NCBI RefSeq assembly: GCF_003052295.1
Contig: NZ_QBLC01000002.1
Coordinates: 62,001 to 126,000, forward strand
DNA length: 64,000 bases
Direction: 5' to 3'
From: Trichococcus paludicola
GTDB taxonomy: Bacteria; Bacillota; Bacilli; Lactobacillales; Aerococcaceae
Part shown: in pieces, positions 1 to 64,000 of the stretch
How positions within the stretch are numbered: position 1 is the first letter of the stretch
Layout of the letters: every line of letters starts with the position of its first letter
Made by a program: the position numbers and the translations under genes
Notes under the pieces: generated by a model
The model's input: the letters and a program-made list of their open reading frames with translations, nothing else
Databases searched by the model: none
Told to the model about the DNA's origin: nothing

Positions 1-1022
1 TCATGCAAGCTTTGACGAGTGCTTACGATTCATTGCAGAACAGCGAAGAGAACGGCATCGACAAAATCGGCCTCGGCATGGCGGCGTTGGAGAAAGTCCA
101 GGACATCAATCCAGTCTATCAAACAATCGCAGCCTCGGTTTCGGCAGCGTATTACCAGCTGCAGGAATGCGCCGGGGACATACTGTCGGAGATCGAGCAA
201 TTGTCCTACGATGAAGGGCGCTTAAACGAAATCGAGAACCGATTGGAATTGATCCGACAGCTGAAGCGGAAATACGGAAACACAATCAACGAGGTACTGG
301 GGCATTACGAGAAAATTTCCCGCGAGCTGGATCTGATCGAAAACCGGGAAAGTTACCTCGAGAAACTCAACGTGGACTATAACAAGGCAAAAGAAGAGAT
401 TCTGGCCATCGGCAAACAACTGACAGCCCTCCGCGAAAAAGCTGCAGTCATTCTGGAAGAACAGATCCAACTGCAGTTAAAGGAACTGTACATGGAAAAG
501 GTCCTTTTCAAGACTGTTTTCCATGCGCAGCCAGGGAAGATTGCGATTACGGATAACGGGTTGGATCACGTGGAATTCTATATCGCGACGAACGTCGGGG
601 AACCCCTGAAAGCATTGGCTAAGGTGGCCAGCGGCGGTGAACTTTCGCGGATGATGTTGGCGATGAAAGCCATTTTCACCAAAACGCAAGGCATCACCAG
701 CATCATCTTTGATGAAGTAGATACCGGTGTTTCGGGCAGGGTAGCACAAGCAATCGCCAATAAGATCCACTTGGTGGCAAGTTACTCGCAAGTGCTCTGC
801 ATCACGCATCTTCCACAAGTGGCAGCTATGGCGGATCAGCATCTCTATATCGAAAAAGAGATCATCGCTGAACGGACAAAGACACATGTCAAACCGCTGT
901 TCGGGCCTGAACGCATCAACGAAGTTGCACGTATGTTGGCGGGTACCGATATCACGGAACTTTCATTGGCCCACGCAAAAGAATTGTTGGAGTTGGCCGA
1001 TACCGAAAAAAACAAAGCCTGA
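1..1022 (+). CDS. recN: DNA repair protein RecN, C-terminal part (cut by window start)
   Basis: This is the last ~339 residues of RecN, an SMC-like ATPase that acts early in double-strand break repair. The visible part runs from the coiled-coil arm into the C-terminal ATPase lobe. It shows the ABC signature LASGGELSRMM-like segment (here KVASGGELSRMMLAMK) around visible residues 206-220 and the Walker B/D-loop segment IIFDEVDTGVSG around 235-245, followed by the CITHLPQVAAMADQH histidine switch. Full RecN is usually ~555-560 aa, so about 40% is missing upstream of the window. The first in-frame ATG at position 3 is internal and not the real start. A lipid-related phosphodiesterase gene follows after 51 bases on the same strand. 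Confidence 0.96.
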   Translation, partial: MQALTSAYDSLQNSEENGIDKIGLGMAALEKVQDINPVYQTIAASVSAAYYQLQECAGDILSEIEQLSYDEGRLNEIENRLELIRQLKRKYGNTINEVLGHYEKISRELDLIENRESYLEKLNVDYNKAKEEILAIGKQLTALREKAAVILEEQIQLQLKELYMEKVLFKTVFHAQPGKIAITDNGLDHVEFYIATNVGEPLKALAKVASGGELSRMMLAMKAIFTKTQGITSIIFDEVDTGVSGRVAQAIANKIHLVASYSQVLCITHLPQVAAMADQHLYIEKEIIAERTKTHVKPLFGPERINEVARMLAGTDITELSLAHAKELLELADTEKNKA

Positions 1023-1073
1023 GAACTTGAATGAAGAACTGCGCAGAGGAGCAGACCGGAAGGAGTGGGGAGA

Positions 1074-1814
1074 TTGGCATACACTAAAATTATCGCGCAC
1101 AGGGGAAGTCGCGGGACACGACCAGAAAATACGCTGGAGTCTTTTCAGGAAGCGCTGAAAGTTGCAAGCGATGGCATAGAATTGGACGTCCATCTGACTA
1201 AAGATGGTGAGGTCGTGGTCATCCATGACGAGACCGTGGACCGCACGACATCCGGGAAAGGCTATGTCAAAGATATGACGTTGGATCAATTGAAAAAATT
1301 GGATGCCGGCAGTTGGTTCGACCCGCAATACAGCAATGCCCGCATCCCGACACTCCAAGAGGTGTTGACCCTTTTGGCCGAGAATCATTTTACAGGCGTT
1401 CTGAATGTTGAATTGAAGACGGATGTGTTCCAATACCCCGCAATCGAAGAAAAGGTGCTTGCTTTGGCAGAGCCTTATCTTGCCCATTTTTCGGTCATCT
1501 ACTCCAGTTTCCATTATGAGACCTTGAAAAAAATCAAGGCGTTGCGCGAGGACTCGAAAATTGCCCTGCTTTTCAGTAAAAAGGGGAAGCAACAAATGGA
1601 ACTGGGCGAAGGCATCCCTGTAGAGGGGTGGCATCCGAAATTCTCGATTTTGCGCAGTCTGCCGCCTTTCGAACAATCCAAGATCCCGCTTCGCGTTTGG
1701 ACGGTGAACCGGAAAGTCGAAATGCAGGTCTGTCTGCGCAAAAATATCGATTCGATGATCACCGATTATCCGGAACGCGCACTGCAAATGAGAAAGGTGA
1801 TTCAGGGTGTCTGA
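1074..1814 (+). CDS. Glycerophosphodiester phosphodiesterase (cytosolic)
   Basis: GDPD-family enzyme (246 aa) that hydrolyses glycerophosphodiesters to glycerol-3-phosphate and an alcohol. The sequence has the family hallmarks: IAHRGSRGTRPENT near the N-terminus (catalytic His-Arg-Gly and ExN), ELDVHLTKDGEVVVIHD about 40 residues later (metal-binding Glu/Asp and second catalytic His), and a NVELKTD strand. There is no signal peptide or membrane segment, so it should act in the cytoplasm, unlike secreted GlpQ. The start is taken as TTG at 1074, because GGAAGGAG (1058-1065) sits 8 bases before it and overlaps the alternative GTG at 1065. Its end overlaps miaA by 8 bases, suggesting translational coupling. 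Confidence 0.88.
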   Translation: MAYTKIIAHRGSRGTRPENTLESFQEALKVASDGIELDVHLTKDGEVVVIHDETVDRTTSGKGYVKDMTLDQLKKLDAGSWFDPQYSNARIPTLQEVLTLLAENHFTGVLNVELKTDVFQYPAIEEKVLALAEPYLAHFSVIYSSFHYETLKKIKALREDSKIALLFSKKGKQQMELGEGIPVEGWHPKFSILRSLPPFEQSKIPLRVWTVNRKVEMQVCLRKNIDSMITDYPERALQMRKVIQGV

Positions 1815-2757
1815 AACAACAAAAGAAAAGTTAGCTAAAATCATGGTCATTGTCGGTCCGACAGCAGTCGGGAAAACCGCACTGAGCATCCGTTTGGCAA
1901 AAAAATATAACGGCGAAATCATCAATGGGGACTCCATGCAGGTGTACAAAGGCTTGGACATCGGGACCGCGAAAGTGACCGAGGAAGAAGCGGAGGGCAT
2001 CCCGCATCATCTGTTGGATATTGTTCCGGTAGAGCAGGATTACACTGCGTCCGACTTCAAACGGGATGCGGGACAGTCCATCGAGTCGATCATCGCAAAA
2101 GGCAAGCTTCCGATTGTGGTCGGGGGTTCGGGACTTTATATAGAAGGACTTTTGTTCGATATGCAGTTCGGCGGGGTTGCTGCCGAAGATCTCAACTACC
2201 GGAAACAACTGGAAGCAGTACTGGAACGGACCGATGCCATGCACATATGGAAGCAATTACAGGAGCTGGATCCCAAAGCTGCCGAACAGATCCACCCGAA
2301 CAACAGCAGAAGGGTGATCCGGGCTCTGGAAGTGATCCACTTCAGCGGGAAACGCTTCTCGGATCAGACTGACAGGGAAGCAGATCCTCATTATGATGCG
2401 CTGCTGATCGGTCTTGACACCGAGCGAAGCGTCCTTTACGAGCGCATCAACCGGCGCGTTGATCTGATGGTGGCAGGCGGATTGGTTGAAGAAGCAAAAG
2501 CACTCTTTGACAAGCAGCTGCCGGCCAAGACGCAGGCGACAAGAGGCATCGGATACAAGGAGTGGTTCGCTTATTTCAATGGTGAGGTCTCATTCGATGA
2601 AGCCACAGAACTGCTGAAGCAAAATTCAAGGCGCTATGCCAAACGGCAGTTGACTTGGTTCCGGAACAGAATGAGCGGCATCCTTTGGTTTGATCTGGTT
2701 CAGAACGACCAAGAGATGCAGAAAATCGAAGATTCAGTCGAGTCGTTCTTAGCCTAA
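1807..2757 (+). CDS. miaA: tRNA dimethylallyltransferase MiaA
   Basis: Transfers a dimethylallyl group to N6 of A37 in tRNAs that read codons starting with U. The 316-aa product has the P-loop GPTAVGKTAL at residues ~16-25, the NGDSMQVYKGLDIGTAK block that binds DMAPP and the tRNA base, PHHLLDI, GGSGLYI, and the ARRQLTWFRN-like segment RYAKRQLTWFRNR near the C-terminus. The start is GTG at 1807, with GAAAGGTG 7 bases upstream. It overlaps the upstream phosphodiesterase gene and is followed by hflX after 37 bases, a neighbourhood common in Firmicutes. No hfq lies between miaA and hflX. Confidence 0.96.
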   Translation: MSETTKEKLAKIMVIVGPTAVGKTALSIRLAKKYNGEIINGDSMQVYKGLDIGTAKVTEEEAEGIPHHLLDIVPVEQDYTASDFKRDAGQSIESIIAKGKLPIVVGGSGLYIEGLLFDMQFGGVAAEDLNYRKQLEAVLERTDAMHIWKQLQELDPKAAEQIHPNNSRRVIRALEVIHFSGKRFSDQTDREADPHYDALLIGLDTERSVLYERINRRVDLMVAGGLVEEAKALFDKQLPAKTQATRGIGYKEWFAYFNGEVSFDEATELLKQNSRRYAKRQLTWFRNRMSGILWFDLVQNDQEMQKIEDSVESFLA

Positions 2758-2794
2758 TGTTTGAAAAGAACGAAAAAAGAAAGTTGGAAATTTT

Positions 2795-4054
2795 ATGGAA
2801 AATACGAAAGAAAGAGTTATTCTGGTTAACGTTCAGACGACTCAAACAGATGAAGCCTTTGAATATCAACTGAGAGAACTGGCGGAATTGACCGAAACCG
2901 CGTTAGGGGAAGTTGTCGGAGTATTGACCCAAAAGAGGGATCGCAAAGATTCCCGGACAGTCATCGGCAAAGGCAAAGTGGAAGAGCTGGTGAATTTGTG
3001 TGCAGAGCTGGAGGCGGACACCGTCATTTTCCAGCAAGAACTCTCTTCTAAACATGTACGCAACATCCAAGAGAGTGTCGATTGCAAAGTCATCGATCGC
3101 GTTCAACTGATATTGGACATCTTTGCGATGCGCGCCCGCAGCAAAGAAGGGAAACTTCAGGTAGCCTTAGCGCAGTTGAGTTATCTGTTGCCGCGTTTGA
3201 TGGGCCAAGGCGCCAATTTATCCCGACTGGGCGGGGGAATCGGAACAAGAGGACCCGGTGAGACTAAACTCGAGACCGATCGCAGACACATCCATAGCCA
3301 GATGCAGGAAATCAAGAAGACACTGGAAGAAACAGAGTTGCACCGCCAAAGGGCAAGAGAAAAACGCCATGCCAGCGAAGTCTTCCAGATTGGTTTGATC
3401 GGTTACACGAATGCAGGGAAATCCACGGTCATCAATCGATTGACCGACGCAGCAACGCTCGAAGAGGATAAGTTGTTCGCGACTCTGGATCCTTTGACAA
3501 GAAAGCTGACGTTGCCGAATCAATTCCAGGCTACGATAACCGATACCGTAGGCTTCATCCAGGATCTTCCGACACAGTTGATCCATGCTTTCCATTCAAC
3601 CTTGGAAGAGAGCCGTAATATGGATGTATTTTTGCACGTGGTCGATGCTTCGACTTCCTTCATCGATGAACATGAAAAAACCGTATTGGACCTGTTGAAG
3701 GATTTGGATATGGACAAGACACCGATGTTGACGATCTACAACAAACGCGATCTTGCCGGTCCGGATTTCCAGCCGCGCCTCTTTCCAAATATCGTCATTT
3801 CAGCACTTGATGATGACGACATCAACCGTTTGAAGGACTTCATCTGGGATGAAATCGCGAAAATGTTGGTTCCTTATACCAAAGACCTTGATGCCAGCGG
3901 CCCTGAAGCCCGCACGATGAATAAAATGCAGCAAGAGACCTTCGTGGAATCCATCGAATATATAGAAGAAACAAACGCCTACCGTTTAAGAGGGTACGCT
4001 AAGAGCAATTCAAAATGGTTAGGGGACAAAGCAACGGATGCAGGCGACGAATAA
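2795..4054 (+). CDS. hflX: GTPase HflX
   Basis: Ribosome-binding translational GTPase (419 aa) that splits stalled or 100S ribosomes under stress. The N-terminal nucleotide-binding HflX domain (residues ~1-180) ends in the glycine-rich GTRGPGETKLETDRR linker. A helical arm follows, then the G domain with G1 GYTNAGKST (~205), G3 DTVGF (~249) and G4 NKRD (~318). The ATG start has a purine-rich AGAAAGTTGGA site upstream. The 3' end overlaps the next gene by 17 bases, so the two are probably translationally coupled. Confidence 0.96.
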   Translation: MENTKERVILVNVQTTQTDEAFEYQLRELAELTETALGEVVGVLTQKRDRKDSRTVIGKGKVEELVNLCAELEADTVIFQQELSSKHVRNIQESVDCKVIDRVQLILDIFAMRARSKEGKLQVALAQLSYLLPRLMGQGANLSRLGGGIGTRGPGETKLETDRRHIHSQMQEIKKTLEETELHRQRAREKRHASEVFQIGLIGYTNAGKSTVINRLTDAATLEEDKLFATLDPLTRKLTLPNQFQATITDTVGFIQDLPTQLIHAFHSTLEESRNMDVFLHVVDASTSFIDEHEKTVLDLLKDLDMDKTPMLTIYNKRDLAGPDFQPRLFPNIVISALDDDDINRLKDFIWDEIAKMLVPYTKDLDASGPEARTMNKMQQETFVESIEYIEETNAYRLRGYAKSNSKWLGDKATDAGDE

Positions 4055-5294
4055 AGAAGCAAGGCTGGCTGGGTTAGTCGAAAAAGTAGACAACAAAATC
4101 CAGCCCGTTTTTAAAGGGATACAGGAAAAAGCTTTATTCAATCAAGGCAAGGTGCTGGAGGCTTTCCGAAAGCACCGTGTCAGCGATTACCATTTTAACC
4201 CGAGCACAGGCTATGGCTATGACGATGACGGCCGCGATACGCTGGAAAAAGTCTATGCGGAGGTTTTTCAAACTGAAGCTGCTCTGGTCAGGCCGCAAAT
4301 CATTTCCGGAACGCACGCTATCTCAACCGCGCTCTTCGGAGTGTTGCGGCCCGGGGATGAATTGATGTACGTGACCGGCAAACCATACGATACCCTTTTG
4401 GATATTGTCGGTCTGACCGGGAACGGGATCGGCTCTTTAAAGGAGTACAATATCGCTTATCAGCATATCGATCTGTGTGCAGACGGCAAAGTGGATATTC
4501 CGACGGTTCTGGAGAAAATAGGTCCCAAAACAAAAATGATCGCGATTCAACGCTCGCGTGGCTACGCAGCCAGACCCTCCTTTACGATCGATGAAATAAA
4601 AGAGATGATTGCAGCGATCCGGCCGCATGTGGGGCCGGAAGCCGTCTTTTTTGTCGACAATTGCTATGGGGAATTTGTCGAAACGCTGGAGCCGATCGAA
4701 GTCGGGGCCGATCTGATTGCTGGCTCCCTCATCAAAAATCCGGGCGGTGGCATCGTGAAGATGGGCGGCTATCTCGCCGGCAGGGAAGACCTGATTGAAC
4801 GGTGTGCCTACCGTCTGACAACTCCAGGAATCGGCCGTGAAGCCGGAGCTTCCTTATACAGCCTTCTGGAGATGTACCAAGGTTTGTTTCTGGCGCCCCA
4901 TGTTGTCGGTGAAGCGGTGAAGGGTGCAGTCTATACTGCTGGACTCTTGGAAGAATGCGGCGTATCTTCCACCCCTGCTTGGGACAGCCCGCGCACTGAT
5001 TTGATCCAAATGGTCGCACTCCCAAGCAAGGAAGCTATGATCGCTTTTGCTCAGACGATCCAGAAATATTCCCCCGTGAACGCAGCGGTCAAACCGATTC
5101 CGGCCTATATGCCCGGTTACGAGGATGATGTCATCATGGCTGCCGGAACCTTCATTCAGGGCGCAAGCTTGGAATTGACGGCAGATGGCCCGATCAGACC
5201 GCCTTATCTGTTATACGTTCAAGGTGGACTTACTTATGAACATGTCAAATTGGCAGTCACTGCAGCAGTGAAGGATACGTTCTTCGCACAATAA
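4038..5294 (+). CDS. PLP-dependent methionine gamma-lyase-like protein (YnbB / 'aluminum resistance' family)
   Basis: A 418-aa fold-type I PLP enzyme of the family annotated as aluminum resistance protein or methionine gamma-lyase family (B. subtilis YnbB). The likely PLP lysine is in GSLIKNPGGGIVKMGGY (~residue 235). FVDNCYGEFVE supplies the cofactor aspartate, and QIISGTHAIS the phosphate-binding region. The true substrate is unknown. It follows hflX with a 17-base overlap. In B. subtilis the homologue also sits behind hflX and ahead of glnRA, but here glnRA is absent and a hairpin plus tRNA-Arg genes follow. Function beyond the family assignment is inference. Confidence 0.85.
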   Translation: MQATNKEARLAGLVEKVDNKIQPVFKGIQEKALFNQGKVLEAFRKHRVSDYHFNPSTGYGYDDDGRDTLEKVYAEVFQTEAALVRPQIISGTHAISTALFGVLRPGDELMYVTGKPYDTLLDIVGLTGNGIGSLKEYNIAYQHIDLCADGKVDIPTVLEKIGPKTKMIAIQRSRGYAARPSFTIDEIKEMIAAIRPHVGPEAVFFVDNCYGEFVETLEPIEVGADLIAGSLIKNPGGGIVKMGGYLAGREDLIERCAYRLTTPGIGREAGASLYSLLEMYQGLFLAPHVVGEAVKGAVYTAGLLEECGVSSTPAWDSPRTDLIQMVALPSKEAMIAFAQTIQKYSPVNAAVKPIPAYMPGYEDDVIMAAGTFIQGASLELTADGPIRPPYLLYVQGGLTYEHVKLAVTAAVKDTFFAQ

Positions 5295-5296
5295 TT

Positions 5297-5342
5297 TGTG
5301 ATTCTGGGCTGAATAGCACGCACATTCAGCCCAAAAATCACA
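5297..5342 (+). terminator. Stem-loop after the recN-ynbB block, no T-tract
   Basis: A two-segment inverted repeat starts 3 bases after the stop codon: TGTGATT (5297-5303) with AATCACA (5336-5342), and GGGCTGAAT (5306-5314) with ATTCAGCCC (5324-5332). No run of T follows, so it may be an mRNA 3'-end protector or a weak terminator rather than a canonical intrinsic one. Confidence 0.55.
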
Positions 5343-5402
5343 TTTATGGGAATAAGGAATTCCTGAAAATGTCCAACATCGAAACCTTCCCGCGAAAAAG
5401 TG

Positions 5403-5431
5403 TTGACTTTAAGCTCGATTCCGCCTATACT
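5403..5431 (+). promoter_or_regulatory. Promoter of first tRNA-Arg
   Basis: TTGACT (5403-5408) and TATACT (5426-5431) with a 17-base spacer, giving a predicted start near 5438, about 32 bases before the mature tRNA 5' end. Confidence 0.85.
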
Positions 5432-5469
5432 ATTAAATGTTGTGAGTCATTCAGACGGCTCAAAATTTT

Positions 5470-5543
5470 GTCTCAATAGCTCAGCCGGATAGAGCATTCG
5501 CCTTCTAAGCGAACGGTCGGGAGTTCGAATCTCTCTTGAGACG
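5470..5543 (+). tRNA. tRNA-Arg (anticodon TCT), copy 1
   Basis: A 74-nt cloverleaf: acceptor GTCTCAA paired with TTGAGAC, discriminator G, and anticodon arm TTCGC-CTTCTAA-GCGAA with TCT in the loop. The T arm is CGGGAGTTCGAATCTCTC-like. It reads AGA codons. CCA is not encoded. It is a monocistronic unit with its own promoter and terminator, and is nearly identical to the second copy 342 bases downstream (one D-loop base differs). Confidence 0.97.
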
Positions 5544-5584
5544 TCATATCTGTTTTAAGATCATAAGTCCATGACAGAAAATCG

Positions 5585-5621
5585 GTTGCATCCGTGAAGA
5601 AGCGGATGCGACGTTTTTTTT
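5585..5621 (+). terminator. Terminator of first tRNA-Arg
   Basis: GTTGCATCCG (5585-5594 region) pairs with CGGATGCGAC (5603-5612) with one G-U pair, followed by eight Ts. Confidence 0.85.
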
Positions 5622-5722
5622 CTTATTACAGCCATATGGACTTGTCGATAGATAGAAACCGCGGCGGAATTGTCCGTTTATTGCGATTGTGAAACTTTAT
5701 TTGATAAAAAATCAAAATCATG

Positions 5723-5751
5723 GTGACAATTTAAACGGTTTGCTGTATAAT
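5723..5751 (+). promoter_or_regulatory. Promoter of second tRNA-Arg
   Basis: GTGACA (5723-5728), a 17-base spacer, then TATAAT (5746-5751). The predicted start is near 5758, ~54 bases before the tRNA. The flank is unlike that of copy 1. Confidence 0.75.
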
Positions 5752-5811
5752 CATTTCTTGTGACACCGGTTTTGAAATGGATTCAAACTTGTTTTGCCGA
5801 ATATCAACTTT

Positions 5812-5885
5812 GTCTCAATAGCTCAGCAGGATAGAGCATTCGCCTTCTAAGCGAACGGTCGGGAGTTCGAATCTCTCTTGAGACG
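5812..5885 (+). tRNA. tRNA-Arg (anticodon TCT), copy 2
   Basis: A 74-nt tRNA identical to the gene at 5470-5543 except for A instead of C in the D loop (GCTCAGCAGG versus GCTCAGCCGG). It has the same acceptor, anticodon TCT and T arm, with no encoded CCA. Its own promoter and terminator show that the two copies are independent transcription units. Confidence 0.97.
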
Positions 5886-5893
5886 TATCAATC

Positions 5894-5939
5894 AAAAAAA
5901 GCCCGCTGTAAGGAGTGTGACCCTTACAGCGGGCTTTTT
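5894..5939 (+). terminator. Bidirectional terminator between tRNA-Arg and the minus-strand gene
   Basis: GCCCGCTGTAAGG (5901-5913) pairs perfectly with CCTTACAGCGGGC (5922-5934). It is flanked by A7 on the left and T5 on the right, so it can stop transcription from both sides. Confidence 0.92.
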
Positions 5940-5969
5940 CTGTGACAATGATTTTAATGATTTGTGAAA

Positions 5970-6275
5970 TCAATCCAGATATTCAAAGACGTTTTTTGTC
6001 GCTTCGTCGAAAATAACTTCATGCGAGTCGCTGTTGTCAATTTTCTTCAATGGGAAATTTGTGCGGTAGATGCTTTGATCAGGGAACTGCTCCAAATAAA
6101 TGACAAAATTTTTCGGGTAGAAACTGACCATTTTCGTGAATACATGATCCTGGTCAATGATGACAGTCTTCACTTCAGACATGCTCTTCACCCAGTAGGT
6201 ATCCACATTGAAATACTCACCTGGATGAACTGTGTATTCATATTTCAGTATCGTAATAAGGTCATTCAACATCAT
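5970..6275 (-). CDS. Hypothetical protein, 101 aa
   Basis: I do not recognise this family. The product is small, soluble and acidic, with no signal peptide or membrane helix. It is rich in aromatic residues and looks like an alternating beta-strand fold (YEYTVHPGEYFNVDTYWVKSM...). Two in-frame ATGs occur at the start, and AAGGAGGG lies 4-5 bases before the first. It is convergent with the tRNA-Arg unit and shares its bidirectional terminator. A TATAAT hexamer on the minus strand (6316-6321) gives a probable promoter. Coding is supported by the strong ribosome site and clean boundaries. Confidence 0.7.
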   Translation of the reverse strand: MMLNDLITILKYEYTVHPGEYFNVDTYWVKSMSEVKTVIIDQDHVFTKMVSFYPKNFVIYLEQFPDQSIYRTNFPLKKIDNSDSHEVIFDEATKNVFEYLD

Positions 6276-6315
6276 AAATCCCTCCTTAACAGAATGTTAA
6301 ACTCTTCACATCCCC

Positions 6316-6321
6316 ATTATA
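6316..6321 (-). promoter_or_regulatory. -10 element for the 5970-6275 gene
   Basis: TATAAT on the minus strand, 41 bases upstream of the start codon. The -35 at the expected distance is weak (TTAATT). Confidence 0.45.
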
Positions 6322-6446
6322 CATCATAGCAAGCAGATAATTAATACATTTATAAAATGAAATTGCGGGCACAAGTCAATAATTTGAAAGTTATATGTCG
6401 ATGTTAAAGGCAATAAGTGGAAATTTAGGCTAAATCATGAAAAGTG

Positions 6447-6455
6447 TGGTATACT
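6447..6455 (+). promoter_or_regulatory. Extended -10 promoter
   Basis: TGG followed by TATACT (6450-6455), an extended -10 without a recognisable -35, about 50 bases before the next gene. Confidence 0.55.
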
Positions 6456-6504
6456 ACTACTTGTAAGTCTGTTGCAGTTCCTGGTTCTTAAAAGTGAGGC
6501 GATA

Positions 6505-6849
6505 ATGGAAATGGTACGAAATATTACTAACGAAACGAAAACCATGATTGAGAGCGAATTACGTAAAGGTACGAGCAACTCACGTATTGCGAATCTACTT
6601 GGCGTGTCGTATGAGCAGGCTTTGGAGGTCGTTGATGCCATCAAGGAATCTATACGCCCTGAAATCGGTGATGAAATAAAATTTACATTCCGCAAGCAGG
6701 AAATGGTAGGGGTAATCCGAAAATTATTGACTAATAGCGCCGTCGTAGAAATTTATTGGGATTTATCCTCCGGCACAATGAAGGATATCTGTGAAGATAA
6801 AACGATTGTGAATTTCAAAGACATTGAAGAGTTTGTTAAAGTTGATTAA
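6505..6849 (+). CDS. Small protein with HTH-like N-terminus and DUF2187/YkvS-like C-terminus
   Basis: 114 aa from ATG 6505, chosen because AGTGAGG (6493-6499) lies 5 bases upstream. An alternative TTG at 6472 lacks a site. Residues ~7-45 (SELRKGTSNSRIANLLGVSYEQALEVVDAI, split here as two segments) read like a helix-turn-helix. The second half (GDEIKFTFRKQEM, VGVIRKLLTNSAVVEI, TIVNFKDIEEF) resembles the small beta-barrel DUF2187 family, which I recall from B. subtilis YkvS. No function is established for it. It is a single-gene unit with an extended -10 promoter and its own terminator. The domain assignment is tentative. Confidence 0.65.
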   Translation: MEMVRNITNETKTMIESELRKGTSNSRIANLLGVSYEQALEVVDAIKESIRPEIGDEIKFTFRKQEMVGVIRKLLTNSAVVEIYWDLSSGTMKDICEDKTIVNFKDIEEFVKVD

Positions 6850-6861
6850 TACATATATGGA

Positions 6862-6892
6862 AAGAAGCGGCGCTCATCGTCGCTTCTTTTTG
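6862..6892 (+). terminator. Terminator after the YkvS-like gene
   Basis: GAAGCGGC pairs with GTCGCTTC (one G-U pair) around the loop GCTCATC, followed by T5. Confidence 0.8.
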
Positions 6893-7016
6893 TCGCAACA
6901 GTCCGTACCAAGCAGGCTATTTATCCTGCAGTTTGCCGTAACCGTTTTAAAGTAGTTAGGAATCAATGAATCTTGCTACACCGGAAGATATAAGAGAAAA
7001 TTTATTATCGAAATGC

Positions 7017-7045
7017 TTGACAGGTTGTATAAAATTTTATATAGT
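7017..7045 (+). promoter_or_regulatory. Promoter of the fatty acid synthesis operon
   Basis: TTGACA (7017-7022), a 17-base spacer, then TATAGT (7040-7045). The predicted start is near 7052. The -10 and start point are overlapped by the FabT-type operators, which fits direct repression. Confidence 0.85.
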
Positions 7046-7090
7046 TTGAAAGTCGAAAGGTTTGAACATCAAACTATTTTGACCTTCAAA
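7045..7090 (+). promoter_or_regulatory. Three tandem FabT-type operators
   Basis: Three copies of the TTTGA-N3-TCAAA palindrome used by the MarR-family repressor FabT: TTTGAAAGTCGAA (7045-7057, one mismatch), TTTGAACATCAAA (7061-7073, perfect) and TTTGACCTTCAAA (7078-7090, perfect). Centres are 16-17 bases apart. They cover the -10, the start point and the early leader of the operon. Confidence 0.85.
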
Positions 7091-7132
7091 CTAATGTGGT
7101 TTGATTGGGCATCGAAAGGAGGAGAGCTATCT

Positions 7133-7594
7133 TTGGATCATTCCATAGATAAAATTAACTCTTATCTCGTAGCTGTCTTCAATGAAGTGTTGGATATCGA
7201 AGAGCGTGCTTTGCGTGTCAGCACATTTTCTGATTTATCCATCAAGGAGATGCACACTGTCGAGGCAATCGGCATGTATCAAACTCATACAACTTCAGAA
7301 GTAGCAAAAAAATTGAACATAACTGCGGGAACTTTAACGGTGGCCATAAACGCTCTGGTAAAAAAGGGGTATGTCGAACGCATTCGGATGGAGAAAGACC
7401 GCAGAGTCGTAAAACTAGGATTAACCAAAAAAGGACGCTTATTGTATCGTCTTCATGATAAGTTCCATAGAGAGATGGTAAAGAATACCATTCGCGATAT
7501 GGAAGATCAGGAAGTGAAAGTTTTGCTGAAAGGCCTAAACAATCTTCACGGTTTCTTATTTGGGTTAGTTCAAAATATCAAGGAACAGGGTTGA
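7133..7594 (+). CDS. fabT: MarR-family fatty acid synthesis repressor FabT
   Basis: 153-aa winged-helix regulator of the MarR family. It represses fatty acid synthesis genes when long-chain acyl-ACP is available. Visible features are the dimerisation helix (INSYLVAVFNEVLDIEERALR), the recognition helix region (TTSEVAKKLNITAGTLTVAINALVKKGYVER) and the wing (RMEKDRRVVKLGLTKKG). The start is TTG at 7133, 10 bases after AAAGGAGG (7115-7122). Upstream in-frame codons would run through the operators. This gives the usual FabT length. It is the first gene of its own operon, so it is autoregulated through the three palindromes at 7045-7090. It ends one base into fabH (TGATG). Confidence 0.93.
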   Translation: MDHSIDKINSYLVAVFNEVLDIEERALRVSTFSDLSIKEMHTVEAIGMYQTHTTSEVAKKLNITAGTLTVAINALVKKGYVERIRMEKDRRVVKLGLTKKGRLLYRLHDKFHREMVKNTIRDMEDQEVKVLLKGLNNLHGFLFGLVQNIKEQG

Positions 7595-8577
7595 TGGAAT
7601 TGGGTTCAAAAATTAGCGCAACAGGTCACTATCTTCCTGAACAGATCATCACGAACGATGATCTGTCTAAAATCATGGACACGAGTGATGAGTGGATCAG
7701 CAAAAGGACAGGCATTCGCAGTAGACACATTTCGAAGAATGAGAATACTTCTGATCTGTCAAGCAAAGCGGCCCTAAGAATTTTGCAAAACGGCAACATC
7801 ACTGCAGACCAACTGGACTTCATTATAGTAGCAACAATGACGCCGGATGCTCTTAGCCCATCGACAGCTTGCTTAGTGCAAGAACAGATAGGTGCAGTAA
7901 ATGCTTTCTGTTTCGACATCAATGCAGCATGTTCCGGCTTTGTCTATGCATTGTCCACCGGCCTCCATATGATGCAGAGCGGTCTCTATCAATATGGCAT
8001 GATCATCGGGGCTGAGACAATGTCCAAAGTCGTCAACTGGGAAGACCGTTCTACGGCTGTCCTGTTCGGGGATGGCGCAGGCGGCGTGTTGTTGGAACGA
8101 ACGGAAGATGATTGCTTCGTTGCAGAAGCGATCCATTCTGATGGTGGACGCCATATGGCATTAGTGGCGAACACAATGAAAGTAGAAAACCCGTATGGAG
8201 ACTCCTCTCAGGAGGATCAAGCTTTCCTTACGATGGATGGCAGAGCCATCTTCGATTTTGCAATCCGCAGTGTGCCAAGCGTCATACGCGAAGTGATGGA
8301 GAAAGGAAATCTTTCTGACGGCGATCTGAAGAAGATTTTGGCTCATCAAGCGAATGTGCGCTTATTGGAGGCAATCAGCAAAAAAGTGAAATTGCCATTT
8401 TCATTGTTTGCCACAAACATTGCGGAAACGGGCAACACCTCAGCAGCAAGCATTCCGATACTGTTGGATCAGCTTGTTCAAACCAAGGAAATTCAACTCG
8501 GCACCAAAGATAAGGTGCTGATGACAGGATTTGGTGGCGGCCTCACTTGGGGAGCCATCGTAGTATCATTAAACTAA
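7594..8577 (+). CDS. fabH: Beta-ketoacyl-ACP synthase III FabH
   Basis: Starts type II fatty acid synthesis by condensing acyl-CoA with malonyl-ACP. The 327-aa product carries the Cys-His-Asn triad: Cys in [13 protein letters not shown] (~112), His in [13 protein letters not shown] (~247) and Asn in [13 protein letters not shown] (~277). The C-terminal [11 protein letters not shown] loop is typical of the family. The ATG at 7594 overlaps the fabT stop by one base. An alternative TTG sits one codon earlier. It is co-transcribed with the rest of the fab-acc cluster. Confidence 0.97.
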
Positions 8578-8602
8578 AAAAAAATATTTGGAGGAATTTA
8601 TT

Positions 8603-8830
8603 ATGACATTCGAAAAAATCAAAGCAATCATCGTGGACCAATTGGACAAGGAAGAATCAGAAGTACAATTATTAACTAACTTCAGAGAAGACTTGGACGC
8701 AGACAGCCTGGACTTATTCCAAATCATCAATGACATCGAAGACGAATTTGACATCAAAATCGAATCAGACGAAGGCATCAACACCGTTGAAGATTTAGTT
8801 AAATACGTTGACGCTCAATTAGCAGAATAA
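8603..8830 (+). CDS. acpP: Acyl carrier protein
   Basis: 75-aa acidic helical carrier of growing acyl chains. The phosphopantetheine attachment serine is Ser35 in [13 protein letters not shown]. The LFQII helix II, in place of the common VELVM, matches the streptococcal-type AcpP associated with FabK systems. The start is ATG 8603 behind TTTGGAGGAA. The track-like earlier TTG (8588) would lie inside the ribosome site. It sits between fabH and fabK, as in streptococci. Confidence 0.97.
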
Positions 8831-8855
8831 GCAGTAAAAGGAAAGTAGGCCTTGT

Positions 8856-9815
8856 ATGAAGTCAGAATTATGTGAATTATTAGGCATCCAATATCCAATC
8901 ATTCAAGGAGCAATGGCGTGGGTAGCGGATGCTGATTTGGCAAGTGCCGTTTCCAATGCTGGTGGGCTTGGTCTTATAGGGACAGGACATGATAGTGTGG
9001 ATGTAGCGAAGGAAAAAATTTCCAAAATGAAAGCATTGACGGATAAACCTTTTGGCGTAAACATCATGCTTTTGAATCCGCAGGTCGATGCTGTTGTTGA
9101 AGCAGTGATCGCTTCTGGCGTTAAGGTTGTCACAACCGGTGCCGGAAGCCCAGCCCGTTTTATGAGCCAATTCAAAGAAGCAGGCATCACGGTCATCCCG
9201 GTTGTTGCTTCCGTTGCTTTAGCGAGAAGAATGGAAAAAGACGGCGCGCACGCTGTCGTTGTCGAAGGCATGGAATCCGGTGGTCACATCGGAAGAACAA
9301 CGACAATTGCCCTGGTTCCTCAGGTTGTCGATGCCGTGTCGATTCCAGTCATCGCTGCAGGCGGTATTGGTGATGGACGTGGGATGGCAGCTGCTTTCAT
9401 GTTGGGCGCATCTGCTGTTCAAGTTGGGACCCGTTTTGTTGTTGCCAAAGAATCCAATGCACATCAAAATTTCAAGAATGCCATCCTTAAAGCGAAAGAC
9501 ATCGACACAGTCATTACCGGTCAGATTACCGGACATCCTGTTCGTGTGTTGCGCAATAAATTGACCAGAGAATATCTGCAAGTCGAGAAAGAAGAGACGA
9601 GCAAGGAAAATCCGGACTTCGCAAAACTTGAAGAAATGGGCAAAGGCGCTCTGAGAAGAGCGACTGTCGATGGTGATAAAGACTACGGTTCGATGATGGC
9701 CGGCCAGATTGCTGGTTTGATTTCGAAGGAACAGACATGTCACGATATCATACAAGAGTATATGACGGAATGCAAAGAAGTTATCTTGGCCCAAGCAAAA
9801 TTGTGGGCTGAGTAA
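8856..9815 (+). CDS. fabK: Enoyl-ACP reductase II FabK (FMN-dependent)
   Basis: 319-aa flavoprotein of the nitronate monooxygenase/FabK TIM-barrel family. It reduces trans-2-enoyl-ACP with NAD(P)H. Visible segments: YPIIQGAMAWVADADLASAVSNAGGLG at the N-terminus (FMN-binding), GMESGGHIGR (~142-151) and PVIAAGGIGDGRGMAAAFMLGASAVQVGTRF (FMN phosphate). No fabI is present in the operon, so this is the local enoyl reductase. FabK enzymes are naturally insensitive to triclosan, which is established for the family and not tested here. Confidence 0.96.
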   Translation: MKSELCELLGIQYPIIQGAMAWVADADLASAVSNAGGLGLIGTGHDSVDVAKEKISKMKALTDKPFGVNIMLLNPQVDAVVEAVIASGVKVVTTGAGSPARFMSQFKEAGITVIPVVASVALARRMEKDGAHAVVVEGMESGGHIGRTTTIALVPQVVDAVSIPVIAAGGIGDGRGMAAAFMLGASAVQVGTRFVVAKESNAHQNFKNAILKAKDIDTVITGQITGHPVRVLRNKLTREYLQVEKEETSKENPDFAKLEEMGKGALRRATVDGDKDYGSMMAGQIAGLISKEQTCHDIIQEYMTECKEVILAQAKLWAE

Positions 9816-9836
9816 CAAATTTATAGAGGTGAAATA

Positions 9837-10763
9837 ATGGCAACAGCTTTTGTCTATAGTGGTCAAGGTGCGCAATATTTCGGAATGGGTCAAGAACTTT
9901 ATAACGAGTATGCCGTTGTGCGCACTGTTTTTGATGAGGCTTCAGCAACGCTTGGTTACGATGTTGCAGAATTATGTTTCCAAGAGAATGACAAGCTTCA
10001 TTTAACTGAATATACACAACCAGCAATCTTAACGGTTAGCTACGCCCTTGATCAATTACTAGCTGAAAAGGGAATTCAGCCAGATTTTGTTGCAGGATTG
10101 AGCCTCGGAGAATATACAGCACTGGTGAAAGCCAATGCTTTTTCTTTTAATGAGGCTATTTCGCTCGTAGCGAAACGCGGCAAATACATGAGTGAGGCAG
10201 TGCCGGCCGGCCGTGGCAAAATGGCCGCCGTCATGAATGCGGAACGCTCCGTGATCGAAGAATCTTGCCGGGAAGCAAGCGAGACCGCTTATGTCGCGCC
10301 TGCCAACTACAATATGCCGACGCAGATCGTCATCGGCGGGGAAATCGAAGGCGTTAATAAAGCCATCGAAATCCTTGAGTCCAAAGGCGTGAAACGCATC
10401 ATCCCGTTGAATGTCAGCGGTCCTTTCCATACAGCTCTGTTGCATCCTGCAGCAGAAAAGTTGGAAGTGGCTTTGGCTGAGGTGAACGTGGATGAACCGA
10501 AGATACCTGTCGTCGGCAATACCGAAGCGACCATCGTAGCAAGGGATGCCATCAAGGGTCTGCTGGTGCGTCAGATCGAATCGCCGGTATTATGGGAAGA
10601 CAGCGTCCGCAAGCTGGTTGAACTGGGTGTGGACACCTTCGTGGAAGTCGGCCCAGGCACGACTTTAAGCAAATTCATCAAAAAAATCAACAAAGAGGTC
10701 GCTGTATATAATGTGGAGGATTTGAAATCCCTCACGAAGACCCTTGAAGCATTGCAAAAATAA
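9837..10763 (+). CDS. fabD: Malonyl-CoA:ACP transacylase FabD
   Basis: 308 aa. It loads malonyl groups onto ACP. The N-terminal FVYSGQGAQYFGMG (oxyanion-hole Gln), the nucleophile elbow AGLSLGEYTAL (Ser ~90) and the catalytic His in VSGPFHTALL (~200) are all present, with VEVGPGTTLSKF at the C-terminus. The ATG start follows AGAGGTGAAATA. It is part of the fab operon, 21 bases after fabK. Confidence 0.97.
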   Translation: MATAFVYSGQGAQYFGMGQELYNEYAVVRTVFDEASATLGYDVAELCFQENDKLHLTEYTQPAILTVSYALDQLLAEKGIQPDFVAGLSLGEYTALVKANAFSFNEAISLVAKRGKYMSEAVPAGRGKMAAVMNAERSVIEESCREASETAYVAPANYNMPTQIVIGGEIEGVNKAIEILESKGVKRIIPLNVSGPFHTALLHPAAEKLEVALAEVNVDEPKIPVVGNTEATIVARDAIKGLLVRQIESPVLWEDSVRKLVELGVDTFVEVGPGTTLSKFIKKINKEVAVYNVEDLKSLTKTLEALQK

Positions 10764-10792
10764 GTAGATCAGACAAGAAAAGAGGGATAGTC

Positions 10793-11524
10793 TTGGATTT
10801 AAAAGGAAAGACGGTCATCGTCACTGGTAGTTCAAGAGGAATCGGGGAAGCCATCGCTGAAGCATATGCGAAACGTGGAGCCAATATCGTTCTGAACGCA
10901 CGCAAACCGATTGCTGAAGAAAAAATTGCGCATCTGGAATCCTACGGCGTCACTGTCAAAACACTCTTAGGTGACGTCAGCGATTTTCAGACTGCCAAAG
11001 AAATCGTCAGCCAAGCCAAAGAACTGTTCGGTTCCGTTGATGTTTTGGTTAACAATGCAGGGATCACCCGCGACAAATTGATCATGCGCATGGATGAAGA
11101 GGATTTCGATGCCACTTATCAAGTGAATCTGAAGGGAACCTTCAATATGATCCGCCACGCTTTGCCGCTTATGCTGAAGCAAAGAGCCGGCAGCATCATC
11201 AATATCTCAAGCGTCGTCGGCGAAACCGGAAATACAGGGCAGGCCAACTATGCTGCCAGCAAAGCCGGAATCATCGGATTGACGAAATCTGTCGCCCGTG
11301 AAGCTGCAACAAGAGGCATTACTTGCAATGCCATTGCTCCAGGATTCATCGAAACGGAAATGACGGATGTTCTTTCAGAGAAGATTCAGGAACAAATGTT
11401 GACGCAAATCCCATTGAAACGATTTGGAAAAGCCGAAGAAGTGGCAAACACTGCTGTCTTCTTAAGTGAGAATACTTACATCACCGGCCAGACCATCAGT
11501 GTCAATGGCGGAATGTACATGTAA
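10793..11524 (+). CDS. fabG: 3-oxoacyl-ACP reductase FabG
   Basis: 243-aa classical short-chain dehydrogenase that reduces 3-ketoacyl-ACP with NADPH. It has the Rossmann motif TGSSRGIGEAIA (~10-21), NNAGITRD (~86), catalytic Ser in INISSVVG (~138) and YAASKAG (~151-157). The start codon is TTG at 10793, with AGAGGGATAG just upstream. It lies between fabD and fabF in the usual order. Confidence 0.97.
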   Translation: MDLKGKTVIVTGSSRGIGEAIAEAYAKRGANIVLNARKPIAEEKIAHLESYGVTVKTLLGDVSDFQTAKEIVSQAKELFGSVDVLVNNAGITRDKLIMRMDEEDFDATYQVNLKGTFNMIRHALPLMLKQRAGSIINISSVVGETGNTGQANYAASKAGIIGLTKSVAREAATRGITCNAIAPGFIETEMTDVLSEKIQEQMLTQIPLKRFGKAEEVANTAVFLSENTYITGQTISVNGGMYM

Positions 11525-11539
11525 GACAGGAGGATAAAT

Positions 11540-12775
11540 ATGAATCGCGTTGTAATTACAGGTATGGGTGCTATCACACCTTTAGGAAATACAGTCACTG
11601 AATATTGGGACGGCATCAAAAACGGTAAAAACGGCATTGCTGCCATAACTAATTTTGATGCATCCGAAACGGGCATTTCTGTCGCAGGCGAAGTGAAAGA
11701 CTTCGATGCGACCTTATATATGGACCGCAAAGAGTACAAGCGTATGGATCTGTTTTCGCAATACGCGGTAGCAGCCTCCGCTCAAGCCGTTGAGCAAAGC
11801 GGTATCGATATGGAGAAAATCGATGCGGATCGTTTTGGCGTTACCATCGGCTCTGGTGTCGGCGGATTCATCACAATGGAATCCGGCATCATCAAAATGC
11901 ACGAAAAAGGACCGAAACGCGTACCGCCTATGTTCGTACCGATGGCGATCGGAAACATGGCGGCAGGGAATACTGCCATCAAATTCGGAGCAAAAGGACC
12001 GAGCATGGACATTGTCACTGCTTGTGCTTCCGCGACAAACTCAATCGGAGAAGCTTTCCGCAGCATCAAACATGGTTACGCAGACCTGATGCTTGCAGGT
12101 GGAGCAGAAGCAACGGTCTGTGAAATCGGCATCGCTGGTTTTGCGGCACTGACTGCTTTGTCCACAAGCACTGATCCAGATCGCGCTTCCATTCCTTTCG
12201 ATAAAGAAAGAAATGGTTTTGTAATGGGTGAAGGAGCCGGCATCTTGATGCTTGAAAATCTTGATCACGCATTGGAACGCGGCGCAAATATCTTGGGTGA
12301 AGTTGTCGGATATGGTGTTACTTGTGATGCTTACCATATGACTGCTCCATCAGCGGATGGCAGCGGAGCTGGCAAAGCGATGCTTCAAGCTATGAAAGAA
12401 GCGGGCATCACTCCGGCACAAGTTGATTACATCAACGCTCACGGAACGAGCACGGCAGCAAACGATTCAGGCGAAACGGCTGCCATCAAATACGCTTTCG
12501 GCGAAGAAGCATACAAAGTCGCTATCTCAAGCACAAAGAGCATGACGGGGCATCTATTGGGCGCTGCCGGAGGTATCGAAGCGGTAGTCTGCGTTAAAGC
12601 CATTCAGGACGACTTCCTGCCGCCAACAATCGGGTTCCAAGTGGCTGACGAAGGCTGTGATTTGGACTACATCCCGAACGTCGGTCGTGAAAAAGAAGTC
12701 ACTTACACATTGAGCAACTCTTTGGGCTTCGGCGGCCATAATGCCGTACTATGTTTCAAAAAATGGGAGGCTTAA
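11540..12775 (+). CDS. fabF: Beta-ketoacyl-ACP synthase II FabF
   Basis: 411-aa elongating condensing enzyme. The catalytic Cys is in DIVTACASATNSIGEAF (~164), and the two histidines are in NAHGTSTAANDSGE (~304) and SMTGHLLGAAGG (~341). The C-terminal NSLGFGGHNAVLCF is also typical. A strong AGGAGG ribosome site precedes the ATG. The last codons carry the GGGAGG site for accB, which starts 3 bases after the stop. Confidence 0.98.
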   Translation: MNRVVITGMGAITPLGNTVTEYWDGIKNGKNGIAAITNFDASETGISVAGEVKDFDATLYMDRKEYKRMDLFSQYAVAASAQAVEQSGIDMEKIDADRFGVTIGSGVGGFITMESGIIKMHEKGPKRVPPMFVPMAIGNMAAGNTAIKFGAKGPSMDIVTACASATNSIGEAFRSIKHGYADLMLAGGAEATVCEIGIAGFAALTALSTSTDPDRASIPFDKERNGFVMGEGAGILMLENLDHALERGANILGEVVGYGVTCDAYHMTAPSADGSGAGKAMLQAMKEAGITPAQVDYINAHGTSTAANDSGETAAIKYAFGEEAYKVAISSTKSMTGHLLGAAGGIEAVVCVKAIQDDFLPPTIGFQVADEGCDLDYIPNVGREKEVTYTLSNSLGFGGHNAVLCFKKWEA

Positions 12776-12778
12776 TAC

Positions 12779-13240
12779 GTGAATATTGAAGATGTAAAAA
12801 GCCTCATTTCCTTGATCGATGAATCAACCTTGACTGAATTGCATTATCAGACAGGCGACTTTCAACTTTTGTTGTCCAAGAATAAGTCGGTCCAATCGAA
12901 GCAACCGTCAAACGATAGCATTCCGGCAGCAGCTCCAACTCCAGCAGTGACTGCTCCGGTCCAAAACATCAAAGAAGCCGTTTCTGAAGCGACTGCGAAA
13001 AAAGAAGGACAGATCATTACTTCTCCGATTGTCGGCGTTGTTTACCTTTCACCGACTCCGGATGCGAAACCGTATGCCACTAAAGGCCAAATCATCGCTA
13101 AAGGCGATGTAGTCTGCTTGGTGGAAGCAATGAAACTTATGAATGAAATCAAAAGCGAATTCGATGGGGAAATCGTTGAAGTGTTGGTCGAAAATGAACA
13201 AATCGTTGAATACAACCAACCGCTGTTCCGCATCGTCTAA
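12779..13240 (+). CDS. accB: Biotin carboxyl carrier protein AccB
   Basis: 153-aa biotin-carrying subunit of acetyl-CoA carboxylase. The N-terminal region is followed by an Ala/Pro-rich mobile linker (residues ~45-75). The C-terminal biotinyl domain has the target lysine in LVEAMKLMNEI (~120). The start is GTG at 12779. It sits between fabF and fabZ, as in streptococci. Confidence 0.96.
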   Translation: MNIEDVKSLISLIDESTLTELHYQTGDFQLLLSKNKSVQSKQPSNDSIPAAAPTPAVTAPVQNIKEAVSEATAKKEGQIITSPIVGVVYLSPTPDAKPYATKGQIIAKGDVVCLVEAMKLMNEIKSEFDGEIVEVLVENEQIVEYNQPLFRIV

Positions 13241-13258
13241 AAAAAGGAGACTATTAAA

Positions 13259-13690
13259 ATGAGTTTATTAAGCGCACAAGAAGTTATGGCTATCATCCCG
13301 AACCGCTACCCAATTTTCTTCATCGACAAAGTTGAAGAGTTGACACCAGGCGAGCACATCGTCTGCTACAAAAACGTTACAATCAACGAGCCTTTCTTCC
13401 AAGGGCATTTCCCAGGCGAACCAGTAATGCCAGGCGTATTGATCGTTGAAGCATTGGCTCAAGCAGGATCTATCCCATTGTTGACATTACCGGATTTCGA
13501 AGGACAAACAGCTTACCTAGGCGGATTGAATAAAGTCAAATTCCGTCAAAAAGTTGTTCCTGGCGATGTTTTGCGTCTGCAAGTGGATATCATCAAATTG
13601 AAAAAATTTGCGGGAATCGGTTATGGACAAGCTTTTGTCGGAGACAAAAAAGTTTGTGAAGTTGAAATGACCTTCATCATTGGTAGATAA
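13259..13690 (+). CDS. fabZ: 3-hydroxyacyl-ACP dehydratase FabZ
   Basis: 143-aa hot-dog fold dehydratase. The active-site His is in [25 protein letters not shown] (~48), with the partner Glu in the same segment. It removes water from 3-hydroxyacyl-ACP. Whether it can also isomerise, as FabN does in enterococci, cannot be told from the motif. No fabM or second fabZ is in this operon. A clean AAAGGAG site precedes the ATG. Confidence 0.95.
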
Positions 13691-13691
13691 C

Positions 13692-15068
13692 ATGTTTACG
13701 AAGGTATTGATCGCAAACAGAGGAGAAATTGCTGTAAGGATCATTCGTGCTTGTCATGAGTTAGGAATCCAGACGGTAGCGGTCTATTCTGAAGCTGACC
13801 GCGAAGCGTTGCATACACAGTTGGCCACTCAGGCCATTTGTATCGGTCCTGCCAAAGCGAGCGATTCCTATTTGAATATGACGAGCATTTTGAGTGCGGC
13901 AGTCGTTACAGGAGCCCAAGCCATCCATCCAGGTTTCGGGTTCCTCTCGGAAAACAGTGCATTCGCCACAATGTGTGAAGAAATGAATATCCGATTCATC
14001 GGACCTTCTTCCACCATCATCGACCTGATGGGCAACAAAGCAAACGCCCGCAAAACGATGATCGCAGCAGGCGTACCTGTCACTCCGGGAAGCGAAGGCT
14101 ACATCTCTTCATATGAAGATGCCGTGGCGCAAGCAGAGAAGATTGGTTATCCGGTCATCCTGAAAGCTGCCGCTGGTGGTGGCGGTAAAGGGATGCGGAA
14201 AGTCTACCAAGAAAATGGTCTGGAAGCAGCCTTCAACCAAGCGAAAGCTGAAGCAAAGGCTGCCTTCGGGGACGACCGCATGTATCTTGAAAAGATCATC
14301 ACACCGGCTCGTCATATTGAAGTGCAGATTTTAGGGGATTCATTCGGCAATGTCGTCCATCTGGGTGAGCGTGATTGCTCTCTCCAACGCAATCATCAGA
14401 AAGTGTTGGAAGAAAGTCCGTCCACGTTCATCACCGAAGCGACCCGCAAAGCCATGGGGGACGTCGCCATCCGAGCGGCTAAACATGTTGGCTACACGAA
14501 TGCAGGCACTATCGAATTCCTTGTCGACACGGAACAGCGTTTCTATTTCATGGAAATGAACACGCGTATCCAAGTGGAGCACCCGGTAACCGAAATGGCG
14601 ACTGGCATCGATATCGTCAAGGAACAATTGCGCATCGCGAGCGGTGAGCCTTTGTCCTTTACGCAGGATGATGTTGCCATCACCGGTCACACTATCGAGT
14701 GCCGTATCAACGCTGAAAATCCGGCTTTGGGTTTCCGCCCTTCCTCCGGTAAAATCGACTACCTGTTCTTGCCAAGCGGCGGGAATGGACTGCGTGTGGA
14801 AAGCGCCATGTACGGCGGATATATGATTCCGCCATTCTATGACTCGATGATCGCCAAAATCATCACAAAAGGCGACGACAGAAGCGAAGCAATCGCTAAA
14901 ATGAGGCGTGCGCTTCAGGAACTGGTCATCGAAGGAGTCGACACGAACCAATTCTTCCAGGAAGATATTCTGCAGGATCCTAATTTCATTTCCGGAGATT
15001 ACGATACGGAATATCTTCAGAACGTGTTCCTGAAAACGTGGGCACCTGAAGAAGAGGAAAGTGTATAA
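13692..15068 (+). CDS. accC: Acetyl-CoA carboxylase, biotin carboxylase subunit AccC
   Basis: 458-aa ATP-grasp enzyme that carboxylates biotin on AccB. It shows KVLIANRGEIAVRIIRA at the N-terminus, the ATP-grasp glycine loop LKAAAGGGGKGMRKV (~155-170), ERDCSLQRNHQKVLEE, MEMNTRIQVEHPVTE (~285-300) and RINAENP. The ATG at 13692 begins one base after the fabZ stop. An in-frame TTG at 13680 is an alternative. Length agrees with the family. Confidence 0.97.
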   Translation: MFTKVLIANRGEIAVRIIRACHELGIQTVAVYSEADREALHTQLATQAICIGPAKASDSYLNMTSILSAAVVTGAQAIHPGFGFLSENSAFATMCEEMNIRFIGPSSTIIDLMGNKANARKTMIAAGVPVTPGSEGYISSYEDAVAQAEKIGYPVILKAAAGGGGKGMRKVYQENGLEAAFNQAKAEAKAAFGDDRMYLEKIITPARHIEVQILGDSFGNVVHLGERDCSLQRNHQKVLEESPSTFITEATRKAMGDVAIRAAKHVGYTNAGTIEFLVDTEQRFYFMEMNTRIQVEHPVTEMATGIDIVKEQLRIASGEPLSFTQDDVAITGHTIECRINAENPALGFRPSSGKIDYLFLPSGGNGLRVESAMYGGYMIPPFYDSMIAKIITKGDDRSEAIAKMRRALQELVIEGVDTNQFFQEDILQDPNFISGDYDTEYLQNVFLKTWAPEEEESV

Positions 15069-15104
15069 ATCAATTAGTCAAGAAGTCACACTAGAGGTGA
15101 GGAA

Positions 15105-15980
15105 ATGAAATTATTTCGTAAGCGTCCTTACATTCCGATAGCTCAAGTTCCCGCTTCAAAAACAGACGATCAGAAACCGATCGTTCCTGAAGGCTTATGG
15201 GAAAAATGCCCGAATTGTCAAAAGACGATCTACAGCAAGGATTTGGGGAAAGATAAAGTATGCCCGCATTGTGCCTATAATTTCAGGATTTCGGCATATG
15301 AACGCATTTCCAATATCGTTGATGAAGGTTCTTTTGATGAATGGAACGCGCTCATGCCCGAAGAAAATCCATTGGCTTTTCCGGGGTATGAGAACAAACT
15401 GAAGATTGCCAAAGAAAAAACGGGACTTGACGAGGCGGTTGTAACCGGCGCGGCATTCATCAATAAGCATAAAGTTGCTTTGTGTGTGATGGATTCGAAC
15501 TTTATCATGGCAAGCATGGGGAAAGTTGTCGGTGAGAAGCTGACGCTCGCGTTTGAACGCGCAACGTCAGAAAAGCTCCCGATCATTGTCTTCACTGCTT
15601 CGGGCGGCGCCAGAATGCAAGAGGGAATCATGTCCTTGATGCAGATGGCGAAAGTCAGCGTTGCGGTCTCCAATCACAGTAAAGCAGGGCTGTTGTACAT
15701 CACAGTCTTGACCGATCCGACGACTGGGGGCGTAACGGCCAGCTTTGCGATGCAAGGGGATATTATCCTGGCTGAAACAGGCGCGACTGTCGGTTTCGCC
15801 GGCAAACGCGTCATTGAACAGACAATCAAAGCGAAATTGCCTGAAGGTTTCCAGACAGCTGAAAAGGTGCTGGAAAACGGCTTTATCGATAAAATTGTTG
15901 CCAGAAAAGATTTGAAAAGAGCATTGCAGCATCTATTGCTGCTGCATGCTCCTGCAGAAAAGGCGGGTGAAGTGCAGTGA
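15105..15980 (+). CDS. accD: Acetyl-CoA carboxylase carboxyltransferase subunit beta AccD
   Basis: 291 aa. The N-terminal zinc ribbon CPNC...CPHC (residues ~35-57) and the crotonase-like carboxyltransferase domain with TASGGARMQEGIMSLMQMAK and TDPTTGGVTASFAMQGD are present. It works with AccA to move CO2 from biotin to acetyl-CoA. A GAGGTGAGGAA site precedes the ATG. It overlaps accA by 4 bases (GTGA). Confidence 0.97.
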   Translation: MKLFRKRPYIPIAQVPASKTDDQKPIVPEGLWEKCPNCQKTIYSKDLGKDKVCPHCAYNFRISAYERISNIVDEGSFDEWNALMPEENPLAFPGYENKLKIAKEKTGLDEAVVTGAAFINKHKVALCVMDSNFIMASMGKVVGEKLTLAFERATSEKLPIIVFTASGGARMQEGIMSLMQMAKVSVAVSNHSKAGLLYITVLTDPTTGGVTASFAMQGDIILAETGATVGFAGKRVIEQTIKAKLPEGFQTAEKVLENGFIDKIVARKDLKRALQHLLLLHAPAEKAGEVQ

Positions 15981-16759
15981 AGGATGTCAAAGAAATTATC
16001 ACCTCTGCAAGAAGCATCTCCCGTCTGACGGCGACAGAAATGATCCATGCCATCTGTGAAGGTTTTGTTGAATTCCACGGCGACAGAAAATTTGGTGACG
16101 ACCCTGCTATCGTCGGTGGGATTGCATTGCTGGATGACATGCCGGTTACCGTCATCGGAACCCAAAAGGGCCACGATGTGACTGAGAATGTCTACCGGAA
16201 TTTTGGATCTCCGCATCCAGAAGGCTACCGGAAGGCGATTCGCTTGATGAAGCAGGCGGAGAAATTCAATCGTCCAATCGTCACTTTCATCAATACCTCA
16301 GGCGCTTTTTGCGATGTCGATTCTGAGGACCGAGGCATCGGTGAAGCAATCGCTGAATCGCTTTTAGTGATGAGTCAACTGACAGTTCCTTTCATCGCCA
16401 TCTTCATCGGCGAGGGAGGCAGCGGCGGTGCATTGGCGCTGGCGATGGGCAACGAGGTTTGGATGTTGGAGAATACCATGTATTCTGTCCTATCCCCCGA
16501 AGGCTTCGCCTCGATTTTATGGAAGGATTCCTCGCGATCCGATGAAGCAGCCAAAGTAATGAAGTTGACGCCGGATGATCTTTTTTCATTGGACGTCATC
16601 GATAAAATCATTATGGAAACTCGCAGGAAAGTGGCCCGGAAATCGGATGATGTGATGCTGGAACTGAAGCGGGAATTAAGTGCTAAGCTGAAAGAGCTGA
16701 AGCAACTGACTCCAGCAGAATTGGTTGAGCAACGCCAAAAACGATTCCGTAATTATTGA
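15977..16759 (+). CDS. accA: Acetyl-CoA carboxylase carboxyltransferase subunit alpha AccA
   Basis: 260 aa, partner of AccD in the carboxyltransferase. It has GGIALLDDMPVTVIGTQKG, FINTSGAFCDVDSEDRGIGEAIA, FIGEGGSGGALALAMGNEV and YSVLSPEGFASILWKD. The start is GTG inside the accD stop region. It lacks the longer N-terminal helix of proteobacterial AccA (~320 aa), as is normal in lactic acid bacteria. It is the last gene of the operon, followed by a strong terminator. Confidence 0.97.
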   Translation: MKDVKEIITSARSISRLTATEMIHAICEGFVEFHGDRKFGDDPAIVGGIALLDDMPVTVIGTQKGHDVTENVYRNFGSPHPEGYRKAIRLMKQAEKFNRPIVTFINTSGAFCDVDSEDRGIGEAIAESLLVMSQLTVPFIAIFIGEGGSGGALALAMGNEVWMLENTMYSVLSPEGFASILWKDSSRSDEAAKVMKLTPDDLFSLDVIDKIIMETRRKVARKSDDVMLELKRELSAKLKELKQLTPAELVEQRQKRFRNY

Positions 16760-16776
16760 TTCAAGAACAGCTATGG

Positions 16777-16814
16777 ACCGCCCGCACAGCAGCAGTTGTG
16801 CGGGCGGTTTTTTT
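16777..16814 (+). terminator. Terminator of the fab-acc operon
   Basis: ACCGCCCGCACA (16777-16788) pairs perfectly with TGTGCGGGCGGT (16797-16808), followed by seven Ts. Confidence 0.96.
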
Positions 16815-16828
16815 CGCGTCCGCTTTTA

Positions 16829-16837
16829 TGATATAAT
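16829..16837 (+). promoter_or_regulatory. Extended -10 promoter for the TPR-like gene
   Basis: TGA-TATAAT (TATAAT at 16832-16837), an extended -10 that begins just after the fab-acc terminator. No good -35. Confidence 0.7.
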
Positions 16838-16875
16838 GACCTAACAGGAAATCAGCTTAGATTGGGGTGATGGAA

Positions 16876-17847
16876 ATGGGAGAAAAAATTGTTTTTCCAC
16901 TAAATTACGAGGGATACTTAAAAAAAGGACTATTGGCATTTGAAGAGGGGAATCTGCAGCTTGCGGAAGAATGGATCGGCAAGGCTGTTGCCATCAAAAA
17001 GGCAGACGATATCCTCCCGCTCTATCTCATGTTGCTGCAGGAGACCGATCAAGCAGAGAAGAGTCTGGAAATGATAACCGAAATGCGTCCGGATATTGCT
17101 TCCGCCATTTCGGTGGACGACATCGATTTCCTTTTCTTGAAAGGCTTGCTGCATTCCGGATCATTCGTCATGGCCCGCGAACAAATCGAAGCACGCAAAA
17201 ATACTTTTGGTCTGTCGATGGAACATCAATTTGCTTTGGAGCAATTGGAGGCTGAAGTCGAAAAAGTTGAACTTAAGACTTTGGAGAAGAAGCTGAAAAA
17301 AAGTTCAGAAATCCTCCAGGCCGAAAAAACCATAGATACGCAACCGTTCCACAAGCAACAACTCTACGCGCAACAATTGAAAGAATTGGAGAATGACCAA
17401 TTCGGCAAGATAGCGCAACGTTTGCTCATGAACAGCAATCTCCACCGGATGCTAAAGACAGAGATCATCCATCAATTTCTTGCACGCGGGCTCCATCCGA
17501 CGGTGACTGTCAGATTGGACGGAACCGTAGATAAATTGGATCTGGCTGGAGTGGTCCCATTGATCGACTCGAAAACGTACAAAGAAGGAATGGCATACAT
17601 CCAAGAAGAAATCGCCAATAAAAACCCGACTATGGCGGATGCCATGGAGAATGCCTTCTTCATGCAATTATCCCTCCTTTATCCGTTCGAACAAAGGACG
17701 ATCCCAGCCGTGAAGGAATGGTTGGAGGTGCTCTACCGCATTTACAACGGGACCGAATCGACGGGCGAACCAAGCGAAAAGAGCATCCGCGATGAAATCG
17801 AAAAATTGGAAAATAAGCTGGCTGATTTTTTTGGGTTTTTCGAATAA
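16876..17847 (+). CDS. Helical TPR-like protein of unknown function
   Basis: 323-aa soluble, acidic, almost entirely helical protein. The N-terminal part (YLKKGLLAFEEGNLQLAEEWIGKAV, in shorter pieces) looks like a tetratricopeptide repeat. A charged coiled-coil stretch lies around residues 110-175, and a conserved-looking C-terminal half contains KTEIIHQFLARGLHPTVTV. It resembles Firmicute TPR proteins sometimes labelled DUF3196, but I cannot confirm that. The start is ATG 16876 with GGGGTG 6 bases upstream. ATG 16870 is possible. It is a single-gene unit between the fab operon and the cold-shock gene. Confidence 0.75.
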   Translation: MGEKIVFPLNYEGYLKKGLLAFEEGNLQLAEEWIGKAVAIKKADDILPLYLMLLQETDQAEKSLEMITEMRPDIASAISVDDIDFLFLKGLLHSGSFVMAREQIEARKNTFGLSMEHQFALEQLEAEVEKVELKTLEKKLKKSSEILQAEKTIDTQPFHKQQLYAQQLKELENDQFGKIAQRLLMNSNLHRMLKTEIIHQFLARGLHPTVTVRLDGTVDKLDLAGVVPLIDSKTYKEGMAYIQEEIANKNPTMADAMENAFFMQLSLLYPFEQRTIPAVKEWLEVLYRIYNGTESTGEPSEKSIRDEIEKLENKLADFFGFFE

Positions 17848-17871
17848 GTGCCAACGAGGCTATCAGAATAA

Positions 17872-17900
17872 TTGACTCTATAGGGTTTCCTCTCTATAAT
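17872..17900 (+). promoter_or_regulatory. Promoter of the cold-shock gene
   Basis: TTGACT (17872-17877), a 17-base spacer, then consensus TATAAT (17895-17900). The predicted leader is ~56 nt, shorter than classic cspA leaders. Confidence 0.9.
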
Positions 17901-17962
17901 GAGGGGTAACCCGTCTTTGTGAAAGCAGTTCCAAAGAAATGAGTGTTGAAGGAGGATGTACA

Positions 17963-18175
17963 ATGGAATTTGGCAAAGTAAAGTGGTTCAATAATGATAA
18001 AGGGTATGGTTTTATTGAACTCGATGAACAGGATGACGACATTTTCGTACATTTTACCGGTATAGCTGGAGAAGGCTTCAAAAGACTTGAAGAAGGGCAA
18101 CGCGTTCAGTTCGATATCGCTGAAGGCATCAGGGGACCACAGGCTACTAATGTGATGGTCTTGGCAGAATCATAA
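17963..18175 (+). CDS. Cold-shock domain protein
   Basis: 70-aa OB-fold RNA chaperone. It carries RNP1 (KGYGFIE) and RNP2 (DIFVHF), and the N-terminal [14 protein letters not shown] typical of CspA-like proteins. The protein is unusually acidic between the motifs (ELDEQDDD). The start is ATG 17963 behind GAAGGAGGATG. An upstream in-frame ATG would run through the ribosome site. It is transcribed alone, with a consensus promoter and a terminator. Confidence 0.95.
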
Positions 18176-18192
18176 AAAAGAACAGTAAATCG

Positions 18193-18240
18193 CAAAGGTG
18201 AAGGGCATCCGTTCCGGATTTTCTTTCACCTTTGTTTTTT
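18193..18240 (+). terminator. Terminator of the cold-shock gene
   Basis: CAAAGGTGAA (18193-18202) pairs with TTCACCTTTG (18225-18234), followed by six Ts. It ends only 15 bases before the next start codon. Confidence 0.88.
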
Positions 18241-18254
18241 AGGATGTGGATCAG

Positions 18255-18665
18255 GTGATAAAATTATTTGTGGATGGGGCAGCTACCGGAAAAGAAGGAT
18301 ATGCTGCCATCGGGATTTTGGTCGTTGAGGACGGGGTACAAGAGCAGATAGGCTTGCCTCTAGAGGCAAGAATGGATAACCATCGGGCAGAGTTCGAAGC
18401 GCTCCTGTACGGATTGCGTCATCTGAGGGCACGCAACAAACAGGATCAGCTCGTTTTTTGTTACACCGACAGTAAACTTGTTGCCGATTCGATCAGAAAA
18501 AGATATACAAAAAAAGCGGAACACAAACTGTATCTGGAAGAGGCATTGCAGGATTTGGCCATATTCACCAATTTTTACTTGGAATGGATTCCGGAAAAGG
18601 AAAACAAAGGAGCCGATAATCTCGCCAAAAAAGCGCTCTATCAGCTTACAAAAAAGAACAAATGA
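18255..18665 (+). CDS. RNase HI-like protein
   Basis: 136-aa ribonuclease H fold protein of the Firmicute YpeP/YpdQ group. It cleaves RNA in RNA-DNA hybrids if active. The DEDD carboxylates can be placed: Asp in LFVDGAATG (~6), Glu in NHRAEFEALL, Asp in CYTDSKLVAD and Asp in KGADNLAKKA. The start is taken as GTG 18255, which leaves AGGATG 8 bases upstream and gives the usual MIKLFVDG beginning. GTG 18246 is the alternative but sits directly on that site. It begins immediately after the cold-shock terminator, so it may depend on readthrough. Confidence 0.85.
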   Translation: MIKLFVDGAATGKEGYAAIGILVVEDGVQEQIGLPLEARMDNHRAEFEALLYGLRHLRARNKQDQLVFCYTDSKLVADSIRKRYTKKAEHKLYLEEALQDLAIFTNFYLEWIPEKENKGADNLAKKALYQLTKKNK

Positions 18666-18716
18666 TTCTGGATGGGCTATCATTCAGAATCCAAAATGCC
18701 ATTTTCATCATTCGAT

Positions 18717-18759
18717 AAAGGCTCTCTCCATTCTTATATGAAACGTGGAGGGCCTTTTT
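18717..18759 (+). terminator. Likely terminator after the RNase HI-like gene
   Basis: An imperfect stem (AAAGGCTCTCTCCA with TGGAGGGCCTTT) is followed by T5. Confidence 0.6.
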
Positions 18760-18805
18760 GCTTGCCTCCATTCGCTGTTTCGTGCAAGCAAGTCATTGAT
18801 TATCC

Positions 18806-18836
18806 TTGACTTGGAGTCCACTCCAAGGAGTATACT
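18806..18836 (+). promoter_or_regulatory. MerR-type operator-promoter 1 (aldo/keto reductase)
   Basis: TTGACT (18806-18811) and TATACT (18831-18836) are separated by 19 bases instead of 17. The dyad CTTGGAGTCCACTCCAAG (18810-18827) fills the spacer. Long spacers filled by a dyad are the hallmark of promoters activated by MerR-family regulators (MerR, SoxR, AdhR, NmlR). Confidence 0.85.
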
Positions 18837-18891
18837 ATCGGCAACATAGTAAACTTCTATGTCATCAAATTTGAATTGGAGGGAAGTATTG

Positions 18892-19734
18892 ATGGAATAT
18901 GTAACTTTAAATAATGGCATCAAGATGCCGATTTTGGGATATGGAGTGTATCAGATACCCGATGCCGCAGAATGCGAACGCTGCGTGCTGGATGCGATTG
19001 AGGTAGGCTACCGATCGATTGATACCGCCCAAGCATATGGAAACGAAGAAGCAGTCGGTATTGCAATTAAAAAAAGCGGTGTTGCGCGGGAAGAACTATT
19101 CATAACGACAAAAGTCTGGATAACGAATGCCGGGTATGAAAAAGCCAAAGCTTCGATTGCCGAATCGCTGCAGAAACTTCAATTGGACTATCTGGACCTG
19201 GTCCTGATCCATCAGCCCTTCGGTGATTATTACGGAACGTATCGCGCCATGGAAGAACTTTATGAGCAAGGCAAAATCCGTGCCATCGGCGTGAGCAACT
19301 TCTATCCCGACCGGTACATCGATTTGGTTCGTTTCACAAATGTTGTACCGGCCGTCAACCAAGTGGAGACACATGTATTCAATCAGCAGCTGGATGCGCA
19401 TGAGATCATGCAGAAATACGGCACGCAAATCGAATCTTGGGGCCCGTTCGCTGAAGGCAGAAATGAACTGTTCACGAATGAAACGTTACGCATGATTGGA
19501 GATAAATACAACAAAACCACTGCTCAAGTTGCGCTTCGCTATTTGTTGCAGCGGGGAGTCGTGGTGATTCCGAAAACGACGCACAAAGTCCGGATGATCC
19601 AAAATTTGGATGTCTTCGACTTCAGTGTGACTGAAGAGGATATGGAAACGATTAAAGGACTGGACAAGAAAGAGAGTGCCTTTTTCTCGCATTACGATCC
19701 GAAGTTGGTCGAAATGCTGGTGAACCGTGGTTAA
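18892..19734 (+). CDS. Aldo/keto reductase (AKR5-like, YvgN/YtbE type)
   Basis: 280-aa NADPH-dependent carbonyl reductase with an (alpha/beta)8 barrel. Catalytic Asp and Tyr are in SIDTAQAYGNEE (~46-51), Lys in TTKVWI and His in LVLIHQPFGD (~107). SNF in AIGVSNFYPD and IPKTTHKVRM (cofactor) are also present. The family reduces aldehydes such as methylglyoxal, but the substrate here is unknown. The start is ATG 18892 behind TTGGAGGGAAG. It is the first gene of a MerR-type regulated unit and is followed by a broken second reductase. Confidence 0.92.
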   Translation: MEYVTLNNGIKMPILGYGVYQIPDAAECERCVLDAIEVGYRSIDTAQAYGNEEAVGIAIKKSGVAREELFITTKVWITNAGYEKAKASIAESLQKLQLDYLDLVLIHQPFGDYYGTYRAMEELYEQGKIRAIGVSNFYPDRYIDLVRFTNVVPAVNQVETHVFNQQLDAHEIMQKYGTQIESWGPFAEGRNELFTNETLRMIGDKYNKTTAQVALRYLLQRGVVVIPKTTHKVRMIQNLDVFDFSVTEEDMETIKGLDKKESAFFSHYDPKLVEMLVNRG

Positions 19735-19817
19735 TGTCCGAAAGATGAGCTAAGGAAACAGGCACCGACTGCGATCGATCGGCAGTGGTCCTATCCTAAA
19801 GAAATGGAGAGATGATG

Positions 19818-20646
19818 ATGGATTATGTGAAATTCGGCAAACATCTACTCATACGGAGCCAGTGAAAGCATACTCGGAAAAGCCTTGAATGATTACGCCA
19901 ACCGGGATGAGATCGTGGTGGCGACAAAAGTACATCAGAAGATGCGCCAGGCACCGAATGGAGGGGGCCTTTCCCGCAAAGCAATCCTGACTGAAATCGA
20001 TCACAGTCTGGAAAGGTTAGGCATGGACTATGTGGATCTCTACATAATCCACCGTTGGGACTACCACACACCAATCGAGGAAACGATGGAAGCATTGCAT
20101 GATGTCGTGAAATCCGGCAAAGCCCGCTATATCGGCGCATCCGCCATGTTCGCGTGGCAATTCGCCAAAGCGCAATCTGTTGCCGAAAAAAACGGTCTGA
20201 CAAAGTTTGTTTCGATGCAGAATCACCTTAATCTCTTGTACCGGGAGGAAGAGCGGGAAATGCTGCCGTTGTGCACGGATCAAAAGATTGCCGTAACGCC
20301 ATACAGCCCGCTGGCTTCAGGGAGGCTCACCCGTGATTGGTCGGCCACTACGAAACGCTTCGAAATGGATCAGGTGGCGAAGCATAAGTATGATACGACC
20401 GAAGCCCAGGACCGCGTCATCGTGGAACGGGTTGCAGCGATTGCCGAAAAATATGGCGTCGAGAGGGTTCAGATTGCTTTGGCTTGGCTGCTGCAGAACG
20501 ATCAAGTCGTTGCACCGATCATCGGGGCGACAAAGGAAAGCCATCTGACCAGCGCCATTTCGGCTCTTGACTTCAAGCTTTCCGCGGAGGACATCCTTTC
20601 TCTGGAAGAACCATACATCCCTCATCATATAATGGGGCACAACTAA
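19818..20646 (+). pseudogene. Aldo/keto reductase with an internal out-of-frame deletion
   Basis: A GGAGA site and ATGATGATG start lead into MDYVKFG, the normal N-terminus of this reductase group. The reading frame then jumps. From ~19837 another frame reads ANIYSYGASESILGKALNDYANRDEIVVATK, which is the part that normally follows 45-55 residues later. The segment with the cofactor strand and catalytic Asp is gone. The rest is intact (253 aa from the internal ATG 19885: Lys in ATKVHQ, His in YIIHRWDYH, the C-terminal cofactor site PIIGATKESH). If translated from 19885, the product lacks the first beta-alpha units and the catalytic Tyr. The downstream frame has no other defect, suggesting a recent deletion. 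Confidence 0.85.
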
Positions 20647-20680
20647 AAAGCTCTTGTACACAAATCATTAAACAACAAAT

Positions 20681-20730
20681 AAGCCCGAATGGATACCTAG
20701 CTGCAGGATTCCATTCGGGCTTTCTTTTTC
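20681..20730 (+). terminator. Terminator after the broken reductase
   Basis: AAGCCCGAATGGA (20681-20693) pairs perfectly with TCCATTCGGGCTT (20710-20722), followed by a T-rich tract. It faces the convergent dehydrogenase gene. Confidence 0.85.
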
Positions 20731-20781
20731 GTATCCTGATGAGTGTGCTGAGTAGTGTTGCCTTAGTTCAGGATATAGGGA

Positions 20782-21618
20782 TTATTCATTGTAGTCCGTT
20801 GAGGCGGCCAATTCTGTTTGCGTCCGGAAATTGGCTAAGCGGTTCTCAAGCGTAGAAATGGTGCTGGCCAGCGCTTGCGAGCCGAGGACCATGCGAAGCG
20901 GCGCGGGTGTGATATCCACGCTTTCAATGATCCGTTTTGCCATCTCCGCAGGATTTCCGGGAGCCAGTACCTTTGTTGAATCAAGCATCGCAAGAAAGCT
21001 GTGCGCCGGGTTGCCATCGTATTCAGGCATCAGGTCAGCCATTTGTGCGCTTCCGTAGCGGAATTCTGTCCGTGCGCCGCCTGGCTCTACAATGGTCACG
21101 CCGATATTAAAGGGTTCCACTTCCTGAGCAACGGATTCGCAGAAGCCTTCGATCCCGAATTTCGTGGCATGGTACATGGAATTGCCCGGGAAAGCGACTT
21201 GTCCGCCATAGGAAGATATTTGGATGATGCGGCCGTGACCTTGTTTTCGTAAGAACGGAAGCGCGGAACGGATCATTTGGATAGAGCCAGTCAAATTGGT
21301 CGCGATGATGAGATCCACTTGCTCGTCGCTCAACTCTTCTGCAGCACCGAACAGGCCATAGCCAGCATTATTGATGATGACATCGATTTCTCCGTGTTTT
21401 TCAAAAGATTCCTTGACAACTTGATGTACAGTGGGCGTATCGGTCACATCAAGGATCTGGCAATCGAACAGCGTCGGGTACTCCGCAATCAAATCAGAAA
21501 TTTTGGATTTATTGCGCACCGTTCCAATCACCGTATCGCCTTTATCCAGCAACTGTTTGGTCAGTTCGTAGCCAAAACCACTGCTCACACCTGTAATCAT
21601 CCATGTTTTGCTCATCAT
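20782..21618 (-). CDS. Short-chain dehydrogenase/reductase (SDR)
   Basis: 278-aa classical SDR. The N-terminal cofactor motif is TGVSSGFGYELTK, followed by INNAGYGLFGA. The catalytic Ser is in IIQISSYGGQ and the Tyr/Lys in MYHATKFG. The C-terminal part is longer than in FabG. The substrate is unknown. The start is taken as ATG 21618 (ATGATG with ATGGAGGC 5 bases before it). A MerR-type operator-promoter on the minus strand lies ~30 bases upstream. It is divergent from the next operon, which has the same operator. Confidence 0.9.
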   Translation of the reverse strand: MMSKTWMITGVSSGFGYELTKQLLDKGDTVIGTVRNKSKISDLIAEYPTLFDCQILDVTDTPTVHQVVKESFEKHGEIDVIINNAGYGLFGAAEELSDEQVDLIIATNLTGSIQMIRSALPFLRKQGHGRIIQISSYGGQVAFPGNSMYHATKFGIEGFCESVAQEVEPFNIGVTIVEPGGARTEFRYGSAQMADLMPEYDGNPAHSFLAMLDSTKVLAPGNPAEMAKRIIESVDITPAPLRMVLGSQALASTISTLENRLANFRTQTELAASTDYNE

Positions 21619-21645
21619 TTTTGCCTCCATCTCATTTCTATTCTG

Positions 21646-21676
21646 ACTATAACTCTTGGAGTGGACTCCAAGTCAA
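21646..21676 (-). promoter_or_regulatory. MerR-type operator-promoter 2 (SDR gene)
   Basis: On the minus strand, TTGACT (21671-21676) and TATAGT (21646-21651) are 19 bases apart. The dyad CTTGGAGTGGACTCCAAG (21655-21672 on the plus strand) has the same arms as the operator at 18810. Confidence 0.85.
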
Positions 21677-21802
21677 GCGCATTGTTTATAAAAAAATAAT
21701 ACAGTACGATTGGTGGATTAATTTAATTATACATTTACGGTGCTGGATTAACCATTCAAAGGCTGGATTCAACGTCCGGAAAATAAAGATGTCGGTTCAT
21801 GC

Positions 21803-21833
21803 TTGACTTGGAGTGAACTCCAAGTGATACCAT
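21803..21833 (+). promoter_or_regulatory. MerR-type operator-promoter 3 (divergent operon)
   Basis: TTGACT (21803-21808), a 19-base spacer, then TACCAT (21828-21833). The dyad CTTGGAGTGAACTCCAAG is at 21807-21824. The arms are identical to the other two copies and only the two central bases differ. The poor -10 fits an activator-dependent promoter. Confidence 0.82.
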
Positions 21834-21863
21834 GTTCGTATCAAAGAGAAATTTGAGGTGGAA

Positions 21864-22475
21864 ATGTTGACAAAAATAGTTATTATCGGCGCAACCGGCT
21901 CAGTCGGTCGCGCTGCAAGACAACGGTTCCTTGAAAAAACAAATGATGAACTGACGCTTTTTTCGCGACTACCGGAAAGACTCAAGCCAATTGATTCAAT
22001 GAGAGAAGTTGCCGTTTCAGGCGATGTAATGAACGCAGCCGATCTGGACAAGGTCATCTCTGTACAGGACGTAGTGTTTGCATCTTTGACAGGGAACTTA
22101 GGGAAAATGGCCAAAGCGATTGTCGAATCGATGAAACGCGTTGGAGTCAACCGTTTGATTTTTATCACTTCGATGGGTATCTATAACGAAATTCCGGCTT
22201 CCGTAGGCTCTTCCGGCAATCTTCGCTCCAATCCGGTTTTGCAGACATACCGTGATGCGGCGGACGTCATTGAAGCATCCAATCTGGATTATACGATCAT
22301 ACGTCCAGGCTGGTTCGACAGCAACAACGATACCGATTATGAAATTACCGTCAAGGGCGAGCCATTCGGCGGACATGACGTATCCAGGAAAAGCATCGCG
22401 GATCTTGTCGTTCGTCTTGCTGCCGATCCTACCCTTTATGTCCGTGAAAGTGTAGGCATCAATCGTCCGGAATGA
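21864..22475 (+). CDS. Atypical SDR / NAD(P)-binding protein (NmrA-like)
   Basis: 203-aa single Rossmann-fold protein with the nucleotide motif VIIGATGSVGRAA at the N-terminus, ITSMGIYNEIP and YTIIRPGWFD. These are typical of the small atypical SDRs related to NmrA and flavin reductase-like proteins. The catalytic role is unknown. The start is ATG 21864 (GAGGTG just upstream; TTG 21867 is also possible). It is the first gene of the operon behind MerR-type operator 3 and shares it with an aldo/keto reductase 42 bases downstream. Confidence 0.85.
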   Translation: MLTKIVIIGATGSVGRAARQRFLEKTNDELTLFSRLPERLKPIDSMREVAVSGDVMNAADLDKVISVQDVVFASLTGNLGKMAKAIVESMKRVGVNRLIFITSMGIYNEIPASVGSSGNLRSNPVLQTYRDAADVIEASNLDYTIIRPGWFDSNNDTDYEITVKGEPFGGHDVSRKSIADLVVRLAADPTLYVRESVGINRPE

Positions 22476-22517
22476 TCAATTAGATCCATTATGCCACCAA
22501 TGAGAGGATGACAAATA

Positions 22518-23516
22518 ATGAACTATACATCAGTTGGCAGAACAGGCATCAAAGTTTCTGAATTGTGTTTCGGTGCCATGTCTTTTGGCGGCGACGCAGA
22601 TGAAGAAATGGCAAAAGCCTTGTATAACCGCTGTCTTGAGGCTGGAATCAACTTTTTTGATACAGCAGATATGTATTCGCACGGTCGATCCGAAGAAATT
22701 CTCGGGAAATTGATGAAGGGTCAGCGGGAGGAGCTTGTGATCACGAGCAAAGTCTTCTTCCCGACTTCAAAAAATCCGAAGGTCAATGATCGCGGTCTTT
22801 CCCGTAAACATATCCTGAAAAGCATCGATGCCAGTTTAAAACGCTTGGATACAGACTACATCGATTTCTATATCCTGCATTACTTCGACCCGACTACCGA
22901 TATCGAATTGACTTTGCGTACTTTGGATGACCTGCAAAAACAGGGGAAGATCCTTTATTCCGGCGTCAGCAATTGGGCCGCGTGGCAGATCATGGATGCA
23001 CTTGGCATTTCGGAAAGGGAGTTGCTCAGTCGCTTCGAAATCATGGAGCCTTTGTACAACTTGGCGAAACGGCAATCCGAAGTGGAACTGCTCCCTTTGG
23101 CTGAAGCCAAGAACATCGGGGTCATTCCTTACAGCCCGCTTGGAGCAGGATTGCTGACAGGGAAATACGGATCGGCTAAACAACCGGATTCCGGCCGTCT
23201 CGTCGATAGCGAACTGAACCGTTTGCGTTATCAAAATGACCTGGAACTTGCGGATCGCTTTGCGGCCTTCGCCAATAAACTGGGCGTCAGTCCGGCAACA
23301 TTGGCGGTGGCGTGGGCAAAAAGCCACCCGGCAGTTACCGCCCCGATCATCGGGGCCCGGAATCTGGTCCAATTGGAGGATTCCTTGGCGGCAACCGATT
23401 TTGAGATGACGCCCGATTTGCGTGCAGAAGTCAGTTCGCTTGCCCTGGCCCCGGAACCGGCAACAGGGCGTTCAGAAGAAAAAACGCTTGGGCAGTTCGG
23501 CGTGTGGCAAAAATAA
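22518..23516 (+). CDS. Aldo/keto reductase (AKR, YrpG/Kv-beta-like)
   Basis: 332-aa barrel enzyme. Catalytic Asp/Tyr are in FFDTADMYSHGRSE (~49-54), Lys in VITSKVF, and His in YILHYFDP. SNW appears in YSGVSNWAAW, and the C-terminal cofactor site is in APIIGARNLVQLEDSL. The N-terminus MNYTSVGRTGIKVSELCFG is typical of the group. The substrate is unknown. It is co-transcribed with the preceding atypical SDR. No terminator is obvious, and the next promoter follows ~75 bases later. Confidence 0.92.
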   Translation: MNYTSVGRTGIKVSELCFGAMSFGGDADEEMAKALYNRCLEAGINFFDTADMYSHGRSEEILGKLMKGQREELVITSKVFFPTSKNPKVNDRGLSRKHILKSIDASLKRLDTDYIDFYILHYFDPTTDIELTLRTLDDLQKQGKILYSGVSNWAAWQIMDALGISERELLSRFEIMEPLYNLAKRQSEVELLPLAEAKNIGVIPYSPLGAGLLTGKYGSAKQPDSGRLVDSELNRLRYQNDLELADRFAAFANKLGVSPATLAVAWAKSHPAVTAPIIGARNLVQLEDSLAATDFEMTPDLRAEVSSLALAPEPATGRSEEKTLGQFGVWQK

Positions 23517-23552
23517 AGGCAGTAGTCAATTCGATATAGTGCAGATAATCTT

Positions 23553-23574
23553 GGTTCAAATTGGTTCAATTTTA
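23553..23574 (+). repeat. Short direct repeat TTGGTTCAA
   Basis: Two copies of TTGGTTCAA separated by 2 bases, about 20 bases upstream of the zinc alcohol dehydrogenase promoter. The role is unknown. It could be a second regulator site or chance. Confidence 0.45.
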
Positions 23575-23592
23575 AGTGATTCCAGAAAATGC

Positions 23593-23623
23593 TTGCCTTA
23601 ATGTGCACTTTAAGTGTTACCCT
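23593..23623 (+). promoter_or_regulatory. Variant MerR-type operator-promoter 4 (alcohol dehydrogenase)
   Basis: TTGCCT (23593-23598) and TACCCT (23618-23623) are 19 bases apart. Between them the dyad CTTAATGTGCACTTTAAG (23597-23614) has 8-base arms with one mismatch. The layout matches the other three operators but the arm sequence differs (CTTAAAGT-like instead of CTTGGAGT), so a related but separate MerR-family regulator is likely. Confidence 0.65.
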
Positions 23624-23669
23624 TATTTAAGCAAGAGCAAGTGACTCTCAAGAAAAGGTGGAGAAATAG

Positions 23670-24704
23670 ATGAAAGCAAACATAATGTACGCGGCAGGAG
23701 ATGTGCGCGTCGAAGAAATTCCAGTACCGGAAATACAGAAGCCAACGGATGTGATCCTGAAAGTAGTGGCTGCCTGCATCTGCGGCAGTGACTTGCATCC
23801 ATACCACAAAATGCATGCGCACGCGCACGGTGAAGGCGAAGCGATGGGGCATGAAGTACTAGGCAGAATCGATGTAATGGGCTCTGAAGTTTCTGGATTC
23901 AAAAAAGGCGATTTGGTCGTTGTTCCTTTCGCATACGGCGACAACACGTGTCCGTTTTGTAAAGAAGGCTTGATGACTTCCTGCGTAAACGGCGGCTTCA
24001 TGACCGGTTGCCAAGCGGAATACGTTCGGGTTCCGCAAGCGCAAGGCAGCATGTTCAAATTACCCGACGACATTGACGAAAATTCGCCGCTGTTGCCTTC
24101 ATTGTTGACATTGTCCGATGTATACGGAACTGGTTATCATGCGGCCGTTATGGGCGGCGTCAACGAGGATACGACCGTGACGGTCATCGGTGACGGTGCT
24201 GTGGGACTGCTGGCTGTCCTTTCGGCGAAGAAACTCGGTGCCAAGAAGATCATCCTGATGGGCCGCCACAAAGATCGTACCGATCTTGGAATCGACTTCG
24301 GCGCAACGGATGTCATCGCTGAACGAGGCGAAGAGGGGATCGCGAAGGTCAAGGAGTTGACTAACGGGGAAGGCACACATGTCGTACTCGAATGTGTCGG
24401 TCTGATGCCTGCTTACGAGATGAGTCTTGAGGCTGTCCGTGCCGGCGGTGTCATCAGCCGTGTCGGGGTTCCGCAGTATGTCGAAGCGCCAGTAGGCTTT
24501 GCGAGTCTTTTCGGCCGCAACATTACGCTTACCGGAGGACCGGCACCAACACGTGCCTACATGGAAGAGCTTTTGCCCGATATCCTTGACGGAACACTGG
24601 AGCCTGGCCGTGTCTTTGATGTGACAGTCAACCTGGATGGTGTCCCGGATGGCTATAAAGCCATGGACAATCGCGTAGCGTTGAAAGTGCTGATCAGACC
24701 TTAA
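23670..24704 (+). CDS. Zinc-dependent alcohol dehydrogenase (MDR family)
   Basis: 344-aa medium-chain dehydrogenase. The catalytic zinc ligands are the Cys in CICGSDLHPYHK (~37) and the GHE of AMGHEVLG (~62). The structural lobe TCPFCKEGLMTSC has three of the four usual cysteines. The Rossmann motif is VIGDGAVGLLAVL (~170). Closely similar enzymes are annotated as alcohol or threonine/sorbitol dehydrogenase-like. The substrate is not defined. The start is ATG 23670 behind AAAGGTGGAG. It is controlled by the variant MerR-type promoter and closes the oxidoreductase block. Confidence 0.9.
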   Translation: MKANIMYAAGDVRVEEIPVPEIQKPTDVILKVVAACICGSDLHPYHKMHAHAHGEGEAMGHEVLGRIDVMGSEVSGFKKGDLVVVPFAYGDNTCPFCKEGLMTSCVNGGFMTGCQAEYVRVPQAQGSMFKLPDDIDENSPLLPSLLTLSDVYGTGYHAAVMGGVNEDTTVTVIGDGAVGLLAVLSAKKLGAKKIILMGRHKDRTDLGIDFGATDVIAERGEEGIAKVKELTNGEGTHVVLECVGLMPAYEMSLEAVRAGGVISRVGVPQYVEAPVGFASLFGRNITLTGGPAPTRAYMEELLPDILDGTLEPGRVFDVTVNLDGVPDGYKAMDNRVALKVLIRP

Positions 24705-24747
24705 TCAATAGCTTTACCACAGAAAGTACGTATCCTATACAAAAAAT

Positions 24748-24799
24748 AAAGCAGTCCGGACGCCCCCGCATCAACGAGGGTATCCGGACTGCTTTATTT
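24748..24799. terminator. Bidirectional terminator between adh and rlmL
   Basis: AAAGCAGTCCGGA (24748-24760) pairs perfectly with TCCGGACTGCTTT (24783-24795). A-rich and T-rich flanks allow function in both directions for the convergent genes. Confidence 0.9.
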
Positions 24800-24810
24800 T
24801 ATTTGAAAAA

Positions 24811-25983
24811 TTATTTTTCTTTGGTTTCGCTGACGTCAAGCTCTTTTTTGATTCTTGGCGGGCGCGTTCCCCAATATTGGAAGAAATCGGTACGCAATCT
24901 GCCGTTGTAGAGTTTACGTTTTTTCGTGGCTCTTTCGCCGTAGAATTCTTCGAAAAGCAATTCACTTGTCAGGATGTATTTGCTCCATGTCTTCATCGGA
25001 CGGAAAACTTGGCCCATCTCTTTGTAGAGTATCTCAATCTCATCCTGATCGGAAAGACGTTCACCGTATGGCGGGTTGCAGACGATCGTGCCGTATTCCT
25101 TGGTTGTCGTGAAGTCGGCCAAAGCCAATTGTTTGAAAGTGACATAATCCGCAACGCCTGCTTTTTCAGCATTGCTCTTCGCGATGGCGATGACATGCGG
25201 ATCGATGTCCGAGCCGCCGATATCCATTTTCACATCGAAGTTCGCAGCAGCTTTTGCTTCATTGCGGATGCGGTCCCATAAACCTTCTTCGAAAATGTTC
25301 CATTCTTCTGAAGGGAATGAGCGCTTCAATCCAGGGGCGATGTTCAGGCCGATCAAAGCTGCTTCGATCGGAATCGTGCCGGACCCGCAAGTCGGGTCAT
25401 AGAAGGGGCGGTCAGGGAACCAATTGGTCAACATGACCAAAGCGGCTGCCATATTTTCCTTCAATGGTGCGCCACCTTTTTCGGAACGGTAACCGCGTTT
25501 GAAAAGGCTGGAACCGCTCGTGTCGATCGTCAAGATCACTTCATCTTTATTGATGGCTACTTCGATAGGATAGAGGGCGCCGGATTCAGGCAAACGGGTA
25601 CGGCGGTGGTAGTATTCGCTCAGACGGTTTACAATGGCCTTTTTGACGATAGCTTGGCAATCGGGCACGCTGTACAAAGTCGATTTTTGCGATTTGCCGG
25701 AAACAGGGAATTCCGCATCCATCGGAAGGATTTGTTCCCATGGTAAAGCTTTCGTCTGCTCGAAAAGGTCATCGAAAGTTTTTGCTTCGAATTTGCCGAA
25801 CACGATTTTGATGCGGTCAGCGGTCCGCAACCACAGGTTGGTGGTGATGATGTCCGCTTCCGTACCGGAGAAGTAGGCTTTGCCGTTCTCTACCTGGACA
25901 TTGTAGCCCATTTTCTTCAGCTCGCTGCCGGTGATGGCTTCGATGCCGCTTGCGGCCGTAGCCATTAATTGATATGTTTTCAT
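24811..25983 (-). CDS. rlmL: 23S rRNA (guanine-N2) methyltransferase RlmL-type, THUMP domain (YpsC)
   Basis: 390-aa SAM-dependent rRNA methyltransferase. The N-terminal ferredoxin-like/THUMP region (residues ~1-160) binds RNA. The catalytic domain has FYDPTCGSGTIPIEAALIG (motif I, ~195) and the NPPYGERL active-site motif (~295) of N2-guanine methylases. It lacks the fused C-terminal RlmK half of the proteobacterial protein, as is normal for Firmicute YpsC. The charged C-terminal tail ends in KEK. It lies downstream of rnpB and gpsB on the same strand, the order seen in B. subtilis. Confidence 0.93.
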   Translation of the reverse strand: MKTYQLMATAASGIEAITGSELKKMGYNVQVENGKAYFSGTEADIITTNLWLRTADRIKIVFGKFEAKTFDDLFEQTKALPWEQILPMDAEFPVSGKSQKSTLYSVPDCQAIVKKAIVNRLSEYYHRRTRLPESGALYPIEVAINKDEVILTIDTSGSSLFKRGYRSEKGGAPLKENMAAALVMLTNWFPDRPFYDPTCGSGTIPIEAALIGLNIAPGLKRSFPSEEWNIFEEGLWDRIRNEAKAAANFDVKMDIGGSDIDPHVIAIAKSNAEKAGVADYVTFKQLALADFTTTKEYGTIVCNPPYGERLSDQDEIEILYKEMGQVFRPMKTWSKYILTSELLFEEFYGERATKKRKLYNGRLRTDFFQYWGTRPPRIKKELDVSETKEK

Positions 25984-26094
25984 TTAGTGCTCCTTATTGT
26001 TTTGCCTTAGAAATTGCCGGATAATGCAACGAAAAATGGGACAAAAATTAGCTTGTCCCATCCTCGATCGTATTCATTTTGAAGAAAAAAAGCC

Positions 26095-26481
26095 TGATTT
26101 GTAAATTTCTGTAAGCCATGTTCTGTCGCGCCATCGGAGCCAGGCCTCTGATGGCGGAGGTAATTATCTATCTGCATTTCTGCCTCTTTCCCTCGTTCAT
26201 TTCCTTGGAAAGAGTGCCCCTACCAAAGTTTGGGTTGCTCGCTCGAGGGGTTTACCGCGTTCCACCAGAAAGGTTTCCCCGTCTGCTTCGTCACTGTGGC
26301 ACTTTCAAGAATACTCAGGCATAGGCAGAGCCCTTAGCCTTTTTTTCTGCCGTCAATCTATCGATTGCCTTAGCTTATTGTTTCGCTAAGCACGAACACT
26401 ACAAGCATCTCAGCTTGTGCGAGCATGGACTTTCCTCAGCCTCCATAAAGGAGACCGCAATTACCCGAAATTTACAAATGT
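26095..26481 (-). ncRNA. rnpB: RNase P RNA, class B
   Basis: Catalytic RNA of RNase P, which matures tRNA 5' ends. On the minus strand the 5' region has the conserved GAGGAAAGTCCATGCTCGC block. The middle has GAGCAACCC and GGTAGGGGCAC, and the 3' part has the ACAGAACATGGCTTAC block. ATTTGTAAATTTC at the 5' end pairs with GAAATTTACAAAT at the 3' end to close helix P1, which defines both ends within a few bases. A T-run follows at the 3' side. Its place between gpsB and rlmL is typical of Firmicutes. Confidence 0.96.
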
Positions 26482-26490
26482 CTTTTGATG

Positions 26491-26832
26491 CTAGTTTGCT
26501 TCTTCGTTGGTTTCATCCAGTTTTGAACCGAATACATGTTTCTCCAAGTTGGAAAGGCGTTTCAGAATATCAAAATTCGTTACTCCGCTGCCGACTGATG
26601 ATACGTTCGATTGGTTCGGCTTAGCTAAAACTGCTTGCTTCGTCAACTCATCCACACGGCTCATCAAACGTTCATTCTCGCTTTGAAGATAAGAAAGGTC
26701 TTTTTGATAAGATTCATAATCTCTTATGATCATATCCAGATATTCATCGACTTCTGCAACATTATAGCCTCTCATAGCGCTTTTGAATTCTTTTTGCAGA
26801 ATATCTTTAGTTGTTAGATTTTTATCTGCCAT
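26491..26832 (-). CDS. gpsB: Cell division protein GpsB (DivIVA-like)
   Basis: 113-aa coiled-coil protein that links penicillin-binding proteins to the division machinery. The N-terminal DivIVA-like domain is seen in LTTKDILQKEFKSAMRGYNVAEVDEYLDMI (in pieces, residues 6-36), with the membrane-contact loop MRGYN. A coiled coil follows to ~65, then a Ser/Asn-rich linker and the C-terminal trimerising helix (FDILKRLSNLEKHVFG). Its 3' end is 9 bases from the rnpB 5' end. Confidence 0.95.
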   Translation of the reverse strand: MADKNLTTKDILQKEFKSAMRGYNVAEVDEYLDMIIRDYESYQKDLSYLQSENERLMSRVDELTKQAVLAKPNQSNVSSVGSGVTNFDILKRLSNLEKHVFGSKLDETNEEAN

Positions 26833-26869
26833 ATTTGCACACCTCGTTAGTTGTCCTTGTTACCTAAAC

Positions 26870-26878
26870 AGTATAGCA
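26870..26878 (-). promoter_or_regulatory. Extended -10 promoter for gpsB
   Basis: On the minus strand TGC-TATACT (TATACT at 26870-26875) lies ~40 bases upstream of the gpsB start. Confidence 0.65.
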
Positions 26879-27001
26879 TAAAACAGTAATATTAATAAGC
26901 AAATATTCTAATCAACATCATATCAGGCTTTTCGCATAAACTCAACCTAATTTTTTATTGTCTCCGCCGGTGTTCAGGAAAGACCTAAGTGATTGGAAAG
27001 C

Positions 27002-27376
27002 CTAATAGGGCATGGCTCCTTGGAAATTGATGATGATGTAGTGCTTGTTTCCGGAGTTGGTTGTCGTGATGGATAAATTTTCATTAAGAACAGGCTGCTT
27101 ACCGAATATTTCCAAAAGGAAACTCTTGAAGACTTTATCCGTTTTGGATTGCAGGACTTCTTTGAAGAATTCGCTTTTTGTGACCGGATCGATGCCATCT
27201 TCGAAAATGATCTTTTCATCTGCTGTCAGGTAATCATCAGTCAAAAGTATTTCAGCTCTTCGACCGAATGGAATCTGTACTTTTAAGTTTTCTTGGTATT
27301 CCTCTTTTTGGTAATCACGGGCGATGCGCGTCACTAAGTAATCGATGGATTGTCTGATCTCTGATTGTTCTGTCAT
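27002..27376 (-). CDS. Hypothetical protein, 124 aa
   Basis: I do not recognise the family. It is an acidic soluble protein with predicted helices at the N-terminus (EIRQSIDYLVTRIARDYQKEEY) and beta-strands near the end (SITTTNSGNKHYIIINFQG). There is no signal peptide or membrane segment. The start is ATG 27376 with TTGGAGGGAT upstream; an earlier in-frame ATG lies before the ribosome site. It occupies the place where B. subtilis has ypsA (DUF1273) upstream of gpsB, but it is shorter and I see no similarity. Confidence 0.72.
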   Translation of the reverse strand: MTEQSEIRQSIDYLVTRIARDYQKEEYQENLKVQIPFGRRAEILLTDDYLTADEKIIFEDGIDPVTKSEFFKEVLQSKTDKVFKSFLLEIFGKQPVLNENLSITTTNSGNKHYIIINFQGAMPY

Positions 27377-27517
27377 GAAATATCCCTCCAACTTTTTGCC
27401 TATCCTAAATATATCACAAACTACCCCTTATAGAAATCCTTCCATGCAAATCGTGAGCCCTTTTACGGCAAATGACCAGCTGATGCGTAGCCCGGAATAT
27501 ATCTTTTTCCCGTTTTT

Positions 27518-27526
27518 TGCTACAAT
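27518..27526 (+). promoter_or_regulatory. Extended -10 promoter for the prmA-deoC operon
   Basis: TGC-TACAAT (27518-27526), about 75 bases before the first gene. The leader between contains several short G/C-rich hairpins of unknown role. Confidence 0.55.
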
Positions 27527-27601
27527 GGATTGAGAGCATCACCCGGAGGCGATACACAGCCGCTAAGGCAACGCCGAAACGAAGATATGAGGAGGAAGAA
27601 A

Positions 27602-28084
27602 ATGGACAAAAGTATGATCGACAAAATCCATGAGGAATTGGAAGAACAGCACTTGCCTTGCGACTGGCGATTGGAGTGGCATAAACCCTTCCATACAATC
27701 GAAATTGTGTTATTATTAGAAGTCAGTTATCCTCCAGATAACAGTATTTCTGATATATTTGGCCATTCGAATCACGAAGATCGGTTCATTTTTGAAGATT
27801 CTGTGCTGTTCTATGATCGTGCATCTTCAAAAATAAAAACAGAGGAGTACTTGACCGGTATTCCCTTTGATCGGAAAAAAGGGATTCAAGGCGGATTGGC
27901 CGAAGCAGTGGTCAAAAATATACGCTTGACAGTAGGTGAGGCTAACAGCAAGCTCAGGGACTTTCTGAATAATGAAGGAGACTCCAGCTTCGAATTGCAT
28001 TGGAATGAGCAGAATTTTGTTCAGACAATTGAAACACTGAAGGAAATAGGAAGATATGATGAAACGTATTATCGTTATCCATAA
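27602..28084 (+). CDS. DUF3013-like protein
   Basis: 160-aa acidic soluble protein. A DUF3013-like gene directly upstream of prmA is a recurrent arrangement in Lactobacillales, which together with length is the basis of the call. The sequence begins MDKSMIDKIHEELEEQHL and has a mixed alpha/beta pattern with no catalytic motif I can name. The start is ATG 27602 behind TGAGGAGGAAGA. The ORF extends upstream, but those codons cross the ribosome site. It is 21 bases from prmA, in the same operon. Confidence 0.75.
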   Translation: MDKSMIDKIHEELEEQHLPCDWRLEWHKPFHTIEIVLLLEVSYPPDNSISDIFGHSNHEDRFIFEDSVLFYDRASSKIKTEEYLTGIPFDRKKGIQGGLAEAVVKNIRLTVGEANSKLRDFLNNEGDSSFELHWNEQNFVQTIETLKEIGRYDETYYRYP

Positions 28085-28105
28085 TGATAGGAAAGGTGAA
28101 TGCAA

Positions 28106-29056
28106 ATGGAATGGAATGAAGTGAAGGTTGTGACTGCTACCGAAGCAGTTGAGGCTGTATCAAATATATTGATGGAGGCGGGTGCGAAAGGCGTCGCGAT
28201 AGATGACGAATTGGACTTCGTCAATCTGCAGGATGATGGGTTCGGACAGATAAAAGAGGAACGTGCGTTGCCTGAAGAAGGTCATGCAGTCTATATCATG
28301 GCTTATTATCCAAACAACGCAGGTTTCCAGGACACCGTGTTGTTCATCAAAGAGCAATTGGCGGAGCTGGAAAAAATTGATCTGAAAATCGGGAAAAATG
28401 AGATGCAGATCAACCAGGTGAAAGAAGAGGATTGGGAAAACTCCTGGAAAGAATATTTCCATCCGATCCGCTTGACGCGTTTTTTAACGATCGTACCTTA
28501 TTGGGAAGAATATACGCCTGAAGATGAAAAAGAAATGCTGATTCAGTTGGATCCGGGAATGGCCTTCGGAACCGGCACGCATCCTACGACGCGTCTGTCC
28601 ATCGAAGCGCTTGAAGCAGTGATGCGGGGCGGTGAAAAAGTGATCGATGTCGGAACCGGGTCAGGCGTGTTGAGCATCGCGGCCAAGGCAATGGGAGCGG
28701 ACACAGTCTATGCTTATGATATCGATGAAATCGCCACACGCGTTTCTAAAGAGAACATCGCTTATAATGCCTATGCTTCGGATGTGATCGTCAAAGAGAA
28801 CAACCTTTTGGTGGGGATTGCCGATCAGCAAGCGGACATCATCGTTGCAAATATACTGGCGGAGATTCTGCTGCTGTTGCTTCCCGATGCCTACAACAAC
28901 CTCAAGGATGATGGTTATTTTATCCTTTCGGGGATCATCGATTCTAAGAAAGAAGAGCTGATCGCAGCTTTGGTAAGCAATGGTTTTGAGATCGAGCAAG
29001 AAAAGCAAATGAAAGATTGGGTTTGCCTGATCTGCACTAAAAATCTGGAGGATTGA
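28106..29056 (+). CDS. prmA: Ribosomal protein L11 methyltransferase PrmA
   Basis: 316 aa. Trimethylates lysines and the N-terminus of ribosomal protein L11. The N-terminal L11-binding domain (residues ~1-100) precedes the methyltransferase domain with DPGMAFGTGTHPTTRL, motif I VIDVGTGSGVLSIAA (~180) and the NILAEILL motif (~250). The start is ATG 28106, 7 bases after GAAAGGTG. ATG 28100 is too close to that site. It is followed after 3 bases by rsmE, the usual pair. Confidence 0.95.
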   Translation: MEWNEVKVVTATEAVEAVSNILMEAGAKGVAIDDELDFVNLQDDGFGQIKEERALPEEGHAVYIMAYYPNNAGFQDTVLFIKEQLAELEKIDLKIGKNEMQINQVKEEDWENSWKEYFHPIRLTRFLTIVPYWEEYTPEDEKEMLIQLDPGMAFGTGTHPTTRLSIEALEAVMRGGEKVIDVGTGSGVLSIAAKAMGADTVYAYDIDEIATRVSKENIAYNAYASDVIVKENNLLVGIADQQADIIVANILAEILLLLLPDAYNNLKDDGYFILSGIIDSKKEELIAALVSNGFEIEQEKQMKDWVCLICTKNLED

Positions 29057-29059
29057 AGC

Positions 29060-29836
29060 ATGCAACGATACATTATTCCGCCTCTAGCAAAAGATTACCA
29101 AATGCAGGCGATTATTTTGTCTGATGATTTCCATCACCATATGGTGCATGTGATGCGCATGAAGCAAGGGGAGCAAGTCTATTTAGCCGACAACTCGGGC
29201 ATTTCGTTTGTTGCGGAAATCACCGACATATCCGCAAGCACGGTCAGTTTGAAGTGGGTGGCGGATGAAGACCGCTCCACCGAACTTCCGGTCAAGATTG
29301 CGATCGCCTGTGGATTGCCGAAGGGCGACAAGCTGGAATACATCGTACAGAAGGGCACAGAGTTGGGCGCGGCAGCCTTCATCCCATTCGCAGCAAAAAA
29401 TGCGGTTGTAAAGTGGACAGCGGACAAAAGTACGAAAAAACAGCAACGCCTGCAAAAAATTGCGAAAGAGGCAGCGGAGCAATCGCACCGCCAAAAAGAG
29501 CCTTTTGTGTATCCTGTCCAAAATCTCAAAGAGTTGCTGGCGGAAGCGGAAAAATACAGCAAAGTGTTGATTGCCTATGAAGAGGATGCAAAGGCCGGTG
29601 AGGGCAGCATCTTGGTGAACACGCTTGAAAATCTTGAATCAGGCGATTCGTTGTTGTTTGTGTTCGGGCCTGAAGGCGGCTTGGCGCCGGAAGAACTGGC
29701 GGCATTCAGACAAGCCGGCCATAAGAGCTGTGCCTTAGGGCCGAGGATTTTGCGGGCTGAAACAGCGCCTTTATATGCATTGACGGCAGTGTCCTATGAA
29801 ATGGAATTAAGAAAGGGAGCGGATAAAAATGGTTGA
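29060..29836 (+). CDS. rsmE: 16S rRNA (uracil1498-N3)-methyltransferase RsmE
   Basis: 258-aa SPOUT-class methyltransferase. The N-terminal PUA-like domain has [14 protein letters not shown]. The trefoil-knot domain has [44 protein letters not shown] (~200-213) and [16 protein letters not shown] (~225-240), all conserved in the family. It is co-transcribed with prmA and overlaps deoC by 8 bases. Confidence 0.96.
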
Positions 29837-30494
29837 AAAATTAAACAAATATATTGATCACACTTTATTAAGACAAGATGCGATAGAAGAGGAAATCAAA
29901 GCTCTTTGCGAAGAAGCGAGGGAATATGACTTCAAATCCGTCTGCGTACAGCCCTGTTGGGTCAAAAAGGTTGAAGCATTCCTGACCGGTTCGGATGTGC
30001 TTGTCTGCACCGTCGTCGGTTTTCCTCATGGCGCCAATACAGCAGAAGTGAAGACTTTCGAAGCGAAACAGGCGGTGCAGAACGGTGCCGATGAAGTGGA
30101 TATGGTCATCAATATAGGAGCTTTGAAGGATGGCAATTACCAAACAGTCGAACATGAAATCGCAGCTTTGGTCGAAGCTGTCAAAGACAAGGCAATCCTG
30201 AAGGTCATCATCGAAACGTGTCTGTTGACCGATGAAGAAAAAGTCATCGCTTGCCAGTTGGCTCAAAAGGCAGGCGCCGACTTCGTCAAGACTTCTACCG
30301 GTTTTTCAACAGGTGGCGCAACATTGGAGGATATCGCACTGATGCGCAAGACAGTCGGACCTGTGATGGATGTAAAGGCAAGCGGCGGTGTGCGCTCGTA
30401 TGAAGATGCATTGGCCTTCATCGCAGCCGGAGCGACTCGCTTGGGCACTTCCAGCGGCAAGAAAATCGTCGAAGGCTGGCTTGCTGCAAAATAA
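29829..30494 (+). CDS. deoC: Deoxyribose-phosphate aldolase DeoC
   Basis: 221-aa class I aldolase that cleaves 2-deoxyribose-5-phosphate to glyceraldehyde-3-phosphate and acetaldehyde. The Schiff-base lysine is in [10 protein letters not shown] (~153) and the proton-relay lysine in [12 protein letters not shown] (~182). YIDHTLL opens the protein. It is unusual to find deoC attached to the prmA-rsmE operon rather than with deoB, pdp or other nucleoside genes. The 8-base overlap with rsmE suggests coupled translation. Confidence 0.96.
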
Positions 30495-30539
30495 ATGTAA
30501 GGGATGCTCCATCTGCATCCGAATAATCGAATGATCAAG

Positions 30540-30588
30540 GAAACCTTGAGGGACTTCTTTTTTATGAAGCGATCCTTCAAGGTTTTTT
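30540..30588 (+). terminator. Terminator of the prmA-deoC operon
   Basis: AAACCTTGA (30541-30549) pairs with TTCAAGGTTT (from 30576), with an internal imperfect stem, followed by T6. Confidence 0.8.
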
Positions 30589-30646
30589 GAGGTTTGAGGT
30601 TGAAAACAGAGGATAAATGTTGATGGCGCTTCGTTCCGAATTAAAG

Positions 30647-30652
30647 TATAAT
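30647..30652 (+). promoter_or_regulatory. -10 element of rsh
   Basis: Consensus TATAAT with no clear -35 at 16-18 bases. The predicted leader is ~110 nt. Confidence 0.5.
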
Positions 30653-30768
30653 AAAGGGAACTATATTCACTTTTTTGTGTGCAGAATAGGATATATTCAG
30701 CATCTTTTCCGTTTGTGGACGGAATCGCAGTAAGTAAATACATAATCTTAAGAGTCAGGAGTGACAAC

Positions 30769-32979
30769 ATGCCGAAAATCAAAAACTATTCGCCTGAAGA
30801 GGTTGTGCAGCTATGCGCGGAATATATGAATGAAACCCATGTGGCATTTGTCCAAAAAGCTTGCGACTTTGCCAGGGACGCTCACAGCGGACAGATGCGG
30901 AAGTCCGGTGAGGAGTACTTCGTTCATCCGACCCAAGTCGCCGCGATATTGGCAGATTTGGAATTGGATCCAGAAACGATTGCAACAGGATTTTTGCATG
31001 ATGTTGTGGAGGATACAGAATATACATTAGAGGATATCGAACGGGAATTCTCCAAAACCGTAGCCATCTTAGTGGATGGCGTCACAAAACTGGGGAAGAT
31101 CAAGTACAAGTCCCATGAAGAACAACAGGCCGAAAACCACCGCAAGATGTTGATGGCCATGGCGAAGGATCTGCGGATCATCATGGTGAAGCTGGCGGAC
31201 AGACTGCACAACATGCGCACCCTGAAATTCCATACGCCGGAAAAACAACGGATCATTTCCAATGAGACACTGGAAATTTACGCACCCTTAGCCCACCGCT
31301 TAGGGATGAACCGGATCAAATGGGAACTGGAGGATACGTCGCTCAGATATCTGAATCCGCAGCAATATTACCGGATTGTGCATCTGATGAACAGCAAACG
31401 CGATGAACGGGAACTGTACATCAAAGATACGATCAACAAAATCAAAGATTCAATCGATGAATTGGAGATTGAGGCAGATATCTACGGCAGACCGAAGCAC
31501 ATCAACTCCATCTACCGAAAAATGAAGGACCAAAAGAAGCAATTCACGGAAATCTATGATCTGCTGGCTATCCGCGTCATTGTCCATTCCATCAAAGATT
31601 GCTATGCCGTTTTGGGTGCCATCCATACAAAATGGAAACCTATGCCAGGCAGATTCAAAGATTATATCGCCATGCCTAAAGCGAATATGTATCAGTCGCT
31701 GCACACGACCGTCATCGGGACGCAGGGAACGCCCGTTGAGATCCAAATCCGGACAATCGAAATGCATCAAGTCGCTGAATATGGGGTTGCGGCTCACTGG
31801 GCATATAAAGAGGGCATCACCAAAAAAATCGAACCGGATAAAATGCCCCATCAGATCGATTGGTTCCGCGATTTGATCGACTTGCAAGATGATTCCAAAA
31901 ACGCCAGCGAATTCGTCGAAAGCGTCAAGGAGGATATCTTCAAGGACAAAGTCTATGTCTTCACTCCGAAAGGCGATGTCGTTGAATTGCCATCGGGTGC
32001 CGGCCCGTTGGATTTTGCCTATAACATCCATACCGAAATCGGTCACAAAACCATTGGGGCGAAAGTCAACGGAAAGATAGTCCCTTTAAATTACAAGCTT
32101 CAGAATGGCGATATCATCGAAGTGATGACATCCCCGAACTCATTCGGTCCAAGCAGGGACTGGGTCAACCTTGTTTCCACAAGCAAAGCAAAAAATAAAA
32201 TCAAACGCTACTTCAAGCTGCAGGACCGCGATGAACATGTGATCAAAGGCAGGGATATGCTGGAAAAACAATTGACTGAAATGGAATTTTCGCCAAAAGA
32301 GTTCCTGACCAAACTAGCGATCAAAGATTTGTTGAATCGCTTCAATGTGAATTCGGAAGATGACCTCTATGCGGCAATCGGCTTCGGCGAACTGTCTGCA
32401 TTTATCGTCTCCAATCGTTTGACCGAAAAAGCCCGCCGTGAACGCGATAAACATAAAGCGGAACAACATCTGGACACAATCGAGCAAAAAACGAAAAAAG
32501 ACAATCCTAAAATGAAGATTCGCCATGAAGGCGGCGTTGTCATTCAAGGAGTGGACAATCTGCTCATCCGTATCAGCCACTGCTGCAATCCGGTTCCGGG
32601 GGATGAAATCGTCGGCTACATCACAAAAGGGCGAGGCATCTCCGTCCATCGGAAAGATTGCCCAAATGTTCAGGTATCCGGAGAACACGGCGACCGCTTG
32701 ATCGATGTTGAATGGGAAGATACCGGCACCTCCAATATTGATTACGAAACCGAATTGACGGTTGAGGGCTACAATCGTTCCGGTCTGTTGAACGAGATCC
32801 TGCATGTCGTCAATACGATGACCAAAAATCTCAGCAGCGTAAACGGAAAGGTCGACAGCAATAAAATCGCTGTCATTACGTTGAAAATCGGGATCCAAAA
32901 TTTGAGTCAACTGGATAAAATCGTTGATAAAATCAAAAATATTCCGGATGTCTACACAGTCAGAAGGGTCACATCCTAA
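30769..32979 (+). CDS. rel: Bifunctional (p)ppGpp synthetase/hydrolase Rsh (RelA)
   Basis: 736-aa long RelA/SpoT homologue that makes and degrades the stringent-response alarmone. The hydrolase domain has His53 (in FVHPTQ) and His77-Asp78 (in FLHDVVED), all intact. The synthetase domain follows (DIYGRPKHINSIYRKM, ~220-235; the helix around YDLLAIRVIV). TGS (VYVFTPKGDVVELPSGAG), a zinc-finger-like CCNPVPGDEIVGY region and a C-terminal ACT domain complete the architecture. The start is ATG 30769 behind TCAGGAGTG. The ORF extends ~30 codons upstream without a site. It is followed by dtd, as in most Firmicutes. Confidence 0.97.
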   Translation: MPKIKNYSPEEVVQLCAEYMNETHVAFVQKACDFARDAHSGQMRKSGEEYFVHPTQVAAILADLELDPETIATGFLHDVVEDTEYTLEDIEREFSKTVAILVDGVTKLGKIKYKSHEEQQAENHRKMLMAMAKDLRIIMVKLADRLHNMRTLKFHTPEKQRIISNETLEIYAPLAHRLGMNRIKWELEDTSLRYLNPQQYYRIVHLMNSKRDERELYIKDTINKIKDSIDELEIEADIYGRPKHINSIYRKMKDQKKQFTEIYDLLAIRVIVHSIKDCYAVLGAIHTKWKPMPGRFKDYIAMPKANMYQSLHTTVIGTQGTPVEIQIRTIEMHQVAEYGVAAHWAYKEGITKKIEPDKMPHQIDWFRDLIDLQDDSKNASEFVESVKEDIFKDKVYVFTPKGDVVELPSGAGPLDFAYNIHTEIGHKTIGAKVNGKIVPLNYKLQNGDIIEVMTSPNSFGPSRDWVNLVSTSKAKNKIKRYFKLQDRDEHVIKGRDMLEKQLTEMEFSPKEFLTKLAIKDLLNRFNVNSEDDLYAAIGFGELSAFIVSNRLTEKARRERDKHKAEQHLDTIEQKTKKDNPKMKIRHEGGVVIQGVDNLLIRISHCCNPVPGDEIVGYITKGRGISVHRKDCPNVQVSGEHGDRLIDVEWEDTGTSNIDYETELTVEGYNRSGLLNEILHVVNTMTKNLSSVNGKVDSNKIAVITLKIGIQNLSQLDKIVDKIKNIPDVYTVRRVTS

Positions 32980-33003
32980 TCAAAATGAATCGAGGGCAGT
33001 TAT

Positions 33004-33450
33004 ATGCGTGTTGTTGTACAGAAAGTGACGGAAGCATCCGTCTCTGTTGATGATGAAATCATCGGGGAAATCGGTGAGGGCTTCATGCTTTTGGTCGGCA
33101 TCGGCAAAGATGACACCCAAGACGATGTCGACTACCTCGTCCGTAAAATTTCGAATCTCAGGGTTTTCGAGGATGAGGAAGGCAAAATGAACCGATCCTT
33201 GAAGGATGTTTCTGGAGCCATCCTTTCGATATCCCAATTCACTTTGTTCGCTGATACCAAAAAAGGGAATCGCCCAAGCTTCACTAATGCAGCCCCTCCG
33301 GAAACCGGGGAGGCGATCTACCAAGCGTTCAACGAGTTGTTAAGCGCAGAAGGCTTTCAGGTGGCATCGGGTAAGTTCGGTGCACACATGTCTGTCCGTT
33401 TGAACAACGATGGACCCGTAACCATCCTCATCGATTCCAAAAACAAATAA
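33004..33450 (+). CDS. dtd: D-aminoacyl-tRNA deacylase
   Basis: 148-aa homodimeric editing enzyme that removes D-amino acids from tRNA. It has the conserved [17 protein letters not shown] (~78-94, SQFTL) and the C-terminal [10 protein letters not shown] (xGP motif region), with the Gly-Pro that gives D-selectivity. It is cotranscribed with rel, 24 bases apart. Confidence 0.97.
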
Positions 33451-33502
33451 CAGAGCCGGCAGCTTGAACCATTCGAGGTTCAAGCTGCCGACTCTGTTTT
33501 TA
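33451..33502. terminator. Long terminator between dtd and the amidase gene
   Basis: A 20-base stem (33451-33470 with 33477-33496) has one mismatch and a 6-base loop, followed by T5. The convergent amidase gene ends 12 bases away, so it probably works both ways. Confidence 0.92.
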
Positions 33503-33513
33503 TTCAGCTTTTT

Positions 33514-34830
33514 TTATTGGAAATATTCGGTCAGTGCTTGGTAGAGGCTTTCTGCCACCAGCGAGCGATAATAATCGGAATTGAAGGTCTTGACGTCGGA
33601 GTCATTATTCATATAGCCGAGCTCCAACAACAAGGCGGGCTGATCATTTTCACGTGTGACCAAGAAATCGCCGAATTTGGAACCATTGTCCTGCAGCGGT
33701 AATGTGTCAGCCAGGTGATTATCGACGAGATTTGCCAACGGAATATCCGCATCAGCATAGTAATAAGTCGTGAAGCCTGTCGCGGAAGCACCGCTTGCAG
33801 TCGAATCATAATGCAGACTGATGAACAGATCGGCATTATTGACATTACTCATTTCAGCTCGATCTTCCAAGGTAACATAGACATCAGAGGTGCGCGTCAA
33901 TATGACGTTGGCTCCGGCACTGCGTAATTTATCTGCCACCGCTTCAGCGGTTTTGAGTGTTACTTCCTTCTCGTAAATATAAGTTCCTTCTGCACCGGGA
34001 TCCTCTCCTCCGTGGCCCGGATCGATCACGATGGTCGCTTCGGCAAGCGTGGTGGTGGATGATGCAGTGACCGGTGTATTGAGCGACTCGGATGTTTCCA
34101 CCAACCAGGAAGCGACGTAACCTTCCTTGTTTCCCTCGTAAAGAATCTTATAGAAATCACCGGATTCGCTGATCAATTCGTACTCTTCATCTTTTTCGGC
34201 AATGAACAGGATGTCACTACCGGTAGAAGGCCCGCTGCGAACATTTACGCCATCCATCGTAATGAGGACTTTTGGATTGGCGTCGTCTGCTACAACCGCT
34301 GTAGTATCGACTGTTTCCGGCGCCAACTGGATGCTGCCAGGAGAAATTTCGATCAGCTCTGACAGAATCCAAGCGACTTTATTGTTATATTGAATTTGGC
34401 TCCAACCGTTCTCCTCATATAGCAGAGCGAATTTTTCGCCTTCACTGGCCGTTCCGATAACTTCGGATGTTTCATTGTTCTCTTGACGAACGTTGGCTGA
34501 GGGCACCAGTATTGTTGCCAGTAATTCGGATGTTGCCGCGATCTCAGTGTTGTTGATCAGCCAACTGGCCACCCATCCGATTCTTCCGTCCGATAGGCGG
34601 ACTTTATACCATTCGTTCTTATCGGCCAGAACATTGACTGAGGAACCGCCTTGAATTTGCGTCATAATGTCATAGGACAATCCTGGACCGGATCGAACAT
34701 TTACAATGCTGGCGGAAATGCTGACTGTTGTATAGTTGGCTAATGCTACCGTACCGAAGGAGCCCAATCCGACAAATAGCAAAACAAGCGCCAAGAAGAA
34801 CAGGTGTCTATTTTTTGCGATAGTCTTCAC
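33514..34830 (-). CDS. Secreted N-acetylmuramoyl-L-alanine amidase with three SH3b domains (LytH/YrvJ-like)
   Basis: 438-aa cell-wall hydrolase. The N-terminus is a signal peptide: charged KTIAKNRH, hydrophobic core FFLALVLLFVGLG, cleavage after VALA (~31). Three SH3b repeats follow (each with a VNVRSGPG- or ANVRQEN-like start and a W-x-W/AWI end; residues ~35-95, 105-165, 185-250). The C-terminal Amidase_3 domain has zinc ligands in DPGHGG and SLHYDST, a Glu in YEKEVTL, and catalytic Glu in LLELGYMNN. The start is GTG 34830 with AAAGGAG 7 bases upstream. It lies between dtd and hisS as yrvJ does in B. subtilis, but on the opposite strand. Confidence 0.93.
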   Translation of the reverse strand: MKTIAKNRHLFFLALVLLFVGLGSFGTVALANYTTVSISASIVNVRSGPGLSYDIMTQIQGGSSVNVLADKNEWYKVRLSDGRIGWVASWLINNTEIAATSELLATILVPSANVRQENNETSEVIGTASEGEKFALLYEENGWSQIQYNNKVAWILSELIEISPGSIQLAPETVDTTAVVADDANPKVLITMDGVNVRSGPSTGSDILFIAEKDEEYELISESGDFYKILYEGNKEGYVASWLVETSESLNTPVTASSTTTLAEATIVIDPGHGGEDPGAEGTYIYEKEVTLKTAEAVADKLRSAGANVILTRTSDVYVTLEDRAEMSNVNNADLFISLHYDSTASGASATGFTTYYYADADIPLANLVDNHLADTLPLQDNGSKFGDFLVTRENDQPALLLELGYMNNDSDVKTFNSDYYRSLVAESLYQALTEYFQ

Positions 34831-34892
34831 TGATTGTCTCCTTTCTGGTTTGGGATGCATAAAATTTACAAAAATTGTTCAATTCTTCTATC

Positions 34893-34922
34893 ATTATAGC
34901 AAAGATACGGTATCCAATGCAA
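34893..34922 (-). promoter_or_regulatory. Promoter of the amidase gene
   Basis: On the minus strand TTGCAT (34917-34922) and TATAAT (34893-34898) are 18 bases apart, with an extended TGC before the -10. Between this and the hisS promoter (34923-35078) I see no gene or structure. Confidence 0.8.
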
Positions 34923-35078
34923 AGCCTTTTCAGAAATTATAGATGTGTTGCATTTATGAACAAGGCAGAACCGCATCGCAACCTTTCAACATGGCATGCG
35001 CAATTGTTCCGGAAACCACCACAGAAGCAGGCGTGCCGCTGCGTTAACCCGGAATGTGAAAATATGATGAAAACAGTA

Positions 35079-35107
35079 TTGACAATTCAGTACTTATCTT
35101 GTATCGT
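35079..35107 (+). promoter_or_regulatory. Promoter of the hisS-aspS operon
   Basis: TTGACA (35079-35084), a 17-base spacer, then TATCGT (35102-35107). The predicted start is near 35114. Confidence 0.75.
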
Positions 35108-35113
35108 TAAGGA

Positions 35114-35349
35114 AATTATAAATGTCCAGTGAAGATCGAAGTAGAATAGATTGGTTTGATTCAGAGAGGATTGCCGAGGCTGAGAGCACTCCCAAACGTT
35201 TATTCGAAAGACAGGTTGGAGGATTAATAGTGAAAAGCTATTACGCCACGAACGTTACTCGTTAAAGGAAAGCTATGCTTTCGAATAAAGGTGGCACCAC
35301 GTCTGACTAATCGTCCTTTTCCATGATGGAAAGAGGGCTATTTTTTTGC
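35114..35349 (+). promoter_or_regulatory. T-box riboswitch of hisS-aspS, predicted to read tRNA-Asp
   Basis: The leader has the T-box core AAAGGTGGCACCACG (35287-35301). The specifier loop can be placed from AGTA (35140-35143), the closing stem GAATA (35144-35148) with TATTC (35201-35205), then GAAA and the codon GAC (35210-35212), which is an Asp codon. The antiterminator bulge reads TGGC (35292-35295), which pairs with a tRNA ending GCCA, i.e. discriminator G as in tRNA-Asp. The terminator hairpin is at 35309-35347 with seven Ts. Uncharged tRNA should favour the antiterminator and switch the operon on. Confidence 0.88.
35309..35347 (+). terminator. T-box-controlled terminator of hisS-aspS
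   Basis: GTCCTTTTCCA pairs with TGGAAAGAGGGC (G-U pairs included) around a short ATGA loop, followed by seven Ts. It is mutually exclusive with the antiterminator that uses the T-box core. Confidence 0.85.
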
Positions 35350-35397
35350 TTTTTTTCAGACAAAAGACAGTATGAAGCGAAAGGAATGGTTATAAAA

Positions 35398-36720
35398 ATG
35401 ATACAAAAACCAAAAGGGACTGCCGACATATTTTTGCAGGAAGCAGAAATTTGGCAATACGTGGAAGAAACAGCCCGGATCTTACTGCATGACTATCAAT
35501 TTTCGGAAATCCGTACCCCGATGTTTGAAAGCTATGAACTGTTCTCAAGAGGGGTCGGCGATACGAGTGATATCGTATCGAAGGAAATGTACGACTTCTA
35601 TGATAAAGGCGAACGACACATCGCATTGAAACCTGAAGGAACGGCTCCAGTGGTCCGGGCTTACGTCGAAAATAAGCTTTTCGGTCCCGAACATCCGAAA
35701 CCGCTGAAAGTCTATTATATCAGCCCGATGTTCCGCTACGAAAGACCGCAAGGCGGAAGAATGCGTCAATTCCACCAACTGGGTGTCGAGGTTTTCGGAA
35801 GCATCAATCCGGCGACCGATGTCGAAACGATGGCATTGGCATGGGATATATTGAAGGAATTGGAATTGAGCGATCTGAAATTGGTCATCAATTCGTTGGG
35901 CAAGACGGAAGATCGAATCAGATACCGCGAAGCGTTGATCGCCTATTTGGAACCTTTCCATGATGAATTGAGCAAAGATTCCCAGACCCGCCTCCACAAG
36001 AATCCATTGCGTGTTTTGGACAGCAAGGACAAACGCGACAAGGAAATCGTTGCCCAGGCACCGAGCATTTTGGAGTTCCTTTCGGAAGATTCGAAGAAGC
36101 ATTTTGAATCGGTTCAGGAAATGCTTCAGGTATTGGAAATTCCCTTCACCATCAACAGCAACATGGTTCGCGGACTCGATTACTATCAGGATACAATCTT
36201 TGAAATCATGAGTGCATCCGCGGTCTTTGGGGCGGAAACGACCATCTGCGGGGGCGGCCGCTATGACGGCTTGGTCCAGGAAATCGGTGGGCCGGAAGTG
36301 CCTGGTTTTGGCTTCGGGATGGGCTTGGAAAGATTGATCCTTTTGATGAAGGATCAGCAAGTCGATGTGCCGAAATTATCCGAATTGGATGTATATGTGG
36401 TCGGTTTGGGTGAAGCTACGAACATCGAATCCTTGAAATTGGTCCAAAATGCGCGCCAAGCAGGGTACTCCGCGGACCGGGACTTCCATGACCGCAAAGC
36501 TAAAGCGCAATTCAAGACCGCCACGAAAAATGGGGCCAAAGTAGTGCTGACCATCGGCGAAGATGAATTGAACAACAAACAAGTGCAATTCAAAGTGATG
36601 TCGACCGGCAAAGAGCAGAAAGTGGCGTTGACTGAGATTTACGCGGATTTTGATAAAGTGTACAAAACACAGACAGCCGATATGACGGCTTTTAATGAAT
36701 TTTTCGGAAAAGAAGACTAG
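35398..36720 (+). CDS. hisS: Histidyl-tRNA synthetase
   Basis: 440-aa class II synthetase. It starts [12 protein letters not shown]. Motif 2 is around [21 protein letters not shown] (in pieces, ~105-125). The His-specific motifs [13 protein letters not shown] (~260) and GGGRYDGL (~287) are present, with motif 3 in [13 protein letters not shown] (~310) and a C-terminal anticodon domain (DVYVVGLGE onwards). The start is ATG 35398. Upstream in-frame codons extend into the terminator hairpin. It is controlled with aspS by the upstream T-box. Confidence 0.97.
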
Positions 36721-36744
36721 AACATACAGAAAAGGGTAGTGAAA

Positions 36745-38511
36745 ATGGATAGAAGAACAGAGTATTGCGGATTATTGACGGAAGCATCCGTTGGACAGAC
36801 TGTCGTCGCCAATGGTTGGGTTAACAAAAGAAGAGACTTAGGCGGATTGATCTTTGTCCATCTGCGTGATCGTGAAGGCATCGTCCAAGTCGTTTTCAAC
36901 ACAGAGTTCAACGAAGAAGCGTTCCGCATTGCGGAAACGATCCGTGGGGAATATGTCCTGCAGGTCAAAGGTAAAGTAGTCCTTCGTGAAGCAAATCAGA
37001 TCAATCCGAACATCGGCACAGGCACGATCGAAATCGAAGCGGAATCCGTGGAGATTTTGGCAAAGGCTAAAACACCGCCGTTCTATATCGAAGGCGATCT
37101 CAACGTTTCCGATGAATTGCGCATGAAATACCGCTACATCGATTTAAGAAGAGATAAAATGATGAACAACATGAAAATTCGCCACAAAACGACGCGCACT
37201 GTCCGCACCTATTTGGATGGCTTGAATTTCATGGACATCGAAACACCTTATTTGACGAAATCGACTCCGGAAGGTGCGCGTGACTATATCGTTCCATCGC
37301 GTGTCCACCAAGGCGAATTTTACGCACTGCCGCAATCCCCTCAGCTGTTCAAACAGATGCTGATGGGCGCAGGCTTTGACCGTTATTACCAGATTGTGCG
37401 CTGCTTCCGTGATGAAGATTTGCGTGGTGACAGACAGCCGGAATTCACCCAAATCGATATCGAAACTAGCTTCCTGTCTGCAGTTGAGATTCAGGAAATT
37501 ACAGAAAGCATGCTTCAGAAAGTCATGAAGGACGTTTTAGGAAAAGACATTCCGGCTCCATTCCCGCGTATTTCCTACGATGAAGCGATGAACCGTTTCG
37601 GCAGCGATAAGCCGGATACCCGTTTCGCATTGGAACTGATCGACATGAATGAATTTGCGAAAACTTCTTCATTCAACGTATTCAAAGCGACCAGCGAAAA
37701 CGGCGGCCAAGTCCGCGGATTGAACGTCAAAGGCAAAGCCGATTCCTATTCGCGTAAAGATATGGATAACCTGATCGAATACGCCAAACAATACGGCGCA
37801 AAAGGCATGGCTTGGATGAAAGTCGAAGAGGACGGACTGAAAGGTGCCGTGGCAAAATTCTTCACCGAAGACAGCGAAGAATTGATCAGACTGATGGATG
37901 CCGAGCCTGGGGACTTGTTGGTGTTCGTTGCTGACAAAAAAGAGATCGTCTATCAAGCGCTAGGAGAATTGCGTCTGAAGTTCGGCCGCGATCTTGATCT
38001 GATCGACAAATCCCAATTTGCTTTCGTTTGGGTTGTGAATTGGCCATTGCTTGAGTACGATGTGGACGCAAAACGCTACACTGCAATGCACCATCCATTC
38101 ACTCGTCCGAATGATGAAGATCTTGACAAATTAGCCGATCATCCGGAAGAAGTCTATGCACAAGCCTATGATATCGTATTAAACGGTTATGAAATCGGCG
38201 GCGGATCTTTGCGTATCTACACAAGGGAAGTGCAAGAGCAGATGTTTGCGGCACTTGGCTTCAGCAAAGAAGATGCCGAAGAAGAGTTCGGTTTCTTGTT
38301 GGATGCCTTCGATTACGGCTTCCCACCGCATGGCGGCATCGCATTAGGACTGGATCGTTTGGTCATGTTGTTGGCTGGCGAATCGAATATCCGCGAAGTG
38401 ATCGCGTTCCCTAAAAACGGGAAAGCTTTCGACCCGATGACGAACGCTCCAAGTGAAGTAAGCGCAGCTCAGTTGAAAGAACTGAGCCTGAAAATCGCTT
38501 CACTAGACTAA
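36745..38511 (+). CDS. aspS: Aspartyl-tRNA synthetase (bacterial type)
   Basis: 588 aa. The N-terminal OB fold binds the anticodon ([22 protein letters not shown]). The class II core has motif 2 ([23 protein letters not shown] in pieces, ~210-232), the bacterial GAD insertion (~280-410), and motif 3 [16 protein letters not shown] (~530). The start is ATG 36745, 7 bases after AAAGGG. GTG 36739 is too close. It is co-transcribed with hisS 24 bases downstream. Confidence 0.97.
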
Positions 38512-38560
38512 CCTTGGACTAACAATTGCACTAAAAAGAGCATCTGATGGTAAGGAAAAC

Positions 38561-38604
38561 AGGCCTTATGATACAATAATCGTATCATAAGGCTGTTTTT
38601 TTTC
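38561..38604 (+). terminator. Terminator of hisS-aspS
   Basis: GCCTTATGATAC (38563-38574) pairs perfectly with GTATCATAAGGC (38582-38593), then CTG and eight Ts. Confidence 0.95.
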
Positions 38605-38667
38605 GTCTCTTGTTTTGCATAAGACGGAAATGCTTTTTAGGATAATACACAATAAAAGGGTGAAGAT

Positions 38668-39561
38668 ATGTTAAAGATAGGTTCACATGTTTCTATGGGC
38701 GGTAAAAAAATGCTGCTGGGATCAGCAGAGGAGGCAGCATCGTACGGTTCGTCGGTATTTATGATCTATACAGGCGCTCCCCAGAATACCCGGAGAAAAA
38801 GTGTCGATGAGATGAATATTCCGGAAGGCATGGACTATATGGCGAAGCACGGTTTGGTCGAGCTGGTCGTTCATGCACCCTACATCATTAATTTGGCCAA
38901 CACCACAAAACCGGATCATTTTGAGTTCGCGATCGGATTTTTGCGTGATGAAATCGTGCGGGCGCAAGCGCTGGGCGCTAAACAGATCACGCTGCATCCT
39001 GGTTCGCATGTGGGCGCAGGTTCTGAGATAGGCATCAAACAGATCATCAAGGGCCTGAATGAAGTGCTGGAGCCCAGCCAGACCGCTCAGATTGCGTTGG
39101 AAACGATGGCCGGAAAAGGCACCGAAATCGGCCGAACGTTTGAAGAATTGGCTGCCATCATGGATGGCGTAATCTATAACGATAAGTTGTCCGTAACGTT
39201 GGATACGTGCCATACGAACGATGCGGGCTATAACGTTAAAGAGGACTTCGACGGTGTTTTGGAAGAATTCGACCGCATCATCGGTCTGGAACGTTTGAAA
39301 ATGATCCATGTCAACGACTCGAAAAACGAGAGAGGGGCCCACAAAGATAGACATGCGAATATCGGCTTCGGCACCATCGGCTTCGAAACCTTAAATAAAA
39401 TTGTTCACCATCCGCAACTGCAGGATTTGCCAAAAATATTGGAAACGCCGTTTGTGGGTGAGGACAAAAAGAACAAGAAGGCGCCTTACAGATTCGAATT
39501 GGATATGCTGAAGTCGCAGACATTCAATCCGCGTTTATTGGAGGACATACTGAACCAGTAA
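38668..39561 (+). CDS. nfo: Endonuclease IV (AP endonuclease)
   Basis: 297-aa zinc-dependent TIM-barrel enzyme that nicks 5' to abasic sites in base excision repair. Metal-ligand motifs are present: [11 protein letters not shown] (~71), [12 protein letters not shown] (~111), [12 protein letters not shown] (~148), [12 protein letters not shown] (~182-187), [20 protein letters not shown] (~216-235) and LETPF. Length matches the family. A GGGTGAAG site precedes the ATG. Confidence 0.97.
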
Positions 39562-39650
39562 GAAATACATCTTTGGATGGATGCGGTTTTACCTTAAATC
39601 AGGGATAATTGTATGTAAGCACAAAATGAAAGAATAAAGGAGATGGAATG

Positions 39651-40229
39651 ATGAAAGGTTGGTTGAAAGGCTTAATTGGAGTGTTTATTGCGGTGTTGCT
39701 GTTGGGAGTGCCATTGATCAGCTCTTATAATGGTTTGGTGACGGAGGAAAGCAATGTCGATGTACAATGGGCGAATGTGGAAACCAAACTACAAAGACGT
39801 TATGATCTGATCCCCAACTTGGTGGAATCGGTAAAAGGCGCTATGGAACAGGAACAGGAAGTATTCGGTGCAATCGCTGATGCCCGCGCAAGAATCGGCA
39901 GTGCCCAGACGACTGAAGAACAGGTTACAGCCAGCAACGAAATGGAATCCGCACTTTCGCGTCTGTTGGTAATTGTAGAGAACTACCCGGAACTGAAATC
40001 AAACGAACAAGTGACGGCCCTTATGGATGAATTGGCAGGTACCGAAAACAGGATTTCTGTCGAAAGGGATCGTTACAACGAATCTGTGCAACAATATAAC
40101 AACAAAGTCAAACGGTTCCCTGGATCGCTCATGGCAGGGCTTTTCGGATTTGATGAAAAATCTTATTTTGAAGCGGTCAGCGGCGCTGAAACCGCACCTA
40201 GTGTAGACCTGAATACAGACGACGAATAA
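39651..40229 (+). CDS. lemA: LemA family membrane protein
   Basis: 192-aa LemA-type protein of unknown molecular role. It has one N-terminal membrane helix (LIGVFIAVLLLGVPLI, ~8-25). A helical-bundle domain follows, with the family signature ESNVDVQWANVETKLQRRYDLIPNLV (in pieces, ~35-60) and AIADARARIG. The C-terminus is acidic. ATG 39651 and 39648 are both possible behind AAAGGAGAT. It pairs with the downstream TPM-domain gene, a common two-gene arrangement. Confidence 0.94.
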   Translation: MKGWLKGLIGVFIAVLLLGVPLISSYNGLVTEESNVDVQWANVETKLQRRYDLIPNLVESVKGAMEQEQEVFGAIADARARIGSAQTTEEQVTASNEMESALSRLLVIVENYPELKSNEQVTALMDELAGTENRISVERDRYNESVQQYNNKVKRFPGSLMAGLFGFDEKSYFEAVSGAETAPSVDLNTDDE

Positions 40230-40248
40230 TTGAGGGGTTGAGGATGCT

Positions 40249-41109
40249 TTGTTTCAAATGAGGAAAAAGGCACGATGGCAACTACTTTTGGTTTTAGGAG
40301 CATTCTTCGTTTCGATGGTGTTCGCGCCATCCAAAAACGCCCAGGAGTTACCTGATCCGACAACCGAATTTTATGTCTATGATCCAAGCGGTACGCTCTC
40401 CGAAGAAACAAAAACATTCATCATGAGCGTGAATGAGCAGTATGAATTGACCGAAGAAAAACCCCAAGTTGTCGTGGCAGTGGTAGATTCACTGCAGGGT
40501 GAGACAATCGAGGAGTATTCTGTCGATTTGTTCGAAAAGTGGAAAATTGGCCAGGCGGATGCTGATAATGGTGTGCTGATTTTGTTGGCTCTGGAGGAAA
40601 GGGAAATTCGCTTCGAAATCGGTTACGGCCTGGAAGGTGCCTTAACGGACAGTAGAACCGGTAGAATTCTGGACAATCATCTGGAGTATCTTTCGGCCAA
40701 TGATTTCGATGGCGGTCTGAAAGAAATCTTTACTGAGGCGGCAGTTGTCGTCAATCAGGAATACCAATATGATGACGAAGTGATTTTCTCCGGCTATCCT
40801 GTCGATCCAACGCAATACGCGGAAGGCGATTCATCGTTCTTCGCGTCAATCGTCCAATTCCTGTTCATCCTGTTGCTGTTGTCCTTCTTTTTTGGCGGCA
40901 GAGGCGGTCGCGGTGGACGTGGTGGACGTGGTGGTGGAATGAATCCGTTGTGGTGGTTGCTTCTTAGCGGAGGCGGAGGCGGTTATCGCGGCAACAATCA
41001 TCGTGGAGGCTTCGGAGGAGGCGGTTTCGGAGGCGGTGGCTTTGGCGGAGGGGGCGGCTTCGGAGGCGGCGGTTCTTCCGGAGGCGGCGGATCCAGCAGA
41101 GGGTTCTAA
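40249..41109 (+). CDS. TPM-domain protein (YgcG-like), secreted/membrane-anchored
   Basis: 286 aa. The N-terminal hydrophobic segment (LLLVLGAFFVSMVFA, ~10-27) is a signal or anchor. The TPM domain (residues ~40-175) shows FYVYDPSGTLSEE, WKIGQADADNGVLILLAL and the conserved IRFEIGYGLEGALTDSRTGRIL. A second membrane helix (FLFILLLLSFFFGG, ~205-220) leads to a low-complexity tail of Gly/Arg then Gly/Phe/Ser. The start is taken as TTG 40249; ATG 40258 is the alternative. It follows lemA by 19 bases. The gene pair is widespread and its function is not established. Confidence 0.88.
   Translation: MFQMRKKARWQLLLVLGAFFVSMVFAPSKNAQELPDPTTEFYVYDPSGTLSEETKTFIMSVNEQYELTEEKPQVVVAVVDSLQGETIEEYSVDLFEKWKIGQADADNGVLILLALEEREIRFEIGYGLEGALTDSRTGRILDNHLEYLSANDFDGGLKEIFTEAAVVVNQEYQYDDEVIFSGYPVDPTQYAEGDSSFFASIVQFLFILLLLSFFFGGRGGRGGRGGRGGGMNPLWWLLLSGGGGGYRGNNHRGGFGGGGFGGGGFGGGGGFGGGGSSGGGGSSRGF
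40900..41100 (+). repeat. Gly-rich low-complexity tandem repeats in the TPM gene
   Basis: GGTGGACGT-like units (~40905-40935) encode RGG, and GGAGGCGGTTTC-like units (~41005-41085) encode GFGGG. Such DNA is prone to slippage and length variation between strains. Confidence 0.8.
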
Positions 41110-41140
41110 CGCACCTGTTGCAGCAATGAATATAAAAACA

Positions 41141-41184
41141 AAAAGAAGAGGGCCGGAATTTTAATCCGGGTCCTCTTCTTTTTA
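41141..41184. terminator. Bidirectional terminator between the TPM gene and yqfL
   Basis: AAAAGAAGAGGGCCGGA pairs with TCCGGGTCCTCTTCTTTT, with A- and T-tracts on either side of the convergent genes. Confidence 0.9.
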
Positions 41185-41186
41185 TG

Positions 41187-42023
41187 TCAGGGTATTATGG
41201 TAGTATCGGAAATTTCGATGCTGCTCATGATGATGGCGGCTGTTTCTTCTATAGAACGTTTGGAAACGTTGATGACGATGCAACCCAATTTGTTGTACAA
41301 TTCATAGGCGTATTCCAACTCAGCCCGGATGCGGTCCATGTCCGAATAAATGGTTTCCGGTGATAATCCGTAGGCAATCATCCGCTCTTTGCGGAAATTA
41401 TTCAATACCTCTGCATCATTGGTCAATCCGACGATCTTCTTAGGATCCACTTGCCAAATTTCGTCTGGCACTGAAGCTTCCGGCATAATCGGCAGGTTTG
41501 CGACTTTGATGGTCTTGTTCGCTAAAAACATAGAGAGCGGCGTCTTTGAAGTGCGGGAAACGCCGAGCAGGACCAAATCGGCATCCAAGAAACCCTTTGG
41601 ATCTTTCCCGTCATCGTACTTGACGGCAAACTCGATGGCGCTGATCCGGTTAAAGTATTCATCATCCAACCGATGTAGGGCGCCTGCTCTCCGTATGGGT
41701 TGCTGCCCGGTCATTTCGGTGATATCACTGACCATTGCTTTCAATATATTGTAGCAAGGCAAGCCCTCTGCAGCGCAGAAACTATCCGTGTATTCACTTA
41801 AATCCTCGACGACTAAAGTATGGATGACGAATGCTTTCAGCTCTTTGGCCTCTACCAATACAGGCTCCAAGTCTTTCATTTTTCGAATGAACGGGTAATG
41901 ATACATATGAACAGTTATTGATGGGAATTGTGCCAAGACAGCCTGGAGGACTTTTCTGGCGGTGTCTCCTACCGAATCGGATATGATCACAAAATGCAAG
42001 TCATGTTGCTCTGGTTGATCCAT
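41187..42023 (-). CDS. yqfL: PPDK regulatory protein-like kinase/phosphotransferase (DUF299, YqfL)
   Basis: 278-aa member of the pyruvate,phosphate dikinase / PEP synthase regulatory family. These ADP-dependent kinases with Pi-dependent pyrophosphorylase activity act on a PEP-handling enzyme. It has FVIISDSVGDTARKV at the N-terminus, RRAGALHRLDDEYFNRISAIEFAVKYDDG in pieces (~105-135) and the P-loop-like LLGVSRTSKTPLSMFLA (~150-165). The partner dikinase is not in the window. Next to zur on the opposite strand. Confidence 0.92.
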   Translation of the reverse strand: MDQPEQHDLHFVIISDSVGDTARKVLQAVLAQFPSITVHMYHYPFIRKMKDLEPVLVEAKELKAFVIHTLVVEDLSEYTDSFCAAEGLPCYNILKAMVSDITEMTGQQPIRRAGALHRLDDEYFNRISAIEFAVKYDDGKDPKGFLDADLVLLGVSRTSKTPLSMFLANKTIKVANLPIMPEASVPDEIWQVDPKKIVGLTNDAEVLNNFRKERMIAYGLSPETIYSDMDRIRAELEYAYELYNKLGCIVINVSKRSIEETAAIIMSSIEISDTTIIP

Positions 42024-42070
42024 ATAATTTCATCCTTCCTGAATCTTAATGATTGCAATCTCACTAATAA

Positions 42071-42076
42071 TATACT
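42071..42076 (+). promoter_or_regulatory. -10 element of zur
   Basis: TATACT, 40 bases before the start codon. No convincing -35 and no clear Zur box could be recognised by eye. Confidence 0.45.
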
Positions 42077-42115
42077 ATAGTCAATTTGAAATTGATAGAG
42101 TCGGGAGGGAAAATG

Positions 42116-42547
42116 ATGCCGGTAGATACCGTAACCATTGCACTGCAGCAATTAAAGAAACAAGGTTATAAATATACCCAAAAAAGAGAAGATATCATTA
42201 CGGTTTTTGTGGAAGCTAACCGCTATCTGTCCGCAAAAGCTGTTCTGCATGCGTTACAGGATGAATATCCAACACTCAGCTATGACACGATATATCGCAA
42301 CCTGTATACTTTTGTGGAAGTTGGTATCTTGGAAGAAACAGAATTGAACAACGAAAAGCTGTTCCGGATAACTTGTTTGCACGAGGGGCACCATCATCAT
42401 CACTTTATTTGTCAACAATGCGGGATGACAATTGCTTTGCAGATGTGTCCGATGGATTTCTTTGAGCAACAGTTGGAAGGGTGCCAAATTTCGTCCCATC
42501 GCTTCGAAATATTTGGAGTCTGCAAGAAATGTTTGGCAAATGCATAG
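42116..42547 (+). CDS. zur: Fur-family zinc uptake regulator Zur
   Basis: 143-aa Fur-family repressor. The winged helix covers ~1-80 (QGYKYTQKREDIITVF, SYDTIYRNLYTFVEVGILEE). The HHHHHFICQQCG stretch, together with CKKC near the C-terminus, supplies the structural zinc cysteines and sensing histidines. The sequence closely follows B. subtilis Zur (YqfV) as I recall it: same GYKYT-KRED start, LSFDTIYRNL-like recognition helix and CPMD segment. The start is ATG 42116, 6 bases after GGGAGGG. It would repress zinc uptake when zinc is replete. Target genes are not nearby. Confidence 0.88.
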   Translation: MPVDTVTIALQQLKKQGYKYTQKREDIITVFVEANRYLSAKAVLHALQDEYPTLSYDTIYRNLYTFVEVGILEETELNNEKLFRITCLHEGHHHHHFICQQCGMTIALQMCPMDFFEQQLEGCQISSHRFEIFGVCKKCLANA

Positions 42548-42620
42548 GGCGTCCCTTTGGCCAATGAAGTGAAGCTTTTGCCCAATAGGATAATCCACTT
42601 TTTAGTTTTGCAATAAAACG

Positions 42621-42648
42621 TTGCAATTGCTTTCTCCTATGATATAAT
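42621..42648 (+). promoter_or_regulatory. Promoter of rpsU
   Basis: TTGCAA (42621-42626), a 16-base spacer, then TATAAT (42643-42648) with an extended TGA before it. Confidence 0.85.
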
Positions 42649-42731
42649 ATCAAAAGAACAATTTCATTTTGATTTTAATATTTTTTCAAAAGGAAACGTT
42701 ACTTTTAATGCTCGGAGGGAGGGAATATTTA

Positions 42732-42905
42732 ATGTCAAAAACAGTTGTTCGTAAAAACGAATCTCTTGATGATGCTCTTCGTCGCTTTAAACGTACTGTT
42801 TCAAAAACTGGAACTCTACAAGACGCTCGTAAACATGAATTTTATGAAAAGCCAAGTGTGAAACGTAAGAAGAAATCTGAAGCTGCTAGAAAGCGTAAAT
42901 TCTAA
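42732..42905 (+). CDS. rpsU: 30S ribosomal protein S21
   Basis: 57-aa basic protein of the small subunit, needed near the anti-Shine-Dalgarno end of 16S rRNA. The sequence [26 protein letters not shown] and the [14 protein letters not shown] tail are typical. ATG 42732 follows a long GGAGGGAGGG site. It has its own promoter and terminator. Confidence 0.98.
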
Positions 42906-42952
42906 TAGCCGGATGCTTACTTTCTAAAATTCTTAGAGACTAATCGATAAAG

Positions 42953-42985
42953 AATGGGATGATCTCCGTATCATTTCATTTTTTT
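42953..42985 (+). terminator. Terminator of rpsU
   Basis: AATGGGATGAT (42953-42963) pairs with ATCATTTCATT (42970-42980) with two G-U pairs, followed by Ts. Confidence 0.8.
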
Positions 42986-43047
42986 GTTGTCCAGAAAAGC
43001 GCCTAGATCAAAAGGGGATAAATATTTTCATAAGCCAAGCCGCTTTA

Positions 43048-43056
43048 TGTTATACT
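43048..43056 (+). promoter_or_regulatory. Extended -10 promoter of the phoH-recO operon
   Basis: TGT-TATACT (TATACT at 43051-43056) with a weak -35. The predicted start near 43063 leaves ~45 nt before the TTG start. Confidence 0.7.
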
Positions 43057-43106
43057 ATTAGCAATTAGCAATGAAAAAAATTCCCAAAAAGAGGAGTGTA
43101 GCTTGT

Positions 43107-44093
43107 TTGACCGATAAAGTGAATAAAACAGAGAAAATTGAAGTGATGGATGCATCCGTTTTGCCTCAATTATTTGGATCACAGGATAAGCATCTGAAGA
43201 TGCTGGAAGATGCTTTGCATGTGACCATTACAAGCCGCGGCATGAAAATCGAAATCAGTGGCGAAGAGCCAGCTGTCGACAAGGCCCGTTCCCTGTTGAA
43301 GCAACTTTTGGAATTGTTAGCGCGCGGCATCCCTATTTCACAAACAGATATCGTCACAGCTATAAAAATGTCGGAGCGCGGAAGCCTTGATTTCTTCATT
43401 AACCTTTACGAAGAGGAAATCGGCAGGTCGTACGCAGGCAAACCTATCCGGGCGAAGAATTTCGGCCAAAGGCAATATGTGCAAGCCGTCAAGAAAAAAG
43501 ATGTCGTATTTGGAATAGGACCTGCCGGAACCGGAAAAACCTTCTTGGCCGTTGTGATGGCGGTGGAGGCTCTGAAGAACGGTAAGGTGAAAAAAATCAT
43601 CCTGACCCGTCCGGCTGTTGAAGCAGGAGAAAACCTCGGCTTCCTGCCCGGAGATCTGAAGGAAAAAGTTGACCCTTATCTGCGACCGGTTTACGATGCG
43701 CTTTATGCCATCTATGGCGTCGAGCACACAACCCGCTTGATGGATAGGGGAGTCATCGAAATTGCGCCGCTCGCTTACATGCGCGGACGGACACTGGAAG
43801 ATGCCTTCATCATCCTTGACGAAGCGCAGAACACGACTGTTGCACAGATGAAGATGTTCCTGACGCGGCTCGGCTTCGGGTCTAAAATGATCATCAACGG
43901 CGACAAGACCCAGATCGATTTGCCGAAAGGCGCCCTTTCAGGATTGATCGATGCCGAGAAGAAACTTCAGGGGATCCCAGACATCACTTTTGTTACCTTT
44001 GATACTTATGATGTCGTGCGCCACCCGGTCGTTGCGAGCATCATCAAAGCATACGATGTCAAAGCGGAAACAAAACACAACATAGAAAAGTGA
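43107..44093 (+). CDS. phoH: PhoH-like ATPase (PhoL)
   Basis: 328-aa P-loop ATPase often found with ybeY and implicated in RNA metabolism. The N-terminal KH-like region (~1-95) precedes Walker A GPAGTGKTFLAV (~140), TRPAVEAGENLGFLPGDLKEKVDPYLRP in pieces, Walker B FIILDEAQNTT (~235) and the sensor GDKTQIDLP. The start is taken as TTG 43107, 10 bases after GAGGAG. The upstream ATG 43071 has no ribosome site. It overlaps the ybeY region by its TGA. Confidence 0.92.
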   Translation: MTDKVNKTEKIEVMDASVLPQLFGSQDKHLKMLEDALHVTITSRGMKIEISGEEPAVDKARSLLKQLLELLARGIPISQTDIVTAIKMSERGSLDFFINLYEEEIGRSYAGKPIRAKNFGQRQYVQAVKKKDVVFGIGPAGTGKTFLAVVMAVEALKNGKVKKIILTRPAVEAGENLGFLPGDLKEKVDPYLRPVYDALYAIYGVEHTTRLMDRGVIEIAPLAYMRGRTLEDAFIILDEAQNTTVAQMKMFLTRLGFGSKMIINGDKTQIDLPKGALSGLIDAEKKLQGIPDITFVTFDTYDVVRHPVVASIIKAYDVKAETKHNIEK

Positions 44094-44101
44094 GCGATTA
44101 T

Positions 44102-44584
44102 ATGGAAATAGATATTTTTGATGAAACCGAATCTGTAAAGAAAGAGCACATTGAATTGGTCCATTCCTTGATTGCTTTTGCAGGAGAGTATTTGAAGTTG
44201 ACGCCCGATACCGAATTATCGATCACTTTTGTGGACAATGAGCGCATCCGGGAAATCAATCGTGAATACCGCAACAAAGACCAGGCCACGGACGTCATCA
44301 GCTTTGCGCTGAACGATGACATGGATGACGTTTTCCCAATCAACATGGAAAGCATAACCGGCGCCTTTCCGACAAATATCGGCGATATCATCATCTCGAC
44401 CGACAAGACCGCTGAACAAGCGGAGTCCTATGGTCACAGTTTCGAGAGAGAACTAGGCTTCCTTGCGTTGCATGGTTTCCTGCATTTGAATGGTTATGAT
44501 CACATGACGGAAGAAGACGAAAAGGAAATGTTCGGTCTTCAGAAAGAGATACTGGATGCTTATGGACTTAAAAGAGACGAGTAG
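44102..44584 (+). CDS. ybeY: Endoribonuclease/rRNA maturation factor YbeY
   Basis: 160-aa metalloprotein needed for 16S rRNA 3' maturation. The zinc-binding HGFLHLNGYDH motif (~121-131) is intact, with the conserved RNKDQATDVISFAL and GDIIISTDKT upstream. The start ATG 44102 gives the usual MEIDIFDET beginning. GTG 44090, overlapping the phoH stop, is an alternative. It is directly coupled to phoH and dgkA. Confidence 0.94.
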   Translation: MEIDIFDETESVKKEHIELVHSLIAFAGEYLKLTPDTELSITFVDNERIREINREYRNKDQATDVISFALNDDMDDVFPINMESITGAFPTNIGDIIISTDKTAEQAESYGHSFERELGFLALHGFLHLNGYDHMTEEDEKEMFGLQKEILDAYGLKRDE

Positions 44585-44591
44585 GGAAAAG

Positions 44592-44981
44592 ATGGGGAAA
44601 ATCGGAAAGAATCCAAGCTTCTTTGCTTCAGTGAAGCATGCTTTGGACGGCATCGGCATTATCCTCAAAGAAGAAAAAAACATGCGCAGTCATGCCTTGG
44701 TTGGCTTGATACCGCTCTTGTTGGCTTGGTTCTTCGAATCGAGCCCAACGGAATGGATCGTGATCATCTTCTGCATTTTTCTGGTTATCATTATGGAGTT
44801 TCTTAACACGATATTTGAAAATGTCGTCGATTTGGTGACTGATTACGAATACCACCCGCTCGCAAAGAAAGCAAAGGACATTGCGGCTGGTGCGGTCTTG
44901 GTTACGGCATTCTTTGCCATCCTTATTGCGGCCATCATTTTTTTGCCCAAGTTTGTGGAATTATATTATAAGTTAATTTGA
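44592..44981 (+). CDS. dgkA: Undecaprenol/diacylglycerol kinase DgkA
   Basis: 129-aa integral membrane kinase of the Gram-positive DgkA group, which mostly phosphorylates undecaprenol. Three membrane helices are visible (~35-52, ~54-72, ~100-122). The catalytic [17 protein letters not shown] (ExxNT..E) lies between helices 2 and 3. The start is ATG 44592 just after TAGGGAAAAG. Upstream in-frame ATG 44562 lies inside ybeY. It lies between ybeY and era, as in many Firmicutes. Confidence 0.94.
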
Positions 44982-44991
44982 GGAGTTTTTT

Positions 44992-45903
44992 ATGAATAAA
45001 AAAGAAGGTTTCAAATCAGGATTTGTCTCTATCATCGGGAGACCAAACGTAGGGAAATCGACACTGTTGAACCGAATCGTCGGTCAAAAAGTCGCCATCA
45101 TGAGCGATGTCCCGCAGACTACCCGGAACAAAATCCAAGGTGTAGTCACTTCGGATGATTCCCAAATCGTCTTCATCGACACGCCTGGAATCCACAAACC
45201 GCAGACGCGCTTGAACGATTTCATGTTGAAGAGCGCTTACAGCACGTTCAATGAAGTGGATTTGGTTTTATTTATGGTGAATGCGGCAGAAAAAAGAGGA
45301 GCGGGCGACAATTTTATTCTTGAAAAACTCAAGAACCTGCGCACTCCGAAATTTTTGATCATCAACAAAATAGATCAGGTCAAGCCGGAACAATTACTGA
45401 AAATTATCATGGACTATACTTCAGACAATGAGTTCAATGAAGTGGTTCCGATTTCCGCAATCCAAGGGAACAATGTCGATGAAATGATGATCACCATCAA
45501 AAAATACATGCCGGAAGGGCCTCAATTCTACCCGGACGATCAAGTGACCGATCACCCGGAATACTTCGTTGTGTCTGAGTTCATTCGCGAAAAGATCCTT
45601 CAGTTGACCAAGGAAGAAGTGCCGCATTCCGTGGCTGTCGTCGTGGAATCGATGCAGCGCAACGAGGACGATAAAGTCCACGTCCATGCAACCATCATCG
45701 TCGATCGGGCCAGTCAAAAAGGCATCATCATCGGCAAAGGCGGGAAAATGCTGAAAGAAATCGGTGTCCGGGCACGTCGGGATATCGAAGCGATGCTTGG
45801 CGATAAAATTTACCTCGAGCTTTGGGTTAAGGTCCAAAAAGATTGGCGCGACAAGCAGAGTTATCTGCAGGACTATGGATACCGCCAAAAAGATTACGAT
45901 TGA
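44992..45903 (+). CDS. era: GTPase Era
   Basis: 303-aa GTPase that binds the 3' end of 16S rRNA during 30S assembly. G1 [12 protein letters not shown] (~16), G2 region [11 protein letters not shown]3 DTPGIHKP (~63), G4 NKIDQVKP (~124). The C-terminal KH domain has [23 protein letters not shown] site precedes the ATG. It is part of the phoH-ybeY-dgkA-era-recO cluster. Confidence 0.98.
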
Positions 45904-45941
45904 TCAGTTATTGCTCAATTGATATATGAATAGCAATCAGT

Positions 45942-45980
45942 AAGAGTTTGGGAGGCTGCCTTCCGGACTCTTCTCTTTTC
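45942..45980 (+). terminator. Weak hairpin between era and recO
   Basis: AAGAGTTTGGGAGG pairs with CTTCCGGACTCTT (with G-U pairs) and is followed by a broken T tract (TCTCTTTTC). It may attenuate rather than stop transcription into recO. Confidence 0.5.
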
Positions 45981-45993
45981 GAAAGGGTGCGAC

Positions 45994-46833
45994 ATGGAGA
46001 CATATCAGGAATTTGATGGCATCGTCTTATCGATCCGAAAACACAGGGAAAAGGACGCTTTGGTAAAAATATTTACGCGTGATCATGGCAAGCGGATGTT
46101 TTTCGTGAAGAACATCAAAAACCCGAACCATTCCTTGAAAGCGGCGTTGCTGCCATTCACGAAAGCGACTTATCTGGGCCGTATCAAGGATGACGGACTA
46201 AGCTTTCTGCAGGACAGCCGTGAAATCATCCACTTTTCCAAAATGCAGACGGATATCCATCTGAACGCCTATGCGACCTATTTGAATAACCTTGCCGATG
46301 CGGCAATCAACGATGCCATCAAGGCCGCCGATCTCTACGATTTGTTGGAGGAATCCCTGGTCGCTATGCAGAATGGGATGGATGCAGAAATCGTGGTGAA
46401 CATTTTTGAAATGCGGGTGCTGAAATATTTTGGAGCTGCGCCGCAATTGCAGGAATGCGTCATCTGTCACAGCAAGCAGGAACCTTTCGATTATTCGGTC
46501 AAATATTCCGGTGCCTTGTGTCAGAACCATTACGGGGAAGATCCCAGAAGATCGCATGCAAGCCCTGCAGCTGTCCATTTTGCGCGGATTTTCCAATTGG
46601 TCACGCCGAAGCAAGTCAGGAATATCCAAATCAAATCGGAGACGAAACAGGCGCTCAGAGCCTTCATCGATGAGCTCTATGAGGAATATGTCGGAATCCG
46701 CCTGAAAAGCAAGAGTTTCATCGATCAGATGTACGCTTGGGAAACAAAGGTGGAAATTCCGTTTCGTTCCGCTTCTGGAGAGGTGTCGAACAAGCCGAAC
46801 GAAGGCGAACAGTCCCATCCAAGTAGTTCTTGA
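45994..46833 (+). CDS. recO: DNA repair protein RecO
   Basis: 279-aa mediator that loads RecA on SSB-coated DNA with RecF and RecR. The N-terminal OB fold (residues ~1-80: GIVLSIRKHREKDALVKIFT) and helical part are followed by a reduced zinc-finger segment CVICHSKQEPF...CQNH, where the last Cys of the usual four is His. Start ATG 45994 behind GAAAGGGTGCGAC. The stop codon overlaps the -35 of the glyQS promoter. Confidence 0.94.
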   Translation: METYQEFDGIVLSIRKHREKDALVKIFTRDHGKRMFFVKNIKNPNHSLKAALLPFTKATYLGRIKDDGLSFLQDSREIIHFSKMQTDIHLNAYATYLNNLADAAINDAIKAADLYDLLEESLVAMQNGMDAEIVVNIFEMRVLKYFGAAPQLQECVICHSKQEPFDYSVKYSGALCQNHYGEDPRRSHASPAAVHFARIFQLVTPKQVRNIQIKSETKQALRAFIDELYEEYVGIRLKSKSFIDQMYAWETKVEIPFRSASGEVSNKPNEGEQSHPSSS

Positions 46834-46858
46834 CATTCTGCCGGAACAAGGCTACTAT
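46830..46858 (+). promoter_or_regulatory. Promoter of the glyQS T-box leader
   Basis: TTGACA (46830-46835), a 17-base spacer, then TACTAT (46853-46858). The -35 includes the recO stop codon. Confidence 0.78.
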
Positions 46859-46864
46859 TGAGAA

Positions 46865-47072
46865 GAACTAAATACTGGACGCTGAAGATAAAAGTACCTC
46901 TGGTCAGTACCGAAAAGCGAATTTGGGATAGTGTGAGCCAAAGCGGGAGACTATTGCGGAAAGGCATATCCGAGTCCTGTAACGAAGTGCCGGCATTTGC
47001 CGGAATTAGGGTGGAACCGCGAAAATATTCGTCCCTATGTTTCAAGGAGACTTGATGCATAGGGACTTTTTT
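46865..47072 (+). promoter_or_regulatory. T-box riboswitch of glyQS (tRNA-Gly)
   Basis: The core AGGGTGGAACCGCG is at 47008-47021. The bulge TGGA (47012-47015) pairs with a tRNA ending UCCA, matching discriminator U of tRNA-Gly. AGTA (46893-46896) and a GAAA-GGC specifier (GGC at 46963-46965) fit a Gly codon. Hairpin CGGC-ATTT-GCCG (46991-47001) lies between specifier and antiterminator. The leader is short, as in other glyQS T-boxes that lack stem II. Confidence 0.92.
47031..47072 (+). terminator. T-box-controlled terminator of glyQS
   Basis: GTCCCTATG (47031-47039) pairs perfectly with CATAGGGAC (47058-47066), followed by six Ts. Confidence 0.93.
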
Positions 47073-47102
47073 ATGTATTATTTCAAGTGGAGGAGATTTA
47101 TG

Positions 47103-48014
47103 ATGGAAAACAAATTAACTGTGCAAAAGATGATTCAAGCGCTACAAAATTTTTGGGCAGATCAAGGCTGCCTTTTGATGCAGTCCTATGATACTGAAAA
47201 GGGTGCCGGAACAATGAGCCCGTACACTTTCTTGCGCGCAATCGGTCCAGAACCCTGGAACGCTGCATACGTGGAACCTTCGCGTCGTCCGGCTGACGGG
47301 CGCTACGGCGAAAATCCCAACCGCCTGTACCAACATCATCAATTCCAAGTGGTCATGAAGCCATCACCGGACAATATCCAGGAACTATATCTGGAAAGCC
47401 TGAAAGTATTGGGCATCAATCCGATCGAACATGATATCCGCTTTGTCGAAGACAACTGGGAAAACCCTTCATTGGGATGCGCAGGCTTGGGATGGGAAGT
47501 TTGGTTGGACGGGATGGAAGTCACCCAGTTCACCTATTTCCAGCAAGTGGGCGGTTTGGAATGTAGCCCTGTCACAAGCGAAATCACTTATGGGCTGGAG
47601 CGCCTGGCTTCCTATATCCAGGATGTGAACAGTGTCTACGATCTTGAGTGGACCGAAGGCGTGAAATACGGAGAAATATTCGGCCAACCGGAATATGAAC
47701 ATTCCAAATATTCATTTGAGGAAAGCAACGTCGATTTGTTGTTCCAACTGTTTGATTCATTTGAAGCAGAAGCGACGAAACAGATTGAGAATGGTCTCGT
47801 GCATCCGGCTTATGACTATGTCCTGAAGAGTTCGCATGCCTTTAACCTTTTGGATGCAAGAGGGGTCATTTCTGCGACCGACCGCGCGGGTTATCTCGCA
47901 CGTATCCGCAATATGGCGCGCCAATTGGCGAAAGCTTTTGTCCAAAAGAGAAAAGAACTGGGTTTCCCTTTGCTTTCGGATGATCAAAAAGAACTTGCCC
48001 TGAAGGAGGACTAA
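47103..48014 (+). CDS. glyQ: Glycyl-tRNA synthetase alpha subunit
   Basis: 303-aa catalytic alpha subunit of the tetrameric bacterial GlyRS. It has the family segments [43 protein letters not shown] in pieces, [23 protein letters not shown] and [27 protein letters not shown]. The start is ATG 47103 (or 47100) behind GGAGGAG. The ORF extends back into the T-box terminator. Five bases separate it from glyS. Confidence 0.97.
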
Positions 48015-48018
48015 CGTG

Positions 48019-50082
48019 ATGAGTCAAACTGTATTATTAGAAATCGGACTTGAAGAAATGCCTGCGAAATATGTGCGCAGCAGCAGTATCCAATTGAAAG
48101 AAAAAATGGCCGCTTTTTTGGAAGAAAACCGCATCGGATTTGATGCGATCGAAATGTATGCGACGCCGAGACGTTTGGCGGTCATCGCCAGCGGAGTCAG
48201 TGATAAACAGGCGGATTTGGCTGAAGTCGTCAAAGGACCCGCAAAAAAAATCGCTTTGCAGGCGGACGGTACTTGGTCAAAAGCTGCACTGGGCTTCGTC
48301 CGCGGACAAGGCTTGACTCCTGAAGACATCTTCTTTGATGAACTGAAGGGCGTAGAGTTTGTTTTCGTCAAGAAGGAAATCAACGGAAAAGCATCATCCG
48401 AAGTGCTGAAGGAATTGAACACAGTCGTTGAGTCATTGACTTTCCCTGTTTCGATGCATTGGGGCAACCATCATTTCAAGTACATCCGTCCGATCCATTG
48501 GATTGCGGCATTGGCCGATGATGAAATCATCCCATTCCAGGTGTTGGATGTCGTTTCAGGCCGGAGCACACGCGGGCACCGTTTCTTAGGCGAAGAAGTG
48601 ACGCTGGCTCATGCAGACGAATATGTGGAGAAATTGGCTGAACAACACGTCATCGCCGATCAGGACAAAAGGAAAAATATGATCCGGGCCCAATTCCAAC
48701 AGATTGAAGCAGAAAATGGCTGGATCATCCCTAACGACGAAACCTTATTGGAAGAAGTCACTTCACTGGTTGAATATCCCACAGCATTCTTCGGCGAATA
48801 CGACAGCAAATACTTGACGTTGCCGGCGGATGTATTGATCACATCGATGAAAGACCACCAACGCTATTTCGAAGTGAAGGACAAATCAGGGGAATTATTG
48901 CCGTACTTCATATCTGTACGCAACGGTAATGGCATATTCATCGATAACGTTAAAAAAGGGAACGAGAAAGTCCTGACAGCAAGGCTTGAGGACGGCCTTT
49001 TCTTCTTCAACGAAGACCAACGCATCACCATTGCGCAGTCGGTCGAAAAATTGAAGAAAGTCACATTCCATTCGAAAATCGGCTCCATTCATGATAAGAT
49101 GGACAACACAGCGAAAATCGCTGCCCATCTTGCTGATGTGCTTGATCTGGAAGAGGACGACAAAACGCATTTGTTGCGTGTAGCAGCCATCTACAAATTT
49201 GATTTGGTGACCAATATGGTTTCCGAATTTACGGAACTGCAAGGCATCATGGGTGAGGTCTATGCATTGCAACAAGGTGAAGCTGCTGCTGTAGCAACCG
49301 CGGTCCGCGAACACTACCTTCCGGTATCCAGTGAGGGCGAATTGCCGGAAACTCAAATCGGAGCAGTTTTGGCGATGGCGGACAAATTGGACAGCATCAT
49401 CAGTTTCTTCCTGCAGGGTATGGTCCCGACAGGATCGAACGACCCTTATGCTTTGCGCCGCCAAATGATTGGGGTCATTCAGATCATCGAGAAATACCAA
49501 TGGGCATTCTCGTTGGAAGAACTGCTGTCAGCCTTGTTGACGGAGGTTTATGCGGTTGAAGATGCAGAATCATTCGATAAAACAATGAATGAACTTACCG
49601 TTTTCGCAAATGGCCGTATCCAACAGAAACTTCAAACCTATGCCATCCGTTATGACATAGTGGAAGCAGTTCTTCAATCCGGTGAAAAAGATATCAACAC
49701 CTTGTTCGCTAACGCTAAAGTATTGCAGGCGCACAGTGAAGAGGAATCATTCAAGGTAGTTATGGAAGCTCTTGCGCGTGTCGTAAACATTTCCGGGAAT
49801 CCTGATGAATCGATTCCCGTTCAGAAAGATCTGCTGGAAACAGCCAGCGAGAAGAATTTGTATGTGCAGATCAACCATCTCGATTTGGCTCTGTCCCACG
49901 GCGATCCTGAAGCGGATTACGCCGCCTTAGCTGCGATTGCACCATACATTGAAGCTTATTTTGATGAAAATATGGTCATGGTCGAGGATATTGCTATCCG
50001 CAGCAACCGCTTGAACACGCTTGGCAACCTGACTTTGAGCATTCTACAGTTTGCTGATGTCAGAAAATTGATCCTTAAATAG
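48019..50082 (+). CDS. glyS: Glycyl-tRNA synthetase beta subunit
   Basis: 687-aa beta subunit, responsible for tRNA recognition. It begins SQTVLLEIGLEEMPAKYV and shows RRLAV, the HRFLG motif (TRGHRFLGEEVTLAH), KDHQRYFEV and the HD-like domain around residues ~350-420, then the C-terminal anticodon-binding region. The start is ATG 48019 after AAGGAGG; GTG 48016 is adjacent. It is co-transcribed with glyQ from the T-box leader. Confidence 0.97.
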   Translation: MSQTVLLEIGLEEMPAKYVRSSSIQLKEKMAAFLEENRIGFDAIEMYATPRRLAVIASGVSDKQADLAEVVKGPAKKIALQADGTWSKAALGFVRGQGLTPEDIFFDELKGVEFVFVKKEINGKASSEVLKELNTVVESLTFPVSMHWGNHHFKYIRPIHWIAALADDEIIPFQVLDVVSGRSTRGHRFLGEEVTLAHADEYVEKLAEQHVIADQDKRKNMIRAQFQQIEAENGWIIPNDETLLEEVTSLVEYPTAFFGEYDSKYLTLPADVLITSMKDHQRYFEVKDKSGELLPYFISVRNGNGIFIDNVKKGNEKVLTARLEDGLFFFNEDQRITIAQSVEKLKKVTFHSKIGSIHDKMDNTAKIAAHLADVLDLEEDDKTHLLRVAAIYKFDLVTNMVSEFTELQGIMGEVYALQQGEAAAVATAVREHYLPVSSEGELPETQIGAVLAMADKLDSIISFFLQGMVPTGSNDPYALRRQMIGVIQIIEKYQWAFSLEELLSALLTEVYAVEDAESFDKTMNELTVFANGRIQQKLQTYAIRYDIVEAVLQSGEKDINTLFANAKVLQAHSEEESFKVVMEALARVVNISGNPDESIPVQKDLLETASEKNLYVQINHLDLALSHGDPEADYAALAAIAPYIEAYFDENMVMVEDIAIRSNRLNTLGNLTLSILQFADVRKLILK

Positions 50083-50087
50083 TGAAG

Positions 50088-50136
50088 TGATGGAGGCGGG
50101 GCTAACATTGTTTACTCCCGGCTCCATCATTTTGTC
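50088..50136 (+). terminator. Terminator of glyQS
   Basis: TGATGGAGGCGGG (50088-50100) pairs with CCCGGCTCCATCA (50117-50129) with one mismatch, followed by TTTTGT. Bases 50137-50328 upstream of obgE hold no gene I can support. Confidence 0.75.
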
Positions 50137-50328
50137 TTCCACCGTGTGTGGGGAGGATCTAGACCCTCAATACTGTATTTTCTTTTCGTTTTTTGGTTAA
50201 TATGGTAAATTAAGAGGGGAGAATGAGCGGTTCAGAAGAAAGAAACGCAAATTATTTATTAAGGATACTTGTCCAAATTTTTGACTGCAGAAACGCTTTT
50301 GAAAAAGTTGGACCAATCGAATCATTTT

Positions 50329-50351
50329 GTTTGGCACAAAGAGTGCCGAAC
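50329..50351 (+). promoter_or_regulatory. Hairpin directly upstream of the obgE ribosome site
   Basis: GTTTGGCAC (50329-50337) pairs with GTGCCGAAC (50343-50351) with one G-U pair and a 5-base loop. It ends ~10 bases before the AAGGGGGAAAA ribosome site of obgE, so it may affect translation or mRNA stability. Confidence 0.45.
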
Positions 50352-50373
50352 AGTTTTCCAAGGGGGAAAAAAG

Positions 50374-51681
50374 ATGTCAATGTTTTTGGATCATGCAAAA
50401 GTGCATGTAAAAGCCGGTAAAGGCGGCGATGGAATGGTAGCGTTCCGTCGCGAAAAGTATGTTCCCGATGGGGGTCCTGCAGGTGGCGATGGCGGCCGTG
50501 GGGGAAGCATCATATTTGAAGTGGATCCAGGTCTGCGCACGTTATTGGATTTCCGTTACAACCGGAATTTCAGAGGTAAGCCCGGCGAAAACGGCATGAG
50601 CAAAAGCATGTTCGGCCGCGGTGCAAAAGATACAATCGTCAGAGTTCCACCTGGTACGATTGTACGCAATGCGGAAACAAAAGAACTCATCGCTGATTTG
50701 ACGGAACCTGGACAACAGGCTGTGGTTGCAAAAGGCGGACGTGGCGGACGCGGGAATAACCGTTTTGCCACTGCGAGAAACCCTGCACCCGAAATCGCCG
50801 AAAACGGTGAACCCGGGAAAGAGCTGGAGTTGGAGCTTGAGTTGAAAGTCATCGCGGACGTCGGTTTGGTTGGCTTCCCATCAGTAGGTAAATCGACATT
50901 ACTCTCGATCGTATCAAAAGCGAAACCAAAAATCGCAGCTTATCACTTCACTACGCTTGTGCCTAACTTAGGTATGGTACAAACACGCAGCGGAGAAGAG
51001 TTTGTCATGGCCGATTTACCGGGATTAATCGAAGGCGCGTCTCAAGGCGTCGGTCTGGGAATCCAATTTTTGCGCCACATCGAGCGCACAAGAGTCATTC
51101 TGCATGTCATCGATATGGGTGGCACAGAAGGCAGAGATCCTTTCGATGACTATGAAAAAATCAATAAGGAATTGGAAAGTTACCAATTGCGTTTGCTGGA
51201 AAGACCTACCGTCATTGTAGCCAACAAAATGGATGTGGCGGAAGCGGAAGACAATCTTGAGATCTTCAAACAGCAAATCGCCGAAAAATTCGGGGATGAC
51301 GAAGCACCAAGAATTTTCCCGATCTCAGCCTGGTCGACTACCGGCGTAGCCGAATTATTGGATTACACTGCTGAAGTTCTGAAGGATACTCCTGAGTTCC
51401 CATTATTCGACGAAGAAGAAGTTGAATCATCCGTCCTTTACAAATTCGAAGAAAATCAAGAACAATTCACTATCGGGCGCGATCCTGATTCCACGTGGGT
51501 ATTGGGTGGCGAAAGATTAGAAAAACTATTCAACATGACCAATTTTGCGCATGATGAAAGCATCATGCGATTCGCGCGTCAATTACGTTCCATGGGCGTG
51601 GATGAAAAACTGAGAGCCAAGGGAGCGAAAGATGGGGACATGGTCCGTATCATGACCTACCATTTTGAGTTCGTAGATTAA
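50374..51681 (+). CDS. obgE: GTPase ObgE
   Basis: 435-aa GTPase acting in 50S assembly and stress. The glycine-rich Obg domain (~1-158) has [21 protein letters not shown] in pieces and [11 protein letters not shown]. The G domain has [12 protein letters not shown] (~165), DLPGLIEGA (~212) and NKMD (~283). The C-terminal OCT domain covers ~345-430. ATG 50374 follows GGGGGAAAAAAG. ORF extension upstream crosses the hairpin and has no site. Unlike in B. subtilis, it is not preceded by rplU-rpmA or spo0B. Confidence 0.96.
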
Positions 51682-51719
51682 AAAGCATCACCATAACCAA
51701 TAAATGGGGGATAATTATC

Positions 51720-53579
51720 GTGACATTACAGACACGCTCCATTCCATTGGATGGAATGCGGGCCCTTGCGATTCTTGCCATCATTTTCTATCATTTGATG
51801 CCTCATGTTTTGCCTGGCGGCTACTTGGCTGTAAACATTTTTTTCGTTTTGACTGGTTATTTCATCACAGCGTCGGTGATTGAAGAATACGGCCAAAAAG
51901 AGAAGTTGGCTTATAAACGCTATTTGGCCAGAAGGTTCAACAGGTTGTTCCTTCCGTTACTGGGGATGCTGGTATCGGTGACTGCCTACATCACTTTGTT
52001 CCAAAGGGACTTATTACTGAATTTGCGGCCATGGCTTCTTTCGTCATTGGGGATGGTCAACAACTGGTGGCAAATTTCTGTGGGCGGGTCTTATTTCGAA
52101 CAATTCTATGTGCAATCACCTTTCCTGCATCTCTGGTTCCTTTCGGTCATAAGCCAATTCTATGTCATCTGGCCTTTGATTGTTCTTTTGCTGATGGCCC
52201 TTTTCAAGGATAAACGGATCATCTTCTACACAGCTGTCGGGCTTTCTTTGTTTTCTGCCCTTGCGATGGCCATGCTGTATGTGCCAGGAGAGGACGCCTC
52301 GCGCGTCTATTATGGGACGGATACGCGCTTGTTTTCATTTATGATAGGGAGTGCGCTGTCGGTTGTGTGGCCGTTAACGAAATTGAACGAGCCAGTGTCG
52401 AAACGAACGAAGCGAAGATTGACGCTTGCAGGATTTTTCAGCTACGCGATTCTCGGGTTGATGTTCAGCAGGATGCTTGATAGTCAGACATTCACTTACA
52501 GAGGTGGAATGTACCTAAACAGTATCATCATCGGCGTTGCGGTAATCTTGACAGCACATCCGGCAACGACTCTTTCAAGAATGATGCGGTTCAAGCCGAT
52601 TCAGTGGCTCGGCAGGCGGAGTTTCCTGCTTTATCTCTGGTATTATCCTGTACTTTCCCTTTATCAAGCGAAAGTAATCGATACGAGCGTTGATCCCGGA
52701 CGCCACATTTTGATCCAACTGGCCTTCATGGTTATCCTTTCCGAAATAGGTTACCAATTATTCGAAAAAAAACGTTGGAAGATGACGTCTGTGCAGTTTT
52801 GTAGCCCTGCCGATACGATTGCCCAAATAAAGGCTTCCGGATTGGCAGACTCAGTCAGGCATTTTTCGGCAAAAATTGCGGCATTCGTCAGTTTCTTCCT
52901 CTTGCTGACCGCTCTGGCGGGATTTGTCCAAGCAGAATCCGGCGAGAATGTTGCTGTGGAGGAACTGCGACAGCAGATTGCAGCCAGCCAAAGTAAAATG
53001 GATGACATGAATCGTGACGAGTCCACCCGCAGTAGGGCCATCAACAATATCGAAGGCCTCGAACGGGAGACCGTGTTGTTTGCTCACAGCGCAGATATTA
53101 CCTTCATAGGCGATTCTGTATTACTCTCCGTCGCGGATCAACTGGTGACGATATTCGGTCAAGCGGTTGTGGATGGTGCCGTCAGCAGACAGCTTTACCA
53201 AACTTCTGCGGTCATTGCTGCTTTGGAGAAGCGGGAACAATTGCATGACACCGTCGTGGTATTCTTAGGTTCCAATGGGACTTTCACCCAAACCCAAATG
53301 GAAACGTTCATAAAGGAAATCGGGACATCGCGGGATCTATTTTTCCTCACGACAAATGTTCCGAGAATCTGGAAGGACGGCGTGAACGAGCAGTTGACGC
53401 TTGCCGAAAGCACCCATTCCAATGTCCATATTTTGGATTGGAATACCTACAGCAGCGGGCATGACGAGTGGCTTCTGGAGGACCAGGTCCATCCGAATCC
53501 AACGGGAGCAAAACAATTAGCCCTTTTTGTGGCTGAGGAAATCTATCAAGAATTAAATGATGAAAATGGGAGCAATTGA
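51720..53579 (+). CDS. oatA: Acyltransferase-3/SGNH protein, OatA-like O-acetyltransferase
   Basis: 619-aa membrane enzyme of the OatA type. This family O-acetylates peptidoglycan muramic acid and protects against lysozyme. The acyltransferase-3 domain (residues ~1-360) has ten or so membrane helices and starts [18 protein letters not shown], with [15 protein letters not shown]. One more helix (~385) leads to an extracytoplasmic SGNH domain with [15 protein letters not shown] (Ser nucleophile, ~465) and [13 protein letters not shown] (Asp/His). The start is GTG 51720 behind ATGGGGGAT. The substrate could also be a wall polysaccharide. It sits between obgE and rnz. Confidence 0.87.
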
Positions 53580-53581
53580 TT

Positions 53582-54511
53582 ATGAAAATTCAATTTTTAG
53601 GCACCGGAGCAGGTGTCCCTTCCACCAGCAGAAATCTTTCCAGCATAGCATTGAAACTATTGGATGAACGCAATGCCATCTGGCTTTTTGACTGCGGGGA
53701 GGGGACACAGCAACGTGTGCTCAAAACAACGATTCGACCCAGGAAAGTCGAAAAAATCTTCATTACCCATCTGCATGGAGATCATATATTCGGCTTGCCT
53801 GGGTTCTTGAGCAGCAGGGCGTTTCAAGGCGGCAATACGCCCTTGAACATCTATGGCCCTGTTGGAATCAAAGAATTTATTTTGACCAGTCTGCGTATTT
53901 CCCAGTCCCACTTGCGCTATCCAATCTTCTTTCATGAAATAACCGAAGATGGCGTAGTGTTTGAAGATGAGCAGTTCCGCGTGAGTTGCGCAAAACTGAA
54001 TCACGGCATCGTTTCTTACGGATACCGTGTCGAAGAGGCAGACTATCCGGGCGAATTGCAGGCCGATAAGCTGAAAGAGATGGATGTTCCAGCGGGACCT
54101 CTCTACGGAAAGCTAAAAAATGGGGAGACTGTTGTTTTACCGGACGGCAGAACCATCAATGGGCTGGATTTTATCGGGAAAACGACTAAAGGACGTATCG
54201 TAACGATTCTGGGCGACACAAGAAGAACGAAAAACACAGTGGTTTTAGCTAAAAATGCCGATGTGCTGGTTCACGAGAGCACCTTCGGGAAGGAAGACCA
54301 AGCGATTGCGTCGGATTATTTCCATTCCACATGCATCGATGCAGCTAAAGTAGCCAAAGAAGCAAATGTTAAGCAACTCTATTTGACCCACATCAGCGCC
54401 CGTTACCTCAACGGCAATGCGCACCAGTTGCAGCGGGATGCACGCAAAGTCTTTCCTGACACGAAACTCGTCAACGATTATGATGAGTTCGAAATAGCGC
54501 TGACGAAATGA
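53582..54511 (+). CDS. rnz: Ribonuclease Z
   Basis: 309-aa metallo-beta-lactamase fold endonuclease that trims tRNA 3' ends lacking encoded CCA, consistent with the two CCA-less tRNAs here. It has [14 protein letters not shown], the [20 protein letters not shown] zinc motif (~60-75), ILGDTRRT and LTHISARY. Start ATG 53582, 2 bases after the preceding stop, with GGGAGC upstream inside that gene. Confidence 0.97.
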
Positions 54512-54562
54512 TCCCCTGAAGCTTGATCCTCTGAGAATCATTCCGTTGATAAGTGTTGCAAG

Positions 54563-54592
54563 TTGACTATCCATCGGCAAAAAGATGATAAT
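54563..54592 (+). promoter_or_regulatory. Promoter of the LapA-domain gene
   Basis: TTGACT (54563-54568) and GATAAT (54587-54592) with an 18-base spacer. Confidence 0.6.
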
Positions 54593-54629
54593 AAGAGTGG
54601 GATATATCAAAATGAGTGAGGCGATTATA

Positions 54630-55037
54630 ATGAAAAATCAATGGAGATTAGTAGCAGGCATAATTTTAATCATCATCATTGTGTTATTTGCCGTTTTCAA
54701 TGTCGATGCTGTGCCAGTCAATTTTGGGTTCGCAGTTGTGGATGGACCTCTTATCATTGTCATCCTTGTTTCTCTACTGATGGGCTCGCTCATCACCTTG
54801 TTGGTTGCGACAGGCAGTGCAACGAAGAAGAATAAAGAATTTAAACAGATGCGCACTGAGATTGATACAAAAGGGAAAGAAATCCAAGCGGCAGTCGATG
54901 CTACGAAAGTCGGGTATGAACAGCAAATCGCCGATCTGAGAGCGGAACTGACTCAGAAAGACAACAAAATCAAATCCCTTGAAGAGGAATTGGTCAAACA
55001 GTTTACAGTGGGTAACCCGAATCAGCCAAGCGTTTGA
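54630..55037 (+). CDS. LapA-domain (DUF1049) membrane protein, YrvD-like
   Basis: 135-aa protein. It has two membrane helices (residues ~6-24 and ~35-58, IIVILVSLLMGSLITLLVA) with the family FNVDAVPVNFGF loop between them, then a cytoplasmic coiled coil (~65-125) rich in Glu, Lys and Gln. In B. subtilis the homologue YrvD lies next to recJ, as here. The function in Firmicutes is unknown. The start is ATG 54630 with GTGAGGCG upstream. Confidence 0.85.
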   Translation: MKNQWRLVAGIILIIIIVLFAVFNVDAVPVNFGFAVVDGPLIIVILVSLLMGSLITLLVATGSATKKNKEFKQMRTEIDTKGKEIQAAVDATKVGYEQQIADLRAELTQKDNKIKSLEEELVKQFTVGNPNQPSV

Positions 55038-55086
55038 CGAAAATAGAGTGGCAGATTTATCCAATCGGCCACTTTCAGTTGCAAAG

Positions 55087-55121
55087 AAAGACTAGAACGA
55101 TTTCAGCTTCTAGTCTTTTTT
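55087..55121 (+). terminator. Terminator after the LapA-domain gene
   Basis: AAAGACTAGAA (55087-55097) pairs perfectly with TTCTAGTCTTT (55108-55118), followed by T. Confidence 0.88.
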
Positions 55122-55176
55122 GAATTACTGGGGCCTAGGTGCACCCGTACAGTTTAAATAGTTAGGAGTCGATAAA

Positions 55177-57507
55177 TTGTTATCGTCAAAGATGAATTGG
55201 AAAATACGCAAATCAGAAATTGATGATTCTGTAAGCAGGGAAATCAGTCAGGCTACAGGCTTATCAGAAAAATTTGTTACGCTTTGCATGCAGCGAGGCT
55301 TGGGAACAAAAGAGCAAATCAAAGCTTTCATTGATGGGGCAGAAATGGAATTCCATGATCCATATCTGCTGCATGATATGGATAAAGCAATCCACCGCTT
55401 GATGGAAGCTATTGAGGCTGGAGAAGAAATCGTCGTTTATGGGGATTATGATGCGGATGGCATCACAAGCACAAGCATTCTCGTGGAAACGATAGAAGTA
55501 TTGGGCGGCAATGTCGGCTATTATTTGCCGAATCGTTTCACGGATGGTTATGGCCCCAATGCTGCTGCATTCAAGAAATTGATCGAGAATGGGGCACAAC
55601 TGATTCTTACTTGCGATAACGGGGTTTCAGGCCACGAACCGATAGCGATGGCTAAAAAAATGGGCGTGGATGTCATTGTTTCCGACCATCACGAATTGCC
55701 AGATGCGTTGCCGGACGCGTATGCCATCATCCACCCGAAACATCCTGCCGGATCCTATCCTTTCCCGGATCTTTCCGGAGCTGGTGTCGCTCTGAAAATT
55801 GCAGCGGCCTTGCTGGGGGAAATGCCTTATGAATCGCTCGATTTGGCAGCTATCGGTACCGTTGCGGACCTCGTCAGTTTAACAGGCGAGAATCGTTGGA
55901 TCGTGAAGCAGGGACTGCAAGTCATGAAACAAACGCATCGGCTCGGTTTGGCTGCGCTGATGGAAGCCGCGGGAATAGACGCGGCTAATTTGGACGAGGA
56001 AAGCATCGGTTTCATCATCGGTCCGCGTTTGAATGCAGTCGGTCGGTTGGAGGATGCGGGTCCAGGCGCTGAACTGATGCTGTCATTCGATGAGGAAAAA
56101 ATAGCTGAACTGGTTGCTTACATACAGGAAAAGAATGTCGAGAGACAGGGAATTGTCCAATCCATCCATGAAGAAGCCAGTGCCGAACTGGCGAATAACG
56201 AAAGCCTGCCGGATATTGTAGTGTTGGGCAACACGAATTGGCACGAGGGCGTACTTGGAATTGTTGCAAGCAAGTTGGTCGAGGAATTCGGGCGTCCAAC
56301 TGTCTTATTCCGCATCGACGAAAAAACCGGCATCGCAAAAGGATCGGCCCGCAGCACGGAAGCGTTGGATATCTATATGGCACTGACCGATTCAAAAGAC
56401 TTGCTCACGAAGTTTGGAGGGCACAAAATGGCAGCGGGCATGAGCCTTCCCGCTGCCGATTTGCCAGCCTTCAGAGAAAAAATAAACAACTATGCGACCA
56501 TTTATCATGATGCGATCGTGTTGGGCGAATCCATTTATATAGACGCCATGCTGCCGCTTGCTGATGTCACACTGCCGTTTTTGAAGGAATTGGAATTGCT
56601 CAAACCATACGGGACCGACAATCAAAAGCCTATATTCGGCTTCCAAAATGTACCGTTGACAGATATCAGACAGATCGGTGCGGACAACAAACATCTGAAA
56701 TTCAAGCTTAAGGACAAAAACCTCTTTCTGGATGTGATTGGCTTCAACAAAGGAAGCATCAGCAACCACTTGAACGAGGCGGATGTCGTTTCTCTGATCG
56801 GAGAACTTTCGATCAACGTTTGGCGGGATAGCGCGAAACCGCAACTGCAACTGAAGGACATCAAAAACAAACATGTCCAGTTTTTCGACAAACGGAGTTC
56901 GATTATCCAAGAATCGGTATTGGCTGTGGAAGATGCCCTGTATCTATTTTCGACTTCCGGTATCATGAAACAATTTTATGAGCGCATCCCGAACAGTTCG
57001 AACGCTGCGTTACTCACTGACAATACAGCGGATGCTCTTCAGGATGTCAGTGCCAGCAACTTGGTGCTCTTCGAATGCCCCTTAAAGATGGATTTGTTGG
57101 CTGATCTTTTAAAGAGCAATCAGTTCGAAAATGTGTATGTCGTCTCTCATGAAACAAACAGCATTTACGCAGACGGAGTCCCTCCTAAAGACCAGTTTGC
57201 GAAATTCTACCAATATATCCGTTCCCATAAGGATATCGATGTGAGAAATCGGTTAGATGCCTTAGCAAAATACTTAAAAATCAAAAAAAATCTTGCCATT
57301 TTTATGATTCAAGTGTTTTTGGAGGCGGGATTTGTTACAATAGACAATGGTTTCATCAATGAGGTCCAAAACCCTGTCAAAAGAGCTTTGGACGACACCC
57401 AGGTATACAAAGATCGCCTGCAGAAAATGGAAGCTGAAAAGGTATTCATCTACAGCCCGTTTTCGCAGTTGACGAATTGGTTGAATGAACAGATGATGGT
57501 ACAATAA
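55177..57507 (+). CDS. recJ: Single-stranded-DNA-specific exonuclease RecJ
   Basis: 776-aa 5'-3' exonuclease of the DHH family used in recombination and mismatch repair. Motifs: VYGDYDADGITS (~86), LTCDNGVSG, VSDHHELPDALP (DHH, ~170), and the DHHA1 part with GGHKMAAGMSLP (~410). The OB domain follows, and a longer C-terminal extension (~560-776) is typical of Firmicute RecJ. The start is TTG 55177, 9 bases after AGGAG. ATG 55192 is too far from it. It leads the recJ-apt operon. Confidence 0.96.
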   Translation: MLSSKMNWKIRKSEIDDSVSREISQATGLSEKFVTLCMQRGLGTKEQIKAFIDGAEMEFHDPYLLHDMDKAIHRLMEAIEAGEEIVVYGDYDADGITSTSILVETIEVLGGNVGYYLPNRFTDGYGPNAAAFKKLIENGAQLILTCDNGVSGHEPIAMAKKMGVDVIVSDHHELPDALPDAYAIIHPKHPAGSYPFPDLSGAGVALKIAAALLGEMPYESLDLAAIGTVADLVSLTGENRWIVKQGLQVMKQTHRLGLAALMEAAGIDAANLDEESIGFIIGPRLNAVGRLEDAGPGAELMLSFDEEKIAELVAYIQEKNVERQGIVQSIHEEASAELANNESLPDIVVLGNTNWHEGVLGIVASKLVEEFGRPTVLFRIDEKTGIAKGSARSTEALDIYMALTDSKDLLTKFGGHKMAAGMSLPAADLPAFREKINNYATIYHDAIVLGESIYIDAMLPLADVTLPFLKELELLKPYGTDNQKPIFGFQNVPLTDIRQIGADNKHLKFKLKDKNLFLDVIGFNKGSISNHLNEADVVSLIGELSINVWRDSAKPQLQLKDIKNKHVQFFDKRSSIIQESVLAVEDALYLFSTSGIMKQFYERIPNSSNAALLTDNTADALQDVSASNLVLFECPLKMDLLADLLKSNQFENVYVVSHETNSIYADGVPPKDQFAKFYQYIRSHKDIDVRNRLDALAKYLKIKKNLAIFMIQVFLEAGFVTIDNGFINEVQNPVKRALDDTQVYKDRLQKMEAEKVFIYSPFSQLTNWLNEQMMVQ

Positions 57508-57523
57508 TTAGGAGGAACACAAA

Positions 57524-58036
57524 ATGGACTTGAAACAATATATTGCTGATGTCAAAGATTTCCCGGAGAAAGGCATCATTTTCCGCGATATTTCACCCTT
57601 GATGGCGAACGGAGAAGCTTACCGTTATTCGATCAAAGAAATCGTGAAATATGCCCAGGACTTGAATGTCGATAAAGTAGTCGGACCCGAAGCGCGTGGG
57701 TTTATGGTCGGCTGTCCGGTCGCAGTGGAATTAGGCTGTGGATTCGCAATGGCCCGTAAAAAAGGCAAATTGCCGCGCGAAACGGTGGAAGTATCCTACG
57801 GACTGGAGTACGGAAAAGCAACACTGCAACTGCACCAAGATGCCATCCTGCCTGGTGACAAAGTGTTGGTTTGCGATGATCTATTGGCAACTGGCGGCAC
57901 TACAGCCGCAACCATCGAGTTGGTGGAAAAATTAGGCGGAGAAGTCGTCGGTTTGGCATTCCTGATCGAGCTGTTGGATTTAAAAGGCCGTGACCTGATC
58001 CAAGGGTATGACATCTTCACGCTGATGGAATACTAA
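57524..58036 (+). CDS. apt: Adenine phosphoribosyltransferase
   Basis: 170 aa. Salvages adenine to AMP using PRPP. It has [47 protein letters not shown] and the PRPP-binding [17 protein letters not shown] (~118-134). A TTAGGAGGA site precedes the ATG. It is coupled to recJ. In B. subtilis relA-dtd follow directly, but here lexA is next and rel-dtd lie ~25 kb upstream. Confidence 0.98.
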
Positions 58037-58069
58037 GAACAATAAATAATCCGAAAATGAACGGACACG

Positions 58070-58100
58070 CAAAAAGGCTGCCAAAAGTTGGCAGCCTTTT
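58070..58100. terminator. Bidirectional terminator between apt and lexA
   Basis: AAAAAGGCTGCCA (58070-58082) pairs perfectly with TGGCAGCCTTTTT (58088-58100). Confidence 0.95.
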
Positions 58101-58123
58101 TGTGGCAGTCGGGGGACTGACCC

Positions 58124-58747
58124 TTATATGATGTGGTTCCGGTACAGACCGACTACTTTTCCCAGAATGATGACGGAATCCAAGATGATCGGATCCATGC
58201 TGGCATTTTCAGGTTGCAGACGGTAGTAGTTGTTTTCTTTATAGAATCGTTTGCAGGTCGCTTCATCATCATCCGTCATAGCTATGACGATATCACCGTT
58301 TTCGGCCGTGGATTGTTTTCTGATGATCACTGAGTCGCCATCGAATATACCGGCGTCGATCATGCTTTCTCCGCGGATTTTAAGCATAAACAAACTTCCG
58401 GAAGAGGATTTCAGATCCGGCGGAACCGGGAAATAATCTGTTGCTTCTTCGACAGCCAGGATGGGAGCACCGGCTGTGACGGTACCCAATAGCGGCATTT
58501 TATCCGACATGATCCCGAGTTTATCCAGACCTGCTTGGGTCAGTTCGATCGCACGTGGTTTTGTAGGGTCGCGTTGGATAAAACCGTTTTTTTCTAGACG
58601 CGACAGATGGCCGTGCACTGTGGACGTTGAGGAAAGTTTGACTGCATTCCCGATTTCCCTTACGGTCGGCGGATAGCCTTTTTCCTGGACTTCTTCATAA
58701 ATGTATTGAAGCACTTCAACTTGGCGTGAATCTTTATTTTTAACCAT
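58124..58747 (-). CDS. lexA: SOS repressor LexA
   Basis: 207-aa self-cleaving repressor. The winged helix-turn-helix (~1-70) has [25 protein letters not shown] in pieces. The Ala-Gly cleavage site is in [11 protein letters not shown] (~91-92), the catalytic Ser in [10 protein letters not shown] (~130) and the Lys in ATCKRFYKE (~167). Its promoter overlaps a LexA box (58811-58824), so it is autoregulated. It is divergent from yneF. Confidence 0.97.
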
Positions 58748-58784
58748 GAGATCATCATCTCCGTAATCCTAAATTTATAAGTTT

Positions 58785-58813
58785 AGAATACCATTAATCA
58801 TCTAAAAAATCAA
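58785..58813 (-). promoter_or_regulatory. lexA promoter
   Basis: On the minus strand TTGATT (58808-58813) and TATTCT (58785-58790) are 17 bases apart. The -35 is overlapped by the LexA box. Confidence 0.75.
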
Positions 58814-58824
58814 ACAGATGTTCG
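58811..58824 (-). promoter_or_regulatory. LexA box (SOS operator)
   Basis: CGAACATCTGTTTG on the minus strand matches the Firmicute LexA palindrome CGAAC-N4-GTTCG at all but one position and overlaps the lexA -35. Confidence 0.85.
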
Positions 58825-58854
58825 CATATTCTCGGGAGTGACGCGAGAATATGC
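58824..58854. repeat. Perfect 11-bp inverted repeat next to the LexA box
   Basis: GCATATTCTCG (58824-58834) and CGAGAATATGC (58844-58854) flank 9 bases. It starts on the last base of the LexA box, in the lexA-yneF divergent region. No T-tract follows, so it is more likely a protein-binding site or cruciform than a terminator. Confidence 0.75.
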
Positions 58855-58989
58855 TTAAAATTATCCTGAAACCGGCAACCGCTGAAGCGTTTTCGAAAAT
58901 TCGCTAAATTTATCCGTGATTGCTATTTCTTTTTCTCATAATCTTTAGTACAATTAATGAATGAATGCTTTGGAAAGGGGGATGAATAC

Positions 58990-59220
58990 GTGTCAACAAC
59001 AGCATGGGTAATGATGGTCATTTTAGGAATAGTAATAGGCGCGGTTGGCGGATTTTTCCTTGCAAGACGTTATATGGTAAAATATTTTGAAGAAAATCCA
59101 CCAATCAATGAAGAAATGTTGCGTTCTATGATGATGCAGATGGGTCAAAAACCATCCGAAAGAAAAGTAAAACAAATCATGGCTTCTATGAAAACACAAT
59201 CAACAAAGAAAAAGAAATAG
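58990..59220 (+). CDS. yneF: YneF family (UPF0154) membrane protein
   Basis: 76-aa protein with one N-terminal membrane helix (AWVMMVILGIVIGAVGGFFLA, split; ~5-25). The conserved ARRYMVKYFEENPPINEEMLRSMMMQMGQKPSERKVKQ follows in pieces. The role is unknown; the family is widespread in Firmicutes. The start is GTG 58990 after AAAGGGGGATG. The ORF extension upstream crosses this site. Proximity to lexA is common in the phylum. Confidence 0.9.
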   Translation: MSTTAWVMMVILGIVIGAVGGFFLARRYMVKYFEENPPINEEMLRSMMMQMGQKPSERKVKQIMASMKTQSTKKKK

Positions 59221-59306
59221 AATAATGAAATAATATACAAAATGTGGATCTCTACGGTTCCACATTTTTATTTTGTCCGAATACAGGTAAGAAGGGAGTA
59301 ATAAAC

Positions 59307-61061
59307 GTGAGTATTTTCAAAAAATTGAGTTGGTTTTTCCGTCAAGAATGGAAATCGTATTTTGTAGGCGTCTTTTTCCTGATCATTGTGGCGATACTTC
59401 AGGTTGTTTCGCCGCGCGTTGTCGGAATCATCATCGATGAAATTGCCTTAGGGACCCTAACGATGGCTTCTTTGTGGAAGTGGTCGGCGATCATATTGAT
59501 AGCAGGCATTTTGCAGTACCTTTTCCGCTATATTTGGCGGATGAAGATTTGGGGTACTTCGGCAGAGTTAGAAAAGATACTGCGTTCGCGATTGTTTAAG
59601 CATTTCACCGAAATGGACGCTGTCTTTTTCCAGAAATACAGGACAGGCGATCTGATGGCGCATGCGACGAATGACTTGAATGCGATCAGGATGGTCGCAG
59701 GCGCAGGCATACTCACATTGGCGGATTCGATTTCTTCAGGCGGGATCACGCTTTTCACAATGTTCTTCTTGATTGATTGGCGTTTGACGCTTATCGCCAT
59801 GATTCCGTTACCGGCTTTGACGCTGGTGTCACGAATCCTCGGACAGAAGATGCACAAGCGTTTCCGCAAGGCACAAGCTGCTTTCTCTAATCTGAATGAC
59901 AAAACGCAGGAGAGTGTCTCCGGCGTTAAGGTAATCAAGACGTTCGGTGAAGAAGAAGAAGATATTCGTGATTTCGAAGCGATGACGAGGGATGTCGTCG
60001 TGAAAAATAAAGCTGTCTACTTGGTTGATGCCTTATTTGACCCGGCGATCCAACTTATTTTGGGGCTTTCTTTCGCACTGACGATCATCTTTGGTGGCCG
60101 TTTTGTCGTGGAAGGCAGCATCAGTATCGGCCAGCTGGTTTCGTTCATCAGTTATATCGGCATGATGGCGTGGCCGATGTTGGCAGTAGGTAGATTATTC
60201 AATGTGCTGGAACGAGGCAGTGCCAGTTACAGCAGGATTGATGAGCTTCTTAAGGAAAAATCAACGATCCAGGAGCAAAAAAATGCTGTCCGGACTCCGG
60301 TTACAGGCGATCTGGATTTTCAGGTAACCTCCTTCGGTTACCCGAACAGTGAAGAAATCAGCCTGAAGGACGTCGGTTTCCATTTGGAGCGGGGACAAAC
60401 ATTAGGGATTGTCGGCAGAACCGGATCGGGCAAAAGCACGATTTTCCGTCTGCTGTTGCGTGAGTATGATCAATATGCCGGCAGCATCAACTACAACGGG
60501 ATCGATATCCGTGATTACTCATTGGATGCATTGCTGAGCGGAATCGGTTACGTTCCCCAAGACAACTTCCTGTTCTCTTCTGACGTGAGGGAAAACATCC
60601 GTTTCGCTGATCCATCAATCAGCCAACAAAAGGTTGAAGAGGCAGCGCGCTTGACCGCCATCCATCATGACATTCTTGGTTTTCCCGAGGGCTACGATAC
60701 GTTGGTTGGCGAAAGGGGCGTTTCCTTATCCGGTGGACAAAAACAGCGGATAGCGATTGCGCGGGCTTTAGTGACTGAACCTGAGCTGCTCATCCTGGAT
60801 GATTCCTTATCCGCGGTGGACGCGAAGACGGAGGAAGCGATCCTGACGGGGCTTAAGGAAAAGCGAGCCGATCAGACAACGATCATCGCAGCCCATCGGA
60901 TCAGCAGCGTGATGCATGCAAATGAGATCATTGTCCTTGATGAAGGGCGCATTGTCGAACGCGGGACGCATTATGAGTTGATGGAACTGGACGGCTGGTA
61001 CCGCAGAATGTACGAAAAACAACAACTCGAAACCAAATTGGAAGGGGCGGATGAAGCATGA
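59307..61061 (+). CDS. Heterodimeric ABC exporter, subunit with degenerate catalytic site (BmrC/YheI-like)
   Basis: 584-aa type IV ABC exporter half: six membrane helices (~15-310), then a nucleotide-binding domain. Walker A is GRTGSGKST (~375), the signature is the canonical SLSGGQKQR (~478), and Walker B is LLILDDSLSAVD, where the catalytic Glu is replaced by Asp. The H-loop is AAHRISS. With its partner it forms one consensus and one degenerate ATP site, as in BmrCD, LmrCD and TM287/288. Likely drug or lipid export; the substrate is unknown. The start is GTG 59307 after AAGGGAG. It overlaps the partner by 4 bases. Confidence 0.9.
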   Translation: MSIFKKLSWFFRQEWKSYFVGVFFLIIVAILQVVSPRVVGIIIDEIALGTLTMASLWKWSAIILIAGILQYLFRYIWRMKIWGTSAELEKILRSRLFKHFTEMDAVFFQKYRTGDLMAHATNDLNAIRMVAGAGILTLADSISSGGITLFTMFFLIDWRLTLIAMIPLPALTLVSRILGQKMHKRFRKAQAAFSNLNDKTQESVSGVKVIKTFGEEEEDIRDFEAMTRDVVVKNKAVYLVDALFDPAIQLILGLSFALTIIFGGRFVVEGSISIGQLVSFISYIGMMAWPMLAVGRLFNVLERGSASYSRIDELLKEKSTIQEQKNAVRTPVTGDLDFQVTSFGYPNSEEISLKDVGFHLERGQTLGIVGRTGSGKSTIFRLLLREYDQYAGSINYNGIDIRDYSLDALLSGIGYVPQDNFLFSSDVRENIRFADPSISQQKVEEAARLTAIHHDILGFPEGYDTLVGERGVSLSGGQKQRIAIARALVTEPELLILDDSLSAVDAKTEEAILTGLKEKRADQTTIIAAHRISSVMHANEIIVLDEGRIVERGTHYELMELDGWYRRMYEKQQLETKLEGADEA

Positions 61062-62833
61062 GTGGATCAGTATGGTCTAAAACAATCTCATTGAAGGAAC
61101 AACTCCGGGTAGTCAAACGAATCTTCCACTTTGCCCATCCTTTCCGCAATCAATTTTTGATCGCTTTGCTTTTCAGCATCGCGTTGTCGCTGGTCAATGT
61201 GGTGGCGCCGCGCATCATCCAAATTTACATGGATGACTATCTGGCTGTTGGGAATGTCACGACCGACATCAGTGTGCTATTTGCGCTGGCATATGTAGGA
61301 GTTGTCCTGCTGAAGATGTTGGTCACGTATCTGCAGCGCTATATTTTCAGCATGGCGTCCGAACAAACCGTTGAGAATATCCGCAATGCCGTTTTCCGTA
61401 AGGTCAATCAATTGGGGATGCGCTACTATGACACCACCCCGGCTGGATCGATTGTTTCGCGCGTCACGAATGACACCGAAACGATCAAGGAATTCTGGAA
61501 TGTATTTTTGGCTCTGGCAGAGGGGATCTTCAGCATCATCACAGTGTTCATCGCAATGTGGACATTGGACAAGCAGATTTCCCTTCTTTTCATCGTTTTT
61601 GTCCCGATCATGGCCGGTCTGATTTGGTATTACCAAAAGTACAGCACGCGCGTTTACCGCACAATGCGCGAAAGACTGAGCCAACTGAACACGAAATTGA
61701 ATGAATCGATTTCCGGCATGGCGATCATCCAGCAGTTCCGCCAGGAAAAACGGCTGCGCGCGGAATTTGACGCGATCAATGAAGACTACAGCAAAGGGCG
61801 CGTAGCGATGGTCCAGATGAACGCCTTGATGCTGATGCCGGTCGTCAATCTGTTGCAGGCCATCGCGTTGGCGATCGTCCTATGGTTATTCGGTTATCAG
61901 ACGTTGAACGGCGTCGTGGAGCTTGGGGTCATCTATGCGTTCACAACCTATATCCAAAATTTCTTCCGTCCGATGGGGATGATGATGGACAACCTCAGCG
62001 CCTTGCAGGACGGCATCGTCTCCAGTTCGCGGGTACTGAGCGTATTGGATAATGCCGAGTTGGCGCCAAGCCAACCTGGGGATTCGGAATTGGAAATTGC
62101 GCAGGGAAGGATCGAATTCAAAGATGTTTCCTTCTCCTATGACGGGAAGCAGGATGTGCTCAAAAACATCAGCTTCACCGCCAATCCAGGCGAAACGGTC
62201 GCGCTGGTGGGCCACACCGGCAGCGGAAAAAGTTCGATCATCAATGTTTTGCTGCGTTTTTATGAGTTCGAGAAAGGCGACATCCTGATTGACGGAAAAT
62301 CTATCAAGACGTACCCGATCGAGGAGATCCGCTCAAAAATAGGCTTGGTCCTGCAGGATTCGTTCCTGTTCTACGGGGACATTTCGCATAACATCCGTTT
62401 AATGAACAAGGATTATACCGACCGCGATATCGAAGGCGCGGCTGCCTTTGTGCATGCCGATTCATTCATCGCGTCGCTGCCTGGAGGCTATCATGCAAAA
62501 GTGATCGAGCGCGGAGCCAGTTATTCGAGTGGTGAGAGACAATTGATTTCGTTCGCCCGAACGATTTTGCGTGATCCGAAAGTGCTCATCCTTGACGAGG
62601 CCACGGCTAATATCGACACAGAAACAGAACTCCTGATCCAAGAAAGCATGCGGAAAATGCGTGAAGGCCGAACGACGATTGCGATTGCTCACCGTCTGTC
62701 CACCATCCGCGATGCCCATCTGATCTTGGTATTGGAGAAAGGGCGCGTCATCGAACGAGGTACACACGAAGAACTGATCTCCAAACAGGGTACCTATTAT
62801 GACATGTACATGCTGCAGTCGATGAACGACTGA
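61058..62833 (+). CDS. Heterodimeric ABC exporter, subunit with catalytic Glu (BmrD/YheH-like)
   Basis: 591-aa partner half-transporter. Six membrane helices (~20-320) precede a nucleotide-binding domain with Walker A GHTGSGKSS (~386), a degenerate signature SYSSGERQL (~489, SSGE instead of SGGQ), a canonical Walker B LILDEATANID with catalytic Glu, and H-loop AIAHRLST. Its Walker motifs pair with the good signature of the first subunit to make the hydrolysing site. The ATG overlaps the upstream TGA (ATGA), so equal expression is expected. Confidence 0.92.
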   Translation: MSGSVWSKTISLKEQLRVVKRIFHFAHPFRNQFLIALLFSIALSLVNVVAPRIIQIYMDDYLAVGNVTTDISVLFALAYVGVVLLKMLVTYLQRYIFSMASEQTVENIRNAVFRKVNQLGMRYYDTTPAGSIVSRVTNDTETIKEFWNVFLALAEGIFSIITVFIAMWTLDKQISLLFIVFVPIMAGLIWYYQKYSTRVYRTMRERLSQLNTKLNESISGMAIIQQFRQEKRLRAEFDAINEDYSKGRVAMVQMNALMLMPVVNLLQAIALAIVLWLFGYQTLNGVVELGVIYAFTTYIQNFFRPMGMMMDNLSALQDGIVSSSRVLSVLDNAELAPSQPGDSELEIAQGRIEFKDVSFSYDGKQDVLKNISFTANPGETVALVGHTGSGKSSIINVLLRFYEFEKGDILIDGKSIKTYPIEEIRSKIGLVLQDSFLFYGDISHNIRLMNKDYTDRDIEGAAAFVHADSFIASLPGGYHAKVIERGASYSSGERQLISFARTILRDPKVLILDEATANIDTETELLIQESMRKMREGRTTIAIAHRLSTIRDAHLILVLEKGRVIERGTHEELISKQGTYYDMYMLQSMND

Positions 62834-62853
62834 CCGCTTGTTGAACAGCAATT

Positions 62854-62899
62854 CAAAAAAACAGCGCCGGAAAAAAATTTTCCGGCGCTGTTTTTTTTG
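62854..62899. terminator. Bidirectional terminator between the ABC exporter and plsC
   Basis: An AAACAGCGCCGGAAAA segment pairs perfectly with TTTTCCGGCGCTGTTT, with A7 and T8 flanks. Confidence 0.95.
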
Positions 62900-62944
62900 G
62901 TTGTTTTCGAGATGATGAAGACCCGGTAACGGACATCAGGTTTT

Positions 62945-63562
62945 TTATTTTGAGATGTAGACGAAATTCGGATCGATTTCCTGATCCAATTGGCGGAAGG
63001 TTGTTCCGAGCAGTTCGTCATAGGCAGCCAGTTCGTCTCTGGAGATGCGTTTCTCATTCGGCAGATAGATGGGCTTGCCGAAGCGGACCGTCGCTTTTTT
63101 GCGCTTCAGAAGATCCTTGAGTGTGAGTGGACCTTGATAGACTACTGGAAGGATCGGAACGTTGGCCAGCTTGGCGATGGAAGAAGTGCCGCCTTTGATT
63201 TCTGCGGAATGCCTCGACCCGGTCGGGAAGATCAACAGATTGGTTTTGCCTTCCTTCAGGATCGAAACAGGTTGCTTCAGGGCGCTCGGGCCCGGATTTT
63301 CACGATTGACAGGGAAAGCGTTCATGTGAGTCAGCAGCCAGTTCATGAATTTCCCCTTGAACAGTTCTTGCTTCGCCATTGATGAAAATGCGTGCGGATA
63401 CACGCCAAACGAAATGAAAATGGGATCCAACAGACTTCTGTGCGGAGCTGCAAGGATATAGACTGTGTCTTTCGGAATGTACTCTTTGTTTTGGATTTCG
63501 GTCTTGCCGTTCAGGATACGGACCAGAAATCTGACTATGATGACGACTGTTTTAAAAAACAT
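62945..63562 (-). CDS. plsC: 1-acyl-sn-glycerol-3-phosphate acyltransferase (PlsC family)
   Basis: 205-aa acyltransferase that adds the second acyl chain in phosphatidate synthesis. The catalytic HX4D is APHRSLLD (~40-47). Motif II region is MNAFPVNREN. Motif III reads FPTGSRH instead of the common FPEGTRS, and motif IV is NVPILPVVYQGP. One N-terminal hydrophobic helix (~3-17) anchors it. It depends on acyl groups from the FAS pathway encoded earlier in the window. Convergent with the ABC exporter. Confidence 0.92.
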   Translation of the reverse strand: MFFKTVVIIVRFLVRILNGKTEIQNKEYIPKDTVYILAAPHRSLLDPIFISFGVYPHAFSSMAKQELFKGKFMNWLLTHMNAFPVNRENPGPSALKQPVSILKEGKTNLLIFPTGSRHSAEIKGGTSSIAKLANVPILPVVYQGPLTLKDLLKRKKATVRFGKPIYLPNEKRISRDELAAYDELLGTTFRQLDQEIDPNFVYISK

Positions 63563-63732
63563 GACAGGGCTCCTTTTGCTTTGGCATTATGCTAATCAGT
63601 ATGAGATAGTTTGTTGAATATTTCAAGTTAAATATTCAGTTCGGACCGCCATCAATGGGGAAGATGGTATATTTTTCGACGAAATTGCAGTACAATAAAG
63701 GATGGACAGCAAGAAGCAGAGGAAGTGATAGC

Positions 63733-64000
63733 GTGAAATGGAGTATGCCGGACAAGTTGATACAAGAGGGACGCGAATATGTGAATGAGGATCGCGTGCT
63801 ATCCGTGCAACCGGATTTCCACAGCCAGGTTTGGCATTGTGAGGTGCTCGGCAGTAAAATGTATCATGTCACCTTAGATGGGACAGCCAGGGAACAGGAT
63901 GTATGTCAGTGCAAGTACTGGAAAAATCATCAGTATTGCAAGCATACGATCGCTGTTGAATTGTATCTGAAGGAGAAATGCGGTACCCGTATTCTGACGG
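63733..64000 (+). CDS. SWIM zinc-finger protein, N-terminal part (probably SNF2-type helicase; cut by window end)
   Basis: The first 89 codons are visible. They begin GTG AAA TGG AGT (MKWSMPDKLIQEGREYV) behind GAGGAAGTGATAGC. Residues ~58-72 form a SWIM zinc finger CQC-N8-CKH. In Firmicutes this N-terminal layout usually belongs to large SNF2-family helicase-like proteins, but the helicase part lies beyond the window, so this is inference. A TACAAT hexamer at 63691-63696 is a possible -10. Confidence 0.7.
   Translation, partial: MKWSMPDKLIQEGREYVNEDRVLSVQPDFHSQVWHCEVLGSKMYHVTLDGTAREQDVCQCKYWKNHQYCKHTIAVELYLKEKCGTRILT

Follow-up and report, generated by a model that had tools for sequence, protein, structure and literature searches.

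The fatty acid synthesis (fab) operon of Trichococcus lies behind a promoter that carries three TTTGA-N3-TCAAA palindromes (boxes). The locus raises the question of whether the boxes are operators of the repressor FabT, whether three of them form the regulatory unit and whether all twelve genes of the operon depend on them. The locus was analysed in the window, meaning the whole 64-kb stretch of DNA, and compared with fabT leaders across the order.

Promoter, boxes and operon in the window

Each box was scored as the number of matches to the ten fixed positions of TTTGA-N3-TCAAA. As the initial annotation had stated, three such palindromes are present at spacings of 16–17 bases, two of them perfect (Table 1); measured start to start, box 2 follows box 1 by 16 bases and box 3 follows box 2 by 17. 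The promoter hexamers are separated by a 17-nt spacer and match 11 of 12 consensus positions in the consensus scan, the -35 and -10 consensus and the ribosome-binding motifs being general knowledge or those of the scanning program. The array was also said to cover the -10, the start point and the leader. This held, with overlap of the -10 limited to one T: box 1 spans the expected start point, and boxes 2 and 3 are situated in the leader.

Table 1. Features of the fab locus, in coordinates of the window. Box scores are matches to TTTGA-N3-TCAAA.
Feature	Position	Strand	Basis or remark
-35 hexamer TTGACA	7017-7022	+	consensus scan; unchanged in 13/13 Trichococcus
-10 hexamer TATAGT	7040-7045	+	final T is base 1 of box 1
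Box 1 TTTGAAAGTCGAA	7045-7057	+	9/10, one mismatch
Box 2 TTTGAACATCAAA	7061-7073	+	10/10
Box 3 TTTGACCTTCAAA	7078-7090	+	10/10
fabT, MarR-family repressor FabT	7133-7594	+	TTG start; NF050133, 205.4 bits
fabH, acpP, fabK, fabD, fabG, fabF, accB, fabZ, accC, accD, accA (in this order)	7591-16759	+	ORFs, NCBIfam
acpP-fabK gap	8831-8855	+	25 nt; no box of at least 9/10

The product of fabT passes the cut-off of the NCBIfam FabT equivalog (200 bits) narrowly, and its closest solved relative is PDB 6jbx (150 bits), which we take to be pneumococcal FabT. Since this first gene of the operon passes the FabT cut-off, if narrowly, the three boxes are very probably FabT operators. The eleven genes behind fabT follow with short gaps or overlaps, the longest gap being 36 nt. 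A scan of box starts from 7091 to 16900 gave no box of at least 9/10, the best being five matches of 8/10, in agreement with the earlier observation that none lies before fabK or between the other genes. Because there is no box before fabK here, the twelve-gene operon plausibly hangs on this one array, as was first proposed from the sequence. With a FabT-family repressor as its first gene and a TTTGA-N3-TCAAA palindrome at its promoter, the locus belongs with the FabT-controlled fab operons. Its fabK lacks a FabT box, as in the Enterococcus type with a single control point; the second FabT box ahead of fabK that marks the Streptococcus type is absent. Behind accA, an ORF of 326 aa (16867-17847) had no NCBIfam match at 0.001.

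When the 283-base leader was shuffled 20,000 times with dinucleotides preserved, no shuffle contained two exact boxes, three boxes of at least 9/10 or the array. The 64-kb window as a whole contained nine box matches when one mismatch was allowed, where 6.9 were expected and 23 of 100 shuffles reached nine, and two exact boxes against a shuffle mean of 0.39 and a shuffle maximum of 3; the next match with at most one mismatch after the array is at 28783. The former count was not significant, and enrichment of single boxes was dropped as an argument. Because single boxes in the window are near chance, it is their clustering on the promoter that is informative, and this clustering is not due to chance.

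Conservation of the array within Trichococcus

The array was present in all 13 Trichococcus leaders, 12 of them with spacings of 16 and 17. In the exception (G009) the spacings are 16 and 16 and the boxes score 8, 10 and 8 of 10. Of the ten arm columns of each box, one varied among the 13 leaders in box 1, none in box 2 and six in box 3, the last figure being due in part to the shifted G009; without this genome the counts were 0, 0 and 2 of 10. In the leader behind the array 8 of 22 columns varied (12 Trichococcus), and variability relative to this stretch gave p = 0.004 for boxes 1 and 2 together and p = 0.44 for box 3. Box 3 scored 8 or 9 of 10 in four genomes (G007, G008, G009 and G010), and G007, G008 and G010 account for three single-base changes, each from A to G in the 3' arm. 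Across Trichococcus, boxes 1 and 2 are preserved; box 3 is a local, variable and less strictly preserved extra, no less variable than the leader that follows the array.

No box was found in the acp-fabK gap of the 12 census Trichococcus genomes in which fabK was found. Of ten named loci whose FabT shows at least 90% identity, nine carry the label Trichococcus and one Sedimentibacter; nine of the ten had no box in the 200 nt before fabK, the tenth ending short of that gene. The FabT of the Sedimentibacter-labelled locus (L046) is 99% identical to that of Trichococcus, and the label looks doubtful. So does the Clostridiales label of another locus (L054), whose FabT is 58% identical and which has the same 16-bp pair.

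A probable two-box operator across the order

FabT was searched for in 60 relatives, 54 of which matched at 1e-3, and in 198 genomes of the order, of which 138 matched at 1e-20 and 60 had no match at that level. The census comprised 159 fabT leaders, namely all 138 of the order draw and 21 more among the 60 relatives; a first census covered 132 hand-picked leaders, and the remaining 27 were then added and the count repeated on 159. G215 was kept with a stop within the first 20 codons of the matched frame, as were G155, G114, G196 and G124, whose leaders may be misplaced because their FabT matches are partial.

A pair was defined as two boxes exactly 16 bp apart, each of at least 8/10 and with a sum of at least 18. 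It was found in 119 of the 159 leaders: 31/35 in family f1, 17/17 in f2, 25/25 in f3, 21/22 in f6, 24/24 in f8, 1/10 in f9 and 0/26 in f4, the absence from f4 being threshold-dependent because a weaker 8 + 9 pair at 16 bp occurs in 3 of the 14 f4 leaders examined first. Family f4 is termed streptococcus-like because the FabT of G053 scores higher on PDB 6jbx than the Trichococcus protein does (220 against 150 bits), and a residue comparison found certain FabT residues that distinguish f4 from the other families. The initial annotation had taken the triple array as the unit; three boxes are indeed present in the window, but the unit in the order is two boxes 16 bp apart, and those at 7045 and 7061 form such an operator with the first box at the -10.

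The first 132 leaders contained 308 boxes of at least 9/10, whereas the reversed motif gave 6. In leaders other than those of Trichococcus, neighbouring boxes of this quality were 16 apart in 110 cases and 15, 17 or 18 apart in none, the next distances being 24 (once) and 29–31 (13 times). In 84 of the 119 pair leaders, the hexamer whose last base is the first T of box 1 has the form TATANT. When paired boxes 16 bp apart were sought with at most three mismatches, 52 of the 60 relatives matched, against 16 of 61 genomes (our own included) for the reversed pattern; among the matches listed, all pairs with at most one mismatch lay at fabT leaders or at the operon promoter of G025. On these counts the two-box arrangement with a 16-bp step is the rule in the order, and Trichococcus adds a third box.

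The downstream box was perfect in 117 of the 119 pairs and the -10 box in 95. This preference is weakened by the relatedness of the leaders: 24 of the 26 discordant ones favour the downstream box, and counted by genus they amount to ten for it and two against (p about 0.04 in a two-sided sign test, both worked out by hand).

Chains of three boxes, each of at least 9/10, occurred in 16 of the 159 leaders, namely 12 Trichococcus, G023 of the same family, G036 (f2), and G108 and G150 (f8). Extra boxes were also seen in other arrangements. In G020, G032, G082, G170 and G120 an extra exact box lies 29–31 bp before box 1 and reads TTTGACA..., containing or overlapping a -35-like TTGACA, which would be another way to add an operator. 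Eight f8 leaders (G049, G056, G063, G100, G136, G173, G187 and G201) have a third exact box about 40 nt before fabT, separate from the pair, and a TATACT precedes this box in G049 and G056, as if a second promoter there had a box of its own. Nine of the 17 f2 leaders (G051, G065, G072, G087, G094, G102, G131, G152 and G160) have an exact box 183–200 nt before fabT, approximately 110–116 bp upstream of the pair.

One rearranged locus (L219, G025:C171) separates the pair from fabT. Here fabT (11337-11756) comes after accA and closes the fab operon at its 3' end, and no box is present in its leader. The two paired boxes occupy 1847-1875 before fabH (9/10 and 10/10, 16 apart, with a weaker third box behind), and there is an additional box ahead of fabK. 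In G025, a single genome, the tandem operator is tied to the promoter of the operon rather than to fabT. This bears on whether the boxes serve a MarR-type regulator other than FabT, for which the further weak MarR matches in Trichococcus genomes (from about 3e-7) would provide candidates. Such a regulator is extremely unlikely, given that in most families examined the pair is found at the fab promoter, where it remains when fabT is relocated, that the adjacent gene in the window is FabT, and that FabT of Enterococcus faecalis binds a fabT promoter with such a palindrome according to the available text of PMC9083066.

Near-exclusion of the pair and an operator before fabK

The acp-fabK gap was scored for boxes of at least 9/10 in all loci except 32 that could not be scored for fabK (24 tandem loci, 22 of them f3, and 8 without the tandem). 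Among tandem loci with a scorable fabK, 94 lacked a gap box and one (G184) had one. Among those without the tandem, 27 had a gap box (26 f4 and G021 of f1) and 5 did not. The Fisher value for tandem against fabK box was 2e-21, but these genomes are related and the independent changes are few: f4 represents a single group and G021 another. In tandem loci with no fabK box the acp-fabK gap had a median of 36 nt, compared with 129 nt in the group with a fabK box. The presence of a gap box in 26 of 26 f4 leaders upholds the earlier remark that streptococcal loci have FabT sites at fabK as well, and a streptococcal fabK promoter is in print in the part of PMC13046290 available.

The choice of region matters for this result, because a scan of the 200 nt before fabK adds boxes upstream of the gap: in the first 132 leaders, boxes of at least 9/10 were also seen in 2 f1, 6 f2, 7 f6 and 1 f8 leaders, and restriction to the acp-fabK gap left just the 2 f1, the others lying upstream, in or before acp. 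Within the acp-fabK gap, the pair nearly excludes an operator before fabK.

Proposed mode of repression

The array probably serves as the operator through which FabT controls the fab operon, and it extends the two-box module usual in the order. FabT dimers, strengthened by acyl-ACP, would fill box 2 first, this perfect and most conserved box serving as the anchor. Box 1 would be filled second, on the opposite DNA face, since a step of 16 bp is about 1.5 helical turns and would place neighbouring dimers on opposite faces. With box 1 occupied, the start point and the end of the -10 would be covered and RNA polymerase blocked, and box 3 would be an extension, at which an adjacent dimer raises occupancy or lengthens the block. 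One array would then set the level of twelve genes as a single autoregulated control point, in which repression also limits FabT because fabT is on the same transcript.

Cooperative filling of boxes on opposite DNA faces is plausible from the spacing. The initial annotation had suggested that this spacing could make repression cooperative and graded. As described in the accessible portion of PMC5526998, the structure of the MarR protein Rv2887 places two dimers on nearly opposite faces of a 30-bp DNA, 15 bp each. Two MarR-type dimers of approximately 15 bp are the geometry implied by the 16-bp step; the regulator and ligand differ, and opposite-face binding here would follow from spacing only. 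FabT may instead bind the boxes independently, with the 16-bp step inherited or reflecting close packing, box 1 alone repressing, and boxes 2 and 3 raising local FabT or acting as a weak roadblock. We regard this as possible but rather doubtful. The step could indeed be inherited, f4 leaders manage with single boxes, and FabT binding and repression are described as weak, gel shifts needing a large excess of repressor (PMC13046290, in the part available). Independent binding is harder to reconcile with the absence of spacings of 15, 17 and 18 in the 110 neighbouring pairs outside Trichococcus and with better conservation of the downstream box than of the -10 box (117 against 95 of 119).

A further alternative is that box 3 or all the palindromes act in RNA, through hairpins in the 5' leader that influence how stable the fab mRNA is or how it is translated. 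In the leader RNA at 7052-7105, a nested hairpin is predicted around box 2 and a second one from the 3' arm of box 3 with a TTTGA at about 7101. The leader fold has a z of -2.67, with 2 of 200 shuffles as good, the nested hairpin recurs in 13/13 Trichococcus leaders and in G023, and the A to G changes of box 3 in G007, G008 and G010 would keep G-U pairs. Adjacent palindromes, however, yield hairpins by themselves, a pair of the second stem is broken in G006, and the mean z is -1.57 in the 13 Trichococcus and near zero in other two-box leaders (f2 -0.12, f3 +0.68, f6 -0.37). An RNA hairpin as the main function is retained only as a low-ranking alternative, and we consider a role in RNA very unlikely.

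Exact boxes occurred genome-wide at 13 places in our own assembly (63% complete; 2 for the reversed-pattern control) and at 14 and 16 places in two Trichococcus genomes that are 99% complete, for which the control gave 5 and 2. Two of the places in each of the three genomes are the array itself. On ORF maps inspected by eye, most of the others fall within coding sequence or stems resembling terminators, and a few look intergenic. No fatty-acid gene was recognized beside the other exact boxes on these maps, and a genome-wide regulon defined by exact boxes was rejected. The scan covered exact boxes only, and FabT may have further targets outside the fab operon.

Relation to known systems and significance

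A single FabT-controlled promoter for the same twelve-gene operon is already published for Enterococcus faecalis, and dependence of the whole operon on one promoter, plausible in Trichococcus, is not new. In the parts available of PMC9083066 and PMC13046290, the E. faecalis operon likewise has fabT first, one promoter with a FabT palindrome and no working fabK promoter, and acyl-ACP strengthens FabT, whose gene is on the transcript of the operon; in the former source, acyl-AcpB enhances binding and there is no binding at the fabK region. E. faecalis FabT differs in also controlling fabI/fabO, of which no counterpart was found here, none having been specifically sought; the comparison stops short of its box number and spacing, which PMC9083066 gives in a figure only. 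The Streptococcus pneumoniae locus shares FabT, palindromic boxes and gene order, and differs in a second FabT-controlled promoter before fabK (PMC13046290 and PMC4996995, each available in part); the f4 leaders of the present census have single boxes at fabT.

A literature search whose reach stopped short of several FabT papers and of Figure 3B of PMC9083066 gave no account of FabT boxes paired at a fixed distance, and the 16-bp pair may already be known. Literature on Trichococcus and fatty acid biosynthesis consisted of community studies only, judged by title. The Trichococcus array is a probable FabT operator of a known kind, represented here by a variant with three boxes. More is gained from the finding that the 16-bp pair is conserved and hardly ever occurs together with an operator ahead of fabK.

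We tentatively propose, with somewhat less than even confidence, two alternative FabT layouts: in most families examined, one promoter carries a fixed operator for two dimers, while in f4, and separately in G021, single boxes are spread over the promoters of fabT and fabK. The tandem would be a cooperative switch that offsets weak single-box binding, and the third dimer in Trichococcus would tighten its sole point of fatty-acid control. A strict pair in most families examined, missing where a fabK operator sits, suggests that operator layout, and not the repressor alone, sets the response. Leaders with one, two and three boxes offer a natural series for testing operator number and spacing in a feedback loop in which the repressor and the enzymes that make its ligand share one transcript.
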